From NCBI RefSeq assembly GCF_000682715.1, contig NZ_AWFH01000001.1, positions 248,001 through 312,000 of the forward strand: a stretch of 64,000 nt of DNA, given 5' to 3'. The notes beneath the pieces are model-generated. The model was not told the origin of the DNA, ran no database searches, and was given only the letters and a program-made list of their open reading frames with translations. The DNA is from Hyphomonas atlantica corrig. (GTDB lineage Bacteria; Pseudomonadota; Alphaproteobacteria; Caulobacterales; Hyphomonadaceae). Positions within the stretch are counted from its first letter, which is position 1. Each line of letters starts with the position of its first letter. A program made the position numbers and the translations under genes. Positions 1 through 64,000 of this stretch are shown piece by piece.

Positions 1-2
1 CG

Positions 3-158
3 GCGCCGCCAGCGGGGTTCATCTTCGGCCCCCTGATCGGGGCAATACTGTACTCATTCATGCCGGAACTCCCGCTATACGTGTCAGCGGCGCTGATCGG
101 GTCATTGGCCGTCTACGCGCTGTTGGTGACGTCGAAACGTCCCGTCACACCATCGTGA
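3..158 (+). CDS. C-terminal end of an MFS-type transporter (partial)
   Basis: The window opens inside a reading frame that ends at TGA 156-158. The 51 visible residues are very hydrophobic and include FGPLIGAILYSF followed by a second hydrophobic stretch and a short basic tail (SKRPVTPS). A Gly-Pro-Leu-Ile-Gly-Ala motif followed by a last helix and a cytoplasmic tail is what the final two helices of major facilitator (TetA-like) drug transporters look like, so this is inferred to be an inner-membrane MFS permease. The substrate cannot be told. Its 3' end overlaps the convergent VOC gene by 14 bases. Confidence 0.5.
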   Translation, partial: APPAGFIFGPLIGAILYSFMPELPLYVSAALIGSLAVYALLVTSKRPVTPS

Positions 159-516
159 AGGCATTCAGCTTGTTGCCATCCGGATCCCGGAAATAGGCCG
201 CATAGAAACCATCATCCCCGCGCGGGCCGGGCGCACCTTCATCCACACCGCCATTGGCGAGCGCGATCTCGTAAAGCCTGCGAACCTGGTCTGCATCTTT
301 CGCCTGCAGGGCCACCATCGAGCCATTGCCAATCGTGGCGGGCTGGCCATCAAACGGCAATGTTGCCGCCACGCCCGGTGCGCCGCCCTGCTCGCCCCAG
401 GCGATAAACGTATCGAATTCCATCATCCGCCCCACGCCCAGCTCAGCTGCAATCGGGTCGTAGAATTTCGCGGCGCGTGTGAGGTCCGCGACCCCAAGAG
501 TTACATAACCAATCAT
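145..516 (-). CDS. VOC family protein (glyoxalase/bleomycin-resistance fold)
   Basis: This 123-residue protein begins MIGYVTLGVADLTRAAKFYD, the typical first beta-alpha unit of a vicinal-oxygen-chelate domain, and ends with the FRDPDGNKLNAFTM strand that usually carries a metal ligand in this fold. One such domain of about 120 residues is normal, and the protein would act as a dimer in the cytoplasm. The start chosen is the ATG at 516, preceded by GGGAGAGG at good distance; an ATG six codons upstream lacks such a site. Substrate unknown: these proteins include lyases, dioxygenases and drug-binding proteins. It stands alone, convergent with the MFS fragment. Confidence 0.8.
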   Translation of the reverse strand: MIGYVTLGVADLTRAAKFYDPIAAELGVGRMMEFDTFIAWGEQGGAPGVAATLPFDGQPATIGNGSMVALQAKDADQVRRLYEIALANGGVDEGAPGPRGDDGFYAAYFRDPDGNKLNAFTMV

Positions 517-589
517 CTGCCTCTCCCATCTCAAGAACAGGAAAAGAACATAACGTGAACTTTTAGGGACAGCAATGGTGTTTCCGTGT

Positions 590-1336
590 TTACCTCAAGA
601 ATTTTCCGCGACAGGCGGACTCGGCATTGCGCGGCGTGCCGAAGGAGACCCCGTCAAATGACAATTCATCGCCAGATACCTGCGCCGCCCCCTCCAGCAC
701 GACATCCTCCGGCGTCTGGTTGCCAGATTCGATCTCGAAGGAAACCGCGCCCGTGTCGGCATCGTAGGTGTAGCTGCCCCAGTAATCTTTGTACGCCTCA
801 AAGGGCGTCCAGGTGACGGAGAAGTCTCCGCTACCGGTAAAGACCAGTTCCTGCACCGCGCTGCCCGGTGCGCAGGAACCGCCGTCCTGTCGCCACCGCC
901 CGACAAGGGGATTGTCCGCCGCGCGGTACACATCAACCAGGCCAATCAGGCCATGCCCGTTATATGTCGCGGTCAGATGTATCCGCGTGCCCGCCTCTGC
1001 GCCTTCCGCGATTTCAGCGAGCGCCAGGCCGTTATCCGTCCGCGTGAGGATGACCGCGCCGTCTGGATGGGCGCTGACATCATCCACACAGCCCGCTGGC
1101 AAGGGATTGAAGCCGCCCGGCATATCCGTCCAGTAAGGTGACAGGCCAATTTTCTGGCCCGGCTCGGCAGACACCGGCGACATCCAGAAGAAATAGGCTG
1201 CCTCGCCCGCATCCGGACAGGCCTCCCCGCTCAGTGTGGCCTGTGCCGGATCCATCTCTGTAATGGCGACGCCGTCGTCACTCTGACACCCAGCCAAGGC
1301 AACCATCATGCCCGCGCACAACAATTTCAGCTTCAT
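590..1336 (-). CDS. hypothetical lipoprotein
   Basis: 248 residues. The N-terminus MKLKLLCAGMMVALAGCQSD is a clear lipoprotein signal peptide with lipobox LAGC and Cys17 as the lipidated residue; Ser-Asp at +2/+3 does not settle inner or outer membrane. The mature part is rich in Gly, Asp and aromatic residues with repeated beta-strand patterns (for example YWGSYTYDADTGAVSFEI near residues 186-203), suggesting a beta-rich globular periplasmic domain. I do not recognise the family. It is a single gene, 31 bases downstream of the SDR gene's start-to-stop unit and possibly co-transcribed with it. Confidence 0.7.
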   Translation of the reverse strand: MKLKLLCAGMMVALAGCQSDDGVAITEMDPAQATLSGEACPDAGEAAYFFWMSPVSAEPGQKIGLSPYWTDMPGGFNPLPAGCVDDVSAHPDGAVILTRTDNGLALAEIAEGAEAGTRIHLTATYNGHGLIGLVDVYRAADNPLVGRWRQDGGSCAPGSAVQELVFTGSGDFSVTWTPFEAYKDYWGSYTYDADTGAVSFEIESGNQTPEDVVLEGAAQVSGDELSFDGVSFGTPRNAESACRGKFLR

Positions 1337-1367
1337 CCGGAATTACCCCTCATTTCCGGAGACCAGC

Positions 1368-2144
1368 CTACATTGCCGAAATGCCGCCATCCACCTTCAA
1401 TTCAATCCCTGTGACGAGTTTGGACTCATCCGATGCGAGATAGAGCACGGCATAGGCGATATCGTCCGGCTCCCCCACCTTGCCGAGCGGGATCTGGCGG
1501 CCGAGCTTGGCGAGGGCTTCTTCCTCACCGAACATTTCCTTGGTGCGGTCCAGGATTGGCGTGTTGATGAAGACCGGATGCACGGAATTACACCGGATCT
1601 GGCCGCCAGTCGACTTGGCGCAATGCAGCGCGATGGATTTGGAGATGTGGCGCACCGCCGCCTTCGCCGTGTTGTAGGAAACATAGTTCCCGCTGGCGAT
1701 GATTCCGGCAATCGACGAGATATTGATGATCGAGCCGAGGCCGTGATCGCGCATCATCGGGATTGCGTATTTGCAGCCGAGAAAGATCGAATCCACGTCA
1801 ACGGTCTGGACGTGTTTGAAGGTCTCATAGTCCTCATCCTCAACCGAGCCGAGCGAACCGATACCGGCATTGTTGACCAGCACGTTGAGGCCGCCCATCG
1901 CGTCATAGGCGCCTTTCAGGACTTCCTGCCAGCGGTCGCCATCGGTGACGTCATGCTGGTAGGCGAAGGCCGTGCCTGCGCCATGTTCTTCATTGATGGA
2001 GGCCGCGACGGCTTCGGCGCCAGCGCCATTGATATCGGTCACGGTGACCTTGGCGCCCTCTCGCGCGAACATGCGGGCCGTGGCCTCGCCAAGCCCCTGC
2101 GCGCCGCCCGTGATGAATGCTTTCTTTCCGTCTACCCGGCCCAT
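1368..2144 (-). CDS. SDR family NAD(P)-dependent oxidoreductase
   Basis: A classical short-chain dehydrogenase of 258 residues. The cofactor loop TGGAQGLGE lies at residues 12-20, NNAG at 91-94, catalytic Ser144, and the Tyr157-N-T-A-Lys161 active-site pair. Asp37 after the second strand (VTVTDIN) points to NAD(H) rather than NADP(H) by the usual rule. The C-terminal DGGISAM ending is typical for the family. It would oxidise or reduce an alcohol/ketone substrate in the cytoplasm; relatives include cyclohexanol, 3-alpha-hydroxysteroid and glucose dehydrogenases, and the sequence alone does not choose between them. Confidence 0.9.
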   Translation of the reverse strand: MGRVDGKKAFITGGAQGLGEATARMFAREGAKVTVTDINGAGAEAVAASINEEHGAGTAFAYQHDVTDGDRWQEVLKGAYDAMGGLNVLVNNAGIGSLGSVEDEDYETFKHVQTVDVDSIFLGCKYAIPMMRDHGLGSIINISSIAGIIASGNYVSYNTAKAAVRHISKSIALHCAKSTGGQIRCNSVHPVFINTPILDRTKEMFGEEEALAKLGRQIPLGKVGEPDDIAYAVLYLASDESKLVTGIELKVDGGISAM

Positions 2145-2243
2145 GCTGATCTCCTCCGCAGTGTCTGATTTGGCATATCCGTATCAGCGCACTCGAAACC
2201 GGACCAGCTTGACCTTGCGGGAAGCGATCATCCCGCCATTCGG

Positions 2244-2537
2244 TCAGACAAGTTTCGCGACCAGTTCATCCATGAACCGGGCCAGTTCGACGTCCTTTTC
2301 AGACACACCGTCCACATCATGCGTCGTCAGCGTGACCTCGATCTTGTTGTAGACGTTGAACCATTCGGGATGGTGGTCCATCTGCTCGGCCTTCAGCGCC
2401 ACGGCGGACATGAAGCCCCACGCCGTCTTGAAGTCGCCCAGCTTGTAGGTTTTCTGGATCGTGTCGCGGTCTTCGTCGCCCTTGGTCCATCCACTCAGTT
2501 TCGCGAGCGCGGCCTCTGCGCCAATCTTGCCTGACAT
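2244..2537 (-). CDS. phhB: 4a-hydroxytetrahydrobiopterin dehydratase
   Basis: 97 residues, the full normal length of pterin-4a-carbinolamine dehydratase. The family signature is intact: Glu51, His55-His56-Pro57, Trp59, His73 and Asp82, within EQMDHHPEW and the following [12 protein letters not shown]. The enzyme dehydrates 4a-hydroxytetrahydrobiopterin to quinonoid dihydrobiopterin, recycling the cofactor of phenylalanine hydroxylase; in some bacteria it also assists molybdopterin enzymes. No phenylalanine hydroxylase gene is next to it. It ends four bases upstream-side of a lipoprotein gene on the same strand (stop 2541), so the HAD-lipoprotein-PhhB run may be one transcript. Confidence 0.93.
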
Positions 2538-2540
2538 GTC

Positions 2541-3125
2541 CTAGTCCTCCTCGGTTTCGCCCATGACGAAATAGACCCAGCGCCCATTGCCGGCGATCGC
2601 CGTGCGCATGCCGGGATAGCCTTCGCCCTGGCGTATCCGTTCAATCCCCTCTTCGCCGATCAGTTCCATCAGCCGGCGGCGATCCTGGAAGGACAGCTTT
2701 TCCGGAATCAGGTCGCTGGCATCCCGCGCGGCAAGATCCGGCCAGACGAACCAGACCTCGCCATCAATCTCGCGCATGCCGGGCGGCAGGTCGAACAGCT
2801 CTCTCAGGCTGCGATTCGGATCGGCCCCGATGCGGCGCATCAGATCCCAGTATTGGCGGTGCGGGGTGCCTCCCAGATTGGAGACGAACCCGTCATTTGC
2901 GTTCGCCACACGCGACAGACGCGACAGTGACCCGGCCCTGGCGTGCGACAGCAATTCATCGCGCGTCTTTTCGGCTTCTTCTGTCAGCACAACAGGTTTC
3001 GGCGCCTGCGGGGCCTGGGTCAGCGACTGGTCCGGCACTGGCGGGCGCTCAGGTTCGGCCGCAGGTGAGCAGGCGACAAGCAAGGCCGCCCCCACCGCCG
3101 CAAGAAGTGCGCTAGGCCAGTTCAT
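2541..3125 (-). CDS. hypothetical lipoprotein
   Basis: 194 residues from the ATG at 3125. The N-terminus MNWPSALLAAVGAALLVACS has a hydrophobic core and lipobox LVAC, so it is exported and lipid-anchored; a longer reading frame upstream would bury this signal and is rejected. After the Cys comes a Pro/Glu-rich linker (about residues 20-45), then a helical-mixed domain with motifs such as YWDLMRRIGADPNRSLRELF and VWFVWPDLAARD. Family not recognised. The start lies inside the 3' end of the HAD gene (14-base overlap), and phhB follows closely, indicating translational coupling in a three-gene unit. Confidence 0.7.
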   Translation of the reverse strand: MNWPSALLAAVGAALLVACSPAAEPERPPVPDQSLTQAPQAPKPVVLTEEAEKTRDELLSHARAGSLSRLSRVANANDGFVSNLGGTPHRQYWDLMRRIGADPNRSLRELFDLPPGMREIDGEVWFVWPDLAARDASDLIPEKLSFQDRRRLMELIGEEGIERIRQGEGYPGMRTAIAGNGRWVYFVMGETEED

Positions 3126-3762
3126 ATCCCGTAACGGCCTGAAGGTCTGACAGCAATTGGTCTTCATTGAGCACCTTGATCGTTGTCATGCCCATGTCGC
3201 GGGCGGGTTTCAGATTATGCCCCAGATCATCAAGATAGACACAATCCGCCGGGTCAACATCCAAGGCCTCGCACATCAGGGAATAGATGCGCGGGTCCGG
3301 CTTGCGGATGCCGAGCTTGGAACTCTCGATCACATGATCGAACATGTCGAACACTTTGGAAACTTCGCGGGCCTTGGCCTCGTCATTGGTCATCGAGGCC
3401 CCCTTCCCGACGGGCGCATTATTGGTAATGCAGCCAACCTTGCCTTTCGTCTTGCACACGGTCAGCGCATTGACGACACGCGGGCGCAGCGAGCCGGACA
3501 GCAGGGCCAGCACTTCGCCGCCGGGCACTTCATGCCCCATCGCCTTCGATTCCTCGCGGAACATGCCGTCGAATTCCTCGGCGCTGACCAGGCTCTGCTC
3601 CAGCTTGGCCCAGGCATTGTCCAGCGGGTTGGTCGCGTTGACGGTGCGGATGAAATCCTTTGGCAGGCCACGCTCGGCCTCGTAGCGGGTAAAGGCATCG
3701 AAGGGAGAGGTCGTGAACACGCCCCCGAAATCCCAGATCACGGCTTTGAATGTCTTTGTCAT
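3112..3762 (-). CDS. HAD-IA family phosphatase-like hydrolase
   Basis: 216 residues with all four HAD motifs: motif I WDFGGVF with nucleophile Asp11, motif II CITNNAP (Thr113), motif III Lys154 in GIRKPDP, and motif IV LDD at 178-179. Position +2 after the nucleophile is Gly rather than the usual Asp; the same DxG form is known in YihX-type sugar phosphatases and some epoxide-hydrolase/ACAD10-associated HAD domains, so it need not mean inactivity. The helical cap sits between motifs I and II as in subclass IA. It resembles the N-terminal domain of ACAD10-like proteins. A cytoplasmic small-molecule phosphatase is likely; substrate unknown. Confidence 0.85.
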   Translation of the reverse strand: MTKTFKAVIWDFGGVFTTSPFDAFTRYEAERGLPKDFIRTVNATNPLDNAWAKLEQSLVSAEEFDGMFREESKAMGHEVPGGEVLALLSGSLRPRVVNALTVCKTKGKVGCITNNAPVGKGASMTNDEAKAREVSKVFDMFDHVIESSKLGIRKPDPRIYSLMCEALDVDPADCVYLDDLGHNLKPARDMGMTTIKVLNEDQLLSDLQAVTGYELA

Positions 3763-3864
3763 GCCAGCACCTGTAACCGCCCCGGCGACGATTTCAAACC
3801 TTGAACATTGCGGGCCGGGTTCTAGGGTGGCGGCGATTGCAACACATAAAGGGAGTTTCGTCTG

Positions 3865-4782
3865 ATGGGCGTACTGGAAGGCAAAGTGGTCCTGGTGACC
3901 GGAGGCGGCAACGGGATCGGCAAGGAGACCGCCCTACTGGCGGCGCGCGAAGGCGCAAAAGTGGTCGTGAACGATCTGGGCGGCAGCCTGACCGGCGCCG
4001 ATGAAGGCAGTGCCGGCCCGGCTGAAACCGTGGCACAGGAAATCCGCGCAGCCGGTGGTGAGGCCGTCTCAAACTCCGAAAGTGTCACCGACATGAAAGC
4101 CGTGGAAGGCATGATCGAACAAGCCAAGGACGAGTTCGGCGATCTGCATTCCATCATCAACCCGGCCGGTATCCTGCGGGACGGCATGTTCCACAAGATG
4201 AGCGAAGATGACTGGGACAGCGTGATCGACGTGCACCTGCGCGGCACGTTCAACGTCACCCGCGCGGCCATCGAAATGTTTCGCGAACGCGAGGATGGCA
4301 ACTTTGTCCTGTTCACCTCCACATCCGGCCTGATCGGCAATATCGGCCAGGCAAACTATGCCGCCGCCAAGATGGGCATTGTCGGCCTGTCGCGCATCAT
4401 CGCGATGGAAGGCGCACGCAAGAATGTCCGCTCCAACGTCATCGCACCCTTCGCATGGACCCGCATGATTGCCTCCATCCCGGTCAAGGATGAAGCAGGC
4501 GCAGAGCGCGTCGAGCGCATGAAGAATGGCATGCGCGCTGACCAGGTTGCCCAGCTGGCCGTGGCCCTGTGCGCCGACAAGGCCAAGGACACATCCGGCC
4601 AGATCTTTGCCGTGCGCGGCAATGAGGTCGTGCTGTTCGACCAGCCCCGTCCGGTCAAGTCTCTGGCCCGTCTGGAAGGCTGGACACCGGAAAGCCTGCT
4701 CGACCAGGCCCTGCCAGCCATGAAGGCCAACTTCTTCGACATGGGCGCGTCTGCCAGCGTCTTCCCATACGATCCGGTCTAG
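3865..4782 (+). CDS. SDR family oxidoreductase, hydroxyacyl-CoA dehydrogenase-like
   Basis: 305 residues, longer than a minimal SDR. Cofactor loop GGGNGIG at residues 13-19, Ser152 and the Tyr165-A-A-A-Lys169 active site are present. The loop VVNDLGGSLTGADEGSAGPA near residues 34-53 and the stretch AGILRDGMFHKM are characteristic of the dehydrogenase domain of multifunctional beta-oxidation enzymes (17-beta-HSD4/MFE-2 type), so oxidation of a 3-hydroxyacyl-CoA is the best guess. The usual NNAG motif reads NPAG (residues 99-102), a feature shared by this subgroup as far as I recall. ATG start follows AAAGGGAG. An MscS gene follows 12 bases after the stop. Confidence 0.85.
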   Translation: MGVLEGKVVLVTGGGNGIGKETALLAAREGAKVVVNDLGGSLTGADEGSAGPAETVAQEIRAAGGEAVSNSESVTDMKAVEGMIEQAKDEFGDLHSIINPAGILRDGMFHKMSEDDWDSVIDVHLRGTFNVTRAAIEMFREREDGNFVLFTSTSGLIGNIGQANYAAAKMGIVGLSRIIAMEGARKNVRSNVIAPFAWTRMIASIPVKDEAGAERVERMKNGMRADQVAQLAVALCADKAKDTSGQIFAVRGNEVVLFDQPRPVKSLARLEGWTPESLLDQALPAMKANFFDMGASASVFPYDPV

Positions 4783-4794
4783 GCAGATACACGC

Positions 4795-6348
4795 TTGGCG
4801 GAAAACGGCGTCACCTACCAGAAATGCATCACGGGCAGTGATGGGGAAACCTATTGCCGCCCGGTTGATGCGACCGAGGCCACAGGCCAGCCCGCTCAGC
4901 AGGCGGATGAAATCCTTCCCCCGGTAGAAGACCTCGTCAATCCGCTCATCAAATGGCTGGAGCCAGCCCGCCCGTTTATTGACGATCCGGCGGGCTGGCT
5001 CTCGTCAAAAGCCCAACAGCCCGAATTCCTCTATCCGATCCTCATACAGATCGCCTGTATCATCGTGGCGCTGGCGCTCGGCGCCCTGTTGACCCCACCC
5101 TTCAAACGACTGATCACGGTTACGCTGCGCCGCTTCGTCGAGCCACCCCGCCGCGAAGGGCTCGACATATTGCACAAGGCTGTGCGGCCTGCGCTCTGGT
5201 CGCTCCTGCTGGCGCTCGCCGTCTCGCTACTGGGTTCGGTAGACCATGCCGTCATCCTTGTCCGGACAGCCCTGTCTCTCGCCATCGCCTGGCTGGTTAT
5301 TCGGGTCAGTCTCAGTTTCCTTCCGGAAGAATTGCGCGGGCTCGCCTCAGTCCTGACCTGGGCGTTCGCCATCTTCTTCGCGCTCGGCGTGCTGCCGGAC
5401 GTGATGGACTGGCTGTCCAGCATCGGCCCATCCTTCGGGAACCGCCGGATCAGCCCGGTCTTCATCTTCCAGGCTATCCTGACCGCCGCGGTGTTGTTAT
5501 TCATCGCCAACCGCGCGGCAAAATCCATGAAGCGCCGGGTCAACCACCTGCCCAAGGTCGAGCCGTCGATCCGCATCCTGATCGGGAATGCGATCCAGAT
5601 CGTGTTCATCGTCGCCGCCGCCCTGCTCACCCTGGCCGGGCTGGGCATCCCGCTCGGCGCGCTGACCGTTATCTCCGGTGCCATCGGCCTCGGTTTTGCC
5701 TTTGGTATGCAGAAGGTGATCTCGAACTTCGTGTCCGGCATCGTTCTCCTGTCCGAACGCTCCATCAAGCCCCAGGACGTGATCGAGGTCGGCGAGACGT
5801 TCGGCGTGGTCGAGTCACTTGGCCTGCGCTACACCTCGATCACGACGCAGGAAGGCAAGGAATTCCTGATCCCGAACGAAAAGCTGATGACCGACACGGT
5901 GATCAATTGGAGCTTTTCCAACAAGCGCGTGCGCGTGCACAAGGAATTGCGCATCGACTACACGTCCGATCTGGAAGAAGCGATCAACATCGTGATCGAC
6001 GCCGCCAAGGCGACAGAACGCGTCATCAGCTGGCCACAGCCAGTATGTCTCGTGAAGGACTTCACGGACGAATGCATCGTACTGGAAGTGCGCTTCTGGA
6101 TCATCGATCCGGAAAACGGCACCGCGAATGTCGGCTCGAACATATTGCGCGAAGTCTGGAAACGATTCACCGAAAACGGCATGTCGGTGCCGCTCCGCCG
6201 CAAGGAACTCTTCATCGAACCGGAGTCGGCACTAAAGGTCGAGATATCGAGACCCAAACGCGCACAGGCCGCGACAAAAACCGACACGCCGCAACAGTTG
6301 GCGACAGATGGCGACACGGACGCGACAGACGCGCCAGAGACTGACTAG
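4795..6348 (+). CDS. mechanosensitive ion channel family protein (MscS type)
   Basis: 517 residues. A soluble, Cys-containing N-terminal segment (about 1-75) precedes five or so hydrophobic helices; the pore helix and beta-domain follow with the hallmark GFAFGMQKVISNFVSGIV and KPQDVIEVGETFGVVES, then RYTSITTQEGKEFLIPNEKL and a C-terminal alpha/beta domain, ending in an Asp/Thr-rich tail. It is an inner-membrane channel that opens on membrane tension during osmotic downshock. The only start compatible with the upstream in-frame stop at 4780-4782 is TTG 4795, twelve bases after the SDR gene, with no clear ribosome site, suggesting coupling to the SDR. Its stop shares the CTAG 6345-6348 with the convergent mtgA stop. 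Confidence 0.9.
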   Translation: MAENGVTYQKCITGSDGETYCRPVDATEATGQPAQQADEILPPVEDLVNPLIKWLEPARPFIDDPAGWLSSKAQQPEFLYPILIQIACIIVALALGALLTPPFKRLITVTLRRFVEPPRREGLDILHKAVRPALWSLLLALAVSLLGSVDHAVILVRTALSLAIAWLVIRVSLSFLPEELRGLASVLTWAFAIFFALGVLPDVMDWLSSIGPSFGNRRISPVFIFQAILTAAVLLFIANRAAKSMKRRVNHLPKVEPSIRILIGNAIQIVFIVAAALLTLAGLGIPLGALTVISGAIGLGFAFGMQKVISNFVSGIVLLSERSIKPQDVIEVGETFGVVESLGLRYTSITTQEGKEFLIPNEKLMTDTVINWSFSNKRVRVHKELRIDYTSDLEEAINIVIDAAKATERVISWPQPVCLVKDFTDECIVLEVRFWIIDPENGTANVGSNILREVWKRFTENGMSVPLRRKELFIEPESALKVEISRPKRAQAATKTDTPQQLATDGDTDATDAPETD

Positions 6349-7379
6349 TCCTGCGGCGTATTCTCGACAGGCATGTCCTCAACAGGCTCCAGCGGTCGTG
6401 GCCGCAGGTCGGTCGGCCCGCCATCCTGCGCCTCTGACTGGCTGGCCTCGGCTTCAGGCTCCAGCGGCTCAGGTTCTTCCTCCACGACCTGCGGCTGACC
6501 GGCTGCTTCGCCAAAGCGCTCCTGTGCGCCCTCAAGGAAGGCATCGAACTCATCCTCTGCAGGCGCCGTTTCGGGCTGTTCCAGTTCTGTCGCTTCAGGT
6601 CCGCTCTCTGGCTCTGCCGGCAGATCCGGCAAGGGTTCCGGCTTAGGCACGGTCTGTCCCGGTTGCGGCTGTGGTCGCGCCGGTGGACGCGCGCCGCCAA
6701 GCACGCAGGCTGCCAGCCCTTGGCTTTGCACAACACGCATTCTGGCCTGCAGCGTACCAGCGCGCTTGCTGACATAGGGCCCCGGCGGATCAACACGCCA
6801 TCTGTTCGGGCTCGGAAGGACAGCTGCCAGCAAGGCCGCTTCGCGTTCGGTCAGGTCCGCGGCAGACTTTCCGAAGCGCGCCTGCGCAGCGGCTTCGGCG
6901 CCGAACAGGCCATCGCCCCATTCGGCAACGTTCAGATAGGCTTCCATCACCCGTTCCTTGCCCCAGAACTGGTCGATGAAAATCCCCATCCACATATCGC
7001 CCAGTTTGCGGGGCACACCGCCGCCATTCCAGAGAAACACGTTCTTGGCTGTCTGCTGCGTGATGGTTGAAGCGCCGCGTGTGCCCTTGCCCTGACGACG
7101 CTCTTCCAGCGCCTTCTCGATGGCTTGCCTGTCAATGCCATTGTGCTCGCAGAAGCGCGTATCCTCCGCGGCGATTACAGCCCGCACCAGATGGGGCGAA
7201 ATCTCTGCCAGCGGCACGGCGTCACGGCGTACATCCTCCCCCTCCACCGCACGCTGCATCATCAGCACCGTGCCGGGAATCGGCAGCCAGATCAGCGCAA
7301 GTGCATAAAGGTGAAACGCCACAAACAGGCCCGCCAGAATGCGCACCGCCCATGTCAGGAACGTCCAGAAACCGCTCAT
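6345..7379 (-). CDS. mtgA: monofunctional peptidoglycan transglycosylase with extended acidic/proline tail
   Basis: 344 residues. An N-terminal transmembrane anchor (about residues 10-35) is followed by a GT51 domain: AAEDTRF with catalytic Glu72, the TITQQTAKNVFLW motif (residues 105-117), and KERVMEAYLNVAEWG. It polymerises glycan strands from lipid II on the periplasmic face. Normal MtgA proteins end soon after the GT51 domain near 230 residues; here about 114 more residues rich in Pro, Glu and Gln follow, with no recognisable fold. The ATG at 7379 overlaps the queG stop as TAATG, so translation is coupled; an ATG five codons upstream is possible. Convergent with the MscS gene. Confidence 0.92.
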   Translation of the reverse strand: MSGFWTFLTWAVRILAGLFVAFHLYALALIWLPIPGTVLMMQRAVEGEDVRRDAVPLAEISPHLVRAVIAAEDTRFCEHNGIDRQAIEKALEERRQGKGTRGASTITQQTAKNVFLWNGGGVPRKLGDMWMGIFIDQFWGKERVMEAYLNVAEWGDGLFGAEAAAQARFGKSAADLTEREAALLAAVLPSPNRWRVDPPGPYVSKRAGTLQARMRVVQSQGLAACVLGGARPPARPQPQPGQTVPKPEPLPDLPAEPESGPEATELEQPETAPAEDEFDAFLEGAQERFGEAAGQPQVVEEEPEPLEPEAEASQSEAQDGGPTDLRPRPLEPVEDMPVENTPQD

Positions 7380-8491
7380 TACCCTGTCATCCATTCCGCC
7401 AGAACGCTCGGATCGGTTTCCGGCTCCATCCGGGCGGCTTTTTCCTTGGCAAATCGGGCACCATCAAGGCGGGCGAGCGCCCACACTGCCATGCCGCGCA
7501 CAACTGGCGCGGGATCGTCCAGCAAAGGCAGGAGGCTGGCGATCAGGCCAGGGTCTCCGGAATTTCCGATCGCGATACAGACATTCCTTACAAACCGGTC
7601 CCGCCCGATCCGCTTGATGGGAGAACCGGAAAACACTTCGCGAAACCCGGCATCGTCCAGCGCCGCCAATTCATCCAGGCCCGGCGCCTTCAGCTCGGCC
7701 CGCGCATGGAAAGCGCTCTCCTTCGCGGTCTCAGCAAACTTGTTCCACGGGCAGATCGCCAGGCAGTCGTCACAGCCATAGATGCGGTTGCCCATTGCGG
7801 CGCGAAATTCTTCCGGGATCGGTCCCGCATGCTCAATCGTCAGGTAGGATATGCACCGCCGCGCATCGAGTTTGTACGGTGCCGGAAAGGCATTGGTCGG
7901 GCAGATTTCCTGGCACAATCGGCAGGAGCCGCAATGATCCGGCTCGGGTGTATCCGGCTCCAGCTCTGCGGCAGTCAACATCACGCCCAGAAAGAACCAT
8001 GAGCCCAGCTCGCGGCTGACAAGATTGGTGTGCTTGCCCTGCCAGCCAAGCCCGGCCTTGTGTGCCAGCGGCTTTTCCATCAACGGCGCGGTATCCACGA
8101 ACACCTTCACCTCGGCGCCGGTTTCCGCCACGAAGTCCCGCGCCAGCTGTTTCAGGCGTTTCTTCAGCGTGTCGTGATAATCTCGTCCCCGCGCATAGAC
8201 GGAGATGTTGCCGAGTGTCGTGTTCTGTAGCGTGTCGAGCGGATCATGATCCGGCCCATAGTTCAGGGCGACGACGACAGCAGATTTTGCATCTGGCCAC
8301 ATGGCAGTGGGTGCCTTGCGCCGGGCAAGCGTCGTCTCCATCCATTCCATGCTGCCATGATGGCCAGCGTCCACGAAGGCTTCGAGCCTCTCCCCTGCCT
8401 GCCAAGGTTCGTCCGCGCGCGCGATCGCCACGCCATCGAACCCAAGCGACCGGGCGAGGTGCTTGACGCGGATGTGGAGGGGATCGGGCAA
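7379..8491 (-). CDS. queG: epoxyqueuosine reductase
   Basis: 370 residues, normal for QueG. The N-terminal cobalamin-binding domain is followed by two ferredoxin-type clusters: CGSCRLCQEICP and CDDCLAICPW, plus the Cys of RRCISYLT, giving the eight Cys expected for two [4Fe-4S] clusters. A C-terminal HEAT-like region (from about residue 310, FVRNVCIAIGNSGDPGLI) helps bind tRNA. The enzyme performs the last step of queuosine synthesis, reducing epoxyqueuosine to queuosine at tRNA position 34. It sits three bases downstream of the FzlA-like gene and overlaps mtgA, making a leftward FzlA-QueG-MtgA unit. Confidence 0.96.
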   Translation of the reverse strand: MPDPLHIRVKHLARSLGFDGVAIARADEPWQAGERLEAFVDAGHHGSMEWMETTLARRKAPTAMWPDAKSAVVVALNYGPDHDPLDTLQNTTLGNISVYARGRDYHDTLKKRLKQLARDFVAETGAEVKVFVDTAPLMEKPLAHKAGLGWQGKHTNLVSRELGSWFFLGVMLTAAELEPDTPEPDHCGSCRLCQEICPTNAFPAPYKLDARRCISYLTIEHAGPIPEEFRAAMGNRIYGCDDCLAICPWNKFAETAKESAFHARAELKAPGLDELAALDDAGFREVFSGSPIKRIGRDRFVRNVCIAIGNSGDPGLIASLLPLLDDPAPVVRGMAVWALARLDGARFAKEKAARMEPETDPSVLAEWMTG

Positions 8492-8494
8492 GGT

Positions 8495-9169
8495 CTAGAA
8501 ATCCAAATTGGTATAATGGGACACCGGCCTGACGGCCTGCAACCGGTCGGCCAGCAGGGGCCGGAAACTGGGCCGCGATTTCATGCGGGCATACCAGTCC
8601 TTCAACTCCGGCACGGCATTCCACTCGACATCGCCAAAATAGTCATAGGCCGACAAGTGGGCCGCTGCAGCCAGATCTGCCAGCGACAATTCACGACAGG
8701 CAAGATAGCCGTTCAATTCAAGCAGACCATTCAGGAAAGTCAGCCGCCCGCGAAGTGCATGGGCGCCTCGACGCAATCGTGCAGAATCGGGCTGGCGGTC
8801 CCGCTTTACCCATTGCATCACGCGCTCTGTCAGCAGCGTGTCTGTCACCTCTTCGCAGGCCGCCTCGACCCAGGCCCACAGCCTGCGGGCTTCGGCGCGC
8901 GCCGCCGGGTCCTGCGGCAACAAGGCCCGGCCTTGTGAGGTCTCCTCCAGATGCTCACAGATCGCCCGCGTGCCGCAGGCAAACATGCGCGGTTCGCTAT
9001 CAATCTCTACCAGTGCGGGGGCAACAGCCCCATGCGCGAGACGCGGCACATCCGGATGCGGCGCCCAGCTGGGCGATTCCAACGTCTCGAATCCCTCCCC
9101 CTTCTCGCCCAAAGCGAGGCGCACAAGCCTTCCGGCAGGATCAAGGGGCCAGTGGTAGAGCCGTTTCAT
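8495..9169 (-). CDS. fzlA: glutathione S-transferase family protein, likely FzlA-like division protein
   Basis: 224 residues with a thioredoxin-like N-terminal domain (YHWPLDPAGRLVRLALGEKG) and an all-helical C-terminal domain, the GST layout. The catalytic Ser/Cys near the N-terminus is not in its usual place. The protein ends in VSHYTNLDF; a conserved aromatic-acidic C-terminal tail of this kind is what I recall for FzlA, the essential GST-fold protein of Caulobacter that binds FtsZ filaments and sets constriction rate, and I recall fzlA lying beside queG there. That assignment is inference from memory of the tail and synteny; the safe call is GST family. Confidence 0.6.
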   Translation of the reverse strand: MKRLYHWPLDPAGRLVRLALGEKGEGFETLESPSWAPHPDVPRLAHGAVAPALVEIDSEPRMFACGTRAICEHLEETSQGRALLPQDPAARAEARRLWAWVEAACEEVTDTLLTERVMQWVKRDRQPDSARLRRGAHALRGRLTFLNGLLELNGYLACRELSLADLAAAAHLSAYDYFGDVEWNAVPELKDWYARMKSRPSFRPLLADRLQAVRPVSHYTNLDF

Positions 9170-9231
9170 GCATTCAACTTCTCATGGGATCACTGAAAAG
9201 GGTGTTAAATTCCAGCTGCTTTGAACCGCTT

Positions 9232-9260
9232 TTGCCTTTGCGCCAGCTATGGTTTTTATC
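9232..9260 (+). promoter_or_regulatory. possible promoter of the M1 aminopeptidase gene
   Basis: TTGCCT at 9232-9237 and TTTATC at 9255-9260 are separated by 17 bases, 35 bases before the start codon. The match to a sigma-70-type promoter is moderate; the divergent arrangement with the FzlA-like gene requires a promoter in this 125-base space. Confidence 0.3.
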
Positions 9261-9294
9261 TTCCAACTGTTTCATCCACTACAGGATCCTATCG

Positions 9295-12015
9295 ATGAAT
9301 TCTCTTCGATTCCGCGCAGCACTTGCTGGCGCTGTTTCCATTCTTGCACTCCAGGCGTGCGGCAACGCGGCCTCTGAACCCGGCAACGCGCCCGCTGGGC
9401 AAGACGCACCCATCGTGACCGAAGTGCCCCCGGCGGGCCAGCTGCCAACGGGTGTAACCCCGCTCGCCTATCGCCTTGATCTCAAGACCGATCCGGACGC
9501 CGACAGTTTTGGCGGCCTGGTGGAAATCGATGTCGATCTGTCTGCTCCACATGGTCGGATCTGGCTTCATTCGGTGGATCAGGACATTCTGGACGCGCGC
9601 GCCGTCTTGCCGGACGGTACCAGTGTTCCGGCCACCTTCACCGGCGACCAGGCACCGGGCGGGGTTTCGCGGCTGGATTTCGATACGCCCCTGCCCGCCG
9701 GACCGGCGACGCTCGAACTCAGCTATATCGCCCCTTACAATTTCGGCCTTGCCGGTCTCTACAAGGCCGTCCAGTCCGACACGGATTATCTGGCCACTCA
9801 GATGGAGGCGATTGATGCGCGCCGCATGGTGCCCTCATTCGATGAACCCCGCTTCAAGACGCCTTGGACGGTCACCGTAACCGCGCCAGCGGGAATGCAG
9901 GTGATTGCGAATGGCGAGGAGATCAATGCAAAGCCAGCTGAGGATGGCTGGGTGCGCCATGAATTTGCCAAGACCCGTCCGATCCAGTCCTATCTGGTAG
10001 CGCTTGCCGTCGGACCATATGAAGAGCGCATTGCGGCAGATATTCCCGCCACAGCCCTGCGCGCAGAGCCGATCCCGCTCCGCGGATTTGCCGCCATCGG
10101 CAAGCGCGACAAGCTGGCCGAGTCGCTCGACATTACGGATGAAATGCTGCTGTGGCAGGAATCCTATTTCGACTATCCGTACCCCTATGGAAAACTGGAC
10201 CTGATCGCTGCACCCGAATTCGCCTATGGGGCCATGGAGAATGCCGGGGCAATCATCTATCGCGAAGCTGCGCTGCTGATGGACGAGCAGACCAGCCTTG
10301 CGCGGCGTCGCGGCGTACTGACAACACATGCGCATGAGCTGGGCCATCAATGGTTTGGCAATCTCGTCACGCCGAAATGGTGGAACGACATCTGGCTGAA
10401 CGAAGCCTTTGCGACCTGGATCAGCTACAAGACCATGCATGCCGTCGACCCGGATGGCGAATGGAACCTCAGCCCAATCCTCGCCGGCCTTTCCGCAATG
10501 GGCTCCGACAGCCTGGTCGCCGCCCGCCAGATCCGCAATCCGATCAACGCCAATGGTGATATTCTGGATGCATTTGATGCCATCACCTATCGCAAGGGTG
10601 GCAGTGTGCTGAACATGTTCGAGACCTATCTTGGCGAGGAAGACTTCCGCGCTGGCATCCGGCTGCACATGAAGCGGTTCGAAGATGGCGTCGCTGACGC
10701 GGATGACTTCATGCAGAGCATTGCCGACGGATCCGGCCAGCCGGAGATTGTCTCCTCCTTTACCAGCTATATCAGCCAGCCAGGCATTCCGTCGCTGGAT
10801 GTCGCCGTATCGTGCCCTGCGCCGGATGCGGGTCTGATCACGATCACGCAGAAACGATGTGCACCGCTCGGCTCTGACATTGATCCGGATGCACAGGTCT
10901 GGGAAATCCCGTTTGCCGCGCGCATCAACGGCCCGACCGGCGATCGCACCATACGCCAGATGCTGAAGGACCGCGTGACGGAAATTCCACTGGATGGCGG
11001 ATGCGCCGACTGGGTCATGCCGAATGCGGACGGCACTGGATACTGGCGTTTCGACACGGGCAGCGACAACCTCAATGCGCTGATCGACGCCTATGACGGC
11101 CTGTCCGATGGCGAGCAGATCCTGTTTGCAGATGCCCTGGAGTCCGGCTTCCGCGCCGGACGGATCAGTATAGAAGACCTCAAGCGCGGCATTGAGGCCA
11201 CGACGAGCGGTCATCCCCGCGCCGTATCTGAGGCTACCGGCGTCATCCCAACTCTGGACCGGCTGCTTGATGAAACCGGACAGGAGAATTTGAGAACGTG
11301 GGTTCAGGCGACCTATGGACCGCTGGCGGAATATCTGGAATCCTACCCGGCGACAGCGCTGTCGCAACAGGAAGTGCTTCTGCGCGACAAGATCTATAGC
11401 CTGCTTCTGGAATATGGTGACCGCCCCGAAGATCGCAGCGCATTGCTGGACCGCGCACAGCGTTATATCGGCGCCAATGGCATACCGGACCAGTCTGCCC
11501 TGCCCCCGGAGGATCTGGGCATTGCCATGAAGATCGGCGCGGAAGATGGTGGACCGGCCTTCTATGATGCCGCGACCGCATATCTGCCCTCCGTCACCAA
11601 CCAGACTGAACGGCGCACACTATTGGCGGCGCTGGCCAATCGCGGTGATGAATCAATGGTCGAAGACCTGTTCGCCGAAAGCCTGAAAGGTTCGTATTCG
11701 GCCGATGAAGTCTTTGCGGTCGTCAGCAGTGCGCTCTCGAATGACACAGCCAAGGACCGTGCGTGGGAGATCTTCATGGCGGAGTTCGGCGCCATCGTGG
11801 CGCGGATGCCCGAGATTCGCAAACCCCAGCTTGCTGGCATGACGGGCTATGTGTGCAGCGTTCAGAAATCGAGTGACATTGCGGCCTTCTTTGAAACGAA
11901 AGGCGCCCTGATCCCCGGCTATGAACGCTCGCTGGCTCAGGGTGTAGAGCGGGCCCAATTGTGCAGCGCGCTCAAAACCCAGAAGGCGTTGGATGTAAAG
12001 AACGCTTTCCAATAG
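9295..12015 (+). CDS. M1 family metallopeptidase, exported lipoprotein
   Basis: 906 residues from ATG 9295. The start MNSLRFRAALAGAVSILALQ followed by AC gives a lipoprotein signal with lipobox LQAC. The gluzincin core is intact: GAMEN at about residue 311, zinc motif HELGH beginning near residue 347 and the second Glu 19 residues after the last His in NEAFATW. A C-terminal ERAP1-like helical domain fills the rest, as in aminopeptidase N. It should remove N-terminal residues from peptides in the periplasm or at the outer membrane. Longer frames upstream run through the divergent gene and lack a signal, so they are rejected. A strong terminator follows. Confidence 0.93.
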   Translation: MNSLRFRAALAGAVSILALQACGNAASEPGNAPAGQDAPIVTEVPPAGQLPTGVTPLAYRLDLKTDPDADSFGGLVEIDVDLSAPHGRIWLHSVDQDILDARAVLPDGTSVPATFTGDQAPGGVSRLDFDTPLPAGPATLELSYIAPYNFGLAGLYKAVQSDTDYLATQMEAIDARRMVPSFDEPRFKTPWTVTVTAPAGMQVIANGEEINAKPAEDGWVRHEFAKTRPIQSYLVALAVGPYEERIAADIPATALRAEPIPLRGFAAIGKRDKLAESLDITDEMLLWQESYFDYPYPYGKLDLIAAPEFAYGAMENAGAIIYREAALLMDEQTSLARRRGVLTTHAHELGHQWFGNLVTPKWWNDIWLNEAFATWISYKTMHAVDPDGEWNLSPILAGLSAMGSDSLVAARQIRNPINANGDILDAFDAITYRKGGSVLNMFETYLGEEDFRAGIRLHMKRFEDGVADADDFMQSIADGSGQPEIVSSFTSYISQPGIPSLDVAVSCPAPDAGLITITQKRCAPLGSDIDPDAQVWEIPFAARINGPTGDRTIRQMLKDRVTEIPLDGGCADWVMPNADGTGYWRFDTGSDNLNALIDAYDGLSDGEQILFADALESGFRAGRISIEDLKRGIEATTSGHPRAVSEATGVIPTLDRLLDETGQENLRTWVQATYGPLAEYLESYPATALSQQEVLLRDKIYSLLLEYGDRPEDRSALLDRAQRYIGANGIPDQSALPPEDLGIAMKIGAEDGGPAFYDAATAYLPSVTNQTERRTLLAALANRGDESMVEDLFAESLKGSYSADEVFAVVSSALSNDTAKDRAWEIFMAEFGAIVARMPEIRKPQLAGMTGYVCSVQKSSDIAAFFETKGALIPGYERSLAQGVERAQLCSALKTQKALDVKNAFQ

Positions 12016-12026
12016 GAAACTTGCAG

Positions 12027-12052
12027 AAAGGCCCGCCAATGCGGGCCTTTTT
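12027..12052 (+). terminator. intrinsic terminator of the M1 aminopeptidase gene
   Basis: Perfect 10-base-pair stem AAAGGCCCGC (12027-12036) / GCGGGCCTTT (12041-12050) with loop CAAT, followed by TT and ending in a five-T run overlapping the stem. It starts 11 bases after the stop codon. Confidence 0.9.
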
Positions 12053-12091
12053 CATGATCGAATTCATCTGAGCGGGCTGTCATGTAGTCTT

Positions 12092-12309
12092 GGTCTTGTC
12101 GCGCCCTAGCCATAGGGGCGTGGCGGTCCGGCCGGGACGGTGACGTCGTTTTGGCCAGCGGATGGAAGGCGGCCCACTGCGCAGGGGTCTACTCTCCTAT
12201 CCACCCTCCTGTTTTGTCCCTGCCTGAGGCGTCGCCTCCCATCCGCAAGGACCACTCACCCAGAAGAACCGGAAGGGAACTCTCCCTATCCGGATTTCCG
12301 TGCGAGACC
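12092..12309 (+). ncRNA. candidate structured non-coding RNA, about 218 nt, unassigned
   Basis: The 293-base space between the aminopeptidase and gdhZ holds no convincing gene but a set of fully nested complementary segments: closing stem 12092-12099/12302-12309; hairpin 12100-12122; stem 12125-12129/12249-12253 enclosing 12158-12165/12239-12246 (perfect 8 bp), 12181-12186/12218-12223 and hairpin 12226-12238; and hairpin 12269-12293. The closing stem and the first hairpin use G-U wobbles that would be A-C mismatches on the other strand, which favours the + strand. I see no RNase P, tmRNA, SRP or cobalamin-riboswitch signature; 6S RNA is not excluded. No intrinsic terminator at the 3' end, which touches the gdhZ stop codon. 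Expression is inference. Confidence 0.5.
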
Positions 12310-15300
12310 TAGTGGCGCATGAACTGGCGCAGCGCATCGACCGCTAGCACGAACCGCGCGAACGCCCAGTTGCGATCCTTGCCCAGCGTATGCAACTCCT
12401 CCAGCAGGGCGCGGCGCGCCCCGTCCCGCTCATCCAGCCAGGCCTGCGCGCCGTTTTCAGACAGCGCCTTCTCGGTGGCATCCGCCTGCATGCGAACCAG
12501 TTCGTTCAGCAGGCGACGCCCGGCGACACGGTCCCAATAATCCGCATGCAACAGATTGTCCCGTGCCATCGCCCGCAGGCGATCGATGCGAAGCTGGTCG
12601 CCAACCATGTAAAATGCCTTGCCGGCCTCTGGCACTTCGACCTGCATTTTTCCGGCAAGGTCTACCACGAGCAGGCCCTGCGCAAACTGCCCCATCGCTG
12701 ACGCCCAGCGCGACAATTCCTCTGACACGCCCCGCTTCATCAGGCCCCGCGCTTCGCGTTCGATCCGCGCCGCCGGGAATGGCGAATGGATATGGCTGAG
12801 CGCCGCCTTGAACTCGTTCAGCGGTGCCTCGGTGCGCTGCACCGCTTCGCCCACGCGAAGGTCCGGATGGGTCTCGATAAACCAGAGTGCTGCATCGACC
12901 ATCGCACTCGCTGCATGCAGGCGCAGATCGGTCTGCACTTCGGCCGGCACGATATTGTCGAGCTGGTCGACCTCGCGCTGGAAACCGTCAAAATTCAGCA
13001 CGGCCCGCGCCGCTTCCAGCCCGCGCGCAACTTGCGCATTGTCACTGCCCGTCACTTCCCGCAAGCGCAGCAGCGCCACCGGCCCTGCCATGTCCAGCAT
13101 GCGATTGGCGATGATGGTGGCGATGATCTCCCGCTTCAGCCGGTGATTGGTCATCGCCTTCGTGTAGGTGTTGATCGGGCTCGGGAAATAGTTCGTCAGA
13201 AGATCATTGAAATATGGATCGTCCGGGATATCAGAGGCCACAATATCATCGAACAGCGTGATCTTCGACCAGGCCAGCAGAACGGCCAGCTCTGGCCGAG
13301 TAAGTGGCTGGCCGCGTTCAGCGCGCACCTTCATCTCGCCGGTTTCCGGCAGGGTTTCCAGCGCCCGGTTCAGCACGCCTCGATTCTCCAGATACTCCAT
13401 CAGGCGCTCCAGCGCGTCATGGTCTTCCTTCGCGGTGGCTTCCGCCAGTGTCAGGGCGAAGGTCTGGGTGTAGTTGTGGCGCAGGACAAGTGCCGCAACC
13501 TCATCGGTCATGTCGGCGAGCAACTCGTTGCGCTTGTCGGCCTGCAGATCGCCTTCGCGAATGGCTTCGGCCGCCAGGATCTTGATGTTGACCTCATGGT
13601 CTGACGAATCGACGCCCGCAGAATTGTCGATCGCATCGGTGTTGATATGCCCGCCGCGCAGGGCGAACTCGATCCTGCCAGCCTGGGTGACGCCGAGATT
13701 GGCCCCTTCCCCGATAACTTTCACTTTCAGCTCATCCGCATTCACACGGATTGCATCATTCGCCCGGTCGCCCGCCATTGCGTGGCTCTCATGCGCGGCC
13801 TTCACATAGGTGCCGATGCCGCCGAACCAGAGCAGGTCAGCCGGGGCCTTCAGCAAGGCGTGGATCAGTTCATCGGGCGTGACCGCATCCTTGGACAGGC
13901 CAGTCAGCGCCTTGATCTGGTCATTCAGCGTGATGGACTTTGCGGACCGGTCAAATATGCCGCCGCCTTCGGACAGGATGCCCTTGTTATAGTCTGCCCA
14001 GCTGGACTGGGGCTTGTCGAACAAGCGCTGGCGTTCGGCCAAATTCTTGCCGGCATCGACCGGGTCCGGATCGATAAAGATGTGCATGTGGTTGAATGCG
14101 GCGACGAGACGGATTTCCGGAGACAGCAGCATGCCATTCCCGAATACATCCCCGCTCATATCGCCCACGCCGATCACGGTGAAAGGTTCGGCTTGAATGT
14201 CCGTACCCAGCTCGCGGAAATGGCGCTTGACGGCTTCCCAGCCGCCCCGCGCGGTAATTCCCATTTTCTTGTGGTCGTAGCCCGCAGAGCCGCCGGACGC
14301 AAAAGCGTCGCCCAGCCAATGCCCCATTTCTTCACTGATGGCATTTGCCGTATCCGAGAAGGTTGCCGTGCCCTTGTCGGCCGCGACAACGAGATACGGA
14401 TCCTCCCCGTCCCAGACGATCGTATCAGCGGGGTGTGACACCTCCCCTTCCACCAGATTATCCGTGATCCCCAGAAGCGCGCGGATGAACTCCTTATAGG
14501 CATCACGGCCGGCTTCGAACCAGGCATTTCGGTCTGAACGATCCGGCAATTGCTTCGGCAGGAAACCACCCTTGGACCCAACCGGTACGATCACCGCGTT
14601 CTTCACCTGTTGGGCCTTCACAAGGCCAAGCACTTCCGTGCGATAGTCCGACGCACGATCCGACCAGCGCAAGCCGCCCCGCGCTACAGCGCCGAAGCGC
14701 AAATGCACGCCTTCGACCTGCGGGCTGGACATGTAGATTTCCCGGAACGGCTTCGGTTCCGGCAAATCCTCCAGCTCGCGGCTGGCGATCTTCAGGCTGA
14801 CAAAGCTATACGGCTCACCCTCACTGTTTGTCTGATAGAAATTCGTGCGTTGCACCGCGAGGATCAGATCGGCCAGACGGCGTAGCACCTGATCGTCTGC
14901 CAGCGCGGAAACGTCGCGCAGCGACATTTCGATTTCCTCGCGCACTTTCTCCGCAGCGTGAGAACGTTCTGCCAGTGACATCTCCCGCGCAGGATCGAAC
15001 CGTGTCGCGAACAAATCCAGCAATTGCCGCGCAATGCCCGGATATGTGGAAAGCGCCGTCTCCTGAACATATTGAGGCTGTTCCATACCACTCTGGCGGC
15101 GATAGCCGGCAAGCGCACGGATCAGGGCCGCGTCACGCCAACTCGCCCCGGCGCAGAGGACCAGCTTGTTGAATCCATCATTTTCGGCGCGCCCGCTCCA
15201 AACCGCCACAAATGTATCTTCCAGTGTGGTCCGGATATCGTTCAGATCGATATAGGCACCATTCGACGTGCACATGACCACGTCGTGCACCCAGTAGGTT

Positions 15301-17036
15301 TCCGGCGCATCCTCCGCAGGGCGCTCCGTCGGGCGCACCGGGAAGCCTGTTTCGAAATCGACGAAGAATCCCATTTTCTCGAAGATCGGCACACAGGCTG
15401 ATAGCGGAATGGATCCATTGCGAGAATAAATCTTTACGCGGATCTTGTCTGCGCCATCGCGCTCCATTCGATAGGCTCGCGCGAGGATCGGGTGCGCGGC
15501 CGATAGATTTGCCATTGCGGCGACATCGCGCATGGCCTCATCCGGGCCGAATGCCTCGCGATAGGCTGCGTTGAACGCCCCAATGAACGCCCGCGCGTTC
15601 TCCTGATGGGCACGTTCGAGGTCAGATTGCACAAGCGCCGAACGGAACCCCTGCTCCCATGTCCGCGCGATCTCAACGATGCGTTTTTCCAATGCCGCAA
15701 GATCCGGCAACGGATGGCCCTGATCCAACCAGATTTCAAAATGAACCCGCACAAGCGTCTCGGAATCGAAGTAAGGTCGGAAACGCGTGACCCGTCCCTT
15801 GTACGCCGTCACCAATTCTTGGGTGATACGCTGGCGCATTGTGGTGTCATAGGCTTCACGTGGCACGTAGACGATGGCCGTGACAAAGCGGTCGAACTGG
15901 TCCTGCCGCACGAACAGCCGCGTGCGCGGACGACCAATCAGGTGCAGCGCGCCGACAATGATCGGATGCAGGATCTTCGAGGAAGTCTGGAACAACTCAT
16001 CCCGCGGCCAGGTTTCCAGTAGATTGGTAAGCGCCTTCTCCGTATGCCCGCCCGGCGTCGCCCCGGCAGCTTCCAGAATGGCGGCAATACGACGACGGAT
16101 CAACGGAATGGACCGCGCGGTCTCGTCATAGGCTTCCGCCGTGAACAGGCCCAGGAAGCGCACTTCACCGTTCACGCGACCTTCAGCGTCATATTTCTTG
16201 ACGCCCACATAGTCGCACGCAACCCGACGGTGGACGAGGCTGACCAGCGTCGATTTCGCGACAAGGATCGGATAGGGCTCCGACAGGTGCGCACCAATCT
16301 CTGGCGTCAGGATCAGAGGCTCGGCCTCACGCGACAGGACGTTCAGCTCCCCATCGCGCAGGACGCCGAGATTCGACCCTTCGACCATGATGGGCTCTTC
16401 CGGCAGCACGTGCCCCTCGGCATCAGTCTCGAAATCGTACTCGCGACAGCCGAGAAAAACGAAATGCTCCCGCGACAACCATTTCAGGAAGGCCACCGCC
16501 TCATCGCGGTCCATGTCCTTCAGGTGGCTCACACCTTCCAGCCGGGCGATCTCCTGCTGCATACGTGCGCGCATTGGCTCGAAATCGGCTACAGCGACCG
16601 CGTTATGGGCCAGCGCTTCCCGCACCCCCTGCTTGAGGCGCTCTGCCTCCAAATGCGTCAGGATCGGCAGGTGGACCTGAATGATCGATATGCTGCGACC
16701 GTCCTGCAGCTTCACAATCGGGTGAAACAGCGCAGCAACCTCAAAGCCCTGCGCGCCGCATTCGCCGAGGACGGAGTCCACCAGGAAGGGCATGTCAGGG
16801 CTGACCGTCTCCAGAATGGTGCGAGACAGCGAATTGCCCTCAGCGCCCTCAGCTTCCAGCAGGACCCGCACATCCTGATCGCCAGCGGCAACCTCCACGG
16901 CCCAATCCCAGTGCCGACGCGCGAGGGATTTTAAATCCTCCTGCGTCAGGCCCGTTAAATCTTCATGCCCCGATTCACGGTGAATTTGGTCAAATACCTG
17001 CTCGATTGGCTCAGATGAGGCAGGAATTTCTGTCAT
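12309..17036 (-). CDS. gdhZ: NAD-specific glutamate dehydrogenase, large (about 180 kDa) type
   Basis: 1575 residues, the normal size for the L_180 class. An N-terminal half of ACT-like regulatory regions precedes the catalytic core, where FGAVARGGLRWSDR (near residue 785) and KAQQVKNAVIVPVGSKGGF (near 805) match the family's glutamate/catalytic-Lys region, followed by the Rossmann part with GVGDMSGDVFGNG. It deaminates glutamate to 2-oxoglutarate with NAD in the cytoplasm. The Caulobacter orthologue GdhZ also moderates FtsZ assembly; whether that holds here is not visible. Single gene with a long 5' region containing alternative hairpins (see 17161-17210). Confidence 0.95.
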   Translation of the reverse strand: MTEIPASSEPIEQVFDQIHRESGHEDLTGLTQEDLKSLARRHWDWAVEVAAGDQDVRVLLEAEGAEGNSLSRTILETVSPDMPFLVDSVLGECGAQGFEVAALFHPIVKLQDGRSISIIQVHLPILTHLEAERLKQGVREALAHNAVAVADFEPMRARMQQEIARLEGVSHLKDMDRDEAVAFLKWLSREHFVFLGCREYDFETDAEGHVLPEEPIMVEGSNLGVLRDGELNVLSREAEPLILTPEIGAHLSEPYPILVAKSTLVSLVHRRVACDYVGVKKYDAEGRVNGEVRFLGLFTAEAYDETARSIPLIRRRIAAILEAAGATPGGHTEKALTNLLETWPRDELFQTSSKILHPIIVGALHLIGRPRTRLFVRQDQFDRFVTAIVYVPREAYDTTMRQRITQELVTAYKGRVTRFRPYFDSETLVRVHFEIWLDQGHPLPDLAALEKRIVEIARTWEQGFRSALVQSDLERAHQENARAFIGAFNAAYREAFGPDEAMRDVAAMANLSAAHPILARAYRMERDGADKIRVKIYSRNGSIPLSACVPIFEKMGFFVDFETGFPVRPTERPAEDAPETYWVHDVVMCTSNGAYIDLNDIRTTLEDTFVAVWSGRAENDGFNKLVLCAGASWRDAALIRALAGYRRQSGMEQPQYVQETALSTYPGIARQLLDLFATRFDPAREMSLAERSHAAEKVREEIEMSLRDVSALADDQVLRRLADLILAVQRTNFYQTNSEGEPYSFVSLKIASRELEDLPEPKPFREIYMSSPQVEGVHLRFGAVARGGLRWSDRASDYRTEVLGLVKAQQVKNAVIVPVGSKGGFLPKQLPDRSDRNAWFEAGRDAYKEFIRALLGITDNLVEGEVSHPADTIVWDGEDPYLVVAADKGTATFSDTANAISEEMGHWLGDAFASGGSAGYDHKKMGITARGGWEAVKRHFRELGTDIQAEPFTVIGVGDMSGDVFGNGMLLSPEIRLVAAFNHMHIFIDPDPVDAGKNLAERQRLFDKPQSSWADYNKGILSEGGGIFDRSAKSITLNDQIKALTGLSKDAVTPDELIHALLKAPADLLWFGGIGTYVKAAHESHAMAGDRANDAIRVNADELKVKVIGEGANLGVTQAGRIEFALRGGHINTDAIDNSAGVDSSDHEVNIKILAAEAIREGDLQADKRNELLADMTDEVAALVLRHNYTQTFALTLAEATAKEDHDALERLMEYLENRGVLNRALETLPETGEMKVRAERGQPLTRPELAVLLAWSKITLFDDIVASDIPDDPYFNDLLTNYFPSPINTYTKAMTNHRLKREIIATIIANRMLDMAGPVALLRLREVTGSDNAQVARGLEAARAVLNFDGFQREVDQLDNIVPAEVQTDLRLHAASAMVDAALWFIETHPDLRVGEAVQRTEAPLNEFKAALSHIHSPFPAARIEREARGLMKRGVSEELSRWASAMGQFAQGLLVVDLAGKMQVEVPEAGKAFYMVGDQLRIDRLRAMARDNLLHADYWDRVAGRRLLNELVRMQADATEKALSENGAQAWLDERDGARRALLEELHTLGKDRNWAFARFVLAVDALRQFMRH

Positions 17037-17160
17037 GTGGATTGCTCGCGAAATAGCTTAACCGAGCTTCCCATCTAGACCGCGCCGCATCCCGGCACAA
17101 CTCATTGCCGCAAATGAATTTCCCCTGCGTCACAGGTTGAAGGTGGCGGTTGATTTTACT

Positions 17161-17210
17161 GGGTCCAGAATAAATCGGACCCGCCGAACGGGGACGTGTC
17201 CGGCGGGTCC
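17161..17210 (-). promoter_or_regulatory. mutually exclusive inverted repeats in the gdhZ leader region
   Basis: The 383 bases between gdhZ and the AI-2E gene (17037-17419) hold no convincing gene. GGACCCGCCG (17177-17186) pairs perfectly with CGGCGGGTCC (17201-17210), and its first six bases can instead pair with GGGTCC at 17161-17166 across a ten-base AT-rich loop. Both hairpins lie about 125-175 bases upstream of the gdhZ start, so they would be in its leader if transcription starts in the AT-rich stretch near 17270-17400. A separate inverted repeat ACCAAT/ATTGGT spans 17321-17340. No T-run makes either a normal terminator. Confidence 0.4.
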
Positions 17211-17419
17211 TACAGGCCGATTCCGCAGGCTGGGTGGGGGGACGCACGCGGAGGGCCTGATCTCGTTAATTTTGCAAGGGCAATGCCATTTACAAGATGC
17301 GGTCAGCAGCGATCGACATTACCAATTATTGAGTATTGGTTTTGCGCTGACATAACAATTACAAAGTTGCCCCCATTTGGCATAGATTATCGTTTTTCAC
17401 CATAGGTGTGAACAGCTCC

Positions 17420-18517
17420 CTATGCATCTTGGTTAGTGTTTGGGGTACCCCCTTTTCCCTGAGGGTCGCCATCGGCTGACAGCAGGATCGCGATCCATCG
17501 CGTATTGCTGGACTGAGCGAAGAAAATCATCATCAGAACCGTTAGCGGTGCCGACAGGAACATACCCGGTATGCCCCATATGGCGCCCCAGATTGCCAGG
17601 GATAGCAACACGATGAGCGCTGACAGATTCAGCGATTCACCCATCATGCGAGGCTGAACGAAATTGCCGATCGAGAACTGCCAGAAGCTGACGATCGCAA
17701 ACACGATCGCAGCGTAGATATAGGTGTCCTGCGGCGTCGCACCGGGCACCCAGGGCGGAATTTCCGGCTGCACGATGGCAAACAGGGGCGGCACCAGCGC
17801 AGCGACAATCGAGCCCACGGTCGGGATGTAGTTGAGCACGAAGATCAGCGCCGACAGGAAAAGTGCATTCTTCACACCCAGCGCCAGCAACGAGAAATAG
17901 GTCAGCGCCGTAATGAGCGCGGAAATCACGGTCTGGGTCCAGAGATAGGTTTCAATGCTGCGCCTCGCATCGTCGCCGATCTGGCGCACCTGCGCACGCT
18001 GCTCAAAGCCAGGGAAGATATTATCGAGTTTCCGGGTCCAGCTCGACTGCGCCAGAAACAGGAAAGCCACATAAATCAGGATCAGCACGAGATCGCCTGA
18101 CAGATCCCCGGTCTCATTCGCGATAATGGCGAAGAAGCGTTGCCCCGTCTCGTTGAACAGCAATTCCTGCAATGTTGGCGCGCCCGACATGTGCACCACT
18201 TCATAGGCGTCTGCGATCAGATCATTGATCCGTGTTTCATAGTCGCCCGCCTCACGGCCGAACTCCGCAATGCCATTGGCCAGCAAGGCCATGAACCCGA
18301 AAAACCCGCCCAGCACGAACAGGATTGCGAAGAAACGCGCATGCCCGATCTTCAGCGTTCGTGAAAAATTGTCGATCATCGTCGCAAAGCCTTCGATGAT
18401 CAGAAACAGGAATACGGCCAGGGCAAACGGCGCAAGAATGCTGCGCCCCAGATGCAGGAAGGTGATGATCACGCCCGTCGCGATGATCCAGATGCCTGTC
18501 TTGGTTGCCCGATCCAT
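17420..18517 (-). CDS. AI-2E family transporter (permease)
   Basis: 365 residues from ATG 18517, which follows GGGGGAGAG; a start 23 codons upstream has no such site and adds a non-conserved leader. Seven or eight hydrophobic segments flank a soluble stretch (about residues 70-180), and the C-terminal half carries FVLNYIPTVGSIVAALVPP and SALIVLLSLAIWGAIWGI, the conserved motifs of the family (YdiK/PerM/TqsA). An inner-membrane exporter; family members move autoinducer-2, Na+/H+ or other substrates, and this one's cargo cannot be told. Oriented head-to-head with the DUF853 gene. Confidence 0.9.
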   Translation of the reverse strand: MDRATKTGIWIIATGVIITFLHLGRSILAPFALAVFLFLIIEGFATMIDNFSRTLKIGHARFFAILFVLGGFFGFMALLANGIAEFGREAGDYETRINDLIADAYEVVHMSGAPTLQELLFNETGQRFFAIIANETGDLSGDLVLILIYVAFLFLAQSSWTRKLDNIFPGFEQRAQVRQIGDDARRSIETYLWTQTVISALITALTYFSLLALGVKNALFLSALIFVLNYIPTVGSIVAALVPPLFAIVQPEIPPWVPGATPQDTYIYAAIVFAIVSFWQFSIGNFVQPRMMGESLNLSALIVLLSLAIWGAIWGIPGMFLSAPLTVLMMIFFAQSSNTRWIAILLSADGDPQGKGGTPNTNQDA

Positions 18518-18649
18518 GCTCTCCCCCGGCCAGCTTCCCGGCACGGTGATGAGAGCCTGCCCATCCGTCAAGGGTCTGCGCCTCAACCCTTGCCGAATCT
18601 GTTGAAATCTCTAGCGTCGCACACGGTTTGGATTGAAGGGGACGGGATC

Positions 18650-20167
18650 ATGAACTCCATCTTTATCGGCGGCGCTGACGCAGACGGCACAGGCCAGCCA
18701 GGTGTCGCGCAGAACCTGCTCCTGAAGATTGCAAACCGCCACGGATTAATCGCGGGCGCGACCGGCACCGGTAAAACCGTCACTCTGCAAAACCTCGCCC
18801 AGGGCTTTTCCGATGCCGGCGTGCCGGTCTTCTGCGCTGATGTGAAAGGCGATCTTTCCGGCATCTGCATGCCCGGTAGCAAAGATCACAAGCTGCACGA
18901 GAAATTCGTGGAGCGCGCCAACAAGATCGGCTTGGGCGCCTATGATTATTCCGCAGCCCCGACCGTGTTCTGGGATGTGTTCGGCGAAAACGGCCATCCG
19001 ATCCGCACCACGATTTCCGAAATGGGGCCCCTGCTCCTGTCACGCCTGATGGATTTGACCGAAGCGCAGGAAGGCGTGCTGAACATCGCCTTTGAGTATG
19101 CCGACGACAACGGCCTGCTGCTGCTGGATCTGAAGGATCTGCGCAAATTGCTGATCCATATGAGCGACAAGGAAGTACGCGACGACCTCAGCAAGGAATA
19201 CGGCAATGTCGCCTCCGCCTCGCTAGGCGCGGTCCAGCGAAATTTGCTGGTGATGGAACGTGAAGGCGCAGACTTCTTCTTTGGCGAGCCTGCGCTAGAG
19301 CTGTCCGACATGATGCGGACGAACACAGACGGACGCGGCATCGTGAACGTGCTGGACGCGACGCGCCTGATCAACAGCCCCAAGCTCTATTCCACCTTCC
19401 TGCTGTGGTTGTTGTCTGAACTCTTCGAGCAGCTTCCCGAAGTGGGCGACCCGGACAAGCCACGCCTCGTCTTCTTTTTCGATGAGGCCCATCTCCTGTT
19501 CGATGATGCCCCGGCGGCGCTGATGCAGAAGATCGAGCAAGTCGTGCGCCTGATCCGGTCCAAAGGCGTCGGGGTCTACTTCGTGACGCAGAACCCGCGC
19601 GACCTGCCCGAAAGCGTTCTGGCGCAGCTGGGTAACCGCCTGCAGCACGCCCTGCGTGCCTACACACCGGCCGAGCGCAAAGGCGTACGCGCCGCGGCGC
19701 AATCCTTCCGCGAGAATGAGAATTTCGACACGGAGGAAGTGATCACACAGCTGGGCGTCGGCGAGGCGCTCGTCTCAACGCTGGACGCCAAGGGCGCGCC
19801 AAGCATTGTGCAGTGGACGGTCATTCGTCCCCCCGCTTCACGTTTGGGCCCGGCAACGGAATCCGAACGCAAGAACGTTCAGAATGCGAGCCCCGTTGCT
19901 GGCAAGTACGAAAAGGTGATCGATCGCGAGTCCGCCTATGAAGTGCTGGAAGCCCGTGAAGCCAAAGCCGCCAAGGAAGCCGAGGAATTGGCGAAAAAGG
20001 AAGCCAAGGCCCAAGCAGCGCTGGAGAAGAAGAAAAAGAAGACCACGCGCCGCAGCTCGCGCCGCATGAGCTCTCTGGAAAAGGCTGGCAATCAGGCCGC
20101 CCGTACAGCAAGCCGCGAGATTGTCCGCTACGTGTTGCGCGGCATCATGGGCACGTTCAAACGCTGA
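18650..20167 (+). CDS. DUF853 / HerA-like P-loop ATPase
   Basis: 505 residues from ATG 18650 (longer frames run into the divergent gene). Walker A GATGTGKT lies at residues 36-43, followed by CADVKGDLSGI; Walker B is LVFFFDEAHLLF, and FVTQNPRDLPESVLAQLGNR is the sensor/arginine-finger region of the FtsK-HerA superfamily. DUF853 proteins (E. coli YjgR type) are predicted cytoplasmic hexameric translocase-like ATPases of unknown role. The last about 80 residues form a Lys/Glu/Ala-rich coiled coil with a very basic end (KKKKKTTRRSSRR). The stop region carries a tandem 15-base repeat. Confidence 0.9.
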   Translation: MNSIFIGGADADGTGQPGVAQNLLLKIANRHGLIAGATGTGKTVTLQNLAQGFSDAGVPVFCADVKGDLSGICMPGSKDHKLHEKFVERANKIGLGAYDYSAAPTVFWDVFGENGHPIRTTISEMGPLLLSRLMDLTEAQEGVLNIAFEYADDNGLLLLDLKDLRKLLIHMSDKEVRDDLSKEYGNVASASLGAVQRNLLVMEREGADFFFGEPALELSDMMRTNTDGRGIVNVLDATRLINSPKLYSTFLLWLLSELFEQLPEVGDPDKPRLVFFFDEAHLLFDDAPAALMQKIEQVVRLIRSKGVGVYFVTQNPRDLPESVLAQLGNRLQHALRAYTPAERKGVRAAAQSFRENENFDTEEVITQLGVGEALVSTLDAKGAPSIVQWTVIRPPASRLGPATESERKNVQNASPVAGKYEKVIDRESAYEVLEAREAKAAKEAEELAKKEAKAQAALEKKKKKTTRRSSRRMSSLEKAGNQAARTASREIVRYVLRGIMGTFKR

Positions 20168-20203
20168 ATAGGCAAACGCTGAATGGGCAAGCGCTGATGG
20201 CGA
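20160..20203 (+). repeat. three tandem ~15-base copies across the DUF853 stop codon
   Basis: AACGCTGAATAGGCA, AACGCTGAATGGGCA and AGCGCTGATGGCGA follow one another. The unit is a multiple of three, so each copy brings an in-frame TGA after Lys-Arg codons. It fills the whole space to the convergent gene at 20204. Confidence 0.75.
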
Positions 20204-21112
20204 TCAATTCGGCAGGCGACCGGTGTCGGTTTCGTCGTCCGAATAATCGTCTTCATCCGCCGTCGTGTCGCCATCCATCGCATCGAGCTCGTCTGGCACG
20301 TTCATGTCTTCAGTATCTGATGTGTACACGACGTCATCTTCAAAGCCGTCATCATACGCTCCGTTGGCAAAGTCTGCTGCCTCGTCGGTGGTCTCGATAG
20401 CCATGACTTCCTCAGTCTTCGGCTTGCGCTTCCAGAACGGTGCCCGCGGGTCTGCCTTGCGGTCATATCGCATGCTGTAATATTCGTGGGCTGTATGGGT
20501 CAGCGGACGTGGTGTCAGGTGCAGGCCATACTGGCGCAGGCGCTCGACCACTTCATCGCGCAGATGCATGCCGGGGAAAGAGGATGCGGCAAAGCCATGC
20601 TTTTTCATCCAGTCCCGCACGTGCCAGCTGCGCACGGTGCCGGCCTCGGACGGACGGACGCCGGCATGTTCTTCCCACATGTAGAGTGTCGCAATGCCGT
20701 TGATGGTTGCGTCCATCGCGTCGTCCAATGTCGCCCCGAGGTCGCGTTTCTGCGCAAGCGCTGCGCGCAGGGCCATCTTGCGCGCTTCAAGCTCCTGATA
20801 TGTCGCGCCGATCACGGCGATGGCATTGCGGTTGGTCTTGATCAGGGATGCGTTCACACCGTCCAGCTGTGGGTGCTGAACCGGAAGCAGCACATCCGGC
20901 CCGGCTTCCTGCGTGTCGACGATCTGGGCAACCTCATTGACCATGCGCTGAAGGTTGATGCGCATTTCGTGGCTGACGCCATCGAGCGCAGAGATCGCGC
21001 CGTCGCGCTCCTCATCCCGGATCCGCCAGAGCTGCCAGGCGATCAGCAAGGCCGCCGCGATCAGCAGGCAGAGCCCGCCGGTGAAGAAAGTGTAGAATTG
21101 CGCTTCGCTCAT
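20204..21112 (-). CDS. hypothetical membrane-anchored protein with acidic C-terminal tail
   Basis: 302 residues. Residues about 8-27 (FFTGGLCLLIAAALLIAWQL) form one membrane anchor with a short periplasmic N-terminus. A helical region follows, then a compact domain (about 155-220: MWEEHAGVRPSEAGTVRSWH, VERLRQYGLHLTPRPLTHT), and from about 240 a disordered tail with many Asp/Glu (DDETD, EDDY). I do not recognise the family; the central part looks conserved rather than low complexity. A cytoplasmic domain tethered to the inner membrane is inferred. Convergent with DUF853; mtnP follows upstream-side on the same strand 72 bases away. Confidence 0.65.
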   Translation of the reverse strand: MSEAQFYTFFTGGLCLLIAAALLIAWQLWRIRDEERDGAISALDGVSHEMRINLQRMVNEVAQIVDTQEAGPDVLLPVQHPQLDGVNASLIKTNRNAIAVIGATYQELEARKMALRAALAQKRDLGATLDDAMDATINGIATLYMWEEHAGVRPSEAGTVRSWHVRDWMKKHGFAASSFPGMHLRDEVVERLRQYGLHLTPRPLTHTAHEYYSMRYDRKADPRAPFWKRKPKTEEVMAIETTDEAADFANGAYDDGFEDDVVYTSDTEDMNVPDELDAMDGDTTADEDDYSDDETDTGRLPN

Positions 21113-21184
21113 TCTGAGGTCCCCTAACGCGTTCGCCGTTTACCATGCCTCCCCGCATGGCATTCGGTTAAGTGTTGGTAAACC

Positions 21185-22063
21185 TTAGCCGTTGAGAGCG
21201 CGCCCGGCAATCACCTGAAGCCTGTCCAGCATTTCCGGATCGCGCGCCGATGGCGCGGTGATGAGCGCATAGTCCAGGCAGGTGTCCGTTCCGTTCGGAT
21301 CAGGTGTACGCTCTGTGCCGGACAGGCGCTCAGCCAGTTCGACCACGGCCTTGCGCGCCAATGCGCTGTTCTGGCCCATGATTTCCAGCACGTTGGTTAC
21401 TGAGACCGCCTCGGTCTCTGCGCGCCAGCAATCATAATCAGTCACCATGCACAGGATGGCATAGGGCAGCTCCGCCTCGCGGGCGAGCTTTGCCTCCGGC
21501 ATGGCGGTCATGCCGATCACATCGCAGCCCCATTGGCGATAGAGCTTCGATTCGGCCAGTGAGGAGAATTGCGGGCCTTCCATCGCCAGATAGGTGCCGC
21601 CACGATGCATCTTTGCGCCCACCGCCTCAGCCGCGTCGGCTGCGAGACCCGAGAGGCGCGGACAAACCGGCTCTGCCATCGAGACATGGGCCACCATACC
21701 GGCCCCGAAAAAGGTCTTGTCGCGCGCAAAGGTGCGGTCAATGAACTGGTCAGCGGCCACGAACTCGCCGGGGGCGTAGACTTCCTGCAGGCTGCCGCAG
21801 GCGGATATGGACAGGATGTCAGTCACGCCTGCCGCCTTCAGCGCAGCGATGTTGGCGCGGTATGGCACGTCTGTTGGCGTGATCCGGTGGCCCTTGCCAT
21901 GACGCGGCAGGAAGACCAGCTCCACCTTCCCTATCCGGCCACGTACCAGCGCGTCAGACGGCTTGCCCCAGGCCGTCTCGACCTGTTCCTCGCGGCGGTC
22001 TTCCAGACCATCAATCTCATACAGGCCGGAGCCGCCGATAATGCCGAGGGTCCATTTGCTCAT
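21185..22063 (-). CDS. mtnP: S-methyl-5'-thioadenosine phosphorylase
   Basis: 292 residues, normal for the PNP/MTAP family. The phosphate loop IIGGSGLYEIDG starts at residue 9, and PRHGKGHRITPTDVPYRANI, FSSLAESKLYRQWGCDVIGM and MVTDYDCW are the family's substrate-binding segments. It splits methylthioadenosine with phosphate to adenine and methylthioribose-1-phosphate, the entry of methionine salvage. No other mtn genes are nearby. It lies downstream of the bc1 genes on the same strand but beyond a terminator, so it is probably transcribed on its own. Confidence 0.95.
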   Translation of the reverse strand: MSKWTLGIIGGSGLYEIDGLEDRREEQVETAWGKPSDALVRGRIGKVELVFLPRHGKGHRITPTDVPYRANIAALKAAGVTDILSISACGSLQEVYAPGEFVAADQFIDRTFARDKTFFGAGMVAHVSMAEPVCPRLSGLAADAAEAVGAKMHRGGTYLAMEGPQFSSLAESKLYRQWGCDVIGMTAMPEAKLAREAELPYAILCMVTDYDCWRAETEAVSVTNVLEIMGQNSALARKAVVELAERLSGTERTPDPNGTDTCLDYALITAPSARDPEMLDRLQVIAGRALNG

Positions 22064-22080
22064 CTATCACTCCCAGAATC

Positions 22081-22115
22081 GAAAACCCCGCCCTTGGATC
22101 AGCCAGGGGCGGGGT
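22081..22115 (-). terminator. intrinsic terminator of the bc1 operon
   Basis: Stem segments 22085-22097 and 22103-22115 pair over 13 positions with one mismatch, loop of five bases; on the minus strand the stem is followed by TTTT (22081-22084 region). It lies 27 bases after the petC stop codon. Confidence 0.7.
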
Positions 22116-22141
22116 CGTCAATTCAAAGAAGCGTCAGCAGC

Positions 22142-23110
22142 CTAGTGCTCTACGTTGCGCCAGATACGCTTGTAGGAGAACCAGAGCAGGATCGCGAGAA
22201 TGCCGAGATAAACCATCACGGCCAGGCCCAGCGACCGGCGGTTGCCTTGCTTTGGCTCACCGGCCCAAGCCAGGAATTGCGCAACGTCATAGGACATCTG
22301 TTCGATCGTGGCTTCGGTGCCGTCGCTATACTCGACGCGGCCCGGAACCAGCTGTGGTGGCATGGCCAGGAAGCCGCCCGGAGGCGCGTGGCGTGGGTCG
22401 CCTTCGAATTGTGGCACCGTGTCGCCCGGCATGTACGGGTTGTAGTACTGGCCGACATTCTGGATCAGGTAGCCTTCATAGTGATGATCATCGCCGTGGC
22501 CAATGTGCAGCTTGGACGTATCGATCACGGTCTGGACTTCAGCCGGGGCGTCGTCGGTCGCCTCGGTGACCACGCGCTCCTTGAAGACTTCGTCGTCCGG
22601 ATATCCAGCCAGCAGGCTGTAAACATAGGACGCGCCGCCGTGGCGGGCTTTCGTGATGACTGACAGATCCGGCGGAACGGCGCCGCCATTGGCCGCGCGG
22701 GCCGCATTGTCGTTCGGATACGGGCTGCGGAACCGGTCAGCTGGCGTTGCCGGGCGGAAATCATAGTCACCGGCCTCGTTCGGGGTCGGGCTGAGGATTT
22801 CGTTCTGCGCGGCAAGCGCCTTCACAAACGGGTTGTCGTTCGGGTTCGGATAGTCCGGGTCGTAGAACGGGCCACCCGGATCGCCGAGATTGCGATAGCT
22901 GAGCAGCTTCATCGAGTGACAGGACGAGCAGACTTCCTGATAGACCTGATACCCGCGCTGCAGCGAAGCCTGGTCGAACTGACCGGTTACGCCTTCAAAG
23001 GGCCAGCCCTCTTCCGGAGCGTGCGGGTGAGCGGCACCACCGGCAGCGTGAGCTGATGCGGCGATCATGAGGCCGGCAAGACCGGCGGTGAGAATGCGGA
23101 ACGCTTTCAT
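22142..23110 (-). CDS. petC: cytochrome c1 of the bc1 complex
   Basis: 322 residues from ATG 23110. A cleavable signal peptide (about 1-22, ending AHAAGG) is followed by the c-type heme site Cys61-S-S-Cys64-His65, the acidic and Pro-rich middle of cytochrome c1, a Met axial-ligand region GGFLAMPPQL, and one C-terminal membrane anchor (VMVYLGILAILLWFSYKRIW). It passes electrons from the Rieske protein to cytochrome c on the periplasmic side. The protein is longer than the mitochondrial type but within the alphaproteobacterial range. Last gene of petABC; starts 18 bases after petB. Confidence 0.95.
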   Translation of the reverse strand: MKAFRILTAGLAGLMIAASAHAAGGAAHPHAPEEGWPFEGVTGQFDQASLQRGYQVYQEVCSSCHSMKLLSYRNLGDPGGPFYDPDYPNPNDNPFVKALAAQNEILSPTPNEAGDYDFRPATPADRFRSPYPNDNAARAANGGAVPPDLSVITKARHGGASYVYSLLAGYPDDEVFKERVVTEATDDAPAEVQTVIDTSKLHIGHGDDHHYEGYLIQNVGQYYNPYMPGDTVPQFEGDPRHAPPGGFLAMPPQLVPGRVEYSDGTEATIEQMSYDVAQFLAWAGEPKQGNRRSLGLAVMVYLGILAILLWFSYKRIWRNVEH

Positions 23111-23128
23111 GATTATCCCCAAAGCTCC

Positions 23129-24586
23129 CTATTCAGCCGGTACGGCCGACGCCGACGCTTTTTCGCGTTTCAGCACGGATTTATGGATGGATTCCGGCAG
23201 TTCCTTCGGCTTCTCGGTCAGGCCGAGGAAGAACAGAAGGAAGAAGAAGCCGAAATAGCAGAAGGTCAGGATCAGCGAGAAGTGGCGGAACATGAATGTC
23301 GGTGCCGGCACAGCTGCCAATGACGGGTTCGAGTCGGCCGGAAGGCTTTCCATGAACCGTTTCGCGTCGACATAGGCTTCGCCGCCGCCCTTGTATTCGC
23401 TGGTCGCTTCCTGGCCATCAGCCGTGTAGCTGACCACCAGTTTCGGATCGCCCTGCAGCGCCGGGATCACCGGATCATCCGGGTTGGCCGCGCCACACCA
23501 GCCGAGCAGCAGGCAGACGGCGACAAAGCCGAAGAAGAACTGCTTGGCTACCGGACGGTAGCGCATGGACTTCACTTTCGACGTGTCGAGCCAAGGCAGG
23601 ATGAACAGGACCGCGATGGCCGCAAACATGAAGATCACGCCGAGCAGCTTGGCCGGGATCGGGCCGAGGTCGAAGGTGATGGCGCGCAGGATGGCGTAGA
23701 ATGGCAGCAGGTACCATTCCGGCACGATGTGCGCAGGCGTCACCAGCGGGTTGGCTTCGATATAGTTGTCAGCATGGCCCAGAACGTTCGGGGCGTAGAA
23801 CACGAAGACAGCAAACATGATCAGGAAGATCACGATCGCGAAGGCGTCCTTCACCGTATAGTACGGGTGGAACGGCACAGTGTCTTTCGCAACATCCTGT
23901 ACTTCAACGCCAGTCGGGTTGTTGTTGCCCGGCACGTGAAGCGCCCAGACGTGCAGGATGACTGCGCCGGCGATCATGAAGGGCAGCAGATAGTGCAGCG
24001 AGAAGAAGCGCTGCAGCGTCTGGTTACCGATGGACGGTCCGCCAAGGATCCATGTCTGGAGGCTTTCACCTACCAGCGGGATCGCGCCGAACAGCGAGGT
24101 GATCACGTTGGCACCGTGATAGGACATCTGCCCCCAAGGCAGCATGTAGCCAAGGAACGCGGTCGCCATCATCAGCAGGTAGATCACACAGCCGAGAATC
24201 CACAGGACCTCGCGCGGCGCCTTGTAGGAGCCGTAATAGAGCCCGCGGAACATGTGCAGGTAGACCGCCAAGAAGAACATGGAGGCGCCGTTTGCGTGGA
24301 TGTAACGCAGCAGCCAGCCATAAGGCACGTCGCGCATGATGCGCTCGACCGAGGCGAACGCGCCATCGACGCTGGCTTCGTAGTGCATGGCCAGAATGAT
24401 GCCGGTAACGATCTGGACGACGAGACAGACGGCGAGGATGCCGCCAAACGTGTACCAGTAGTTCAAATTCTTCGGCGTCGGGAAATTGATGGCCGTGTCC
24501 TGGGCAAACCGGACAATCGGCAGACGCGTATCAAGCCATTTCGTGAAGGCGTTGGTCGGCGTGTAGGAGGATTCGTGTCCACTCAT
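23129..24586 (-). CDS. petB: cytochrome b of the bc1 complex
   Basis: 485 residues, eight or nine transmembrane helices. The quinol-site motif [14 protein letters not shown] and the four-helix bundle His residues (in [30 protein letters not shown] and [10 protein letters not shown]) are present, so both b hemes can be bound. It oxidises ubiquinol at Qo and reduces ubiquinone at Qi, moving protons across the inner membrane. A C-terminal extension beyond the last helix ([19 protein letters not shown]) is normal for alphaproteobacteria. It lies 16 bases after petA. Confidence 0.96.
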
Positions 24587-24602
24587 CTGCGGTATCCTTC
24601 CC

Positions 24603-25175
24603 TTAAAGCGAAATATTGATCACGGAATCGGACACATATTTGTAGTCCGGAACCGGGAGGTTTGTAGGGGCCGGGCCTTTGCGGATGCGGCCAGACGTAT
24701 CGTAGTGCGAGCCGTGGCATGGGCAGTACCAGCCACCGAAATCACCTGTGTTGCCCTGCGCAGGACCGACCGGGACACAGCCGAGGTGCGTACAGGAGCC
24801 GGACGTGACCAGAATGGCCGGGTTCAGCGATCCATCGCCCTTGGGGCGCAGGCGCTCGTCATCCGTCTGCGGGTCACGCAGCGTTGCGACATTCACGGAG
24901 TCCGCAGCTGCGATCTCAGCCGCCGTACGGTGACGCACGAAGAACGGCTTGCCGCCGATCAGAACGCGAATCTCGCCGCCCAGCGGGATCTTGGAGACGT
25001 CGACATCCAGTGCCGAAGCCGCCTTGGTGTCCGCAGCCGGGTTCCACTGGTCTACAGCGGCCCAGGCAAACATGGCAGCACCACCAAAGGCAGCTGCACC
25101 CGTGGCGATATGAATGAAATTGCGGCGATCATCATCGATCGTCTCGCCGTGGTCGTGTGAGGGTGTATCAGTCAC
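24603..25175 (-). CDS. petA: Rieske iron-sulfur protein of the bc1 complex
   Basis: 190 residues from a GTG start at 25175, chosen for GGGACGGGA just upstream and because the longer frame gives no sensible leader. The twin-arginine motif RRNFI (Arg17-Arg18) precedes the membrane helix, as expected for TAT-inserted Rieske proteins. The [2Fe-2S] ligands are Cys128, His130, Cys151 and His154, with the disulfide pair Cys133/Cys153. First gene of petABC; divergent from hemF across a 188-base promoter region that contains a TTGCGGCAA palindrome near 25243, which I could not tie to a known regulator. Confidence 0.95.
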
Positions 25176-25363
25176 GCTTATCCCGTCCCTTGCGAAGGCA
25201 GAAATTTGGGCCCGTAATACAGGAGCCTGCCCCATTGCACATTGCGGCAAGTGGGCGCGGTTGCCTCCCCATAAACTTCTAATGTCTGCGCGTTATCCTG
25301 ACTTTAAGCCTGTGACAACAGGGCGCTTGCAAGAGTCGCACGCCTCGCGCCATGTGTCGCACC

Positions 25364-26248
25364 ATGACAGACGGCAATCTCGACACCCAGAAATCCCGCG
25401 CCCGCGAGTGGTTCAGATCCCTGCAGGCCGACATTTGCGCCCGATTCGAAGCGCTCGAAGACGCCGCAGACCGCCCGCTCTATTCCGGCGCACCCGGCCG
25501 GTTTGAGCTGACCGAGTGGAAACGCGGCGATGGCAGCGAAGATCTTGGCGGGGGCCGTATGGGTCTGATGCGCGGGAAAGTGTTCGAGAAGGTCGGCGTC
25601 CACTTTTCTGAAGTCTATGGCACCTTCTCCGAAGCGTTTGCAGCGCAGATCCCCGGTGCGGATCAGTCTGAGGGTCGCTTCTGGGCGTCGGGCATTTCTC
25701 TCATCGCCCATCCGCGCAATCCGAAAGTGCCCGCTGCACACATGAATACGCGCATGCTGGTGACCAGCCAGTCCTGGTTCGGAGGCGGCGGAGACCTCAA
25801 TCCCCTGCTCGACTACCAGCGCGATCAGGCCTTTGAGGACAGTGTCGACTTCCACGCCGCCATGAAGGCAGCCTGCGACACGCACGAGGCCGCCGATTAC
25901 GCGCAGATGAAAGAAACCTGCGACACCTATTTCCACCTGCCGCATCGCGATGAACCGCGCGGCACGGGTGGTATTTTCTACGACCGCTTCAATTCGGGCG
26001 ACTGGGACGCTGATTTCGCCTTCACACAACAGGTCGGCTCACAATTCGCGGACATCTACCCGCGACTGGTGGCGCGCCGCATGAACGAGACGTGGAGCGA
26101 GGCACAGCGCGAAGAACAGCTGATCCAGCGCGGCCGCTATGTGGAGTTCAATCTGCTCTATGATCGCGGCACGACGTTCGGCCTCAAGACTGGCGGCAAT
26201 GTGACGAGCATCCTCTCCTCCATGCCACCTGTCGTAAAATGGCCTTAG
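25364..26248 (+). CDS. hemF: coproporphyrinogen III oxidase, oxygen-dependent
   Basis: 294 residues from ATG 25364 (an ATG four codons earlier is possible; neither has a strong ribosome site). The whole length matches Hem[21 protein letters not shown] near the N-terminus, [21 protein letters not shown] with the conserved His and Arg, [13 protein letters not shown], and the closing [20 protein letters not shown]. It converts coproporphyrinogen III to protoporphyrinogen IX with oxygen in the cytoplasm, supplying heme for the neighbouring cytochromes. Divergent from petABC, so a shared oxygen or heme control is plausible but not shown. Confidence 0.96.
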
Positions 26249-26252
26249 CGCG

Positions 26253-26837
26253 TCAGCCCGTTTCGCAATAGCGGGCGTCACCGCCCGGCAATTCGATGGG
26301 GACGCTGCGTTCCTTCACAAGCGTAAAATAGTCTTCTTCCTGCGTCGGTCGCAGATAGATGGCGATGCGGGGATCCTTGAACGGGTTTGCGCCCGGCCTC
26401 AGGCAGGGGCGCGTGGTGACGCTGACCGACAGGCTTTTCTGTCCGGGCGTTTCCTTCAGGCTGAGCATGTGGGCACGAAACTCATCCATGCGCGGGGCAT
26501 CCTTGGGGTCGACGCGCATCCGGTGAATAGAGAACCCTGCCTTGGTGCGCTGTGTCAGGAATTTTGTCGGGCTGCCGGGGACAGGCTGCAGGTGAAACAA
26601 TTCCTCGCGCGTCTCATCCCCTTCTTCCTGCCAAACCGTCAGCACCAGCGTGGCGCCATCTTCTGGCAGGTCGAAATCATCCGGCGCGCGAACGGCAACC
26701 TCGATCTGGTTCGCATCCATCGAGACAGGGTCCATCGCCGCCAGTCTGGGCAGGCTGGTAACGGGCACGCTCACACAGGCCGGGATCAGACCAATAAGGC
26801 CCGTTGTGAGCAAAACCCTTGCAGCGGAAACAAACAT
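26253..26837 (-). CDS. hypothetical lipoprotein
   Basis: 194 residues from ATG 26837 (GAGGAAAGG upstream). The leader MFVSAARVLLTTGLIGLIPA followed by Cys resembles a lipoprotein signal, with an unusual Pro at -2 of the lipobox (IPAC). The mature part looks like one beta-rich domain with two Cys (CLRPG near 155 and a Cys three residues from the end, YCETG), which may form a disulfide. I do not recognise the family. It is convergent with hemF, five bases apart, and divergent from the DUF2975 gene. Confidence 0.65.
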   Translation of the reverse strand: MFVSAARVLLTTGLIGLIPACVSVPVTSLPRLAAMDPVSMDANQIEVAVRAPDDFDLPEDGATLVLTVWQEEGDETREELFHLQPVPGSPTKFLTQRTKAGFSIHRMRVDPKDAPRMDEFRAHMLSLKETPGQKSLSVSVTTRPCLRPGANPFKDPRIAIYLRPTQEEDYFTLVKERSVPIELPGGDARYCETG

Positions 26838-26902
26838 CGAGATACCTTTCCTCAAGAAGAAATTCACGTAAAACATGAATTATTGATTGGCAAGGATGAA
26901 AT

Positions 26903-27451
26903 ATGAGCCCTCGCAACTTGTTGCCTGATCGCACACGCATGACCTGCAGGATCCTGAAATGGCTGTCTCTCGCTGTCGTCGCGATGATCGTGGTCACCTA
27001 TTTCGCCGCAGACATTACTGCCGCCATGACGGATGCGATCTGGGCCGGACTTCAGCCGCAGGTGCGCGATGATGTGACCTACACCTCCGGCAAGAAGCTG
27101 ATGCTGCAGTCCTTGTCCGCAGTCGGCTATTTCAGCCTGGCGCTGATCGCGCTGGGCGCCGCGCGCGTGTTCGGCGTGTTCCAGAAAGGCGTCGTTTTCG
27201 CACCCGCTGCAGTACGCGCTGTGCGGTTCCTGGGGATCATGGTGTTCGTGTTCGCTGCCATCCAGCTCGTCCTGCCGACACTGATGGTTCTGGCCATCAC
27301 TTATGACAATGGCGAGGACAAACGCGCCCTGACCATTGCCATCAATTCCAAGGAGCTGATCCTGCTCATGATTGGGGCCATTATCATGGTGATCGGACAG
27401 GTTCTCACTCAGGCGACAGACATCGCCCAGGAAAACGAGCAATTCATCTGA
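26903..27451 (+). CDS. DUF2975 family membrane protein
   Basis: 182 residues with four hydrophobic helices (about 18-38, 68-88, 108-130, 150-170). The arrangement, including FGVFQKGVVFAPAAVRAVRF between helices two and three, fits DUF2975, small integral membrane proteins nearly always encoded with a YozG-like HTH regulator, as here. The HTH start overlaps its stop as TGATG, so both proteins are made in a fixed ratio. Function unknown; the pairing suggests that the membrane partner controls or is controlled by the regulator. Confidence 0.8.
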   Translation: MSPRNLLPDRTRMTCRILKWLSLAVVAMIVVTYFAADITAAMTDAIWAGLQPQVRDDVTYTSGKKLMLQSLSAVGYFSLALIALGAARVFGVFQKGVVFAPAAVRAVRFLGIMVFVFAAIQLVLPTLMVLAITYDNGEDKRALTIAINSKELILLMIGAIIMVIGQVLTQATDIAQENEQFI

Positions 27452-27657
27452 TGGCCATCATTGTCCGCCTCGATGTGATGCTCGCCCTGCGCAAGATGAA
27501 GTCCAAGGAGCTTGCTGCAGAGATTGGCATTTCAGAGCAGAACCTGTCGCAACTGCGACAGGGCCATGTGAAGGGAGTCCGGTTTGAAACCCTGGACAAG
27601 ATCTGCGCCGTTCTGGACTGCAAACCGGGCGACATACTGGATCGGGAAGACGACTAA
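27451..27657 (+). CDS. small Cro/CI-type (YozG-like) HTH regulator
   Basis: 68 residues made almost entirely of one helix-turn-helix domain: KSKELAAEIGISEQNLSQLR is the HTH, and ETLDKICAVLDCKPGDIL the rest of the five-helix fold. It starts on the last base of the DUF2975 stop codon. Proteins of this size and context bind DNA as dimers and usually regulate their own two-gene operon; the target here is unknown. A toxin-antitoxin reading is less likely since DUF2975 is a multi-pass membrane protein. Confidence 0.88.
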   Translation: MAIIVRLDVMLALRKMKSKELAAEIGISEQNLSQLRQGHVKGVRFETLDKICAVLDCKPGDILDREDD

Positions 27658-27780
27658 ATCCGGCCAGCGCGTCCGCTTTTTGGGCAGCGGTGTGAAAACC
27701 TGATCAGGATCAAGGCATTGCCGCGCCGATTAACGTCTCGGAAATGACGGACGCTTCGTTTCGGAGTATGATCATGGTCA

Positions 27781-28269
27781 ATGGTCCCGAACGCGAAAGC
27801 CTTTCCCTGGGGGGCAGGGATACTGCTCCTGCTAGCGACGGCAACAACCGCCGCAGCAGGAGCAGTGATTTCGGGGGGAAGTTCAGACCCCTGGTACAAC
27901 GCGCTCAACAAGCCCTTCCTGACGCCACCTGATATCGTTTTCGGACTGGTTTGGCCGGTCCTGTTCATCCTGATGGCAGCCGGCGCCTTGATCGTGCTGG
28001 ATCGGGCGGGCTCGTTTGAACGCGCTATCAGCCCACTTGGGCTGTACTATGCGATGCTTGTGTTCAATGCCGCCTGGAGCTTTGCATTCTTCGGCTTGAA
28101 TGATCTGCTGCTGGCGCTCGGAATACTCGTGGCGCTCTGGCTGTTGATTGTCGCCATGATGCAGGATTTCTGGAGATTTGCGCCGCTCGCCGCGCTGCTG
28201 CAGATCCCGTATCTCATCTGGATCAGCTTTGCGGGCTATCTGAACGGCTTCATCCTGTTCGCGAACTGA
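27781..28269 (+). CDS. tspO: TspO/MBR family protein
   Basis: 162 residues with five transmembrane helices. Family motifs are clear: WYNALNKPFLTPPDIVFGLVWPVLFILM with the conserved Trp and Pro residues, NAAWSFAFFGL, and PYLIWISFAGYLNG at the end. TspO is a membrane receptor for porphyrins/tetrapyrroles, in Rhodobacter a negative regulator of pigment genes in oxygen. An in-frame stop at 27769 limits the start to ATG 27781. The end overlaps the convergent CCA-transferase gene by 20 bases. Confidence 0.93.
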   Translation: MVPNAKAFPWGAGILLLLATATTAAAGAVISGGSSDPWYNALNKPFLTPPDIVFGLVWPVLFILMAAGALIVLDRAGSFERAISPLGLYYAMLVFNAAWSFAFFGLNDLLLALGILVALWLLIVAMMQDFWRFAPLAALLQIPYLIWISFAGYLNGFILFAN

Positions 28270-29473
28270 GGCGCGCCAGCAATTCGCCCCGCGTCAGGGT
28301 GAAGTCAGAGGCGACCCAGTCCGCCTCCAGCGACCGCAAGCACGCACCAATCTCGGGCCCTTTCAGGCCTGCCGCCAGCGCATCATTACCGCCGAGTGGA
28401 AACTCCGGCCGGGCCCAGTCAGCAGCAGCCCGGCGCACCGCCTGAAACGCCTCGCCCTGCGACAGCTGCGCAGCTTCGATCAAGGCGCGATCTTCCACCG
28501 CCTCTGGCCCATGCCGGTAAAACATCTGCCGCAGCGCCTGCGCATCTGCGCCGAGGACATGAGCCAGTGCCGGGTCCGCCCAGGCGGTGAGGCGGTCGGC
28601 CTCTGCATTTGACAGTCTGAGATGGGTCGTCATCTGTCGCACATCGCGCACGCGGCGGGGCGTCATCGCCATCAGCCGCTGCAACGGATCAGGCTCCAGC
28701 CTGGCCCCCTGCTCTACCGCGACGAGTGATGGCGTTTCAGACGCTGTCGCGCCCGGCAATACAATATCCAGAATGCCGGTCTCATCCATTGCGAGCAGGG
28801 CCTCTGACGGGCCCGGCGCTTCCATCAAGCGCTTCAGCTCTTTCCAGATCCGTTCGGCCGCAATTCTCGTGAGGCCCTCTTTCTGGCGCTCACAGGCCGC
28901 GAGGCCGTCTGCATCCATCCCGGCCCCATACCAGGCATTGAAGCGGAAGAAGCGCAAGATGCGCAGATAGTCTTCACGCAGGCGCTGGTCGGCATCACCA
29001 ATGAAGATCACGCGGCCCTTTATAGCGTCGGCAATCGAGCCCGGCACAACTTCATGAAGCTGGCCATCGGGGCTGGCATAGATCGCATTCAGCCGGAAGT
29101 CGCGGCGCTCGGCATCCTCGGCCCAGTCCTGTGTGAAGGCGACCACCGCACGGCGGCCATCGGTCTCGACATCCCGACGCAGACTGGTGATCTCGAAGGG
29201 GCGGCCGTCATGTATCGCGGTAATGGTGCCGTGCTCGATCCCCGTCGGGATGGCGCGAATCCCTGCCGCTTCCAGTGCAGCCTTTGTCGCGCCCGGTTCC
29301 AACTGTGTGGCGATGTCGATGTCGTCAACTTTCGCGCCGCGCAGCTGATTGCGGACGCATCCACCCACAAAGCGAGATCCGCCCGGTTTCGCCGCTTCCA
29401 GCGCCGCCATGACCGCGCGCGTGCCCGGCCAGTCCAGCCATTCCGCAGACAGGCGCTCAGTTTGCGTCATCAT
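28250..29473 (-). CDS. cca: CCA tRNA nucleotidyltransferase / poly(A) polymerase family
   Basis: About 407 residues from ATG 29473 (ATG 29470 directly after it is equally likely). The nucleotidyltransferase head has GGCVRNQLRG, the metal-binding DIDIAT and the RRDFRLNAIYA motif, followed by LREDYLRILRFFRF and a helical body and tail. It adds or repairs the 3' CCA of tRNAs in the cytoplasm. A frame extending 40 codons further upstream overlaps the DUF6111 gene and is very Arg-rich, so it is rejected. The start overlaps the DUF6111 stop by about 15 bases; the 3' end overlaps tspO. Confidence 0.93.
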   Translation of the reverse strand: MMTQTERLSAEWLDWPGTRAVMAALEAAKPGGSRFVGGCVRNQLRGAKVDDIDIATQLEPGATKAALEAAGIRAIPTGIEHGTITAIHDGRPFEITSLRRDVETDGRRAVVAFTQDWAEDAERRDFRLNAIYASPDGQLHEVVPGSIADAIKGRVIFIGDADQRLREDYLRILRFFRFNAWYGAGMDADGLAACERQKEGLTRIAAERIWKELKRLMEAPGPSEALLAMDETGILDIVLPGATASETPSLVAVEQGARLEPDPLQRLMAMTPRRVRDVRQMTTHLRLSNAEADRLTAWADPALAHVLGADAQALRQMFYRHGPEAVEDRALIEAAQLSQGEAFQAVRRAAADWARPEFPLGGNDALAAGLKGPEIGACLRSLEADWVASDFTLTRGELLARLSSRTG

Positions 29474-29942
29474 CCGGCCGCACAATATCCGGCGTCTCGG
29501 CGTCCGGATCCGGCGCGATAATGGTAGGCTCCTCGTCGGGGCGCGTCGCATCTTCGGTGTTCGGGGCCGTCGCGCGGATTTCCCCGGCATCATGGATCTC
29601 GGTTCCGGGGCCGGTTGCCCCGCGCGCAGATCTCACGCCATCGCGCTCCAGCGGAATGCCGACATTCCGCACGTCGTGTTCGCAAGGGTAATCGCGCGCA
29701 GGAATCAGTTTGCCATTCTCCAGCCGTGCAGGCTCATGGCAGATGTCGCGCTCCTTGGGCTCCAGCAGGATCAGCACGAACCACGCAACCGTCGCCAAAC
29801 CGATACCGCACAGGAACAGGATATTAATCGGCCATTTCCGCTTGCCCTCCTGCTGGGCATTGGACGTTGCCAGCAGATACAGCCCGAACACGATGAACGG
29901 GATCGAAAAGATGAAAAGCTCAAAGACGATGCGTCCGGCCAA
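29457..29942 (-). CDS. DUF6111-type small membrane protein
   Basis: 161 residues. Two membrane helices (about 5-25 and 38-60) are followed by ERDICHEPARLENGKLIPARDYPCE, with two Cys likely exposed outside, and a disordered acidic tail rich in Pro and Asp from about residue 95. The N-terminal pattern FSIPFIVFGLYLLATSN and position directly before the CCA transferase match DUF6111 proteins of alphaproteobacteria. Function unknown. It overlaps cca by about 15 bases, so the two are translated together. Confidence 0.75.
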   Translation of the reverse strand: MAGRIVFELFIFSIPFIVFGLYLLATSNAQQEGKRKWPINILFLCGIGLATVAWFVLILLEPKERDICHEPARLENGKLIPARDYPCEHDVRNVGIPLERDGVRSARGATGPGTEIHDAGEIRATAPNTEDATRPDEEPTIIAPDPDAETPDIVRPDDDAN

Positions 29943-30017
29943 TGTAGACTGCCCTCCGGTTTGTTTATTCTAGATAAGGCGTTGCCGGACCGAGCAAAAC
30001 CCTAAATGCCGCACCGA

Positions 30018-30638
30018 TCAATCATCATAGACGGTATGGTAGAGCTTGCGGATGATTCCTGCCGTCACGCCCCAGATGCGAAACCCGCCATGCGGCATCT
30101 CGTAGAACTGGCGTTCCTTGCCCCGATAAACCGCTCTGCCGACCTGATGATTGGCAATGTTCATCAGGAAATCGAGCGGAGTTTCAAACACGTCTGCCAC
30201 TTCTGTCGGGTCTGGTGTCGGCTCGAAGTCGGATGGCAGCAGGCCCACGACCGGCGTGATACGAAAGCGCGTCCCGGTGACATAGGGCGCGCCGCGGCCG
30301 AGCACGTCCACATCTGACGGGCGCACACCCACCTCTTCCTCGGCTTCGCGCAGCGCCGCAGCGACCTCATCCACATCGACCGGATCGATCTTGCCGCCCG
30401 GAAAGGCCACCTGACCGGCATGCGTAGCCATCGTATCCGGGCGCAGGGTCAGCAAGGCGGTCGGGCCGGATTTGCGCGGGATAACCCCGATCAGCACAGC
30501 CGCAGGCCGGATGAGGCCCAGATCCTCAGGCGTCAGGAACTCCATATCGCCATATTCGGTGAGCTGCGCTTCCCCGCGCGGCGGGTCCAGCCGGTCACTG
30601 ACGCGCGTCAGGAAATCGTCGAGCCCGTTCCAGCTCAT
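30018..30638 (-). CDS. NUDIX hydrolase, probable CoA pyrophosphatase
   Basis: 206 residues. RPAAVLIGVIPR begins the domain, and the NUDIX box runs from FPGGKIDP through LREAEEEVG with the REx2EExG core intact. The UPF0035-type motif around PYVTGTRFRITPVVG is typical of the NudL/PCD1 group that splits coenzyme A and its oxidised forms to phosphopantetheine and 3',5'-ADP. It is cytoplasmic. It follows DUF1285 by six bases, and cca-DUF6111 lie further down the same strand, a gene order common in alphaproteobacteria. Confidence 0.9.
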   Translation of the reverse strand: MSWNGLDDFLTRVSDRLDPPRGEAQLTEYGDMEFLTPEDLGLIRPAAVLIGVIPRKSGPTALLTLRPDTMATHAGQVAFPGGKIDPVDVDEVAAALREAEEEVGVRPSDVDVLGRGAPYVTGTRFRITPVVGLLPSDFEPTPDPTEVADVFETPLDFLMNIANHQVGRAVYRGKERQFYEMPHGGFRIWGVTAGIIRKLYHTVYDD

Positions 30639-30644
30639 GCCGCG

Positions 30645-31247
30645 TCAGCCTGCTGATCCAAGTGGAAAGAAGCTGCCCTGACTCCACACGCCGAAGGTAT
30701 CGCTGCCATCCGGCGCGGGCTCTGCCAGTTCGGCGAGTTCGTAGAAGACCGGTCGCGTGAGTTTGGCTTCAAGCTGTCCGCGCACGAGGACATAGGGCGA
30801 AGGCTCTCCGGTTTCCGGGTCGGTTTCAATCCGCAGCGGCGCATCCGGCCCTGCCAGGGTGACATCGCCCAGATTGGTCACGAAGGCCAGCGTCTGTTGC
30901 GGTCCGGGCTCCCCTGCCCGTTCGACCCGCACAGCGGTGAACGGCGCGTCTTCGACATGGACGATCACTTTTTCGTAGGGCGTGACGAGCCAGATCTTGC
31001 CGTCGGGATCCTGTCTTAGAATGCGGGAAAACAGCTTCACCAGCTTTTCGCGATTGATACGGCCGCCCCCATGCCACCAGCTGCCATCGGCGCGGATTTC
31101 CATGTCGATGTCTGCCGTGCGGTCCGGATTCCACAAATGGACGGGGGGCAGCTTGCCCTCTACCTTGCCATCGGGAAGGATCGCTTTAAGCGTCTCTTCG
31201 AGACTGATTGTGGTTGTGGCACTGGAATTCACATTTTGCTCCGCCAT
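30645..31247 (-). CDS. DUF1285 domain-containing protein
   Basis: 200 residues without signal peptide or membrane segment. The stretch PPVHLWNPDRTADIDMEIRADGSWWHGGG (positions about 34-62, only the ends quoted as key parts: HLWNP and WWHGG) and REKLVKLFSRILRQDPDGK followed by WLVTPYEK match DUF1285, a two-subdomain beta fold of unknown role. Its constant neighbour is the NUDIX/CCA cluster on one side and a divergent MoxR operon on the other, both seen here; the 60-base gap to moxR must hold both promoters. Confidence 0.88.
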   Translation of the reverse strand: MAEQNVNSSATTTISLEETLKAILPDGKVEGKLPPVHLWNPDRTADIDMEIRADGSWWHGGGRINREKLVKLFSRILRQDPDGKIWLVTPYEKVIVHVEDAPFTAVRVERAGEPGPQQTLAFVTNLGDVTLAGPDAPLRIETDPETGEPSPYVLVRGQLEAKLTRPVFYELAELAEPAPDGSDTFGVWSQGSFFPLGSAG

Positions 31248-31306
31248 GATCCGGCCTTAGACATAGGTTTGTTTATTCAGGACGAAAAGCCGGAGGCGCC
31301 CTTTTG

Positions 31307-32305
<999 letters not shown>

Positions 32306-32315
32306 CGCTCCCGGA

Positions 32316-32699
32316 ATGACACCTGCCCGCGAACTTCAACACGTATCCAGCCTCGCCCTCATGGCTGCGTGCCTTATGGCCTGTTCGCAGCAAGCCCCAT
32401 CGGCTGCATCTACAAATTTCGATTCCTGCCTGATCACACATATGGCAGCAATCGCGATGCTTCAGGATGCCGCCGATAAAGACAGCACAGAACTACGAAA
32501 AGCCGTGATAGCCAGTCAGAACGAATTGTTGCGAGACGATGCGATAGACAAAGACGAACTTGCTCAGCGTACATCCGTACTCATGCACGCCTATTCGGAC
32601 GCGGCCAATGTCGCACTTGCTGAAGCCGAAGCCACCGGCACGCCGATGCGCACACTCGCCACTGACGCAATCGCATGCGGGAAAGCGGTATCTGCATGA
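32316..32699 (+). CDS. small lipoprotein inserted in the MoxR operon
   Basis: 127 residues from ATG 32316, ten bases after the moxR stop. A signal peptide with SSLALMAACLMAC gives lipobox LMAC; the mature part is about 100 residues, helical, Ala/Asp/Thr-rich with two Cys (SCLITHM and IACGK). Family not recognised. Base composition is visibly lower in GC than its neighbours. Its first bases ATGACACCTGCC are identical to the first twelve of the following DUF58 gene and similarity continues for about 24, as if the gene had been inserted at that junction with a duplicated start. Its stop overlaps the DUF58 start as ATGA. Confidence 0.6.
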   Translation: MTPARELQHVSSLALMAACLMACSQQAPSAASTNFDSCLITHMAAIAMLQDAADKDSTELRKAVIASQNELLRDDAIDKDELAQRTSVLMHAYSDAANVALAEAEATGTPMRTLATDAIACGKAVSA

Positions 32700-33562
32700 C
32701 ACCTGCCGCCGACCTTCGCGCTGAGGCCGAGAGCCTTGCCCGGCAATTGCCCGGCCTGAACTTCAAGGCCGAGGCAAGCGAGGCTGCGCATATCGGCTCG
32801 GCCGGGCGCAGGCGGCCGGGCACCGGCGAGCATTTCTGGCAATATCGTCGCTACGCACAGGAAGACGCCGCAGACCGGGTCGACTGGCGCCGCTCGGCCA
32901 AGGGCAATGAATTGTTCGTACGCGAAACAGAATTGGAAACCGCGCGCACGGTGCTGTTTTGGTGCGATGATGCGGCGGGCTTTCGCTGGAAGGGCGAAGG
33001 CGACCTGCGGACCAAGGCCGAGGAAGCACAGCTTCTGATGCTGACACTGGGCATTCTGATGTCAAAGGATGGCGAGCGGATCGGCATGCTGGGCGCAGGC
33101 CGGTCTGCCAGTTTTGGCAAGAAGGCCGTTGCGCGACTTGCCGAAGATCTCGAGCGCGGCACGAATGGGCAATTCCCTTCTCCCCCACGCTCCGCCGCGA
33201 CGCTGGTGCTGGCGTCAGACTTCTACGCTCCGCTTACGGAATGGCAGGTAAGGCTTGCGCCGCTGGCGGCTAAATGCCCGGAAGGCGTTCTGCTGGCCGT
33301 GTCCGCGCCGATCGAAGAGGACTTTCCCTTTGAGGGCCGCACGAAACTGAGCCGGCCGGGCACGGGCATCGACCGCATTCTGGGCCGCGCCGAAACCATG
33401 CGAGACACCTACCTGCGCCGCTTCTCCGAACAGCGCGACGGGCTGAGGAAACTGGCCACCCAATTCGGCTGGAGACTGGTGACGCATACTGTCGGGCAAT
33501 CCTCGCTGGAGGGTGCCGCGCGCCTGAAAGCACAGATCGAAACCTTCGGAGCGAAATCATGA
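32696..33562 (+). CDS. DUF58 domain-containing protein
   Basis: 288 residues. The DUF58 signature is clear: GEHFWQYRRYAQEDAADRVDW, then RSAKGNELFVRETE, where the D-W-R-x-(S/T)-A-(K/R) and E-L-x-V-R-E residues are characteristic. Such proteins resemble VWA domains and are the usual substrate or partner of MoxR ATPases in envelope stress or complex assembly. No membrane segment is apparent. Both ends overlap neighbours by ATGA, showing tight co-translation with the small lipoprotein gene and the DUF4159 gene. Confidence 0.92.
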   Translation: MTPAADLRAEAESLARQLPGLNFKAEASEAAHIGSAGRRRPGTGEHFWQYRRYAQEDAADRVDWRRSAKGNELFVRETELETARTVLFWCDDAAGFRWKGEGDLRTKAEEAQLLMLTLGILMSKDGERIGMLGAGRSASFGKKAVARLAEDLERGTNGQFPSPPRSAATLVLASDFYAPLTEWQVRLAPLAAKCPEGVLLAVSAPIEEDFPFEGRTKLSRPGTGIDRILGRAETMRDTYLRRFSEQRDGLRKLATQFGWRLVTHTVGQSSLEGAARLKAQIETFGAKS

Positions 33563-36411
33563 CGGCGCTCGGCCCATTCCTGCTCGGTGCGCCCTGGGCG
33601 CTTGCCGCGCTCGCCGCGCTGCCGCTGATCTGGTGGATCCTGCGCGCGACGCCACCTGCCCCGCGCCATGCCGAATTGCCGTCGATGCAATTGCTGGACG
33701 GGATCGAACCGCAGGAAGAAACCCCGGCGCGCACGCCTTGGTGGGTCTGGCTGATCCGCACACTGGCAGTCGCCGCTGCGATCCTTGGACTATCGCAACC
33801 GGTCTATGCACCGGGCGCACAGACGGAAACGGCAGAGGGCACCGGAAGCCTTCTCATTGTCGTGGATAATGGCTGGTCTTCTGCGCCGCGTTGGCCGGAC
33901 CTGATCAATGCCGCGACCGCCACGCTGGACAGCGGAAACCGCGACGCGCCGGTTCACCTGTTGCTGACCGCGCCGCAGCAATTCAATCCCGACCCGGCCG
34001 AACGTATTTCCCGCGCGGACATGGCCAAACGCCTCGCTTCCCTGCGTCCGCAGGCCTGGGCACCAGACCGCGCTGATGCATTGGCACGACTGCGCGATTC
34101 CACCTTTACGCCCGACCGCATCTTCTGGGCCAGCGATGGTCTGGAAGGACGCAACGGACAGCGCTTCGCGCAGGAGCTCTCCAGCATTGCGCCGCTGACC
34201 GTCTATGCTGCTGCGCCGACAGGGCCCGTCGTGATTTCCAGCATCCGGTCCCAGACAGATTCGGTCTCTGTTACAGCGAGGCGCGCAGACGCCCGCGGCG
34301 TAACAACGGGCTATGTTTCTGCCCTGACCATTGACGGCTCGGCCCTTGCCACCGCTCCCCTGGACTTTGCCGATGGGCAGAGCGAAGCCGTCGCAGAGTT
34401 CACGATCCCTGCTGCAGCGCTGGCGCGAGTGGCTCGGTTCAATGTCACCGGGCAACAGGGCGCGGGCACGGTCTGGCTCTGGGATTCGGCGGACCGCTCC
34501 CGCAGGGTTGGTCTGGTCGATGCGGGCGCGTCTGCTCAACCGCTGCTGTCCGACATGCATTATATCCGCAAGGCGCTGGAGCCCTTCGCGACCATATCCG
34601 AGGGCAGCATCGAAAACCTCGTCGCCGCCTCCCCCGATGCGATTATCATGAGTGATGTCGGCCAGATCCTGCCGCAGGATGCCGAACTGCTGAATACATG
34701 GGTGGAAAACGGCGGCGCGCTGATCCGCTTTGCCGGTCCGCGGCTCGCCGCGCAGGGAGATGACCTCTTGCCAGTAGCGTTACGCAGGTCATCGCGCGCG
34801 CTCGGCGGCGCGCTCGCCTGGGACGAGCCCCAGGCCATGGCGTCTTTTCCTGAAGCCTCTCCCTTTGCCGGCCTTTCCGTGCCGGGCGATGTGCGCATCA
34901 AACAACAGGTTCTCGCCCGTCCGGGACCGGAACTTGCATCCAAGACCTGGGCGCGACTCGCAGATGGCTCGCCGCTTGTCACCGCCGACACGCGCGGCAA
35001 TGGCACGCTGATCCTGTTTCACACCACCGCTGGGCCGGACTGGGCAGACCTTGCCTATTCCGGCACCTTCTCGCAGATGCTGCGCCGGTCCATTGCCGCT
35101 GGGCGCGGCGAAGCGGTGGGCGACGCGGAAGGCGCGTATACGCCATACCTGACCCTGGACGGGTATGGCCGCTTGTCCGCTGCCGGACCGAATGCTGCGC
35201 CATTGAAAGCCGTTGATTTCGCGGAGACGGTATTGTCGGAATCCCACCCGCCCGGTCTTTATCGGGGGCCTGCCGGAACCCGCGCACTGAATGCTGGCGC
35301 AGGGCAGCGCCCAAGACTGATTGCCGAATGGCCGCTATCGGCGCGCCTGCTCGGCGATGCAGAGGCGCGCTCGCTGCGACTGGCCGGACCGCTGCTGACT
35401 CTGGCGGCATTATTGCTGGCACTTGACCTGTTCATCGCCCTGTTCGTTGCTGGAAGACTCCGCCGCTTCGGACGGAGCGCCGCGACCGCCTGCATCCTGA
35501 TCGGAGGAGCGATGGTCGCCCTGCCCGGCCCGGACGCCGTGGCCCAGCCCTACCAGTACGAGCTGCTGCCCGATGGAACCTATCGCCGTGTTGATACGAG
35601 TCCGGACGTCATTCGTCTGCCGTCTACAGGCAATTCAACGCAGAAGGAAATCGACGCAGCGCTGGAAATGCGGCTGGCCTTTGTCGAGACCCCTGACGGT
35701 GACCTGAACCGTCGAACCGAAGCCGGGCTGTCCGGTTTGACCAGCATATTGCGGATGCGTACCTCGGTTGAGCCCGCCGACCCACGTGGTGTAAATCTGG
35801 AAACGGATTCGCTTGAACTCTACCCGCTGATCTACTTCAACGTACCGGAGTCCATGCCCCCCCTGTCAGAAACAGCAATTGCAAATCTCAACACCTATCT
35901 CCGCTCCGGGGGCGCTCTGGTGATCGACACCCGCGCGGGCGGGACCATCGGTTCACAGACCGATGTCAGCAGACTTGAAACCTTGTTCGAAGGCCTTGAT
36001 GCGCCGCCCCTGCAAACAGTGGGCGAGAATCATGTCCTGACTCGCAGCTTCTACTTGCTGAACGACTTTCCCGGCCGGTATGCCCAGCGCAGCCTCTGGA
36101 TCGAGCAGGCCGGTGACGCAAGCGCTCCGCGCGGCGACGGCGTTTCACGGCTGATCATCGGAGATGCTGACTGGGCATCCGCATGGGCGGTCGATGCGCA
36201 GGGGCGCGATCTTTACTCCGTAGACGGCGGCGCAGAGCAAAGGGAAATGTCCCGCCGCTTTGGCGTGAACCTCGTCATGTATGTCCTGACCGGCAGCTAC
36301 AAGGATGATCAGGTTCACATACCCGCCTTGCTGGAACGGCTGGGGGATGGTGAAGAACCTGATGACGAGCCCGTTGAATTACCCAGCCGCATTCTGGATG
36401 GGGGCCCGTGA
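33559..36411 (+). CDS. BatA-like N-terminal / DUF4159 C-terminal membrane protein
   Basis: 950 residues. The N-terminus has two membrane helices (FLLGAPWALAALAALPLIWW and WWVWLIRTLAVAAAILGL), the layout of the aerotolerance (BatA) family, followed by a VWA-like periplasmic domain with LLIVVDNGWS (the MIDAS is degenerate). A third membrane region near residues 610-640 precedes the DUF4159 domain (about 690-900), with LYPLIYFNVPESMPPLSE and GGALVIDTRAG, a glutamine-amidotransferase-like fold. It probably works with MoxR and DUF58 in an envelope complex. Overlaps both neighbours. Confidence 0.88.
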   Translation: MTALGPFLLGAPWALAALAALPLIWWILRATPPAPRHAELPSMQLLDGIEPQEETPARTPWWVWLIRTLAVAAAILGLSQPVYAPGAQTETAEGTGSLLIVVDNGWSSAPRWPDLINAATATLDSGNRDAPVHLLLTAPQQFNPDPAERISRADMAKRLASLRPQAWAPDRADALARLRDSTFTPDRIFWASDGLEGRNGQRFAQELSSIAPLTVYAAAPTGPVVISSIRSQTDSVSVTARRADARGVTTGYVSALTIDGSALATAPLDFADGQSEAVAEFTIPAAALARVARFNVTGQQGAGTVWLWDSADRSRRVGLVDAGASAQPLLSDMHYIRKALEPFATISEGSIENLVAASPDAIIMSDVGQILPQDAELLNTWVENGGALIRFAGPRLAAQGDDLLPVALRRSSRALGGALAWDEPQAMASFPEASPFAGLSVPGDVRIKQQVLARPGPELASKTWARLADGSPLVTADTRGNGTLILFHTTAGPDWADLAYSGTFSQMLRRSIAAGRGEAVGDAEGAYTPYLTLDGYGRLSAAGPNAAPLKAVDFAETVLSESHPPGLYRGPAGTRALNAGAGQRPRLIAEWPLSARLLGDAEARSLRLAGPLLTLAALLLALDLFIALFVAGRLRRFGRSAATACILIGGAMVALPGPDAVAQPYQYELLPDGTYRRVDTSPDVIRLPSTGNSTQKEIDAALEMRLAFVETPDGDLNRRTEAGLSGLTSILRMRTSVEPADPRGVNLETDSLELYPLIYFNVPESMPPLSETAIANLNTYLRSGGALVIDTRAGGTIGSQTDVSRLETLFEGLDAPPLQTVGENHVLTRSFYLLNDFPGRYAQRSLWIEQAGDASAPRGDGVSRLIIGDADWASAWAVDAQGRDLYSVDGGAEQREMSRRFGVNLVMYVLTGSYKDDQVHIPALLERLGDGEEPDDEPVELPSRILDGGP

Positions 36412-38459
36412 TGATTGATGCGACCCGTCTCGGCTTCGAGCCCTTCCTTGGCTGGCCAATCCTCTGGGCGATTGTTGCCATCGCGGCGCTCGCCTGGATT
36501 GCCTATGCCATCTTGCGAGGCCGCGCATGGCTGACCCGCGGACTGGCCCTGACCCTGGTGGCCGCGGCCCTCTCGAACCCGTCGCTGGTAAAAGAGGAAA
36601 GAGAACCCCTTCCCTCGGTTGCGGCGGTGATCCTCGACCGGTCCGAAAGCATGGAATTTGGCGCGCGCGAGACAGCTGCCACCGCAGCCTATGCGGCGCT
36701 GACCGCTGAACTTGAGACGGACCCGAGCCTCGAAGTACGCGTGATGGAAAGTGATCCAGGCGCCGATGGCACCCATCTCTACGGCGCGCTGGAAGGTCTC
36801 ATGGCCGATGTTCCACGTGATCGCATTGCCGGGGCCATCCTGATCACGGATGGTCAAATTCATGATTTGCCGGATCAGGACTCGGATGAACGGCATATCG
36901 GCCCATTGCATGGCCTGATCGTAGGCGATCCAAACCGGGGCGACCGGCGCGTGTCCATTGTGGATGCTCCGGATTTCGGCATTGTCGGCGAAATGGCAGA
37001 ACTGGTTATCCGCGTCGATGATCCCGGCATGCCGGAGGGACGCCCGGTCCAGATCGAGCTGTCCATCAATGGCGGAATGCCGCGCCGGATGGATGTGACA
37101 CCGGGCGAAGACACGACCGTGCCGATGGAAATTGAGCGGCGCGGCGAAAACGTCATCGTCGTGGAAACCCCGCCGGGACGCGAAGAATTGACGCTTGCGA
37201 ACAATCGCACGGCAGCGACACTTTCTGGCGTCCGCGACCGGTTGCGAGTTCTCCTGGTGACCGGCAAGCCGAACCAGGCCGGGCGCGTTTGGCGGGACCT
37301 GCTCAAATCCGACCCGTCCGTAGATCTCGTCCACTTCACGATTCTCCGCCCGCCCTACAAGCTGGATTATACGCCGACGGAAGAGCTTGCCCTGATCGCA
37401 TTCCCGACAGAGGAATTGTTCGAGGACAAGTTGGAAGAATTCGACCTCATCATCTTCGACCAATATGAGCGGCGCGGCGTGATCACCCAGTCCTACCTCG
37501 CAAACATGGCCAGATACGTGACGGATGGTGGCGCGCTGCTGATTGCGGCGGGCGAGCCATTTGCCGGGCCGGGAAGTCTTGCCCGATCGCCGCTCGCCTC
37601 TGTGCTTCCGGCCACGCCGACAGGGGATATCTATACCGGCGAATACACGCCGGAACTGACCGAACCGGGCAAGCGGCATGCGGTGACGATGCCGTTGGAT
37701 GGCCGCGAATGGGGCGGCTGGATGCGCTATATCGATGCCGAGGCACAGGCCGGAGATGTACTGATGAACGGACCGCGCGGAAAGCCGGTGCTAATCGTTG
37801 ACCGCGTGGGCGATGGCCGGGTCGGCATGCTGATGACGGACCAGATCTGGCTGTGGGCGCGCGGGCATGATGGGGGCGGGCCGTTTGCCGAACTGATCCG
37901 GCGGATCGTGCACTGGATGATGAAAGAGCCCGAACTGGAAGAGCGCAAGCTGAGCCTCGTTGCGGAGGGCGATACAGCGCGCGTGGAGCTGCGCACCTTG
38001 CTGGATACCGCGCCGCCGCTTCTGGTCGAGACGCCGGAGGGCAGTTTCCTTGAGCCGCAATGGCGTCAGCAGGCGCCGGGGCAATTCGTGGCCGAGGCGC
38101 CGATTGACCAGCTGGGGCTTTACCGCGCCGAAGCGGGCGGGCTGGAAGCTGTTGCGCTGAACGGACCGGCGAACCCGAAGGAATATGCCGATCTTCAGTC
38201 CTCGACCGAAGTTCTGGCGCCGATGGCGGATGCAACTGGCGGCGGCGTGTTTCGCCTGAACGAGAGCGGCACGAATCTGCCGGACATTCGCCGAACCGGC
38301 GCGCGGGGAAATTCAGCGGGCGGCAACTGGCTGGGCCTGAGAGAACGCGGCGCTTACGCTGTTCGGTCTTCCAGCAGCCAGCCGTTGCTTCCGGGGCTGA
38401 TCGCGGCGGCGTTCCTGATCGGCCTGTTGCTGCTGGCCTGGCGGCGTGAGGGCCGGTAG
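36411..38459 (+). CDS. Bat-like membrane protein with VWA/GATase1-like domains
   Basis: 682 residues from ATG 36411, whose A is the last base of the previous stop (TGATG). Two N-terminal helices (about 15-32, 42-58) are followed by a VWA-like domain starting AAVILDRSESMEFGAR, where D-x-S-x-S is kept as DRSES, then an amidotransferase-like region (LLVTGKPNQAGRVWRDLL, LIIFDQYERRG, GALLIAAGEPF), and a last membrane helix near 655-675 (LLPGLIAAAFLIGLLLLAW). Last gene of the MoxR-type operon. Molecular function of this operon is not established. Confidence 0.85.
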   Translation: MIDATRLGFEPFLGWPILWAIVAIAALAWIAYAILRGRAWLTRGLALTLVAAALSNPSLVKEEREPLPSVAAVILDRSESMEFGARETAATAAYAALTAELETDPSLEVRVMESDPGADGTHLYGALEGLMADVPRDRIAGAILITDGQIHDLPDQDSDERHIGPLHGLIVGDPNRGDRRVSIVDAPDFGIVGEMAELVIRVDDPGMPEGRPVQIELSINGGMPRRMDVTPGEDTTVPMEIERRGENVIVVETPPGREELTLANNRTAATLSGVRDRLRVLLVTGKPNQAGRVWRDLLKSDPSVDLVHFTILRPPYKLDYTPTEELALIAFPTEELFEDKLEEFDLIIFDQYERRGVITQSYLANMARYVTDGGALLIAAGEPFAGPGSLARSPLASVLPATPTGDIYTGEYTPELTEPGKRHAVTMPLDGREWGGWMRYIDAEAQAGDVLMNGPRGKPVLIVDRVGDGRVGMLMTDQIWLWARGHDGGGPFAELIRRIVHWMMKEPELEERKLSLVAEGDTARVELRTLLDTAPPLLVETPEGSFLEPQWRQQAPGQFVAEAPIDQLGLYRAEAGGLEAVALNGPANPKEYADLQSSTEVLAPMADATGGGVFRLNESGTNLPDIRRTGARGNSAGGNWLGLRERGAYAVRSSSSQPLLPGLIAAAFLIGLLLLAWRREGR

Positions 38460-38500
38460 GGATACAGATAAAACCGTACAGGAACAAAGGGAGCGCCAAG

Positions 38501-39034
38501 ATGGCCGAGCTGACGCTGGAACAGAAGATCGAGGAATTATGGGCGCGCGAGGCGATTCGCGATTGCCTGTTTCGCTATGCGCGCGGCATTGACCGGGCCG
38601 ATGAGGCGATGCTCCGCTCTGCCTATTGGCCCGACGGCACGGACCATCATGGGCCGTATCAGGGCAGCGCATCCGGCTTTGTCGACTGGGCGATGAAGAC
38701 CCTTCCCTATATCGAGCGCGGCATTCACCAGATCCACAATATCCTGATCGAATTTCGCGAGGGCGGCGCGGCGGTGGAGAGCTATTTCTCTGCCTTCCAA
38801 CGCCAGCCGGGCGCGGACCGGCAGATGCAGCAATGGGATATGAAGGGCCGCTATCTCGACTGGTTCGTGAAGCGCGACGGCGAATGGCGCATCCTGAACC
38901 GGCTGGTCGTGTTCGACTGGACCGAGGAAATGCCGCTGCCGCCGGGCAGCGAGGCCGAGCGCTTCGGCCCGCGCACGCCAATTGGCGCGAGCCATCCGGA
39001 AGATGCGGTCTATTCCTTCTTTGAGGGCAAGTAG
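38501..39034 (+). CDS. nuclear transport factor 2 / SnoaL-like family protein
   Basis: 177 residues with AAAGGGAG upstream of the ATG. The start ELWAREAIRDCLFRYARGID is the first helix of bile-acid-dehydratase/SnoaL-like cone folds, followed by YWPDGTDHHGPYQGS with acidic and His residues typical of the active pocket, and ESYFSAFQR and RYLDWFVKRDGEWRI strands. Such proteins are small dehydratases, isomerases or binding proteins; the closest context is SDR-linked aromatic or steroid metabolism, but no partner is adjacent. A terminator follows. Confidence 0.85.
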   Translation: MAELTLEQKIEELWAREAIRDCLFRYARGIDRADEAMLRSAYWPDGTDHHGPYQGSASGFVDWAMKTLPYIERGIHQIHNILIEFREGGAAVESYFSAFQRQPGADRQMQQWDMKGRYLDWFVKRDGEWRILNRLVVFDWTEEMPLPPGSEAERFGPRTPIGASHPEDAVYSFFEGK

Positions 39035-39045
39035 GGTCACTGGTT

Positions 39046-39260
39046 TCCTGGCCGCTTCATCCTTCGACTTCGCTCAGGCTTGGAGGGGCCAGACATCGCA
39101 CTGCGATGTCCCCGAGAAGGCCCGAAGCGCACGCGCCGGGCTTTTGCTCCTGGCCGCTTCATCCTTCGACTTCGCTCAGGATGAGTCGGTGAATGAGGAA
39201 AACATCGCCTCAAGAGATTAGCTCATCCTGAGCGAAGTCGAAGGAGAGCGAAGTCGAAGG
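39046..39260. repeat. intergenic repeat cluster with direct and inverted copies
   Basis: The 305-base space after the SnoaL gene has no gene. A 33-base unit beginning TCCTGGCCGCTTCATCC is present twice (39046-39078, 39148-39180); the part CCTTCGACTTCGCTCAGG plus ATGAG recurs inverted at 39222-39244, followed by a partial extra copy up to about 39260. A hairpin GACATCGC/GCGATGTC lies at 39092-39110. Short palindromic units with CTTCGACTTCGCTCAGG are familiar as dispersed repeats in several alphaproteobacterial genomes. Confidence 0.85.
39117..39145 (+). terminator. probable intrinsic terminator after the SnoaL-like gene
   Basis: AAGGCCCG (39117-39124) pairs with CGGGCTTT (39137-39144), eight pairs including one G-U, loop of 12, ending in TTTT. 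It lies within the repeat cluster. Confidence 0.5.
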
Positions 39261-39339
39261 AGAGCGGAGCTCGCCGCCAGCGCCAGCGACCGGAGACGCG
39301 GATAGCGCCCCGGTAATCAGATGAAATTCTACGGAAAAC

Positions 39340-39993
39340 TCAGGACGAGTCCGGCCAGTCGGCCAGCGCGCGGGTCAGCAGGCTCGGCAAGGCAGTGGAG
39401 ACGCTGCCCAGCTCTGCGCCGAGGCGGAAATCGCCCGCGCTGGGCGGGCAGACGGGGCGCGCTTCGCCCGCTTGCTTCATCTGCGCCAGATGCCGCGCGA
39501 GCCGCCGGGCGGCTGGCTCAGGATCACTCAGCACACGGTGCAGCGCCACGATCTGTGCAATCAGCGGCGCGGCAAGCACCGGGCCGGAGGGTTGGGCCGA
39601 CGCGCTGACCGAACCGGCAAACACCTGGTGCCAATCTATCAGGCCGGACACCGCCCGCCCGGTGAGGCGCAGGCGAAAGGCGGGCGGCTGAAGCCCCGCG
39701 AAACTGTCGGTCACGTCTTCCACGCCATCCGGCAAGCTGTCCGGCTGCGCGGCGGGGGCGCCCTGCCCGCGCGCAGCGAGCGCGTTCGGCGCAATTTCCA
39801 ACGCGCTGGCCATCAAGGTGATCAGCCGCCGGACAATGGTTTCAATGGCTTTCAGGCGGCTGCGCACCCTGGCGCGCAGGCATTTGGTCACGTGTGTCGG
39901 CTCCAGATGCAGCCCGGCCTCTGCCCGCACCCCCTGCAACGCCGTCCGCGCCGCCGCCAGCCCCTGCTCCACAAATGCCTGCATCCCATTCAT
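39340..39993 (-). CDS. conserved-looking hypothetical protein
   Basis: 217 residues, Ala/Arg-rich, no signal peptide or membrane helix. An N-terminal helical segment (AFVEQGLAAARTALQGVRAE, KAIETIVRRLITLMA) is followed by a Pro/Gly linker and a stretch FRLRLTGRAVSGLIDWHQVFAG and helical C-terminal part. Codon use and third-position GC match the surrounding genes, so it is likely real, and it resembles small alphaproteobacterial proteins of unknown function, but I cannot name a family. A start at the fourth codon (39984) is possible. Faces the repeat cluster. Confidence 0.55.
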   Translation of the reverse strand: MNGMQAFVEQGLAAARTALQGVRAEAGLHLEPTHVTKCLRARVRSRLKAIETIVRRLITLMASALEIAPNALAARGQGAPAAQPDSLPDGVEDVTDSFAGLQPPAFRLRLTGRAVSGLIDWHQVFAGSVSASAQPSGPVLAAPLIAQIVALHRVLSDPEPAARRLARHLAQMKQAGEARPVCPPSAGDFRLGAELGSVSTALPSLLTRALADWPDSS

Positions 39994-40110
39994 ACGAGAA
40001 AGTCTAGGGGCGGAGTTTATCAGACGGATTGGGAACTAATACGCGGTCGCCAGAAAGCCCATCAGTCAAGATTACTTCGGGTCCGCACAAATTCCAGTAC
40101 TCATTCTGAA

Positions 40111-41463
40111 CTAGTGCGTGTACCGAAGTAGATCCCGAAGTTCTTCTTCTACAAGCCGCTTCGGAAGGCTGAAAAATCCGAATAGCTGATAAAGCGGAGC
40201 AAGTAACTTGTATACCACCTCGGGCAAAGAACCTGGAAGCTGAGAAACAGCTACTACCGACTTCGAATTGTACTCATCCTGACGATTCTTGTACTCGTCA
40301 AATAGCATCCTATTGGTGTTTCCTTTACTAACCAACTCGCGGCCAGCAAGCTTAAAATAGTGGATTTCACACTTTATATTCGCCTTAGAAGCACCCAGAC
40401 CTCTCGCAATATAGGCAGCTTCCATAATCGCTTCGCCAACTCTTCGTGTCGGCGTAGAGATATCTAAGTATTTTCCCTGCTCCATCCCGTCGAAGAACCC
40501 ATCCTCGGGGTAACCGCGACGTATGAACAACAACCCATCTGGAGATATTCGCCAGAAATCGTGATGGTCGGGCGTATGTTCAGCACCATCAGTATTTGGG
40601 CCCCTCCAGAACTCTAGAGAGCCGTCGACTATTTGAGGTGCGTACTCTGAACCCGCTAGGGATACGAACGGCGGCCAGCCCGAGTGATTTCGCACTGAAC
40701 TCTGAACTATCTCCCGCAGCTCTTTAAAGGACGGAATGTCAAAATTTCCAAGAATCTGAAATGCGCAATCATAATAGCCATATATCAGCTTTGCTGCGTG
40801 ACGGTCAGGCAAATCTGATGTTCGAGCATGCCAACGAGAACGTGCCTGATCAATGTGCTTTTGAAGTGCCTCGTCTGCCGGCTCCTCGGTAGCTGAGCTC
40901 ACTGGAACAACACCCTCCAAAATCGATCGGAAAGCCTCTGACAACTCTTCTCTGCGGTTTCGTATGATCTGTGAAAATAGTTCATCCCAGTCATGGGTCG
41001 ACTGAGGCTCTTCACTGTTTGGTCCGGGTCGCCTGACATACACCCTATTTGGCACCAAAGTCTTGTTGTCTGGTGACCCCGACTTTGCTCTTACCGGAAC
41101 TTTGTGACCTCCCGGTACAGCAATGATAACGCACCGGTCCTCACTATTTGGAATTGACGTTTGAGTGACTGAACACTGCATATGCGGATCGACGTACCTA
41201 GAAATGATCGATTGGACTTTATCGGTCGACCAATCCATCATTGAAGGCTTTCGATTTACCGATGGTACGAAATCACCGTCTTCCTTCTCTTCATAACCAA
41301 TAATGACAAAGCCACCACCATGGTTAGCCAACGCAATAATCTCTTTGGCTAACGCTGCGCGATGATTGGGATCCCCTGCAATGTCGAGAGTTTCCTTTAC
41401 TTCAATATCCAACGTCTCTCGAACGTCAGACAACAACTTTTCAAATTGTGTCTCGTTGCTCAT
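40111..41463 (-). CDS. AlbA_2 / Schlafen-like putative DNA-binding protein, low GC
   Basis: 450 residues from ATG 41463. The first about 130 residues fit the AlbA_2 (Schlafen) domain: DIEVKETLDI, EIIALANHGGGFVIIGYEE and VYVRRPGPN, a fold often described as ATP-binding or nucleic-acid-binding and frequent in accessory genes. The rest (about 170-450) is a novel mixed region with GYYDCAFQILGNFDIPSFKE and WRGPNTDGAEHTPDHHDFW, ending in a helical part. GC content is clearly lower than in the flanking genes and codon choice differs, marking it as recently acquired. No second gene accompanies it. Defence or stress role is only a guess. Confidence 0.75.
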   Translation of the reverse strand: MSNETQFEKLLSDVRETLDIEVKETLDIAGDPNHRAALAKEIIALANHGGGFVIIGYEEKEDGDFVPSVNRKPSMMDWSTDKVQSIISRYVDPHMQCSVTQTSIPNSEDRCVIIAVPGGHKVPVRAKSGSPDNKTLVPNRVYVRRPGPNSEEPQSTHDWDELFSQIIRNRREELSEAFRSILEGVVPVSSATEEPADEALQKHIDQARSRWHARTSDLPDRHAAKLIYGYYDCAFQILGNFDIPSFKELREIVQSSVRNHSGWPPFVSLAGSEYAPQIVDGSLEFWRGPNTDGAEHTPDHHDFWRISPDGLLFIRRGYPEDGFFDGMEQGKYLDISTPTRRVGEAIMEAAYIARGLGASKANIKCEIHYFKLAGRELVSKGNTNRMLFDEYKNRQDEYNSKSVVAVSQLPGSLPEVVYKLLAPLYQLFGFFSLPKRLVEEELRDLLRYTH

Positions 41464-41540
41464 CCCGCACACCTAACGAACTGGCACACCGGTAGGTAGC
41501 ACAAGGACGACATCCTAGATAGATAACAAGGCTGCTGAGA

Positions 41541-42212
41541 CTAAAACCCCCGAAATACCGCTGCTTCGTCTACGGATTTTCGTTTTGAGACGACGGCGTT
41601 TGCGGGGAAGGTGTCGTCGGGCCAGCCCATGGCGACGCAGGTCTGAATCACCTGATCGTCCGGAATGCCGGCCTCTTCGCGCACGACGGGGCTTTGCATG
41701 ATGCCCTGCGAATTGATCACGCAGCCGAGCCCGCGTGACCAGGCCGTGTTGACGATGCAATTGACCACGCCGCCGCAATCAAAGGGCGGGATGTCTCCGC
41801 CCGCCAGCGCCTTGTCATAGGTGATGACGATGGAGACCGGCGCATCGAACTGGCGAAAGCCGCGCAGCACCCAGTCCATGCGCTTTTCCTTGTCATCGCG
41901 CGCAATGCCCATCGCCTGGAACAGCTGGACGGCGATCTCGACCTGACGATCCCGGTGCACCCCGGCATAGGGCGGGCCCATGCGAAACTCGCGGCTGTCC
42001 GGCACGCCGGCGACGTTACGCTCCACATTGCCCTTGCGGATACGGTCCAGCACGTCGCCCGCGACGACGTAGAAGTTCCAGGGCTGGGAATTCATCGAAG
42101 TGGGCGCGCGCATGGCGATTTCGAGGATTTCGCGGATCAGCTCCTTCGGCACCGGCTTGTCGAGATATCCGCGAATGCTGCGCCGCGTCTTGATGACCTC
42201 ATCGAATTCCAT
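41541..42212 (-). CDS. nitroreductase family protein
   Basis: 223 residues. The FMN-binding start RRSIRGYLDKPVPKELI, APTSMNSQPWNFYVV, and the C-terminal GWPDD followed by a basic residue-rich end are the family signature; CGGVVNCIVNTAWSRGLGCV forms the central dimer helix. It would be a cytoplasmic FMN-dependent NAD(P)H oxidoreductase acting on nitro or quinone compounds. GGGAGGG lies before the ATG. It returns to normal high GC next to the low-GC AlbA_2 gene. Confidence 0.92.
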   Translation of the reverse strand: MEFDEVIKTRRSIRGYLDKPVPKELIREILEIAMRAPTSMNSQPWNFYVVAGDVLDRIRKGNVERNVAGVPDSREFRMGPPYAGVHRDRQVEIAVQLFQAMGIARDDKEKRMDWVLRGFRQFDAPVSIVITYDKALAGGDIPPFDCGGVVNCIVNTAWSRGLGCVINSQGIMQSPVVREEAGIPDDQVIQTCVAMGWPDDTFPANAVVSKRKSVDEAAVFRGF

Positions 42213-42317
42213 GGCCGGTGGCCCTCCCTGCTCAGTTCCTGGTGGCTGTTGCCTTTACGGCCAGACGCTAGCCCCCCTGCCCTTGCGTCAGAGAAGCCCG
42301 CGATGCGGCGCATCAGG

Positions 42318-42809
42318 TCACGCCGCCGTGACGAGGCCGGAAAGCTGGCTGGCGTCTCCGGCGAGGTCTTTCACCATGACACGGGCCTGGTCCTGCGGGC
42401 CGGGGAAGAGAAGCTGGTTCTTCGGGGTGACGGTGAAGCCGATCTCGCCGAAATAGGCCGGCGCGCCGATCAGCACGGCAGCTGGCCAGCCTGCGGCCTT
42501 GCCCGCCTCCAGCGCTTCGCCCGTGACGGTCAGGCCAAGGCGGCTGCCCCGGTGGGAGGGGCCGACGGCGACCGGGCCATAGAACAGGGCGCGGTCAGCG
42601 TTTGGGCCGATCTTCAGGGGCCAGACACGGCAAACAGCGATCACCTTGCCGTCCAGCACGGCAACGCGGTTGATCTCTGGCAGGGAGCGGGAATATTCCC
42701 GCAGCCGCTCGGCCGTCTTGGCAAAATGGCCCGAGCCAAAGGTGCGCGCGAAGAGGTCTTCGATCGCATCGGCGTGGAGTTCGGGCGTTTCGGGCACAAT
42801 CTGAAGCAT
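42318..42809 (-). CDS. GNAT family N-acetyltransferase
   Basis: 163 residues. Despite low overall similarity expected for this fold, the order is clear: LFARTFGSGHFAKTAERLRE, RVAVLDGKVIAVCRVWPLKI, FYGPVAVGPSHRGSRLG with the acetyl-CoA pyrophosphate loop (Q/RxxGxG/A variant HRGSRLG), and LIGAPAYFGEIGFTV with the Y-F-x-x-x-G-F end motif. This is the YhbS-type subgroup. Substrate unknown. A 105-base space separates it from the nitroreductase. Confidence 0.88.
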   Translation of the reverse strand: MLQIVPETPELHADAIEDLFARTFGSGHFAKTAERLREYSRSLPEINRVAVLDGKVIAVCRVWPLKIGPNADRALFYGPVAVGPSHRGSRLGLTVTGEALEAGKAAGWPAAVLIGAPAYFGEIGFTVTPKNQLLFPGPQDQARVMVKDLAGDASQLSGLVTAA

Positions 42810-42880
42810 GGCGAGCGCGTCTAGGGCGCATTGCCGCCGAGTTCAAGCGACAGTTTCGTCATGTGCCCGATTGGGCGCAG

Positions 42881-43522
42881 CTAGTATTTTACCGAACAGC
42901 CATAGGGCTTGGAGCTGGCCACCTCGACCGGCTCGCCCGCAGCAACGCTCTGCATGGCGGCAGAGACGTAATTGGTGGAGGTTTCGATGTCCGAGACGCG
43001 GGCCGATGGCGTGTCGTCAATGGCGCCCTGATAGGCAATCTCGCCCTCGGCGGTGATAACGAACATGTGCGGCGTGGTCTTGGCCTTGTAGAGGCGGCCA
43101 ATGTCGCCGCTCTCGTCAATGATGACATGGGCGGGCGTCGCGCCGCGGCCCTCATTCATGTCGAGCAATTCAGCGCCCGTGCGGTGGCCCTGCTTGCCGG
43201 GGGCGGAGGAGACGATGGACAGCCAGACAACGTCGCTTTCAGACGCATCGGTCTGCAGGCCCTGCATGTTGGCCGGTGGCACGGCATAGTGCTTCTTCAC
43301 GAAGGGGCAGCCATCATTGGTCCATTCAAGCACCACGGTCTGACCGGCGAAATCGGACAGGGACACGGTCTCTCCCGTGGCGGTTACGCCGGTGAAGTCT
43401 GGCGCGAGCGTGGTGGCATCGTCCGGCGCGGCCTGCGCGGTGGAGGCGATCAGGGCCCCTGCAGTCAGCGCCACGGCGGCGGCCATGCCAGCGGCAAGCG
43501 AGAAATTGCGACGGCTCATCAT
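42881..43522 (-). CDS. TAT-exported redoxin (thioredoxin-fold) protein
   Basis: 213 residues with GGAGG nine bases before the start. MMSRRNFSLAAG is a twin-arginine signal (SRRNFS), followed by a hydrophobic stretch and an Ala-x-Ala site near residue 31, so it is exported folded. The domain has APDFTGVTATGE, then WTNDGCPFVKKHY with a single Cys72 in place of CxxC, and ends with Cys209 four residues from the C-terminus. This redoxin type is peroxiredoxin-like; a Cys72-Cys209 pair is possible. It is followed upstream-side by a DsbD-like gene 40 bases away, a likely electron donor. Confidence 0.85.
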   Translation of the reverse strand: MMSRRNFSLAAGMAAAVALTAGALIASTAQAAPDDATTLAPDFTGVTATGETVSLSDFAGQTVVLEWTNDGCPFVKKHYAVPPANMQGLQTDASESDVVWLSIVSSAPGKQGHRTGAELLDMNEGRGATPAHVIIDESGDIGRLYKAKTTPHMFVITAEGEIAYQGAIDDTPSARVSDIETSTNYVSAAMQSVAAGEPVEVASSKPYGCSVKY

Positions 43523-43562
43523 GATGGGAATCCTCCATTGGGGTGGGTTGGAGGGATCATGA

Positions 43563-45653
43563 TCACTCCGCGGTCACAAGTCCAATCACAAGCTTTTGAG
43601 ACAGGATCTCCGGCAGGATTTCCGGCTCTGTCGCACCTGCCGGATACCAGAGGTACATCGGCACGCCTGCGCGCTGGCGACGCTTCAGCTCCTCGGCGAT
43701 GACCGGGTCCTTGCGGGTGAAATCCGCCACGAGGAAGGCCACGTCATTGGCGGCGAAGGCCTCCTGCACCGGCTTTGATTTCAGCGTGGTTGCCTTGTTC
43801 AGCTGGCAAGTGGCGCACCAGGTGGCGGTGAAGTCCACGAAGATCGGCCGGCCCTCTGCGGTGAGCTCTGCGATGCGCTCCGGGCTCCAGTCCTCGGTCT
43901 CGTACTTCTCGGCATATTGCGCGTTGCCCTGCCCCGCTGCGGTGGAGGAGTTCGCGGTCAGTGCAGGATAGACCATGCCGCCGACCACGGCGAGGGCCGC
44001 GAGGGATTTCGCAACCGCCCCGCTGCCGCGCTTTGCAAGCCATATTCCGAATGCGATCAATGTACCGCCCGCCACGGTCCAGGCCACAGCAGCCGGGCCG
44101 GACACCGCGCCGAGGGTCCAGAGCAGCGCTGCCGCCGTCAGGAACATCGGGAAGGCGAAGAATTGTTTCAGCGTCTCCATCCAGCGGCCAGGCTTTGGCA
44201 ACAGGCGCGACAGGCCCGGCACGAAGCTGAGCACCAGGTATGGCAGCGCCAGGCCGAAGCCCATTGCCAGAAAGACGACCATCACCGACAGCGCCGGCCG
44301 GTCCAGCACTGCACCCAGCGCTGCGCCGAGGAACGGCCCGATGCAGGGCGCGCCAACAATGGCCGCCAGAACGCCGGTAAAGAATGCACCCATGGAGCCG
44401 CTGCGCGAGGCCAGGCTGTTGCCCGTATTCTGAATGGACGTGCCGAGCTCGAACATTCCGAGCAACCAGAGCCCGATCACGAACATGATCAGGGTCAGGA
44501 CGGCCACGGTCGGGCCGTTCTGCAGCTGGAAGCCCAGATTGGCCGTACCGGTTGCCTCCCGGATGGCGATGATCGCCGCGGCGAGTGCTGCGAACGACAG
44601 CAACACGCCTGCTGTGTACCAGAGGCCATGACTGCGCACTTCACTCTGATGGCCCGAAGAGACGGCATGGACCATGCCCATTGCCTTGATCGACAGGACC
44701 GGCAACACACACGGCATCAGATTGAGGATCAATCCACCGAGCACCGCCGCAAGGGCCAGACCGATCAGGCTTTTTCCGCCACCTGAATATGCAGGCCGCG
44801 CGGCAATTCCGGCCGTATTCTCGAACACCTCCCCCTGCTCCGCAGAAATCGTGTAGCCGGTGCGCTCGCCGTCCTTGGTCTCTACCACGATGATGCCATC
44901 AAGCGTTCCATCGAGGCTGGCATCCGCTGGCGTCAGGCTGAGCGTTGCGCCGTCTCTGCCAAAGCTGAGCGGTTGGTCGGCGGGGTGGCTGATTTCATGC
45001 GCAAACGGATAGAATCGGATGTCGGCATTCTCTTCAAATCCGCCATCCGTTTTCAGGCTGAGTTTCCACGGCGCGCTCGCGGTGTGGATGCGGGCCTCCC
45101 CGTCGAAGTCACGCGGAGCCTTGGCCACCCATTCGCCAATCAGGGTGCCATGTTCGACATGCGGATCACTGCCGCCCACTGGCAGAGTGAGACTGACTTC
45201 TGCCGTCTCCGGAATACAGATTTCCTCGCAAATCAGATAATCGGCCAGAAGGTTGAGCTGGACGCTGCCCTCGGCGTCGGCCGGAACGGTCAGGGGAAAT
45301 GGCAGGACCAGGCGGGCATCATAGCCATAATCCATGATCTCCCCCTCCACCACTGGAAGCAGGTGTGGAATGGGCCAGACAAAGTCGCCAAGATGTTCAT
45401 CTGAAATCGAGCTGCCATCCAGCACGTCGACGAGCGGCGGCAGGCCGGCATCGCCCGCATTGCGCCAATAGACGTGCCAGCCCTCATCAAGATCCATTTT
45501 CAACGCGACATAGAGCGTATCGCCCGGCTCGACGCTTTCCCGCTCTGCGATCAGTTCGACCAGGGCGCGGCCACCATCCACAGCCTGCGCATTGGCGCTT
45601 GGCACATACGCCATGAACAGGGCGACAAAAGACAGGAAGAACGCTCGAAGCAT
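43563..45653 (-). CDS. DsbD-like thiol:disulfide interchange protein
   Basis: 696 residues from ATG 45653 (a signal peptide MLRAFFLSFVALFMAYVP follows it; the longer frame hides the signal). An N-terminal DsbD-alpha/DsbC-like periplasmic domain (LLADYLICEEICIPETA with a Cys pair) is followed by eight membrane helices with PCVLPVLSIKAMG and GAPCIGPFLGAALG, each carrying a conserved Cys, and a C-terminal thioredoxin domain with CATC near residue 610 (ATWCATCQLN). It carries electrons from cytoplasmic thioredoxin to periplasmic partners, here probably the neighbouring redoxin. Confidence 0.92.
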   Translation of the reverse strand: MLRAFFLSFVALFMAYVPSANAQAVDGGRALVELIAERESVEPGDTLYVALKMDLDEGWHVYWRNAGDAGLPPLVDVLDGSSISDEHLGDFVWPIPHLLPVVEGEIMDYGYDARLVLPFPLTVPADAEGSVQLNLLADYLICEEICIPETAEVSLTLPVGGSDPHVEHGTLIGEWVAKAPRDFDGEARIHTASAPWKLSLKTDGGFEENADIRFYPFAHEISHPADQPLSFGRDGATLSLTPADASLDGTLDGIIVVETKDGERTGYTISAEQGEVFENTAGIAARPAYSGGGKSLIGLALAAVLGGLILNLMPCVLPVLSIKAMGMVHAVSSGHQSEVRSHGLWYTAGVLLSFAALAAAIIAIREATGTANLGFQLQNGPTVAVLTLIMFVIGLWLLGMFELGTSIQNTGNSLASRSGSMGAFFTGVLAAIVGAPCIGPFLGAALGAVLDRPALSVMVVFLAMGFGLALPYLVLSFVPGLSRLLPKPGRWMETLKQFFAFPMFLTAAALLWTLGAVSGPAAVAWTVAGGTLIAFGIWLAKRGSGAVAKSLAALAVVGGMVYPALTANSSTAAGQGNAQYAEKYETEDWSPERIAELTAEGRPIFVDFTATWCATCQLNKATTLKSKPVQEAFAANDVAFLVADFTRKDPVIAEELKRRQRAGVPMYLWYPAGATEPEILPEILSQKLVIGLVTAE

Positions 45654-45764
45654 GCGGAAACCTTGAGGCAAGTTGATTACAAGCTCGCCCATATGCCCGC
45701 TATTCGCCGCGGGATGAAGGGCCTCGCCGAATCGTGATCACGTGGTGAGCCGTTAAGCGCCAAC

Positions 45765-45796
45765 AAAAAAGGCGGTCCCGCCCAAGCGGAACCGCC
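45765..45796 (-). terminator. intrinsic terminator of the SapC gene
   Basis: GGCGGTCCCGC (45771-45781) and GCGGAACCGCC (45786-45796) form an 11-position stem with one mismatch and loop of four; on the minus strand it is followed by six T (45765-45770), 26 bases after the sapC-like stop. Confidence 0.88.
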
Positions 45797-45821
45797 GTTC
45801 GAATTGCATGCCTGACAGGCC

Positions 45822-46643
45822 TTAGTTCACCGGCGCAGCAGCCGGCTGAGCCTGAGCAGCAGACTGGATGCGGACAGCGCGCTGGATCACGTTCTGCCAG
45901 TTCATCAGCGAGATCAGGTGGGCGTAGATCGCACCGAGCGCGCCATTGTCACGCAGCTCGATGAATTTCTCGGCTGGCAGCGCGTTCAGTTTTTCCTCGG
46001 AAACGGCCCAGTAATCGGCGATTTTCTGTTGAGCGCCCATTTCGTTGCCCTGCGCGTCGCGCGGCTGGAAGGAAACGGTTTTCTGCTCGAACAGGTCAAG
46101 ATCACCCAGGATCTTGCCGAATTCCGCGGTGGCCTGACGCTGGCGCTCGAATTCCTTACAGAATTCAATCGCGTCATTCGTGAACTTGCTTGGCTGGCCA
46201 TTTTCGAAGAACGGCACTTCCGGCTGGTTGGTCACCATCGGCGCGGAGCGGTCGACACACAGGATCAGGCGGTCAGAGCCTTCATCAGCCGCGAACACGA
46301 ACGGGTAACGGCGCACGAATGCCGGAACGTAATGGTCGTCAGCAACGAAGCCCTTGTCATCAACGAACAAATTCTGGCCCTGACGAATGCCCATCACAGC
46401 GACAGGAGTACGGTCATCGCCGACAAAGATCAGTGGAAAGAAGCTGGCGGCACGGCCAAATTCCGATACGGTGACCGGAACAGCGTGGGATTCCCGCAGG
46501 AAGGCGAAAGGCTGATCGATTTGTTTGACGCCCAGGCCCGCATGCGCTTCAGCAGACAGCGGCTGAGGCTGCTTGTAGAACATGACATTACCGGTGAGGC
46601 TTGGCTGACCGCCGACTGGCGGGTTTGCAGGTGTTGTGTTCAC
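45822..46643 (-). CDS. SapC family protein
   Basis: 273 residues from a GTG start with GGGAG upstream. The pattern FLRESHAVPVTVSEFGRAASFFPLIF, then VMGIRQGQNLFVDDKG, YVPAFVRRYPFVFA and CVDRSAPM, matches pfam SapC, named after the S-layer operon of Campylobacter and common in Caulobacter-like bacteria. No signal peptide is seen, so it is probably cytoplasmic. The role is unclear; in several alphaproteobacteria it sits near TonB receptors, tryptophan halogenases or cupins, none of which is here. Well-defined single gene with its own promoter and terminator. Confidence 0.92.
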   Translation of the reverse strand: MNTTPANPPVGGQPSLTGNVMFYKQPQPLSAEAHAGLGVKQIDQPFAFLRESHAVPVTVSEFGRAASFFPLIFVGDDRTPVAVMGIRQGQNLFVDDKGFVADDHYVPAFVRRYPFVFAADEGSDRLILCVDRSAPMVTNQPEVPFFENGQPSKFTNDAIEFCKEFERQRQATAEFGKILGDLDLFEQKTVSFQPRDAQGNEMGAQQKIADYWAVSEEKLNALPAEKFIELRDNGALGAIYAHLISLMNWQNVIQRAVRIQSAAQAQPAAAPVN

Positions 46644-46671
46644 GTTGGAGACTCCCGAAATTGTTGACGGA

Positions 46672-46700
46672 TCGTTACCGGAAATAGGCTTGTGTCACAA
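46672..46700 (-). promoter_or_regulatory. possible promoter of the SapC gene
   Basis: On the minus strand TTGTGA (46695-46700) and TAACGA (46672-46677) are 17 bases apart, 29 bases before the start codon. The region also must hold the promoter of the divergent DUF885 gene. Confidence 0.35.
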
Positions 46701-46748
46701 CACCCGAATCAGGGCGAACTACAGTCAGAAAAAGGTCATGTTTCTCGA

Positions 46749-48635
46749 ATGTTTTTCCCATTTGCGCTGACGATCCGAACTGTTGCACGCACTGCACTTG
46801 GTGGCGTTGCAATCGCTGCCTTCCTGACGGCCTGCGCGCCTGCCGTCGACGATTCCGGCACGCCGCGCAGGATCGCCCGCGAAGTGGATGAGTTGCTCAC
46901 GTCCATCGCCCGAAACGAGTTGGCCGATGATCCTGAACTGGCGACACGACTCGGCCTCACCGAATCCTCGACCGGATACCGCTTCAATGCCTATCTCACG
47001 GATCGTTCTCAGGCGGCCTATGAGCGGATGCGGGTCAAGCGGCTGGAAACGCTGGAGGCCCTGCTCGCCGCCCCCCGACCGGCCGAGGGCGGTACCCAAT
47101 CTCGACACCTGATCACCGTAACCCAGGCCTACCGCACGGCAGAGTCGCTGTTCGTATCGGGGCACGGCCAGACGGGGCTGGGCCAGGCCTTTCCCTATGT
47201 CGCAGACCATATGCGCGGTGCCTATATCGATGTGCCAGACCTGCTGACCGGGGCACACCCATTCAACACGGCGCAGGATGCCCGCGATTACGTCACTCGC
47301 CTGTCCCAATTGCCCGGTGCATTGCAGGATGAACGCCGCCGCCTGCAGGCAGACGCCCGGGCCGGAATCGTGCCGCCCGTTTTTGTGCTGGACCGGATGC
47401 AGACCCTTGCAGAAACGATTGGGGCCGGCCCCGCCGAGACACATTTGCTTGTCACCACGTTCAACAATCTGGTGGCCGGGCCGGACGATCTGAGCCTTGA
47501 GGACGAAACGGAACTGGCGCAGCAGGTTGAAACGCTGATGCGGGAGGACGTGCTGCCCGCTTATGCGGAGTTTGCCGAAGCGCTTGAAACGCTGAAGGCA
47601 GACGCGCCGGAGGAGCCCGGCATCTGGCGATTGCCAGACGGCGACGCCTATTATGATACCGCGCTTGCCGCCTACACGGATGAAGGCATCACGCCTGAAG
47701 CGTTGCACGCCCAAGGGCTGCTTGAAGTAGAGCGGTTGACGGACGAACTGATGGCGGCGCTTGAGGCGCAGGAGTTGGTCGAGGGCACATTGGCAGACCG
47801 GCTGGAACTGCTGGCCCAACAGGAAGGTCAGCTCTACGAAGACACGCCGGAAGGCCGCGAGGCGCTGCTCGCAAGGATGCGGGATCATATGCGCAGGGCC
47901 GAAACAATCATGGCGAATGTCATGCCCGCCATGCCGGGAACGGGCGTGACCATTCGCGCGGTGCCGGAATTTCTCGAAGCGTCCGCGCCGTCTGCCTATT
48001 ACAGCGCGGCTCCGGCGAATGGCTCTGCGCCTGCGCAGTTTGAGATTAACCTGTCCAACATCAGCGACTGGCCAGACTTCATGCTGCCGACTCTGGTCTT
48101 CCATGAAACCATTCCGGGGCATCACCTGGAAAGTGCGCTGACGGCGGAATCCGCCAACCTGCCCCTGATCCGACAGATGGTATGGAATGTGGCCTATGGC
48201 GAAGGCTGGGCCGTCTACGGAGAAATTCTGTCTCAGGATATGGGCCTGTATGCAGACGATCCGCTTGGACGGATTGGCTTCCTGCAAGCCATGTTGTTTC
48301 GCGCGGCCCGGCTGGTGGCGGATACCGGAATGCACCGCTATCACTGGTCACGCGAGGATGCGATTGTCTATCTGGCCGAGACAACCGGACAGTCCCGGGA
48401 AGCGATGGCACACGAGGTCGACCGTTACGCTGTTTGGCCCGGCCAGGCCGCAGCCTATTGGGTCGGCGCGAAACGGATGCTGGACTTGCGCACCCGGTCA
48501 CAGATGGTGCTGGGTGATGATTTCAGCCTGCGCGAATTCCATGACGTGGTGCTGAGCGGCGGCCCACGCCCGCTTGCCCTGCTCGAAGATGATGTCGAAC
48601 GCTGGTACATCGCAAAACTGAACGCCGACCATTAG
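46749..48635 (+). CDS. DUF885 family lipoprotein, metallopeptidase-like
   Basis: 628 residues from ATG 46749; earlier in-frame starts precede a signal peptide and are rejected. MFFPFALTIRTVARTALGGV leads to lipobox LTAC, so it is a lipoprotein. DUF885 proteins have an all-helical fold resembling zinc carboxypeptidases, with the motif HETIPGHHLE near residue 452 that supplies metal ligands, followed by RQMVWNVAYGEGWAVYGEIL. It likely cleaves peptides in the periplasm, alongside the M1 enzyme elsewhere in this window. Divergent from the SapC gene. Confidence 0.9.
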   Translation: MFFPFALTIRTVARTALGGVAIAAFLTACAPAVDDSGTPRRIAREVDELLTSIARNELADDPELATRLGLTESSTGYRFNAYLTDRSQAAYERMRVKRLETLEALLAAPRPAEGGTQSRHLITVTQAYRTAESLFVSGHGQTGLGQAFPYVADHMRGAYIDVPDLLTGAHPFNTAQDARDYVTRLSQLPGALQDERRRLQADARAGIVPPVFVLDRMQTLAETIGAGPAETHLLVTTFNNLVAGPDDLSLEDETELAQQVETLMREDVLPAYAEFAEALETLKADAPEEPGIWRLPDGDAYYDTALAAYTDEGITPEALHAQGLLEVERLTDELMAALEAQELVEGTLADRLELLAQQEGQLYEDTPEGREALLARMRDHMRRAETIMANVMPAMPGTGVTIRAVPEFLEASAPSAYYSAAPANGSAPAQFEINLSNISDWPDFMLPTLVFHETIPGHHLESALTAESANLPLIRQMVWNVAYGEGWAVYGEILSQDMGLYADDPLGRIGFLQAMLFRAARLVADTGMHRYHWSREDAIVYLAETTGQSREAMAHEVDRYAVWPGQAAAYWVGAKRMLDLRTRSQMVLGDDFSLREFHDVVLSGGPRPLALLEDDVERWYIAKLNADH

Positions 48636-48729
48636 ACCCGTTGCCTCAAAGTATCCGGGCTTCGCCTTATTGACGCCATGACCGGCTTACCATTCTGTCA
48701 TCAGCAGGACGCAATGAGGAGGGACAATC

Positions 48730-50391
48730 ATGCAAATGCGCGGAAAAATTCTGGCCGGAGTGGCCGCAATCGCTGTATTGGCGGCTTGTACGTCACAAGA
48801 CATGGCCGAGGACACTGTGGCGCCCCCACCGCCTCCGCCGCCGCCCCCTCCCCCTGCTGTGGCCGCGATGGAAGCGCCGGTGGGCTTTGCCAAAATGGCG
48901 GGTGCACCTTCTCCGATCATGGTGCAGCCAGAGCCGGAATTCCGTGACAAGTACGATGATGTTGATCCGAACCCTGTCAAACTGGTCAGCGAAGAACCCG
49001 TTTCGACCTTTTCAATCGATGTCGACACCGCATCCTACGCGAATGTTCGCCGCTTTCTTGAAGATGGCGTATTGCCCCCAAAAGACGCGGTGCGCATCGA
49101 GGAATTGATCAATTATTTCGACTACACCTATCCGCAACCTGCAGACGGCGAAGCGCCATTCTCCACGCAGGTGAACCTCATGCCCTCGCCCTTCGCCGAA
49201 GGGCGTGAGCTGATGCAGATCGGCATTCAGGGCCGCGACATTGACCGCGATGCGCGCCCACCAATCAATTTGACGCTCCTGATGGATGTGTCCGGGTCCA
49301 TGTTCTCTGACGACAAGCTGCCCCTGGCAAAGCAGGCCATCAAGCTGATGCTGGAAGAGATGGAGCCAACCGACACAATTGCGATCGTGGTATATGCGGG
49401 CGCGGCCGGTGAGATCCTAGCGCCAACACAAGTTAGCGAAAAACGCAAGATCGTGGCGGCGCTGGAAGAATTGCGCGCAGGCGGATCAACTGCTGGCGGC
49501 GAAGGGCTGCGCCTTGCTTATTCCCTCGCCGAACAGGGCCTGAAGGAAGATGCGGTCAACCGGGTGATGCTGCTGACCGATGGCGATTTCAATGTCGGCA
49601 TTTCCGACCCGGAACAGCTGGAAGATTTCGTCTCCCGCAAGCGCGAGACGGGCATCTACCTGTCTGTGCTCGGTTTCGGACGCGGCAACTACAATGATGC
49701 AATGATGCAGAAGATTGCCCAGACCGGCAACGGCACGGCAGCCTACATCGATACATTGAGCGAAGCCCGGAAAGTTCTGGCCGACGATCTGTCCGGAAAC
49801 ATCTTTCCGATTGCGGATGACGTGAAAATCCAGGTCGAGTTCAATCCCGCCCGCGTCGCCGAATATCGCCTGATCGGATATGAAACGCGCCTGCTGGACC
49901 GCGAGGACTTCAACAATGACAAGGTAGATGCTGGCGATATCGGCGCAGGCACCAGTGTGACGGCGATCTATGAGATCACGCCGGTCGGCTCCGACGCGAC
50001 CCAGATCGATCCGCTCCGCTACGGCGACAATGATACGAGCAAGGCTGAGCCGTCCGGTGAGTACGCCTATGTTAAACTGCGCTACAAGGCGCCGGGTGAG
50101 GACTCTTCTACCCTGCTGGAGCGCGCGGTCACTGGCTCGGATCGTGTAGATAGTGTCGACGACGCCCCGCAATGGGCGCGCTTTGCCACGGCCGTCGCGG
50201 GCTATGGTGAAATGCTGAAAGGTGGCGAGGCCCTCGGCACCGGGTTCGGCTGGGAGAGTATCCGGAACCTGGCGAATGGCGCCAAGGGCCCTGACGAATT
50301 CGGGTATCGCGCAGAGTTTGTGCAGCTGACCCGGCTTGCAGAGACGGCCGAGGCTCAGGCCGCCCTGCGCCAGCAGAGTCAGGAAGAATAG
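48730..50391 (+). CDS. VWA domain lipoprotein (YfbK type)
   Basis: 553 residues with GAGGAGGGAC before the ATG. Signal MQMRGKILAGVAAIAVLAAC gives lipobox LAAC. A run of eleven Pro (about residues 34-44) forms a stiff linker. A YfbK N-terminal region (STFSIDVDTASYANVRRFLE) precedes the VWA domain with an intact MIDAS: Asp186-x-Ser188-x-Ser190. The C-terminal DUF3520-like part ends near residue 545. The protein binds a divalent metal and protein partners at the envelope; ligand unknown. Not linked to the MoxR operon at 31-38 kb but related in domain type. Confidence 0.9.
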   Translation: MQMRGKILAGVAAIAVLAACTSQDMAEDTVAPPPPPPPPPPPAVAAMEAPVGFAKMAGAPSPIMVQPEPEFRDKYDDVDPNPVKLVSEEPVSTFSIDVDTASYANVRRFLEDGVLPPKDAVRIEELINYFDYTYPQPADGEAPFSTQVNLMPSPFAEGRELMQIGIQGRDIDRDARPPINLTLLMDVSGSMFSDDKLPLAKQAIKLMLEEMEPTDTIAIVVYAGAAGEILAPTQVSEKRKIVAALEELRAGGSTAGGEGLRLAYSLAEQGLKEDAVNRVMLLTDGDFNVGISDPEQLEDFVSRKRETGIYLSVLGFGRGNYNDAMMQKIAQTGNGTAAYIDTLSEARKVLADDLSGNIFPIADDVKIQVEFNPARVAEYRLIGYETRLLDREDFNNDKVDAGDIGAGTSVTAIYEITPVGSDATQIDPLRYGDNDTSKAEPSGEYAYVKLRYKAPGEDSSTLLERAVTGSDRVDSVDDAPQWARFATAVAGYGEMLKGGEALGTGFGWESIRNLANGAKGPDEFGYRAEFVQLTRLAETAEAQAALRQQSQEE

Positions 50392-50392
50392 A

Positions 50393-50740
50393 TCAAGCTG
50401 CGATTGGCGCGTCTTCGGCCCGGCTGCGATCCGACATGCAGACCGGGCTGAAGCCGGCCTCAATATCATCGACCATTACGCGGCGCGTTCTGGCATCAAA
50501 CTCCGTCGCCAGGAATACCGCCCGCGCGCCATAGCGCTCGGCATCGGCCAATGCCCAGATCGGCTGAACGTCATTCGGCTTACCGGACAGCTCAATCGTG
50601 CGGATGATGCGCCATCCATATGTGTCGGGCGCTGCGAAGATTGCCACGCCCGCCGTGCGCGCCCAAGGCGCATCCAGGGGAACCCGTTTGAAATCCCAGG
50701 CTTTGCCTGACCGTCCCCGAAACCTTACGTCGATACCCAT
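50393..50740 (-). CDS. hypothetical protein
   Basis: 115 residues from ATG 50740, chosen for GGAG eight bases upstream; ATG 50746 is too close to that site. The sequence MGIDVRFRGRSGKAWDFKRV followed by GWRIIRTIELSGKP and ALADAERYGARAVFLATEF suggests a small alpha/beta domain without signal or membrane segment. I do not recognise it; codon use is like neighbouring genes. It is convergent with the VWA gene, one base apart. Confidence 0.6.
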   Translation of the reverse strand: MGIDVRFRGRSGKAWDFKRVPLDAPWARTAGVAIFAAPDTYGWRIIRTIELSGKPNDVQPIWALADAERYGARAVFLATEFDARTRRVMVDDIEAGFSPVCMSDRSRAEDAPIAA

Positions 50741-50836
50741 GTTCATGCTCCGTTCCAATGAGCATGTTCCTATAATGTTCCACAACGTTCCGCAAGAAAT
50801 TTTTAGTTAACAGCGCATTAACGTATTCGGTCGAAT

Positions 50837-51172
50837 TCAATCGATGACGCGAAAGCGGCTACGGTCGAACACTTTCAGCACCTGCGCCAATTCACGCCCT
50901 CGCCGCAGAACCTGTCCGGCCTGTCCGTAGACGACATATTGGCCCTGCATATTGGCCAGATGGGGCTGTTTCTCGATGCGCCATGTGGGATTTTCCGCGT
51001 GTCGCCTGAAAATGGCAAAGATCGCGACATCCTTGTGCATTCCGATCGCATAGTCTCTTGCTTCCCCCGCCATGACGAGACGGCCATAGACATCGAGAAT
51101 CGGTTGAAGCTCTGTCTTGTGGAAAGCGATTCGCGGTTCCGGCGGTGAAATCCGGTGGGTATTTTCTGCCAT
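50837..51172 (-). CDS. DUF2794 family protein
   Basis: 111 residues. FHKTELQPILDVYGRLVMAGEARDYAIGM, FAIFRRHAENPTWRIEKQPH and LRRGRELAQVLKVFDRSRFR are the three conserved blocks of DUF2794 (only their ends are essential: YGRLVMAGE, RIEKQP, GRELAQVL), a small alphaproteobacterial cytoplasmic family of unknown role. Complete length. It lies 97 bases upstream-side of the hypothetical gene on the same strand. Confidence 0.88.
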   Translation of the reverse strand: MAENTHRISPPEPRIAFHKTELQPILDVYGRLVMAGEARDYAIGMHKDVAIFAIFRRHAENPTWRIEKQPHLANMQGQYVVYGQAGQVLRRGRELAQVLKVFDRSRFRVID

Positions 51173-51288
51173 TTTTCCCTTTCTGGTTTCTCCTGTGACG
51201 CGAAAAGGTGGCCGGTAAGCTCGCCTAAACGCAATTTAATGGAAATCCCGCCCGATTTAGGCAGATTTGCCATGTTTCCGCCTTGCGT

Positions 51289-51376
51289 CCGCCCCCGACG
51301 ACAATCATCTTCTAATTGTCGGGCGGAGGTGTTCAGCAGACACCCCGGACCCATCAGCCCCCCCAGCCCCCTGGGG
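51289..51376. other. three consecutive hairpins in a 252-base gene-free space
   Basis: Between DUF2794 and COQ9 (51173-51424) no gene is visible. CCGCCC (51289-51294) and GACAAT (51300-51305) pair with ATTGTCGGGCGG (51315-51326) around a five-base bulge; GGTGT/ACACC form a hairpin at 51328-51344; CCCCAG/CTGGGG form one at 51361-51376, followed on the + strand by GCGTTTGTT. This could be a small RNA on the + strand or a leader of DUF2794 on the minus strand; neither is proved. Confidence 0.35.
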
Positions 51377-51424
51377 CGTTTGTTCAGCCTCTGTCCGACA
51401 TCTCATCCTTCACTGCCATCTCAG

Positions 51425-52060
51425 CTACGCGTTTCTGGACCTATTGGGCCGCGAGACGGGCAATGCGTCAAGCAATGGCTTGGCGAAACGACCGATATTC
51501 CGGCCAATGCCCGAAGCAAGTTTCAGGCGGCGATCAATGTAGGCGTCGAGATCCTCGTCCAATGGCTGATCCAGCCAGTACATTACGATGGGCGGAATCA
51601 CGGCAGCCAAAAGGCCCCGCTTGGAATAGCGATTATAGTCTTCTGCCGTGTCGCCAGCCTCTTCCCAGACCATATCTGCCACGCGCCAGGTACGCTGCGC
51701 CGCTGGCAATGCGCCCCACGGCAACAGGCCACGCACCGCGGCCCGCCTTACGGCTTCGCGGTCTGGCTCCAGCGCGGCAAGCCACGCCTTCACCCCGGCC
51801 TTGACCCGGCCCGGCGTGTTCAGGGCCGAATGATCCTCCGCCGCCAGCGTTGCGCGCGCCGCCTGCCCTGCTCGCTCGAAAAAGGCGTCAATCAGGTCTG
51901 AGATGCCATTTGGCGCGGCCAACGCCTGCTTGCCCTCGCTGAGGCCGGCACGCTGAGCCGCAGCCTCGGCGGCGGCGTCCGTCCAGCCATCAAACGGCAC
52001 ATCGGGCAACAGGGCATCCAGCCAGCGGAACCGTAGTGTTTCTGACGGCGATGATGACAT
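51425..52060 (-). CDS. COQ9 family protein
   Basis: 211 residues. LRFRWLDALLPDVPFDGWTD, TWRVADMVWEEAGDTAEDYN and YSKRGLLAAVIPPIVMYWLD are typical of COQ9, a TetR-like fold that lost its DNA-binding role and instead binds lipids and supports COQ7-type hydroxylation in ubiquinone synthesis. The start is ATG 52060 with GAGG upstream. The gene is divergent from rpsU, a pairing often seen in alphaproteobacteria. Confidence 0.92.
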   Translation of the reverse strand: MSSSPSETLRFRWLDALLPDVPFDGWTDAAAEAAAQRAGLSEGKQALAAPNGISDLIDAFFERAGQAARATLAAEDHSALNTPGRVKAGVKAWLAALEPDREAVRRAAVRGLLPWGALPAAQRTWRVADMVWEEAGDTAEDYNRYSKRGLLAAVIPPIVMYWLDQPLDEDLDAYIDRRLKLASGIGRNIGRFAKPLLDALPVSRPNRSRNA

Positions 52061-52085
52061 AACTGAACCTCATGGCTTTAAGGGC

Positions 52086-52115
52086 TTGGCCAATGGGCCG
52101 GACCCGTGATATAGG
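52086..52115 (+). promoter_or_regulatory. possible rpsU promoter
   Basis: TTGGCC (52086-52091) and TATAGG (52110-52115) are 18 bases apart in the divergent COQ9-rpsU region. Transcription from about 52122 would give a 66-base leader containing the GGGGCGACGCCCC hairpin (52155-52167). Confidence 0.45.
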
Positions 52116-52187
52116 CGCCGCTTCCGAGGTCTGTAGGCCTCAACCGAAATGCATCGGGGCGACGCCCCCAACGAATGGAGAAGAACA

Positions 52188-52397
52188 ATCGTACAGATCG
52201 TCGTCCGCGATAACAATGTCGAGCAGGCTCTGCGCGCACTGAAGAAAAAGATGCAGCGCGAAGGCATGTTCCGGGAAATGAAGGCCCGTCAGTACTTCGA
52301 AAAGCCATCCGAGAAGAAAGCCCGTCAGCGCGCTGAAGCGGTTCGCCGCGCCCGCAAACTGGCTCGCAAGCGCGCCCAGCGCGAAGGTCTGGTATAG
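52188..52397 (+). CDS. rpsU: 30S ribosomal protein S21 with apparent AUC start
   Basis: 69 residues. [20 protein letters not shown] and the basic C-terminus [17 protein letters not shown] identify S21, of normal alphaproteobacterial length. S21 normally starts Met-Val-Gln; here the codon in that place is ATC (52188-52190), directly before GTA-CAG, with GGAG seven bases upstream. The only in-frame ATG is 13 codons earlier (52149) and would run through a hairpin with a non-conserved leader. An AUC start, as known for a few genes such as infC with rare codons, is the simplest reading; a sequence error (ATG to ATC) cannot be excluded. Confidence 0.92.
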
Positions 52398-52424
52398 ACC
52401 CGGCTTCCGGATAACCGGTTAAAT

Positions 52425-52459
52425 AAAAGCCCTGCCAGTTCGCGCTGGCGGGGCTTTTT
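52425..52459 (+). terminator. rpsU terminator, probably bidirectional
   Basis: AAAAGCCCTGCCAG (52425-52438) pairs with CTGGCGGGGCTTTT (52445-52458) with one G-U, loop TTCGCG, then T. On the opposite strand the same stem is followed by TTTTATTT, so it can also stop transcription of the ABC operon ending at 52474. Confidence 0.88.
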
Positions 52460-52473
52460 CTATTGGGGCTGAA

Positions 52474-53883
52474 TCAGGCCGCCTTCCCTTTCACGCCAAT
52501 CATCCGTTTCAGCATGCCGCCCATGTCGCCGATGCCGGCGCCGTGGACGGCGCCCGCGCGGTAGACCTTGGTGGACAGCCACAGGATGAGCAGGGCGAAC
52601 CCGGCCATCAGGCCCATCTGGGCCAGCACTTCCCAAAGCGGCGGATCATGCGGCATGCGCAGGATCAACAGGAAGGGCGTGAAGAACGGGATCCATGAGG
52701 CGATATCGATCAATGGCGAGCCGGGATCCTGAAAGGCGATGAAGATCGCGAACATGGGCAGCATGAGCAGGATCATCATCGGGCTGAGCAGCGTTTGCGC
52801 TTCCTGGATCGTGTCGCAGAGCGAGCCGAGCGCCATGAAGATCATGCCGTACATGATATAGCCGAGAATGAAGCTGATCAGACCGGGCACAATAATGGCC
52901 GGGTTTGCGAGCGCCGCGATGAAGGGCGCAATCGCATTGCCGACACCGGGGATCTGGGTCGAGACAATCGTTGCCCCTGAGAAGGCGAACACCCCCCAGG
53001 ACAGCATCATCGTGGTGGTCACCGCGAACACGGCCAGCAGCTTGCCCGCCAGCAATTCCGGCAGCTTCACCGAGGTCAGCAGCGTGTCGAAAATCTTGTT
53101 TGACCGTTCCTCGATCGTGCCCATCAGCAGGTACTGAATGATCGAGAACACCATCAGCCAGAGAAAGTAGGCAAGCCCGCCAGCGACGAACATCGGCGCG
53201 CGGTCCGCCATCGTGACTTCCGAGCCTGCCGTATCCTGCTCCTCTACAGTTCGGATACGCCGGGCGGGGACGTCAAAGGCGGCTTCATCGACGCGCTCCA
53301 AAAAGTCTTCGCCCAACCCGGCCTCGGAGAGCGCATCCTTGCGGGCGAGGTCCAGCATCGCATTTCGGGCGAGATAGCGAAGCTGGTCGACATTCACATC
53401 ATCGCTCCAATATTCCAGCTCGCCGCCATCTTCTGTCAGAATGAAGGCGGCAAAGAGCGGCTTTTCTCCAAGCGGACCGGAAACAAGTTTCTGACCCAGC
53501 AGGTATGGTCGCAATCCGTCGATGGAATCAGCCGGAGGCGGGACCTGAACGAATTTCCGGTCCGTCGGACTTGCCCCACCCTCCCCCACCGAAGCGACAT
53601 CCACTTCAGACAAGACAGGCAGATCCAATTGTTCCGCGATTTCACTGGTTCGCTCAATTTCAGCAATTTCCCGCTCTCGGAACTCAGCCTCAATCGCTTC
53701 GGCATAGACGCTGCCCGGCTCGATCACAGCGAAATAGCGAACAGGAGAAGACTGCGCAGCGAAGGCGGCGAGCGCGGCGCCTATGATCATGAACATTGGC
53801 ACGGCGGCCAGGCTGAGCCAGAAGCCCCAAGCCTTCACATAGCCAAGATAATCGCGGCGGAAGATCAGCAATATGTTGCGCAT
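52474..53883 (-). CDS. ABC transporter permease (NatB / ABC-2 type)
   Basis: 469 residues. One N-terminal helix (YVKAWGFWLSLAAVPMFMII), a large external domain of about 200 residues, then five or so helices with LMGTIEERSNKIFDTLLTSV and PELLAGKLLAVFAVTTTMML, the core of ABC-2/NatB permeases. It forms an exporter with the ATPase upstream; NatAB exports Na+ in Bacillus, but the cargo here is unknown. The start overlaps the ATPase stop (TGATG). Confidence 0.9.
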   Translation of the reverse strand: MRNILLIFRRDYLGYVKAWGFWLSLAAVPMFMIIGAALAAFAAQSSPVRYFAVIEPGSVYAEAIEAEFREREIAEIERTSEIAEQLDLPVLSEVDVASVGEGGASPTDRKFVQVPPPADSIDGLRPYLLGQKLVSGPLGEKPLFAAFILTEDGGELEYWSDDVNVDQLRYLARNAMLDLARKDALSEAGLGEDFLERVDEAAFDVPARRIRTVEEQDTAGSEVTMADRAPMFVAGGLAYFLWLMVFSIIQYLLMGTIEERSNKIFDTLLTSVKLPELLAGKLLAVFAVTTTMMLSWGVFAFSGATIVSTQIPGVGNAIAPFIAALANPAIIVPGLISFILGYIMYGMIFMALGSLCDTIQEAQTLLSPMMILLMLPMFAIFIAFQDPGSPLIDIASWIPFFTPFLLILRMPHDPPLWEVLAQMGLMAGFALLILWLSTKVYRAGAVHGAGIGDMGGMLKRMIGVKGKAA

Positions 53884-54848
53884 CAGGCGACCCCATCTTC
53901 AGCGAGTGACGCTTCGAGCGCGGCCGCATCAGCCTCGCCCACCAGCGAGACGAACACGTCCCGCAATCGCGCCTCTTCAGGTGCAAACCCTGTGATGGGT
54001 GCGCCCGCCTCCAGCGCAGCGCGCAAGGCATCCTGCGCCTCCCGGCCGGGTGGCAACTCAATTCGCCACGTCTCGCCGTGACCGACATCCGCCGTGCGAA
54101 TGGCCTCAAACCCTTTTGGCGACAGCGCTGCGGCCAGATCAAATCCATGCTCGACAGAAATGCGGGCGCCCTGCCCCAACGAGGCAAATGCCTCCTTCAG
54201 CGTACCATCCAACACCTTGCGACCACGCGCCATCATCACAATCCGGTCGCACAGACGCTCGGCATGCTCCATCACATGTGTGGAGAAAAGGATCGTCGCC
54301 CCACGGTCATGCTCGGCGCGAATGAGATTTTCCAGCGCTTGTTGATTCACCGGGTCCAGCCCGGAAAATGGCTCATCCAGGATCAGAAAATCAGGACGGT
54401 GCGCCAGCGTCGACAGGATCTGCACCTTCTGCGCCATGCCCTTGGACAGTTTGGAAATACGCGACCGGCTGAACTCACCGAGCTCGGTTGCCTCCAGTAG
54501 CTCATCGGCCCGGGCGCGCGCATCAGATGCCGACAGGCCCTTCAATCGCGCAAAGTGGCTGATTGTGTCGCGCGCGGTCATCTTCTTGTAGAGGCCGCGC
54601 TCCTCCGGAAGGAAGCCGACACGGCGCAATGACTGCACATTCGGCGCGCGGCCGAACAGCTCAACCGAGCCGGAATCGGGCTCCATGATGCCCAGTCCCA
54701 TGCGGAGGCTTGTAGACTTGCCTGCGCCGTTGGGTCCAAGGAATCCGATGATTTGCCCTTCGGGAACGTCCAGCGACAGATTGTCGACGGCCGTGAATTG
54801 GCCAAACCGTTTGGTGACGGCAGTCATGATCAGCGGGGATGCAGGCAA
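53883..54848 (-). CDS. ABC transporter ATP-binding protein (NatA type)
   Basis: 321 residues from TTG 54848 (ATG 54827 is the alternative, but the residues before it complete the first strand of the fold). Walker A GPNGAGKST, signature LSKGMAQKVQ, Walker B FLILDEPFSGLDP and the H-loop STHVMEHAERL are intact. A C-terminal extension of about 100 residues (GQGARISVEHGFDLAAALSP) is usual in NatA/YhaQ-like ATPases. It powers the adjacent permease in the inner membrane. Confidence 0.92.
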   Translation of the reverse strand: MPASPLIMTAVTKRFGQFTAVDNLSLDVPEGQIIGFLGPNGAGKSTSLRMGLGIMEPDSGSVELFGRAPNVQSLRRVGFLPEERGLYKKMTARDTISHFARLKGLSASDARARADELLEATELGEFSRSRISKLSKGMAQKVQILSTLAHRPDFLILDEPFSGLDPVNQQALENLIRAEHDRGATILFSTHVMEHAERLCDRIVMMARGRKVLDGTLKEAFASLGQGARISVEHGFDLAAALSPKGFEAIRTADVGHGETWRIELPPGREAQDALRAALEAGAPITGFAPEEARLRDVFVSLVGEADAAALEASLAEDGVA

Positions 54849-54965
54849 GGTTCGGGCGTCCTCGTGGAGTTAGCGGCTCTGGGCGTCTCGATTGTCGATA
54901 AGCAATACTTTCAAATGTCCGATTTGCCTTGCCAAGCCCTTAAAGGAGTCGCAGCATCGCGTCAG

Positions 54966-55226
54966 ATGAAGACGGTACCTCCCCCTCCCGTGCCGGATCA
55001 CCTGACTCACAGTGCAGGTCAGGACCCGCTCGGCCGCAAGCCGACAGCCCTGGAAAAATACGCCGAACAGCTCGCGCGGATTGAATCCGCGCTCGACCGC
55101 ATGGATGCGGGCCATTATGGCATCTGCACAGGATGCAACAGTCCAATTTCGCTAAAGCGACTTGATGCGGACCCGGCTGTCGAAACCTGCTCGGACTGCC
55201 GGGCGCCCGCGACGCTTACGAGCTGA
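54966..55226 (+). CDS. TraR/DksA-type C4 zinc-finger protein
   Basis: 86 residues from ATG 54966. ALEKYAEQLARIESALDRMDAG forms the helical part and a four-Cys zinc finger follows: Cys54, Cys57, Cys75, Cys78 (ICTGC, TCSDC). It is much shorter than true DksA (about 150) and lacks the long coiled coil with its acidic tip, so it is a TraR-like small member that may bind RNA polymerase's secondary channel or have another role. A start at 54915 adds 17 residues; AAGGAG lies between the two, a little far from 54966. Divergent from the ABC operon. Confidence 0.8.
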   Translation: MKTVPPPPVPDHLTHSAGQDPLGRKPTALEKYAEQLARIESALDRMDAGHYGICTGCNSPISLKRLDADPAVETCSDCRAPATLTS

Positions 55227-55231
55227 TTTAT

Positions 55232-55534
55232 CTAGAGAAAAACGCCGAACAGCATGATGAAGAGCTGGACGATCACGGCCAGTATCACCATCAGCACGAC
55301 CGTCGCCATCCAGCGGCCGCCGAGGTTCATGACAAGACCGGCAACGACGCCAACGATGGCCATAAGAGCCAAGGACACCATCCAGTTCATTCCGATGGCA
55401 ACAGCAAGCGTGGCATAGCCGACCGTCATGATGATCAGGAGGCTGCCCCAGATGCTGCCCACCATGAAGCCATCCCAAGTCGCCTTCTGGACGCTGATAT
55501 CCATGTCACCGCGATGATATTCATTGGCAGCCAT
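55232..55534 (-). CDS. aa3-type cytochrome c oxidase subunit IV-like membrane protein
   Basis: 100 residues from ATG 55534 (GGGGAG upstream). YHRGDMDISVQKATWDGFMV at residues 5-24 matches the COX4_pro_2 pattern (H-G-x-M-D-I-x-x-Q-x-x-x-F/W-x-G-F), followed by three hydrophobic helices instead of the usual one. That domain is a small non-catalytic subunit of alphaproteobacterial aa3 oxidases; the extra helices are unusual. The oxidase operon itself is not in this window. Convergent with the DksA-type gene. Confidence 0.75.
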   Translation of the reverse strand: MAANEYHRGDMDISVQKATWDGFMVGSIWGSLLIIMTVGYATLAVAIGMNWMVSLALMAIVGVVAGLVMNLGGRWMATVVLMVILAVIVQLFIMLFGVFL

Positions 55535-55616
55535 TAGGGCACTCCCCGTCAAAAACCTTGTGTCCTGCGTAATATATGAGGGCGCAGCAGGGTCAAGCGC
55601 GTCAAAGCGCTCCAGT

Positions 55617-56057
55617 TCAGTTCAATTGCTTGTCAGACTTGGGTGGCCGCGGTGCCAAGGCCGCCGGAAGCGGCGCGGCGGGCACGCCCTCCTCACGCAG
55701 AGCCTGGGATTCTTCCGCCGTGGTTTCACCCCAGATAGGGCGACTATCGGTCTCGCCGTAATACATGGACCGGGCCTCATCTGCGAAACTATCGCCAACA
55801 TAATCAAAATTGTTGGCGACGTGATCGCGTGCCTTCTCGATGAACTCGCGTGCGAGGGCGGCCTCACCCGAACTGGTCCTGCGCGTTTCCGATGTACGCA
55901 CCGAAGGAGCCATGATCTGTTTCGCGACATTTGATCCACCACACATCGTGCAGCTGACGAGCCCGCGCTGGGACTGGTCATCAAATGCAGATGAGGACGC
56001 AAACCACGCTTCGAAATCGTGCTCGCAATCAGAACAGATCAGGGCGTATCGGATCAT
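55617..56057 (-). CDS. DUF1178 family protein
   Basis: 146 residues. The start MIRYALICSDCEHDFEAWF with Cys8/Cys11 and SCTMCG with Cys36/Cys39 forms a zinc-ribbon; the C-terminal half REFIEKARDHVANNFDYVG, FADEARSMYYGE is the conserved DUF1178 block. The family is small, cytoplasmic and of unknown function, usually next to glutaredoxin or methyltransferase genes in alphaproteobacteria, as here (grxC 11 bases away). Confidence 0.92.
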   Translation of the reverse strand: MIRYALICSDCEHDFEAWFASSSAFDDQSQRGLVSCTMCGGSNVAKQIMAPSVRTSETRRTSSGEAALAREFIEKARDHVANNFDYVGDSFADEARSMYYGETDSRPIWGETTAEESQALREEGVPAAPLPAALAPRPPKSDKQLN

Positions 56058-56068
56058 GGTCGTTCGCG

Positions 56069-56326
56069 TCAGGCCTGAAGCAATGGGTCCAGCTTGCCGG
56101 ACCGCTCAAGCGCCATCATGTCATCACAGCCACCGATATGCTGATCTGCGATGAAGATTTGCGGGAATGTGCGACCGCCACCCGAGCGCTCGACCATTTC
56201 AGCCTTCTTTTGTGCGTCCATGCCGGCATCAATCTCGTTGAACTCGACATTTTTGGATTTGAGCAGGGAAACAGCGCGCGTGCAGTAAGGGCAGAATTGG
56301 CGCGTATAGATCGTGACTTCAGCCAT
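56069..56326 (-). CDS. grxC: glutaredoxin 3
   Basis: 85 residues from ATG 56326 with GGAG upstream; a longer in-frame stretch overlaps comF and is rejected. Active site Cys12-P-Y-Cys15, the cis-Pro loop RTFPQIFI and the glutathione-binding GGCDDMMAL are intact. It is a cytoplasmic dithiol glutaredoxin reducing protein disulfides and ribonucleotide reductase with glutathione. Part of a leftward comF-grxC-DUF1178 cluster. Confidence 0.96.
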   Translation of the reverse strand: MAEVTIYTRQFCPYCTRAVSLLKSKNVEFNEIDAGMDAQKKAEMVERSGGGRTFPQIFIADQHIGGCDDMMALERSGKLDPLLQA

Positions 56327-56357
56327 AAGGGGGCTCCTGACAGGGTTTCTTCCCGAT

Positions 56358-57128
56358 TTATATGGTGACATCCGTTTCCCGCACAACGCGCGCAAGCACC
56401 AGCACGTCGACTTGTCGCGCTCCGGCACGTTTCAGGGCACGTGTGCATGCGGAAAGGGTCGCGCCCGTCGTCAGAACATCATCAACCAGCAAGAGGCGTT
56501 TGCCGTCGATCAAAGTTGCCGCGCGAGGAGAGATACTGAACGCACCCGCCACATTCCGGTGGCGGGCCTTCGCGCTCAGATTTCCCTGCGTAGGCGTCCT
56601 CCGTTTGCGTTTGAGCAGATCGACACGGCAAGGTAGCCCCGCCTCCCGCGCGATTCCTTGTCCCAGCCAGGCGGATTGATTAAAGCCCCGACTGACTAGG
56701 CGCGTATAGTGCAACGGAACCGGTATGATCATATCCGCTTCCGCAATTAGATTTGCACCGGCCCGCTGCATCCAGCCGGTCATGGTGCGCAATCCGTCCC
56801 GGCGACCAGAGCGTTTGAGGTCCAGCACAATACGGCGGCTGGCGGCATCATAGATAAGCGCAGCGCGCGCCCGGTCCCAGCGTGGGGGACGCGCGATACA
56901 GGCCGCGCATTGCGCTTCCGGCCCTAGGTCCAGCTCCATCGGACGTCCACAAGTGTTGCAAACGGGGTCAGACAGAAAGCCGATCGCGGCGAACTCGGAC
57001 GCCGTCAGCGGCCCCTTACCGACACCTCGTTGACCGCTGACCAAGGAACGCTGCGGCCACAGAAACTCAGCGACGCCGCGCAATGCCCCCTTTGCCATAC
57101 GGGTTGGCTGGTCCATATCGCTGCCCAT
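56358..57128 (-). CDS. comF: ComF family protein (phosphoribosyltransferase-like)
   Basis: 256 residues from ATG 57128; ATGs at 57116 and 57098 are alternatives without clear advantage. A four-Cys zinc ribbon (Cys57, Cys60, Cys74, Cys77) precedes a type I phosphoribosyltransferase fold: IPVPLHYTRLVSRGFNQS and the PRPP loop LLLVDDVLTTGAT. ComF proteins act in natural DNA uptake in Bacillus, Helicobacter and others, between the uptake channel and replication proteins; the reaction is not known. Start codon overlaps the divergent methyltransferase start. Confidence 0.9.
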   Translation of the reverse strand: MGSDMDQPTRMAKGALRGVAEFLWPQRSLVSGQRGVGKGPLTASEFAAIGFLSDPVCNTCGRPMELDLGPEAQCAACIARPPRWDRARAALIYDAASRRIVLDLKRSGRRDGLRTMTGWMQRAGANLIAEADMIIPVPLHYTRLVSRGFNQSAWLGQGIAREAGLPCRVDLLKRKRRTPTQGNLSAKARHRNVAGAFSISPRAATLIDGKRLLLVDDVLTTGATLSACTRALKRAGARQVDVLVLARVVRETDVTI

Positions 57129-58041
57129 GTCTTCCCCGGTTTCCCCAACTGCCAGTCCGCCCCGCCTGTTCGATCGTGCCCGTCTGGCGCGCAATCGCGA
57201 CCGGGCTGCAAGCGATTTCGGAAACTATGACTTTCTGAAAGCCCGTGTGTCGAGCGATATTGCCGAACGCCTCGCTGATACATCACATACCTTCGACCGC
57301 GCCTTCGATCTCGGCGCACACACTGGCCAACTGGCGCAGGTGCTGCAGGATAGCGGTCAAGTCGGCACCATCGAGGCCGGAGACTTGTCGCGCTGCATGG
57401 TGGAGCGCATGGCGGCGGGTGGTGTGACGGCGCGAGAGATCGACGAAGAACGCCTCCCGTTTGCCCCCGCAAGCCTGGATCTGATCGTGTCCGCGCTGTC
57501 GCTTCATTGGGTGAATGATCTGCCCGGTACGCTCGTGCAGATCCGCAAGGCGCTCAAACCGGACGGATTGTTTCTAGGAGCCCTGTTTGGAGCGGGTACA
57601 CTCAGCGAGCTGCGCACCAGCCTGATGGAAGCCGAGACCGAATTGACAGGTGGCGTAGCTGCGCGACTGTCTCCCCTGCCCGGCCTGCGGGATATGGCGA
57701 GCCTGATGCAAAGAGCGGGTTTCACCTTGCCCGTCGTGGACCGCGATCCCGTTACGGTTCGCTATGGTTCGCCGCTAACCTTGCTGACCGATTTGAAGGG
57801 CATGGGAGAACGCGCCGCGTTTATGACCGGAACAACCCGGCCTCTGTCGCGGCGGGTGCTTATGCGAGCAATGGAAATCTACCAAGACCGGTTCAGCGAT
57901 CCTGACGGAAGGGTCAGAGCGACGTTCGAAATTGTTCACATGTCTGGTTGGAGTCCGGCGGACTCACAACCAAAACCACTAAAGCCGGGAAGTGCGAAGG
58001 TCAGTCTTGCGGACGCAGTTAAAAAAGCTGGCTCGCGCTGA
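57127..58041 (+). CDS. class I methyltransferase, NDUFAF5/BioC-like
   Basis: 304 residues. LFDRARLARNRDRAASDFGN begins the domain, AFDLGAHTGQLAQVL is the SAM-binding motif I, and IVSALSLHWVNDLPGTLVQI and KPDGLFLGALFGAGTLSELR follow. The SLHWVND-LP and C-terminal GWSP features are those of the NDUFAF5 group, which in mitochondria helps assemble complex I as an arginine hydroxylase rather than methylating; BioC is the other relative. Given its gene neighbourhood beside DUF1178/ComF in alphaproteobacteria, the NDUFAF5-like reading is preferred. Confidence 0.88.
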   Translation: MSSPVSPTASPPRLFDRARLARNRDRAASDFGNYDFLKARVSSDIAERLADTSHTFDRAFDLGAHTGQLAQVLQDSGQVGTIEAGDLSRCMVERMAAGGVTAREIDEERLPFAPASLDLIVSALSLHWVNDLPGTLVQIRKALKPDGLFLGALFGAGTLSELRTSLMEAETELTGGVAARLSPLPGLRDMASLMQRAGFTLPVVDRDPVTVRYGSPLTLLTDLKGMGERAAFMTGTTRPLSRRVLMRAMEIYQDRFSDPDGRVRATFEIVHMSGWSPADSQPKPLKPGSAKVSLADAVKKAGSR

Positions 58042-58059
58042 CTTTTCACCTGTGTGGGG

Positions 58060-58230
58060 TCAAGCCATCTCGCTCTCGACCGTTTCGAACGTCGAATTTA
58101 TTGAGGCCGTAACTGCAACCAGACCGCCCATGATCGCTACAGCAATCAAACCAACCAAAAGACCATACTCCACAGCTGTCGCGCCGGACTCATCCGTCAG
58201 AAACCGAACGATTGTCTTTTTCGTGGCCAT
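58060..58230 (-). CDS. Flp family type IVb pilin
   Basis: 56 residues from ATG 58230. FLTDESGATAVEYGLLVGLI contains the prepilin cleavage site Gly16-Ala17 and the Glu at +5 that Flp pilins need, then a membrane helix. The mature subunit of 40 residues fits Flp pili made by Tad/Cpa machinery. No tad or cpa gene is present in the window, so this is an orphan pilin; its start is one base after the mutT stop, so it is at the end of the PPIase-argJ-mutT unit and may be a late product of that transcript or have its own. Confidence 0.9.
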   Translation of the reverse strand: MATKKTIVRFLTDESGATAVEYGLLVGLIAVAIMGGLVAVTASINSTFETVESEMA

Positions 58231-58231
58231 G

Positions 58232-58651
58232 TTACTTGCTCCGAGTGACTGTCTTACCCGAGAGCGCGTCAAACAAAGGAATGTCTGCCGCAGGCGCCGG
58301 ATAGAGATGAAGGTCCGATGATTTGACCCAGGCCAGAGACTGACCTTCTCGCGGCACCAATTCGCCGTCCCAACTCTCCGTTGCGAAAAGTGGCATCAAA
58401 AGGTGAAAATCAGAATAAGCATGACTGGCAAAAGTGACAGGTCTCAGTGAGGATTCCTCCACTTTTATCGAAAGCTCTTCGTGAAGTTCCCTGACCAATG
58501 CCTGCTCAGGCGTTTCACCCTGTTCAATCTTGCCGCCGGGAAATTCCCACAGGCCCGCCATTGATTTCCCTTCAGGGCGCTGGGCCAACAGGATACGGCC
58601 CTTTGCGTCATAAAGCGCGGCAGCAACCACCAGCACCGTTCGGCGCGTCAT
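58232..58651 (-). CDS. mutT: 8-oxo-dGTP diphosphatase MutT-type NUDIX
   Basis: 139 residues. VLVVAAALYDAKGRILLAQR, then GLWEFPGGKIEQGE with the NUDIX core LVRELHEELSI. The length and the WEFPGGK pattern are typical of MutT, which removes 8-oxo-dGTP from the nucleotide pool. The ATG overlaps the argJ stop as ATGA; in alphaproteobacteria mutT commonly follows argJ, and secA, the PPIase gene and argJ keep this order. Confidence 0.94.
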   Translation of the reverse strand: MTRRTVLVVAAALYDAKGRILLAQRPEGKSMAGLWEFPGGKIEQGETPEQALVRELHEELSIKVEESSLRPVTFASHAYSDFHLLMPLFATESWDGELVPREGQSLAWVKSSDLHLYPAPAADIPLFDALSGKTVTRSK

Positions 58652-59898
58652 GTGCGGTAGGCCCCATTGATGTCGACATAGCCGTGGGTGAGGTCGCAGG
58701 TCCAGACGGTATGTGACTGGTCGCCCACGCCCGCATCGACGGTGATTGTAAACTCCGGCTTTGCAAACACAGCGCTGGCAGCAGCCTCTGAATAATCCGG
58801 GGCACGCGAGCCATTCTGAGCGACGAGCACATCATCAAACCAGATCGAGAGTTCGTCCATCCGGATCGGCTCAAGCGACTTGCCGACGGCCATGACGACG
58901 CGCCCCCAGTTGGCGTCGCCTGCCGCCATTGCCGTCTTGATCAGAGGCGAGTTTGCAATTTCGCACGCCATGATCTTGGCGGACTGACTCGAGACGGCAC
59001 CTTTCACGGTGATCGTGACAAACTTGCTGGCCCCTTCCCCGTCCTTGACGATCAGATGGGCTAGTTCAAGACAGACCGCATGCAGGGCGTCCGCCAGCAC
59101 TTCGAACCGGGGATCGTCGGACGACGTGATGGGTGACATGCCGCAGGCACCGGTCGCGAAGACCATCAGAGTATCGGATGTTGATGTGTCGCCATCCACG
59201 GTGATGCTGTTGAAGGTCTCGTCAGTAATGTCCTCCAGCAATTCCTGCAGCAGCGCCGGGGCGATGGCAGCGTCAGTGAAAACGTATGACAACATCGTTG
59301 CCATATTCGGCGCGATCATGCCCGATCCCTTGGCGATACCAGCGATATTGATCTGAGTTCCGTCGAGATCGAACGACCGACCTGCGCCTTTCGGGAACGT
59401 ATCGGTGGTCATGAAGGCTCGGGCAGCAGCTTCCCAGTCCGGCGCGGCAAGGCGCGCTGCCAATTCGGGCACAATAGAGCCGACATAATTTGGATCTGCC
59501 AGAGGCTCACCGATGACGCCCGTCGCAGCGATGAAGCAGGTTTCCTTCGCAACCCCCAATGCGTCACCCATGGCCTTGAGTGTAGCGTCGTTCTTCAGGA
59601 CACCCTTCGGGCCGGTGAAGGCGTTGGAGTTGCCGGAGTTCACCACAAGCGCGCTCGCAGTGCCCGCACCGCTTTTCAGCGCCTCCCGGCACCAAAGCAC
59701 ATCGGCCGAAGCCGTATTAGAAACCGTATAAACGCCCGCGCAACTCGTTCCTTCGTCGAAGGCGAACAGGAAAACATCATCCCGTGTCAGACCACGCGCT
59801 GCGTAAAAGCCTCGCGAGCCGGTGGCTGCGCGCACGCCGTGAACGATAGGCAAGTCAGGAAAATGCGCCGGGGCGAAGGGGGATGGGATCAGTTTCAA
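58648..59898 (-). CDS. argJ: bifunctional glutamate N-acetyltransferase / amino-acid acetyltransferase
   Basis: 416 residues from a TTG start at 59898 that overlaps the PPIase stop as TTGA. The self-cleavage site PNMATML is intact with Thr201 as the new N-terminal nucleophile of the beta chain; VVNSGNSNAFTG and GDANWGRV are family motifs. It moves acetyl groups from acetylornithine to glutamate (and may also use acetyl-CoA) in arginine synthesis, in the cytoplasm. It is flanked tightly by the PPIase and mutT. Confidence 0.96.
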   Translation of the reverse strand: MKLIPSPFAPAHFPDLPIVHGVRAATGSRGFYAARGLTRDDVFLFAFDEGTSCAGVYTVSNTASADVLWCREALKSGAGTASALVVNSGNSNAFTGPKGVLKNDATLKAMGDALGVAKETCFIAATGVIGEPLADPNYVGSIVPELAARLAAPDWEAAARAFMTTDTFPKGAGRSFDLDGTQINIAGIAKGSGMIAPNMATMLSYVFTDAAIAPALLQELLEDITDETFNSITVDGDTSTSDTLMVFATGACGMSPITSSDDPRFEVLADALHAVCLELAHLIVKDGEGASKFVTITVKGAVSSQSAKIMACEIANSPLIKTAMAAGDANWGRVVMAVGKSLEPIRMDELSIWFDDVLVAQNGSRAPDYSEAAASAVFAKPEFTITVDAGVGDQSHTVWTCDLTHGYVDINGAYRT

Positions 59899-60845
59899 AG
59901 CTCACGTCCTTGTGCTTCAGATGCGGGCTGCTCTTTCAGCAGATCGCCTTCGCTTTCAAGCGAAAGTCCGGAATCCGGAACGATATGTGGCGATTTTTCG
60001 CCTTTTTCGATCTTCGCCTCGGTGCGCAATCGACGCAGGATCTTGCTGACCTGGTTGAGTGTCAGGAAGGTCACGATTTCCGGACGCATCTCGGCGCGCG
60101 TCTTGGGTGGGCTGGTTCGGCGATCCTTCACTTTCAGGATGTGCCAGCCATCGGCTGAGAGAAACGGCTCTGACACCTCTCCCACACCCGTATTGGCAAT
60201 TACGACCGGGAACGGGTCGGCCATGTTGTTCGGAGAGACATAGCCGAGATCGCCGTTTTCCATCCGGGTCGTCGAATCCACGGAATCCGACACGACGAGA
60301 CTTTCGAATGTCGCTCCATTCTGAATTTCGTCGTACAGGCGCCGTGCATCTTCTTCTGTTTCGACCAGAATGTGCGCGATGGAGACCTCATCGTCTTCCT
60401 GCTGCAGTGCGACCTGCTCCTTGTACATGGACTCGATGCTGTCTTCCGTCACCTCGGAGGCAACCAGGCTCTCGACCAGCAGGTTTCCGAGAATGCGCTC
60501 GCGCGCAACTTCAAGGCGGCGCTCTGCGGCGGCGCCCTTGTCGAGCCCCCGCCCCAACGCTTCCTGCGCCATCAATTTCTGATCGACCAACTGATCCAGA
60601 ACCAGATCATAATTGTCGTCGCCGGGGCCGAATTCCTCACCGGGGGAAATCAGGCCGCGGGCGACTGCCTCAAGCTCAATGTCGCTGACGTAAATTGGAT
60701 CGCCGTTTACTGTGACTGCAGTCGCCGCTTCGACTTGCAGGACAGGCTCTTCCTCGACGGGGCGATTGCACGCCACCGTTGCAGACAGGACCAGCGACAC
60801 GAAAAGTATGGAATGAATCCGGGAAAAGGGCTTCAGAAGCAGCAC
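59895..60845 (-). CDS. parvulin-type peptidyl-prolyl isomerase lipoprotein
   Basis: 316 residues from GTG 60845, chosen because AGGAG lies eight bases upstream and the signal peptide follows at once: a hydrophobic leader with lipobox VAC and Cys26. VTVNGDPIYVSDIELEAVA is the SurA-like N-terminal chaperone segment; the parvulin domain (about 155-255) has SIAHILVETEEDARR, NGDLGYVSPNNM and WHILKVKDRR. It would help fold exported proteins, next to secA that exports them. Longer starts at 60878 or 60884 lack such a signal. Confidence 0.9.
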   Translation of the reverse strand: MLLLKPFSRIHSILFVSLVLSATVACNRPVEEEPVLQVEAATAVTVNGDPIYVSDIELEAVARGLISPGEEFGPGDDNYDLVLDQLVDQKLMAQEALGRGLDKGAAAERRLEVARERILGNLLVESLVASEVTEDSIESMYKEQVALQQEDDEVSIAHILVETEEDARRLYDEIQNGATFESLVVSDSVDSTTRMENGDLGYVSPNNMADPFPVVIANTGVGEVSEPFLSADGWHILKVKDRRTSPPKTRAEMRPEIVTFLTLNQVSKILRRLRTEAKIEKGEKSPHIVPDSGLSLESEGDLLKEQPASEAQGREL

Positions 60846-60877
60846 TGTAAAGTCTCCTCTAGGCTGAGGGCGCTGCA

Positions 60878-60906
60878 TTGACACCCCAATGCGGCGTTCT
60901 TAAGTC
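60878..60906 (+). promoter_or_regulatory. probable secA promoter
   Basis: TTGACA (60878-60883), a perfect -35 element, is 17 bases from TAAGTC (60901-60906). It lies in the 185-base region between the PPIase and secA and would give a leader of about 115 bases. Confidence 0.5.
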
Positions 60907-61030
60907 TGACCCGAACGCTGGTCGAGGGGTTTCAGCCAGCGAGAGTGCGGTGGGAGAACCCACAAAAATTCTGTCGGTTCCGCTGTCAGGATTAGAGTTT
61001 TGTCGCCCAGATCAATTGGTGCTGCCTGAT

Positions 61031-63769
61031 ATGCTTTCTGTTGCCCGCAAGATTTTCGGTTCAGTTAATGATCGCAAGCTGAAGCCGCTTCGCGCGCGCG
61101 TCAACCGGATCAACGCCCTTGAGCCGATGATGGAGGCCCTGTCCGACGAGGCGCTGAAGGGCAAGACAGAAGAATTTCGCAAACGCCTGGCCGACGGCGC
61201 AACTCTCGACAGCCTCTTGGAAGAAGCCTTTGCCGTAGTCCGCGAAGGTGCCCGCCGCGCGCTGGGCATGCGCCATTTCGACGTGCAGTTGATGGGCGGC
61301 ATGGTGTTGCACTCCGGAAACATCGCCGAGATGCGTACGGGTGAAGGCAAGACGCTGGTGGCAACTCTGGCAGTTTACCTGAACGCGCTTGAAGGCAAGG
61401 GCGTTCACGTCATCACGGTCAACGACTATCTGGCCAAACGAGACGCTGAGTGGATGAGCCAGGTTTATGGCTTCCTTGGCATGACGACCGGCATCATCGT
61501 GCACGGCATCTCTGACGAGGAACGCCGCCAGGCCTACGCCGCAGACATCACCTACGGCACGAACAATGAGTTCGGTTTCGATTATCTGCGCGACAACATG
61601 AAATACTCGCTGGACCAGATGGCCCAGCGCGAGCACCACTTCGCCATCGTCGATGAGGTCGACTCCATCCTGATCGATGAAGCGCGTACGCCGTTGATTA
61701 TCTCCGGCCCGACCGATGACCGGTCTGAGCTCTACATGACGCTTGACGCGATGATGCCGCGCCTGACCGATGAAGACTACGAACTCGACGAGAAACAGCG
61801 CTCGGTCACCTACACCGAAACCGGCACCGAAAAGCTGGAAGGATGGCTGACAGAAAACGGAACGCTTGAAGGCTCTTTGTGGGAGCCAGCGAATATTTCC
61901 ATCGTCCATCACGCCAATCAGGCCCTGCGCGCTCACAAGCTTTACACCCGCGACAAGGATTACATCGTCAAGGATGGTCAGGTGATGCTGATCGACGAAT
62001 TTACCGGTCGCATGATGGAGGGGCGCCGCCTGTCCGAAGGCCTGCACCAGGCCATCGAAGCGAAGGAGCAGGTAGACATCAAGCCAGAGAACCAGACTCT
62101 CGCGTCGATCACCTTCCAGAACTATTTCCGCCTCTACAAAAAGCTGGCCGGCATGACCGGCACAGCACTAACCGAGGCCGACGAATTTGCTGATATCTAC
62201 AATCTGGGCGTTGTGGACCTGCCGACCAACAAGCCGATCCAGCGGATCGACGAAGACGACGTCGTGTACAGGACGGCTAAGGCGAAATATGCCGAGATTG
62301 TCACTGATGTGCGTGAATGTCATGCGAAGGGCCAGCCGGTTCTGCTAGGCACGGCATCCATCGAGAAATCCGAAGTTCTCTCCAATTTGCTGACGGCAGC
62401 GAAGATACCTCACAAGGTTCTGAACGCACGCCACCACGAGCAGGAAGCTCAAATTGTTGCGAATGCCGGTGTGCCGGGCGCGATCACTGTGGCAACCAAC
62501 ATGGCCGGCCGCGGAACCGACATCCAGCTGGGCGGCAATTTCGAAATGCGGCTTGAACAGGAGAAGGCCGAACAGGAAGCCAAGCTCGGCCGTGAGCTGA
62601 CGGAAAGCGAACTCTCCCTGCTGACCAGCCAGATCAAGGCGGACATCGAGGTCAAGAAGAAGCAGGCGCTGGACGCTGGTGGCCTTTATGTTCTTGGCAC
62701 GGAGCGCCATGAAAGCCGTCGGATCGATAACCAGCTGCGCGGCCGGACAGGGCGTCAGGGTGATCCGGGTAAGTCGAAATTCTACATCTCCATTGAAGAT
62801 GACCTTATGCGCATCTTCGCGGCTGAGCGCATGGACAATGTGATGCGTCGCCTTGGCATCAAGGAAGATGAAGGCATTACGCATCCGTGGATGAACAAGG
62901 CGATGGAAACGTCGCAGAAGAAAATCGAACAGCGCAATTTCGAGATCCGAAAAAACGTCCTCAAATATGATGACGTGATCAATGATCAGCGGAAGGCCAT
63001 TTTCGAGCAGCGCATGGACTTCATGCGCGCCGAGAACGTGTCCGACACCATTCTCGACATGCGCGAAGACGTGATCAACAACCTTGTGACCCGCACCATG
63101 CCAGAACGCGCGTATGCGGAACAGTGGGATATGGACGGCCTTGCCGAAGCCCTGCGACAGGATTTCGCAATCGATATGCCCGTGAAAGATTGGGCCAGCG
63201 AAGAGGGCGTCGCCAACCAGGAAATCGCCGAGCGCATCCACAATGGCGTGAACAAGGTCTACGAGGCCATCACCCAGCAAGTTGGCCTTGAGCAGATGCA
63301 ACGGATTGAGAAGCAGATCCTGCTTCAGGTCCTGGACATGCGCTGGCGCGAACATTTGCAAATGATCGACCAGCTCCGTTCCGTTATCCACCTGCGGTCC
63401 TATGGCCAGCGCGATCCGTTGAACGAGTTCAAGGAAGAAGCCTTCAACCTGTTCTACAATCTGCTGAACGAACTTCGCGTAACGGTTACACGCTCGCTGA
63501 TGCATATTCGCGTTCAGGCCCCGGCCGAACAACAACAGCAACGCCCTGCCCCGCAGCCCGCGGCACCTCCGCCGCAGATGCGCGAAACCCATCTTGATCC
63601 GGATACGGGCGAAAACGAGATGTCTGAAGACGACACACCGCCGCCCGGACCCGCCCTTCACCAGGCAGAAGAAAGCTGGGCCAACACGCCCCGTAACGCT
63701 CCCTGCCCCTGTGGCTCCGGCAAGAAGTACAAGCATTGCCACGGCGCCCTGATCGGCCAGAAGGTTTGA
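61031..63769 (+). CDS. secA: preprotein translocase ATPase SecA
   Basis: 912 residues from ATG 61031 ([20 protein letters not shown]); longer frames upstream are not SecA-like. Walker A is GEGKT with Lys107 in [28 protein letters not shown] holds the DEAD-type motif, and helicase motifs in [10 protein letters not shown] and [10 protein letters not shown] follow. The C-terminus carries a zinc-binding [13 protein letters not shown] (Cys892, Cys894, Cys903, His904) after a Pro/Gln linker. It drives proteins through SecYEG at the inner membrane. The SecB-binding tail is therefore complete. Confidence 0.98.
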
Positions 63770-63788
63770 TCTCCTGGCCCGGCTCATC

Positions 63789-64000
63789 ATGCTGTCGGGT
63801 CTGCCAGGATCGGGAAAGTCCACGCTGGCGCAAAAAATGAGTGACCACACAGGCGCGATCCTGCTCAGAATTGATGTATTCGAACAGGATTTGCGCAATG
63901 CCAATGGCGACACGTTTGATGTAGGCACGCAAGGCTACCAGATTGGCTATGACCTTGCCCGGCATCACCTTCTGAAAGGCAAAGATGTCATCGCTGACGC
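63789..64000 (+). CDS. P-loop kinase / AAA-type ATPase (5' part, cut by window end)
   Basis: The visible 70 residues begin MLSGLPGSGKSTLAQKMSDH: a Walker A GLPGSGKST right at the N-terminus, then ILLRIDVFEQDLRN and GYQIGYDLARHHLLKG, typical of the AAA_33/zeta-toxin-like small kinase group that phosphorylates nucleosides, sugars or antibiotics. The start chosen is the first ATG, 19 bases after secA, which suggests co-transcription. The rest of the gene lies outside the window. Confidence 0.65.
   Translation, partial: MLSGLPGSGKSTLAQKMSDHTGAILLRIDVFEQDLRNANGDTFDVGTQGYQIGYDLARHHLLKGKDVIAD

Follow-up and report, generated by a model that had tools for sequence, protein, structure and literature searches.

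The interval from about 12097 to 12298 on the + strand of the window, the 64,000-nt stretch of Hyphomonas atlantica DNA analysed here, is almost certainly an independently transcribed gene for a structured RNA and one paralogue of a multicopy Hyphomonas family, as judged from sequence comparison. On the same comparative evidence this is a real RNA family, restricted to the genus Hyphomonas and lacking from Rfam 15; in kind it is a small RNA gene, with an unusual copy number, architecture and promoter sharing. The gene lies between an M1 peptidase gene (+) and the convergent NAD-glutamate dehydrogenase gene (gdhZ, 12309-17036, - strand), which falls outside the RNA; both neighbours are as named in the first-pass annotation. 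That annotation had also proposed a stable RNA or a 6S-type RNA. A stable + strand RNA is upheld by covariation, by conserved promoter- and terminator-like ends and by the many genomes that carry copies, whereas the 6S-type assignment is not. If this reading is right, Hyphomonas possesses structured RNAs in multiple copies that form a family without an entry in Rfam 15 and have a recognisable promoter class; members occur in cultured strains (H. oceanitis SCH89, H. chukchiensis BH-BN04-4 and H. beringensis 25B14_1).

The nested stems originally described at this site are present in the sequence. The 218-nt stretch at 12092-12309 (+) folds with a minimum free energy of -109.3 kcal/mol (z -4.71), and none of 200 dinucleotide shuffles was equally stable, while the minus strand stands out less (z -2.55, with 3 of 200 shuffles as good). 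In the predicted gene (12097-12298, +), whose start was taken from the promoter-like motif and whose end from the 3' hairpin, a 5' hairpin (P1, 12098-12124; 12098-12107 with 12115-12124), both sides of which are changed in relatives, is followed by a three-way junction closed by P2 (12125-12253; 12125-12129 with 12249-12253). From this junction arise the P3 hairpin (12130-12156; 12130-12140 with 12146-12156) and a long arm, P4 (12158-12246), with a base of 12158-12173 paired to 12231-12246 and a top of 12181-12187 paired to 12217-12223. P4 ends in a G-poor apical loop of 29 nt (12188-12216), and a terminator-like 3' hairpin (12269-12293), followed in the window copy by a weak T tract (ATTTCC), completes the RNA. 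The two covariance models of the family described below (R1 and R2) match the window at 12124-12297. An outer closing stem (12092-12097 with 12304-12309) also belongs to the minimum-energy fold of the stretch and had been taken as part of the RNA. Syntenic relatives retain at most 3-4 of its 6 pairs by eye, and it falls outside the hairpin that is conserved at the 3' end, so that this stem is unsupported. The 3' end of the RNA is therefore most likely close to 12297, some 12 nt short of the end of the gdhZ frame (12309), rather than exactly at the gdhZ stop as had been suggested.

Compensatory change in relatives, which the first-pass annotation had named as a check, is extensive. In a model-fitted alignment of 88 matches (86 of them distinct, and 7 of them antisense echoes that were included in this test), standard pairs fill 91.6% of cells compared with 68.7% in shuffles, double changes occur in 48 of 53 pairs, and 753 cells are doubly changed, the shuffles giving 220 (sd 12). 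When the partners are slid by 1-3 columns, the covariation score falls from 0.40 to 0.04-0.06; shuffles and slides of this kind ignore kinship and form no phylogenetic null. Later tables use the 81 rows kept after removal of the antisense echoes. An alignment made with MAFFT of 20 members of one subtype (type A), found by the model and aligned independently of it, shows double changes in 10 of 33 pairs. It brings out P2, P3, the P4 base and the 3' hairpin but neither P1 nor the arm top, where a local hairpin is seen instead. Against this stands the covariation term of RNAalifold, which for the first six sequences is unfavourable (+3.52) and for the 20 is small (-1.97). The arm base and the junction are near-invariant in sequence, beyond what pairing demands. 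Wobble pairs had been cited in favour of the + strand, and the argument is borne out family-wide: among 2817 cells in 62 rows, G-U combinations (230) exceed A-C combinations (81), and the + strand is therefore read as the RNA.

Gibbs sampling of 59 non-redundant upstream regions returned a promoter-like motif, [CG]AATCCGnC and then nnTAtaCT[GC], separated by a spacer of 14-15 nt in 58 of the 59 and carrying 16.6 bits of information, compared with 9.3-9.8 in eight shuffled sets; this set omits L069 (-), L027 (+), L072, L083 and L084 as well as short or near-duplicate upstream regions. The window copy, placed by the aligned family motif, is weak: GAATTCATC (12060-12068), 14 nt and TGTAGTCTT (12083-12091), spanning 12060-12091 (+). 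Roughly one RNA member in four falls short of 13 bits or scores close to it; the window copy falls short. A matrix scan of 464 kb of the H. atlantica genome gave 26 sites scoring 13 bits or more against 21 in a shuffled copy, and 6 of the 26 are intergenic; since these sites hardly exceed the shuffled copy and few are intergenic, the motif is not a general promoter. For the longer string AATCCGnCTGA this genome has 22 occurrences and a reversed control one. The motif strings were not found in PMC4287350. At the other end of the RNA, the 3' hairpin is kept across the family, with a good T tract in many copies and a weak one in the window copy. Counted as a hairpin alone, the pattern CCGGANGG..CCNGTCCGG is present in 41 of 42 genus genomes.

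A blastn search with 12050-12330 gave matches in 7 of 101 genomes. These comprise the copy itself, three same-genus copies at the same two genes (the gene pair was checked at one, L012) and two further same-genus copies at other places, in which the long arm and the 3' hairpin are retained; a short match in another family (L007) was not counted as a member. These six genus sequences, folded singly, share a common general plan, and a covariance model built from them (R1) was searched against 150 relatives. R1 matches 79 places (81 rows minus two antisense echoes) in 25 of 42 Hyphomonas genomes, at one to five places per genome, some of them weak or partial (for example in L033, L072, L083 and L084), and none of the 108 relatives outside the genus. 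A pattern scan of named genomes yielded 104 stretches; R1 matches 20 of the 80 loci listed, and these 20 are labelled Hyphomonas, Hyphomonadaceae or Alphaproteobacteria. A second model (R2), built from 62 chosen members that it matches by construction, finds 31 of 41 genus genomes and no match in the other 10; 25 of the matched genomes reach E below 1e-8 at one place or more (86 rows, many used for building). Across the order, R2 matches 32 of 398 genomes, 27 of them Hyphomonas and the other five marginal (E 2.4e-5 to 7.0e-4). By eye, two of the loci outside the genus (L270 and L271) resemble plain terminators. Two others, in another family of the order (L268 and L269; E 2.4e-5 and 2.1e-4), combine a long arm and a G-poor loop with a 3' hairpin of the CCGGAAGCGC type, and are possible distant relatives outside Hyphomonas.

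In the H. atlantica genome itself the window copy is accompanied by three other clear copies (C23:169525, C56:174342 and C12:92770) and two marginal matches of a further type. This type is seen in a repeated element (L300, at G000:C6:37664-38194, with L118, L127, L298 and L299) of which one end carries the promoter string AATCCGTCTGA and the other a long arm with a 3' hairpin of the same kind; the halves are found separately as well, in several cases at contig ends. The element gives marginal R2 matches and is perhaps a third type of the RNA family. Across species, same-type copies of the RNA sit next to the same genes, a pattern that speaks for vertical descent. Neighbouring genes with Pfam matches are ordinary, such as those for IF-3, dihydropteroate synthase, Dus and alpha/beta hydrolases, and no mobile-element family is among the 25 most frequent of 63 neighbour Pfam families in a survey that ran 97 of 124 proteins against Pfam. 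A plasmid or phage origin was considered and rejected, as blastn found no match to the RNA in plasmid and phage collections and R1 does not match the single pattern hit in a viral contig.

No Rfam 15 family scores above its gathering threshold in the window, in agreement with the earlier remark that a known class signature is absent, and near the site matches at E up to 10 are weak and far under gathering scores. Among 19 loci scanned with Rfam 15, the 11 other family loci gave no RNA match, with tRNAs and 6S found only outside the RNAs. A literature search over titles and abstract starts, covering few subscription journals, returned no work on Hyphomonas small RNAs.

The most distinctive part of the fold is the loop of the long arm. 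Over 62 rows its median length is 29 nt (24-46) and its G content 9.7%, whereas G makes up 29.4% of the RNA overall and 22.2% of its remaining unpaired columns; its sequence differs even among orthologues, while length and composition are kept. At the foot of this loop a local hairpin competes with the arm top. In the window copy it would occupy 12171-12189 (12171-12175 with 12185-12189, loop ACUGCGCAG), which is suggestive only. Type A members form it with stems of the CCC/GGG kind, and a second subtype (type B) encloses UCGC between stems such as ACAGG/CCUGU, UCAGG/CCUGA, GCAAGG/CCUUGC and GGAAG/CUUCC. We compared own with permuted partners for both helices, in a test run post hoc with the pattern already seen. 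For type B the hairpin gave p 0.0006 (10 rows) and the arm top p 0.023 (12 rows); for type A the hairpin gave p 0.033 (14 rows) and the arm top was equalled in 0 of 5000 permutations (12 rows). Two control pairings gave p 0.76 and 0.50, and the type A arm base, where variation is too low, p 0.23 (8 rows). These results suggest a two-state arm or, in type B, a pseudoknot, for which pairing of a GUCGC loop with GCGGC downstream is possible. In 16 of 36 type A rows, counted without a chance control, the local hairpin contains a palindromic hexamer (for example UGCGCA, GUGCAC or AUGCAU), seen in the window at 12176-12184. Such hexamers could let two RNA copies kiss.

The best explanation of the RNA at about 12097-12298 as a whole, to which we give an even chance and which the parallel with LhrC and GsrN favours, is a trans-acting small regulatory RNA that acts through its exposed loop. 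Transcription would start at the dedicated promoter class and stop at the 3' hairpin, and the RNA would fold into the 5' hairpin, three-way junction and long arm, which would present a single-stranded loop of about 29 nt rich in C, A and U. This loop may pair with purine-rich target sites in mRNA, for example ribosome-binding sites; the competing hairpin at its foot may render its presentation conditional, and several diverged copies per genome might serve different targets or a graded dosage. The loop of the window copy reaches -9.37 kcal/mol at 362 start regions and -7.80 in inner coding sequence, and the other three loops of this genome reach -7.34 and -6.75, -9.85 and -8.86, and -6.99 and -6.64 kcal/mol, respectively. 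Over these four loops and 362 genes, real loops paired with start sites no better than shuffled loops, and pairing with ribosome-binding sites is thus unsupported beyond composition.

The main rival to a trans-acting small RNA, possible if rather doubtful, is a protein-binding scaffold or sponge in which a protein reads the arm base and junction (GCGGAUGG/CCAUCCGC and GCAAGGACC) and the RNA acts by holding that protein and not by base pairing, the G-poor loop being a second contact or a spacer. The near-invariance of these segments in sequence, not just in pairing, fits such a scaffold, as does a loop that preserves length and composition and not sequence; the loops differ strongly between paralogues, however, which a single protein need not tolerate. 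That the unit is instead a repeat or mobile element, dispersed and with hairpins that act at the DNA level or merely end transcription, is quite unlikely. It draws on the 3' hairpin CCGGANGG..CCNGTCCGG, which, with GTGCTG six bases on, is also found solitary, behind other sequence and without a T tract (L137, L139 and other loci of this genome), and on the third, repeated type with the same promoter string and hairpin. Yet the body of the RNA covaries, the copies have their own promoter-like motif and recur at fixed places, plasmids and phages hold no match, and the RAYT-like gene of the genome sits among another repeat. This gene (L257, 1321-2197, below the Pfam cut-off) is flanked by GTAGGGTGGGTT repeats unlike the hairpin of the RNA, and a pattern scan shows no such hairpin beside it, so that a REP element of the resident RAYT was rejected.

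Very improbable is the reading that the site is just a shared terminator or 3' UTR structure of two convergent genes. The site does lie between two gene ends, and the next downstream frame (script-called, at least 80 codons) is convergent in 46 of 62 loci; but directly after the M1 peptidase gene stands a distinct GC-rich hairpin with a T tract (12027-12052) of its own, two relatives have the RNA at other places, and a promoter-like motif precedes it. A 6S-type RNA binding RNA polymerase, which the similar length, stability and intergenic position had recommended, can practically be dismissed. The Rfam 6S model (RF00013) finds nothing in the window, nor close to the site at E up to 10, its one gene in the same genome lies elsewhere (C45:62817-62975, 55.8 bits), and the family fold is Y-shaped, with a three-way junction and a long arm bearing a large apical loop.

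The promoter class extends beyond the RNA. Two intergenic motif sites lie 6 nt upstream of start codons, and some sites precede leaderless genes (L292, L295 and L301). In the window, such a leaderless gene of 217 aa occupies 39340-39993 (-), with a promoter-like site at about 40000-40031 and 6 nt from motif to ATG; its product has no Pfam or NCBIfam match and belongs to a family with as many as 16 matches in a Hyphomonas genome. The L295 and L301 proteins are related (40% identity), and L292 is at most remote (BLASTP E 0.002, a single comparison). The L301 protein family is matched in 28 of 61 relatives, of which 27 belong to the genus, with up to 16 matches in one genome; it has no Pfam or NCBIfam match, and the promoter pattern stands upstream in 10 of 25 examined loci. 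Some genomes have many copies of the leaderless protein and no R2 match (G004, G007, G019, G035 and G036), and others have RNA copies and no match to the protein (G001, G010, G016 and G021). A lineage-specific system, in which one promoter class would switch on both the RNA and the leaderless protein families and the competing hairpin or pseudoknot would gate the 29-nt loop, is conceivable but unlikely. If the RNA family is read correctly, its promoter class gives a handle for finding the sigma factor or activator behind that class, and the leaderless proteins with the same promoter class make up a family as yet unexplored.

Among known systems, 6S RNA resembles the Hyphomonas RNA as a stand-alone stable RNA of similar length and differs in architecture, its gene also sitting elsewhere in the same genome, while the REP elements of RAYT transposases are likewise short, GC-rich, repeated intergenic hairpins, from which the RNA is distinguished by several covarying helices. 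We know of no three-way junction or long arm in LhrC of Listeria. The likeness to LhrC lies in multiple copies and in a low G content, which in the Hyphomonas RNA marks the loop: LhrC is described as G-poor, with five copies per genome and CU-rich single-stranded UCCC motifs that bind mRNA (PMC4132741). LhrC belongs to another phylum, and its targets are proven. Closer in phylogeny is GsrN of Caulobacter, an alphaproteobacterial small RNA whose exposed C-rich loop pairs with G-rich mRNA sites and which is under the general stress sigma factor, with BLASTn matches limited to Caulobacteraceae, according to its description (PMC5869019). The Hyphomonas RNA shares with GsrN its alphaproteobacterial host and a predicted exposed loop; unlike GsrN, it belongs to a family with several copies per genome, has another promoter motif and bears a single large loop poor in G.
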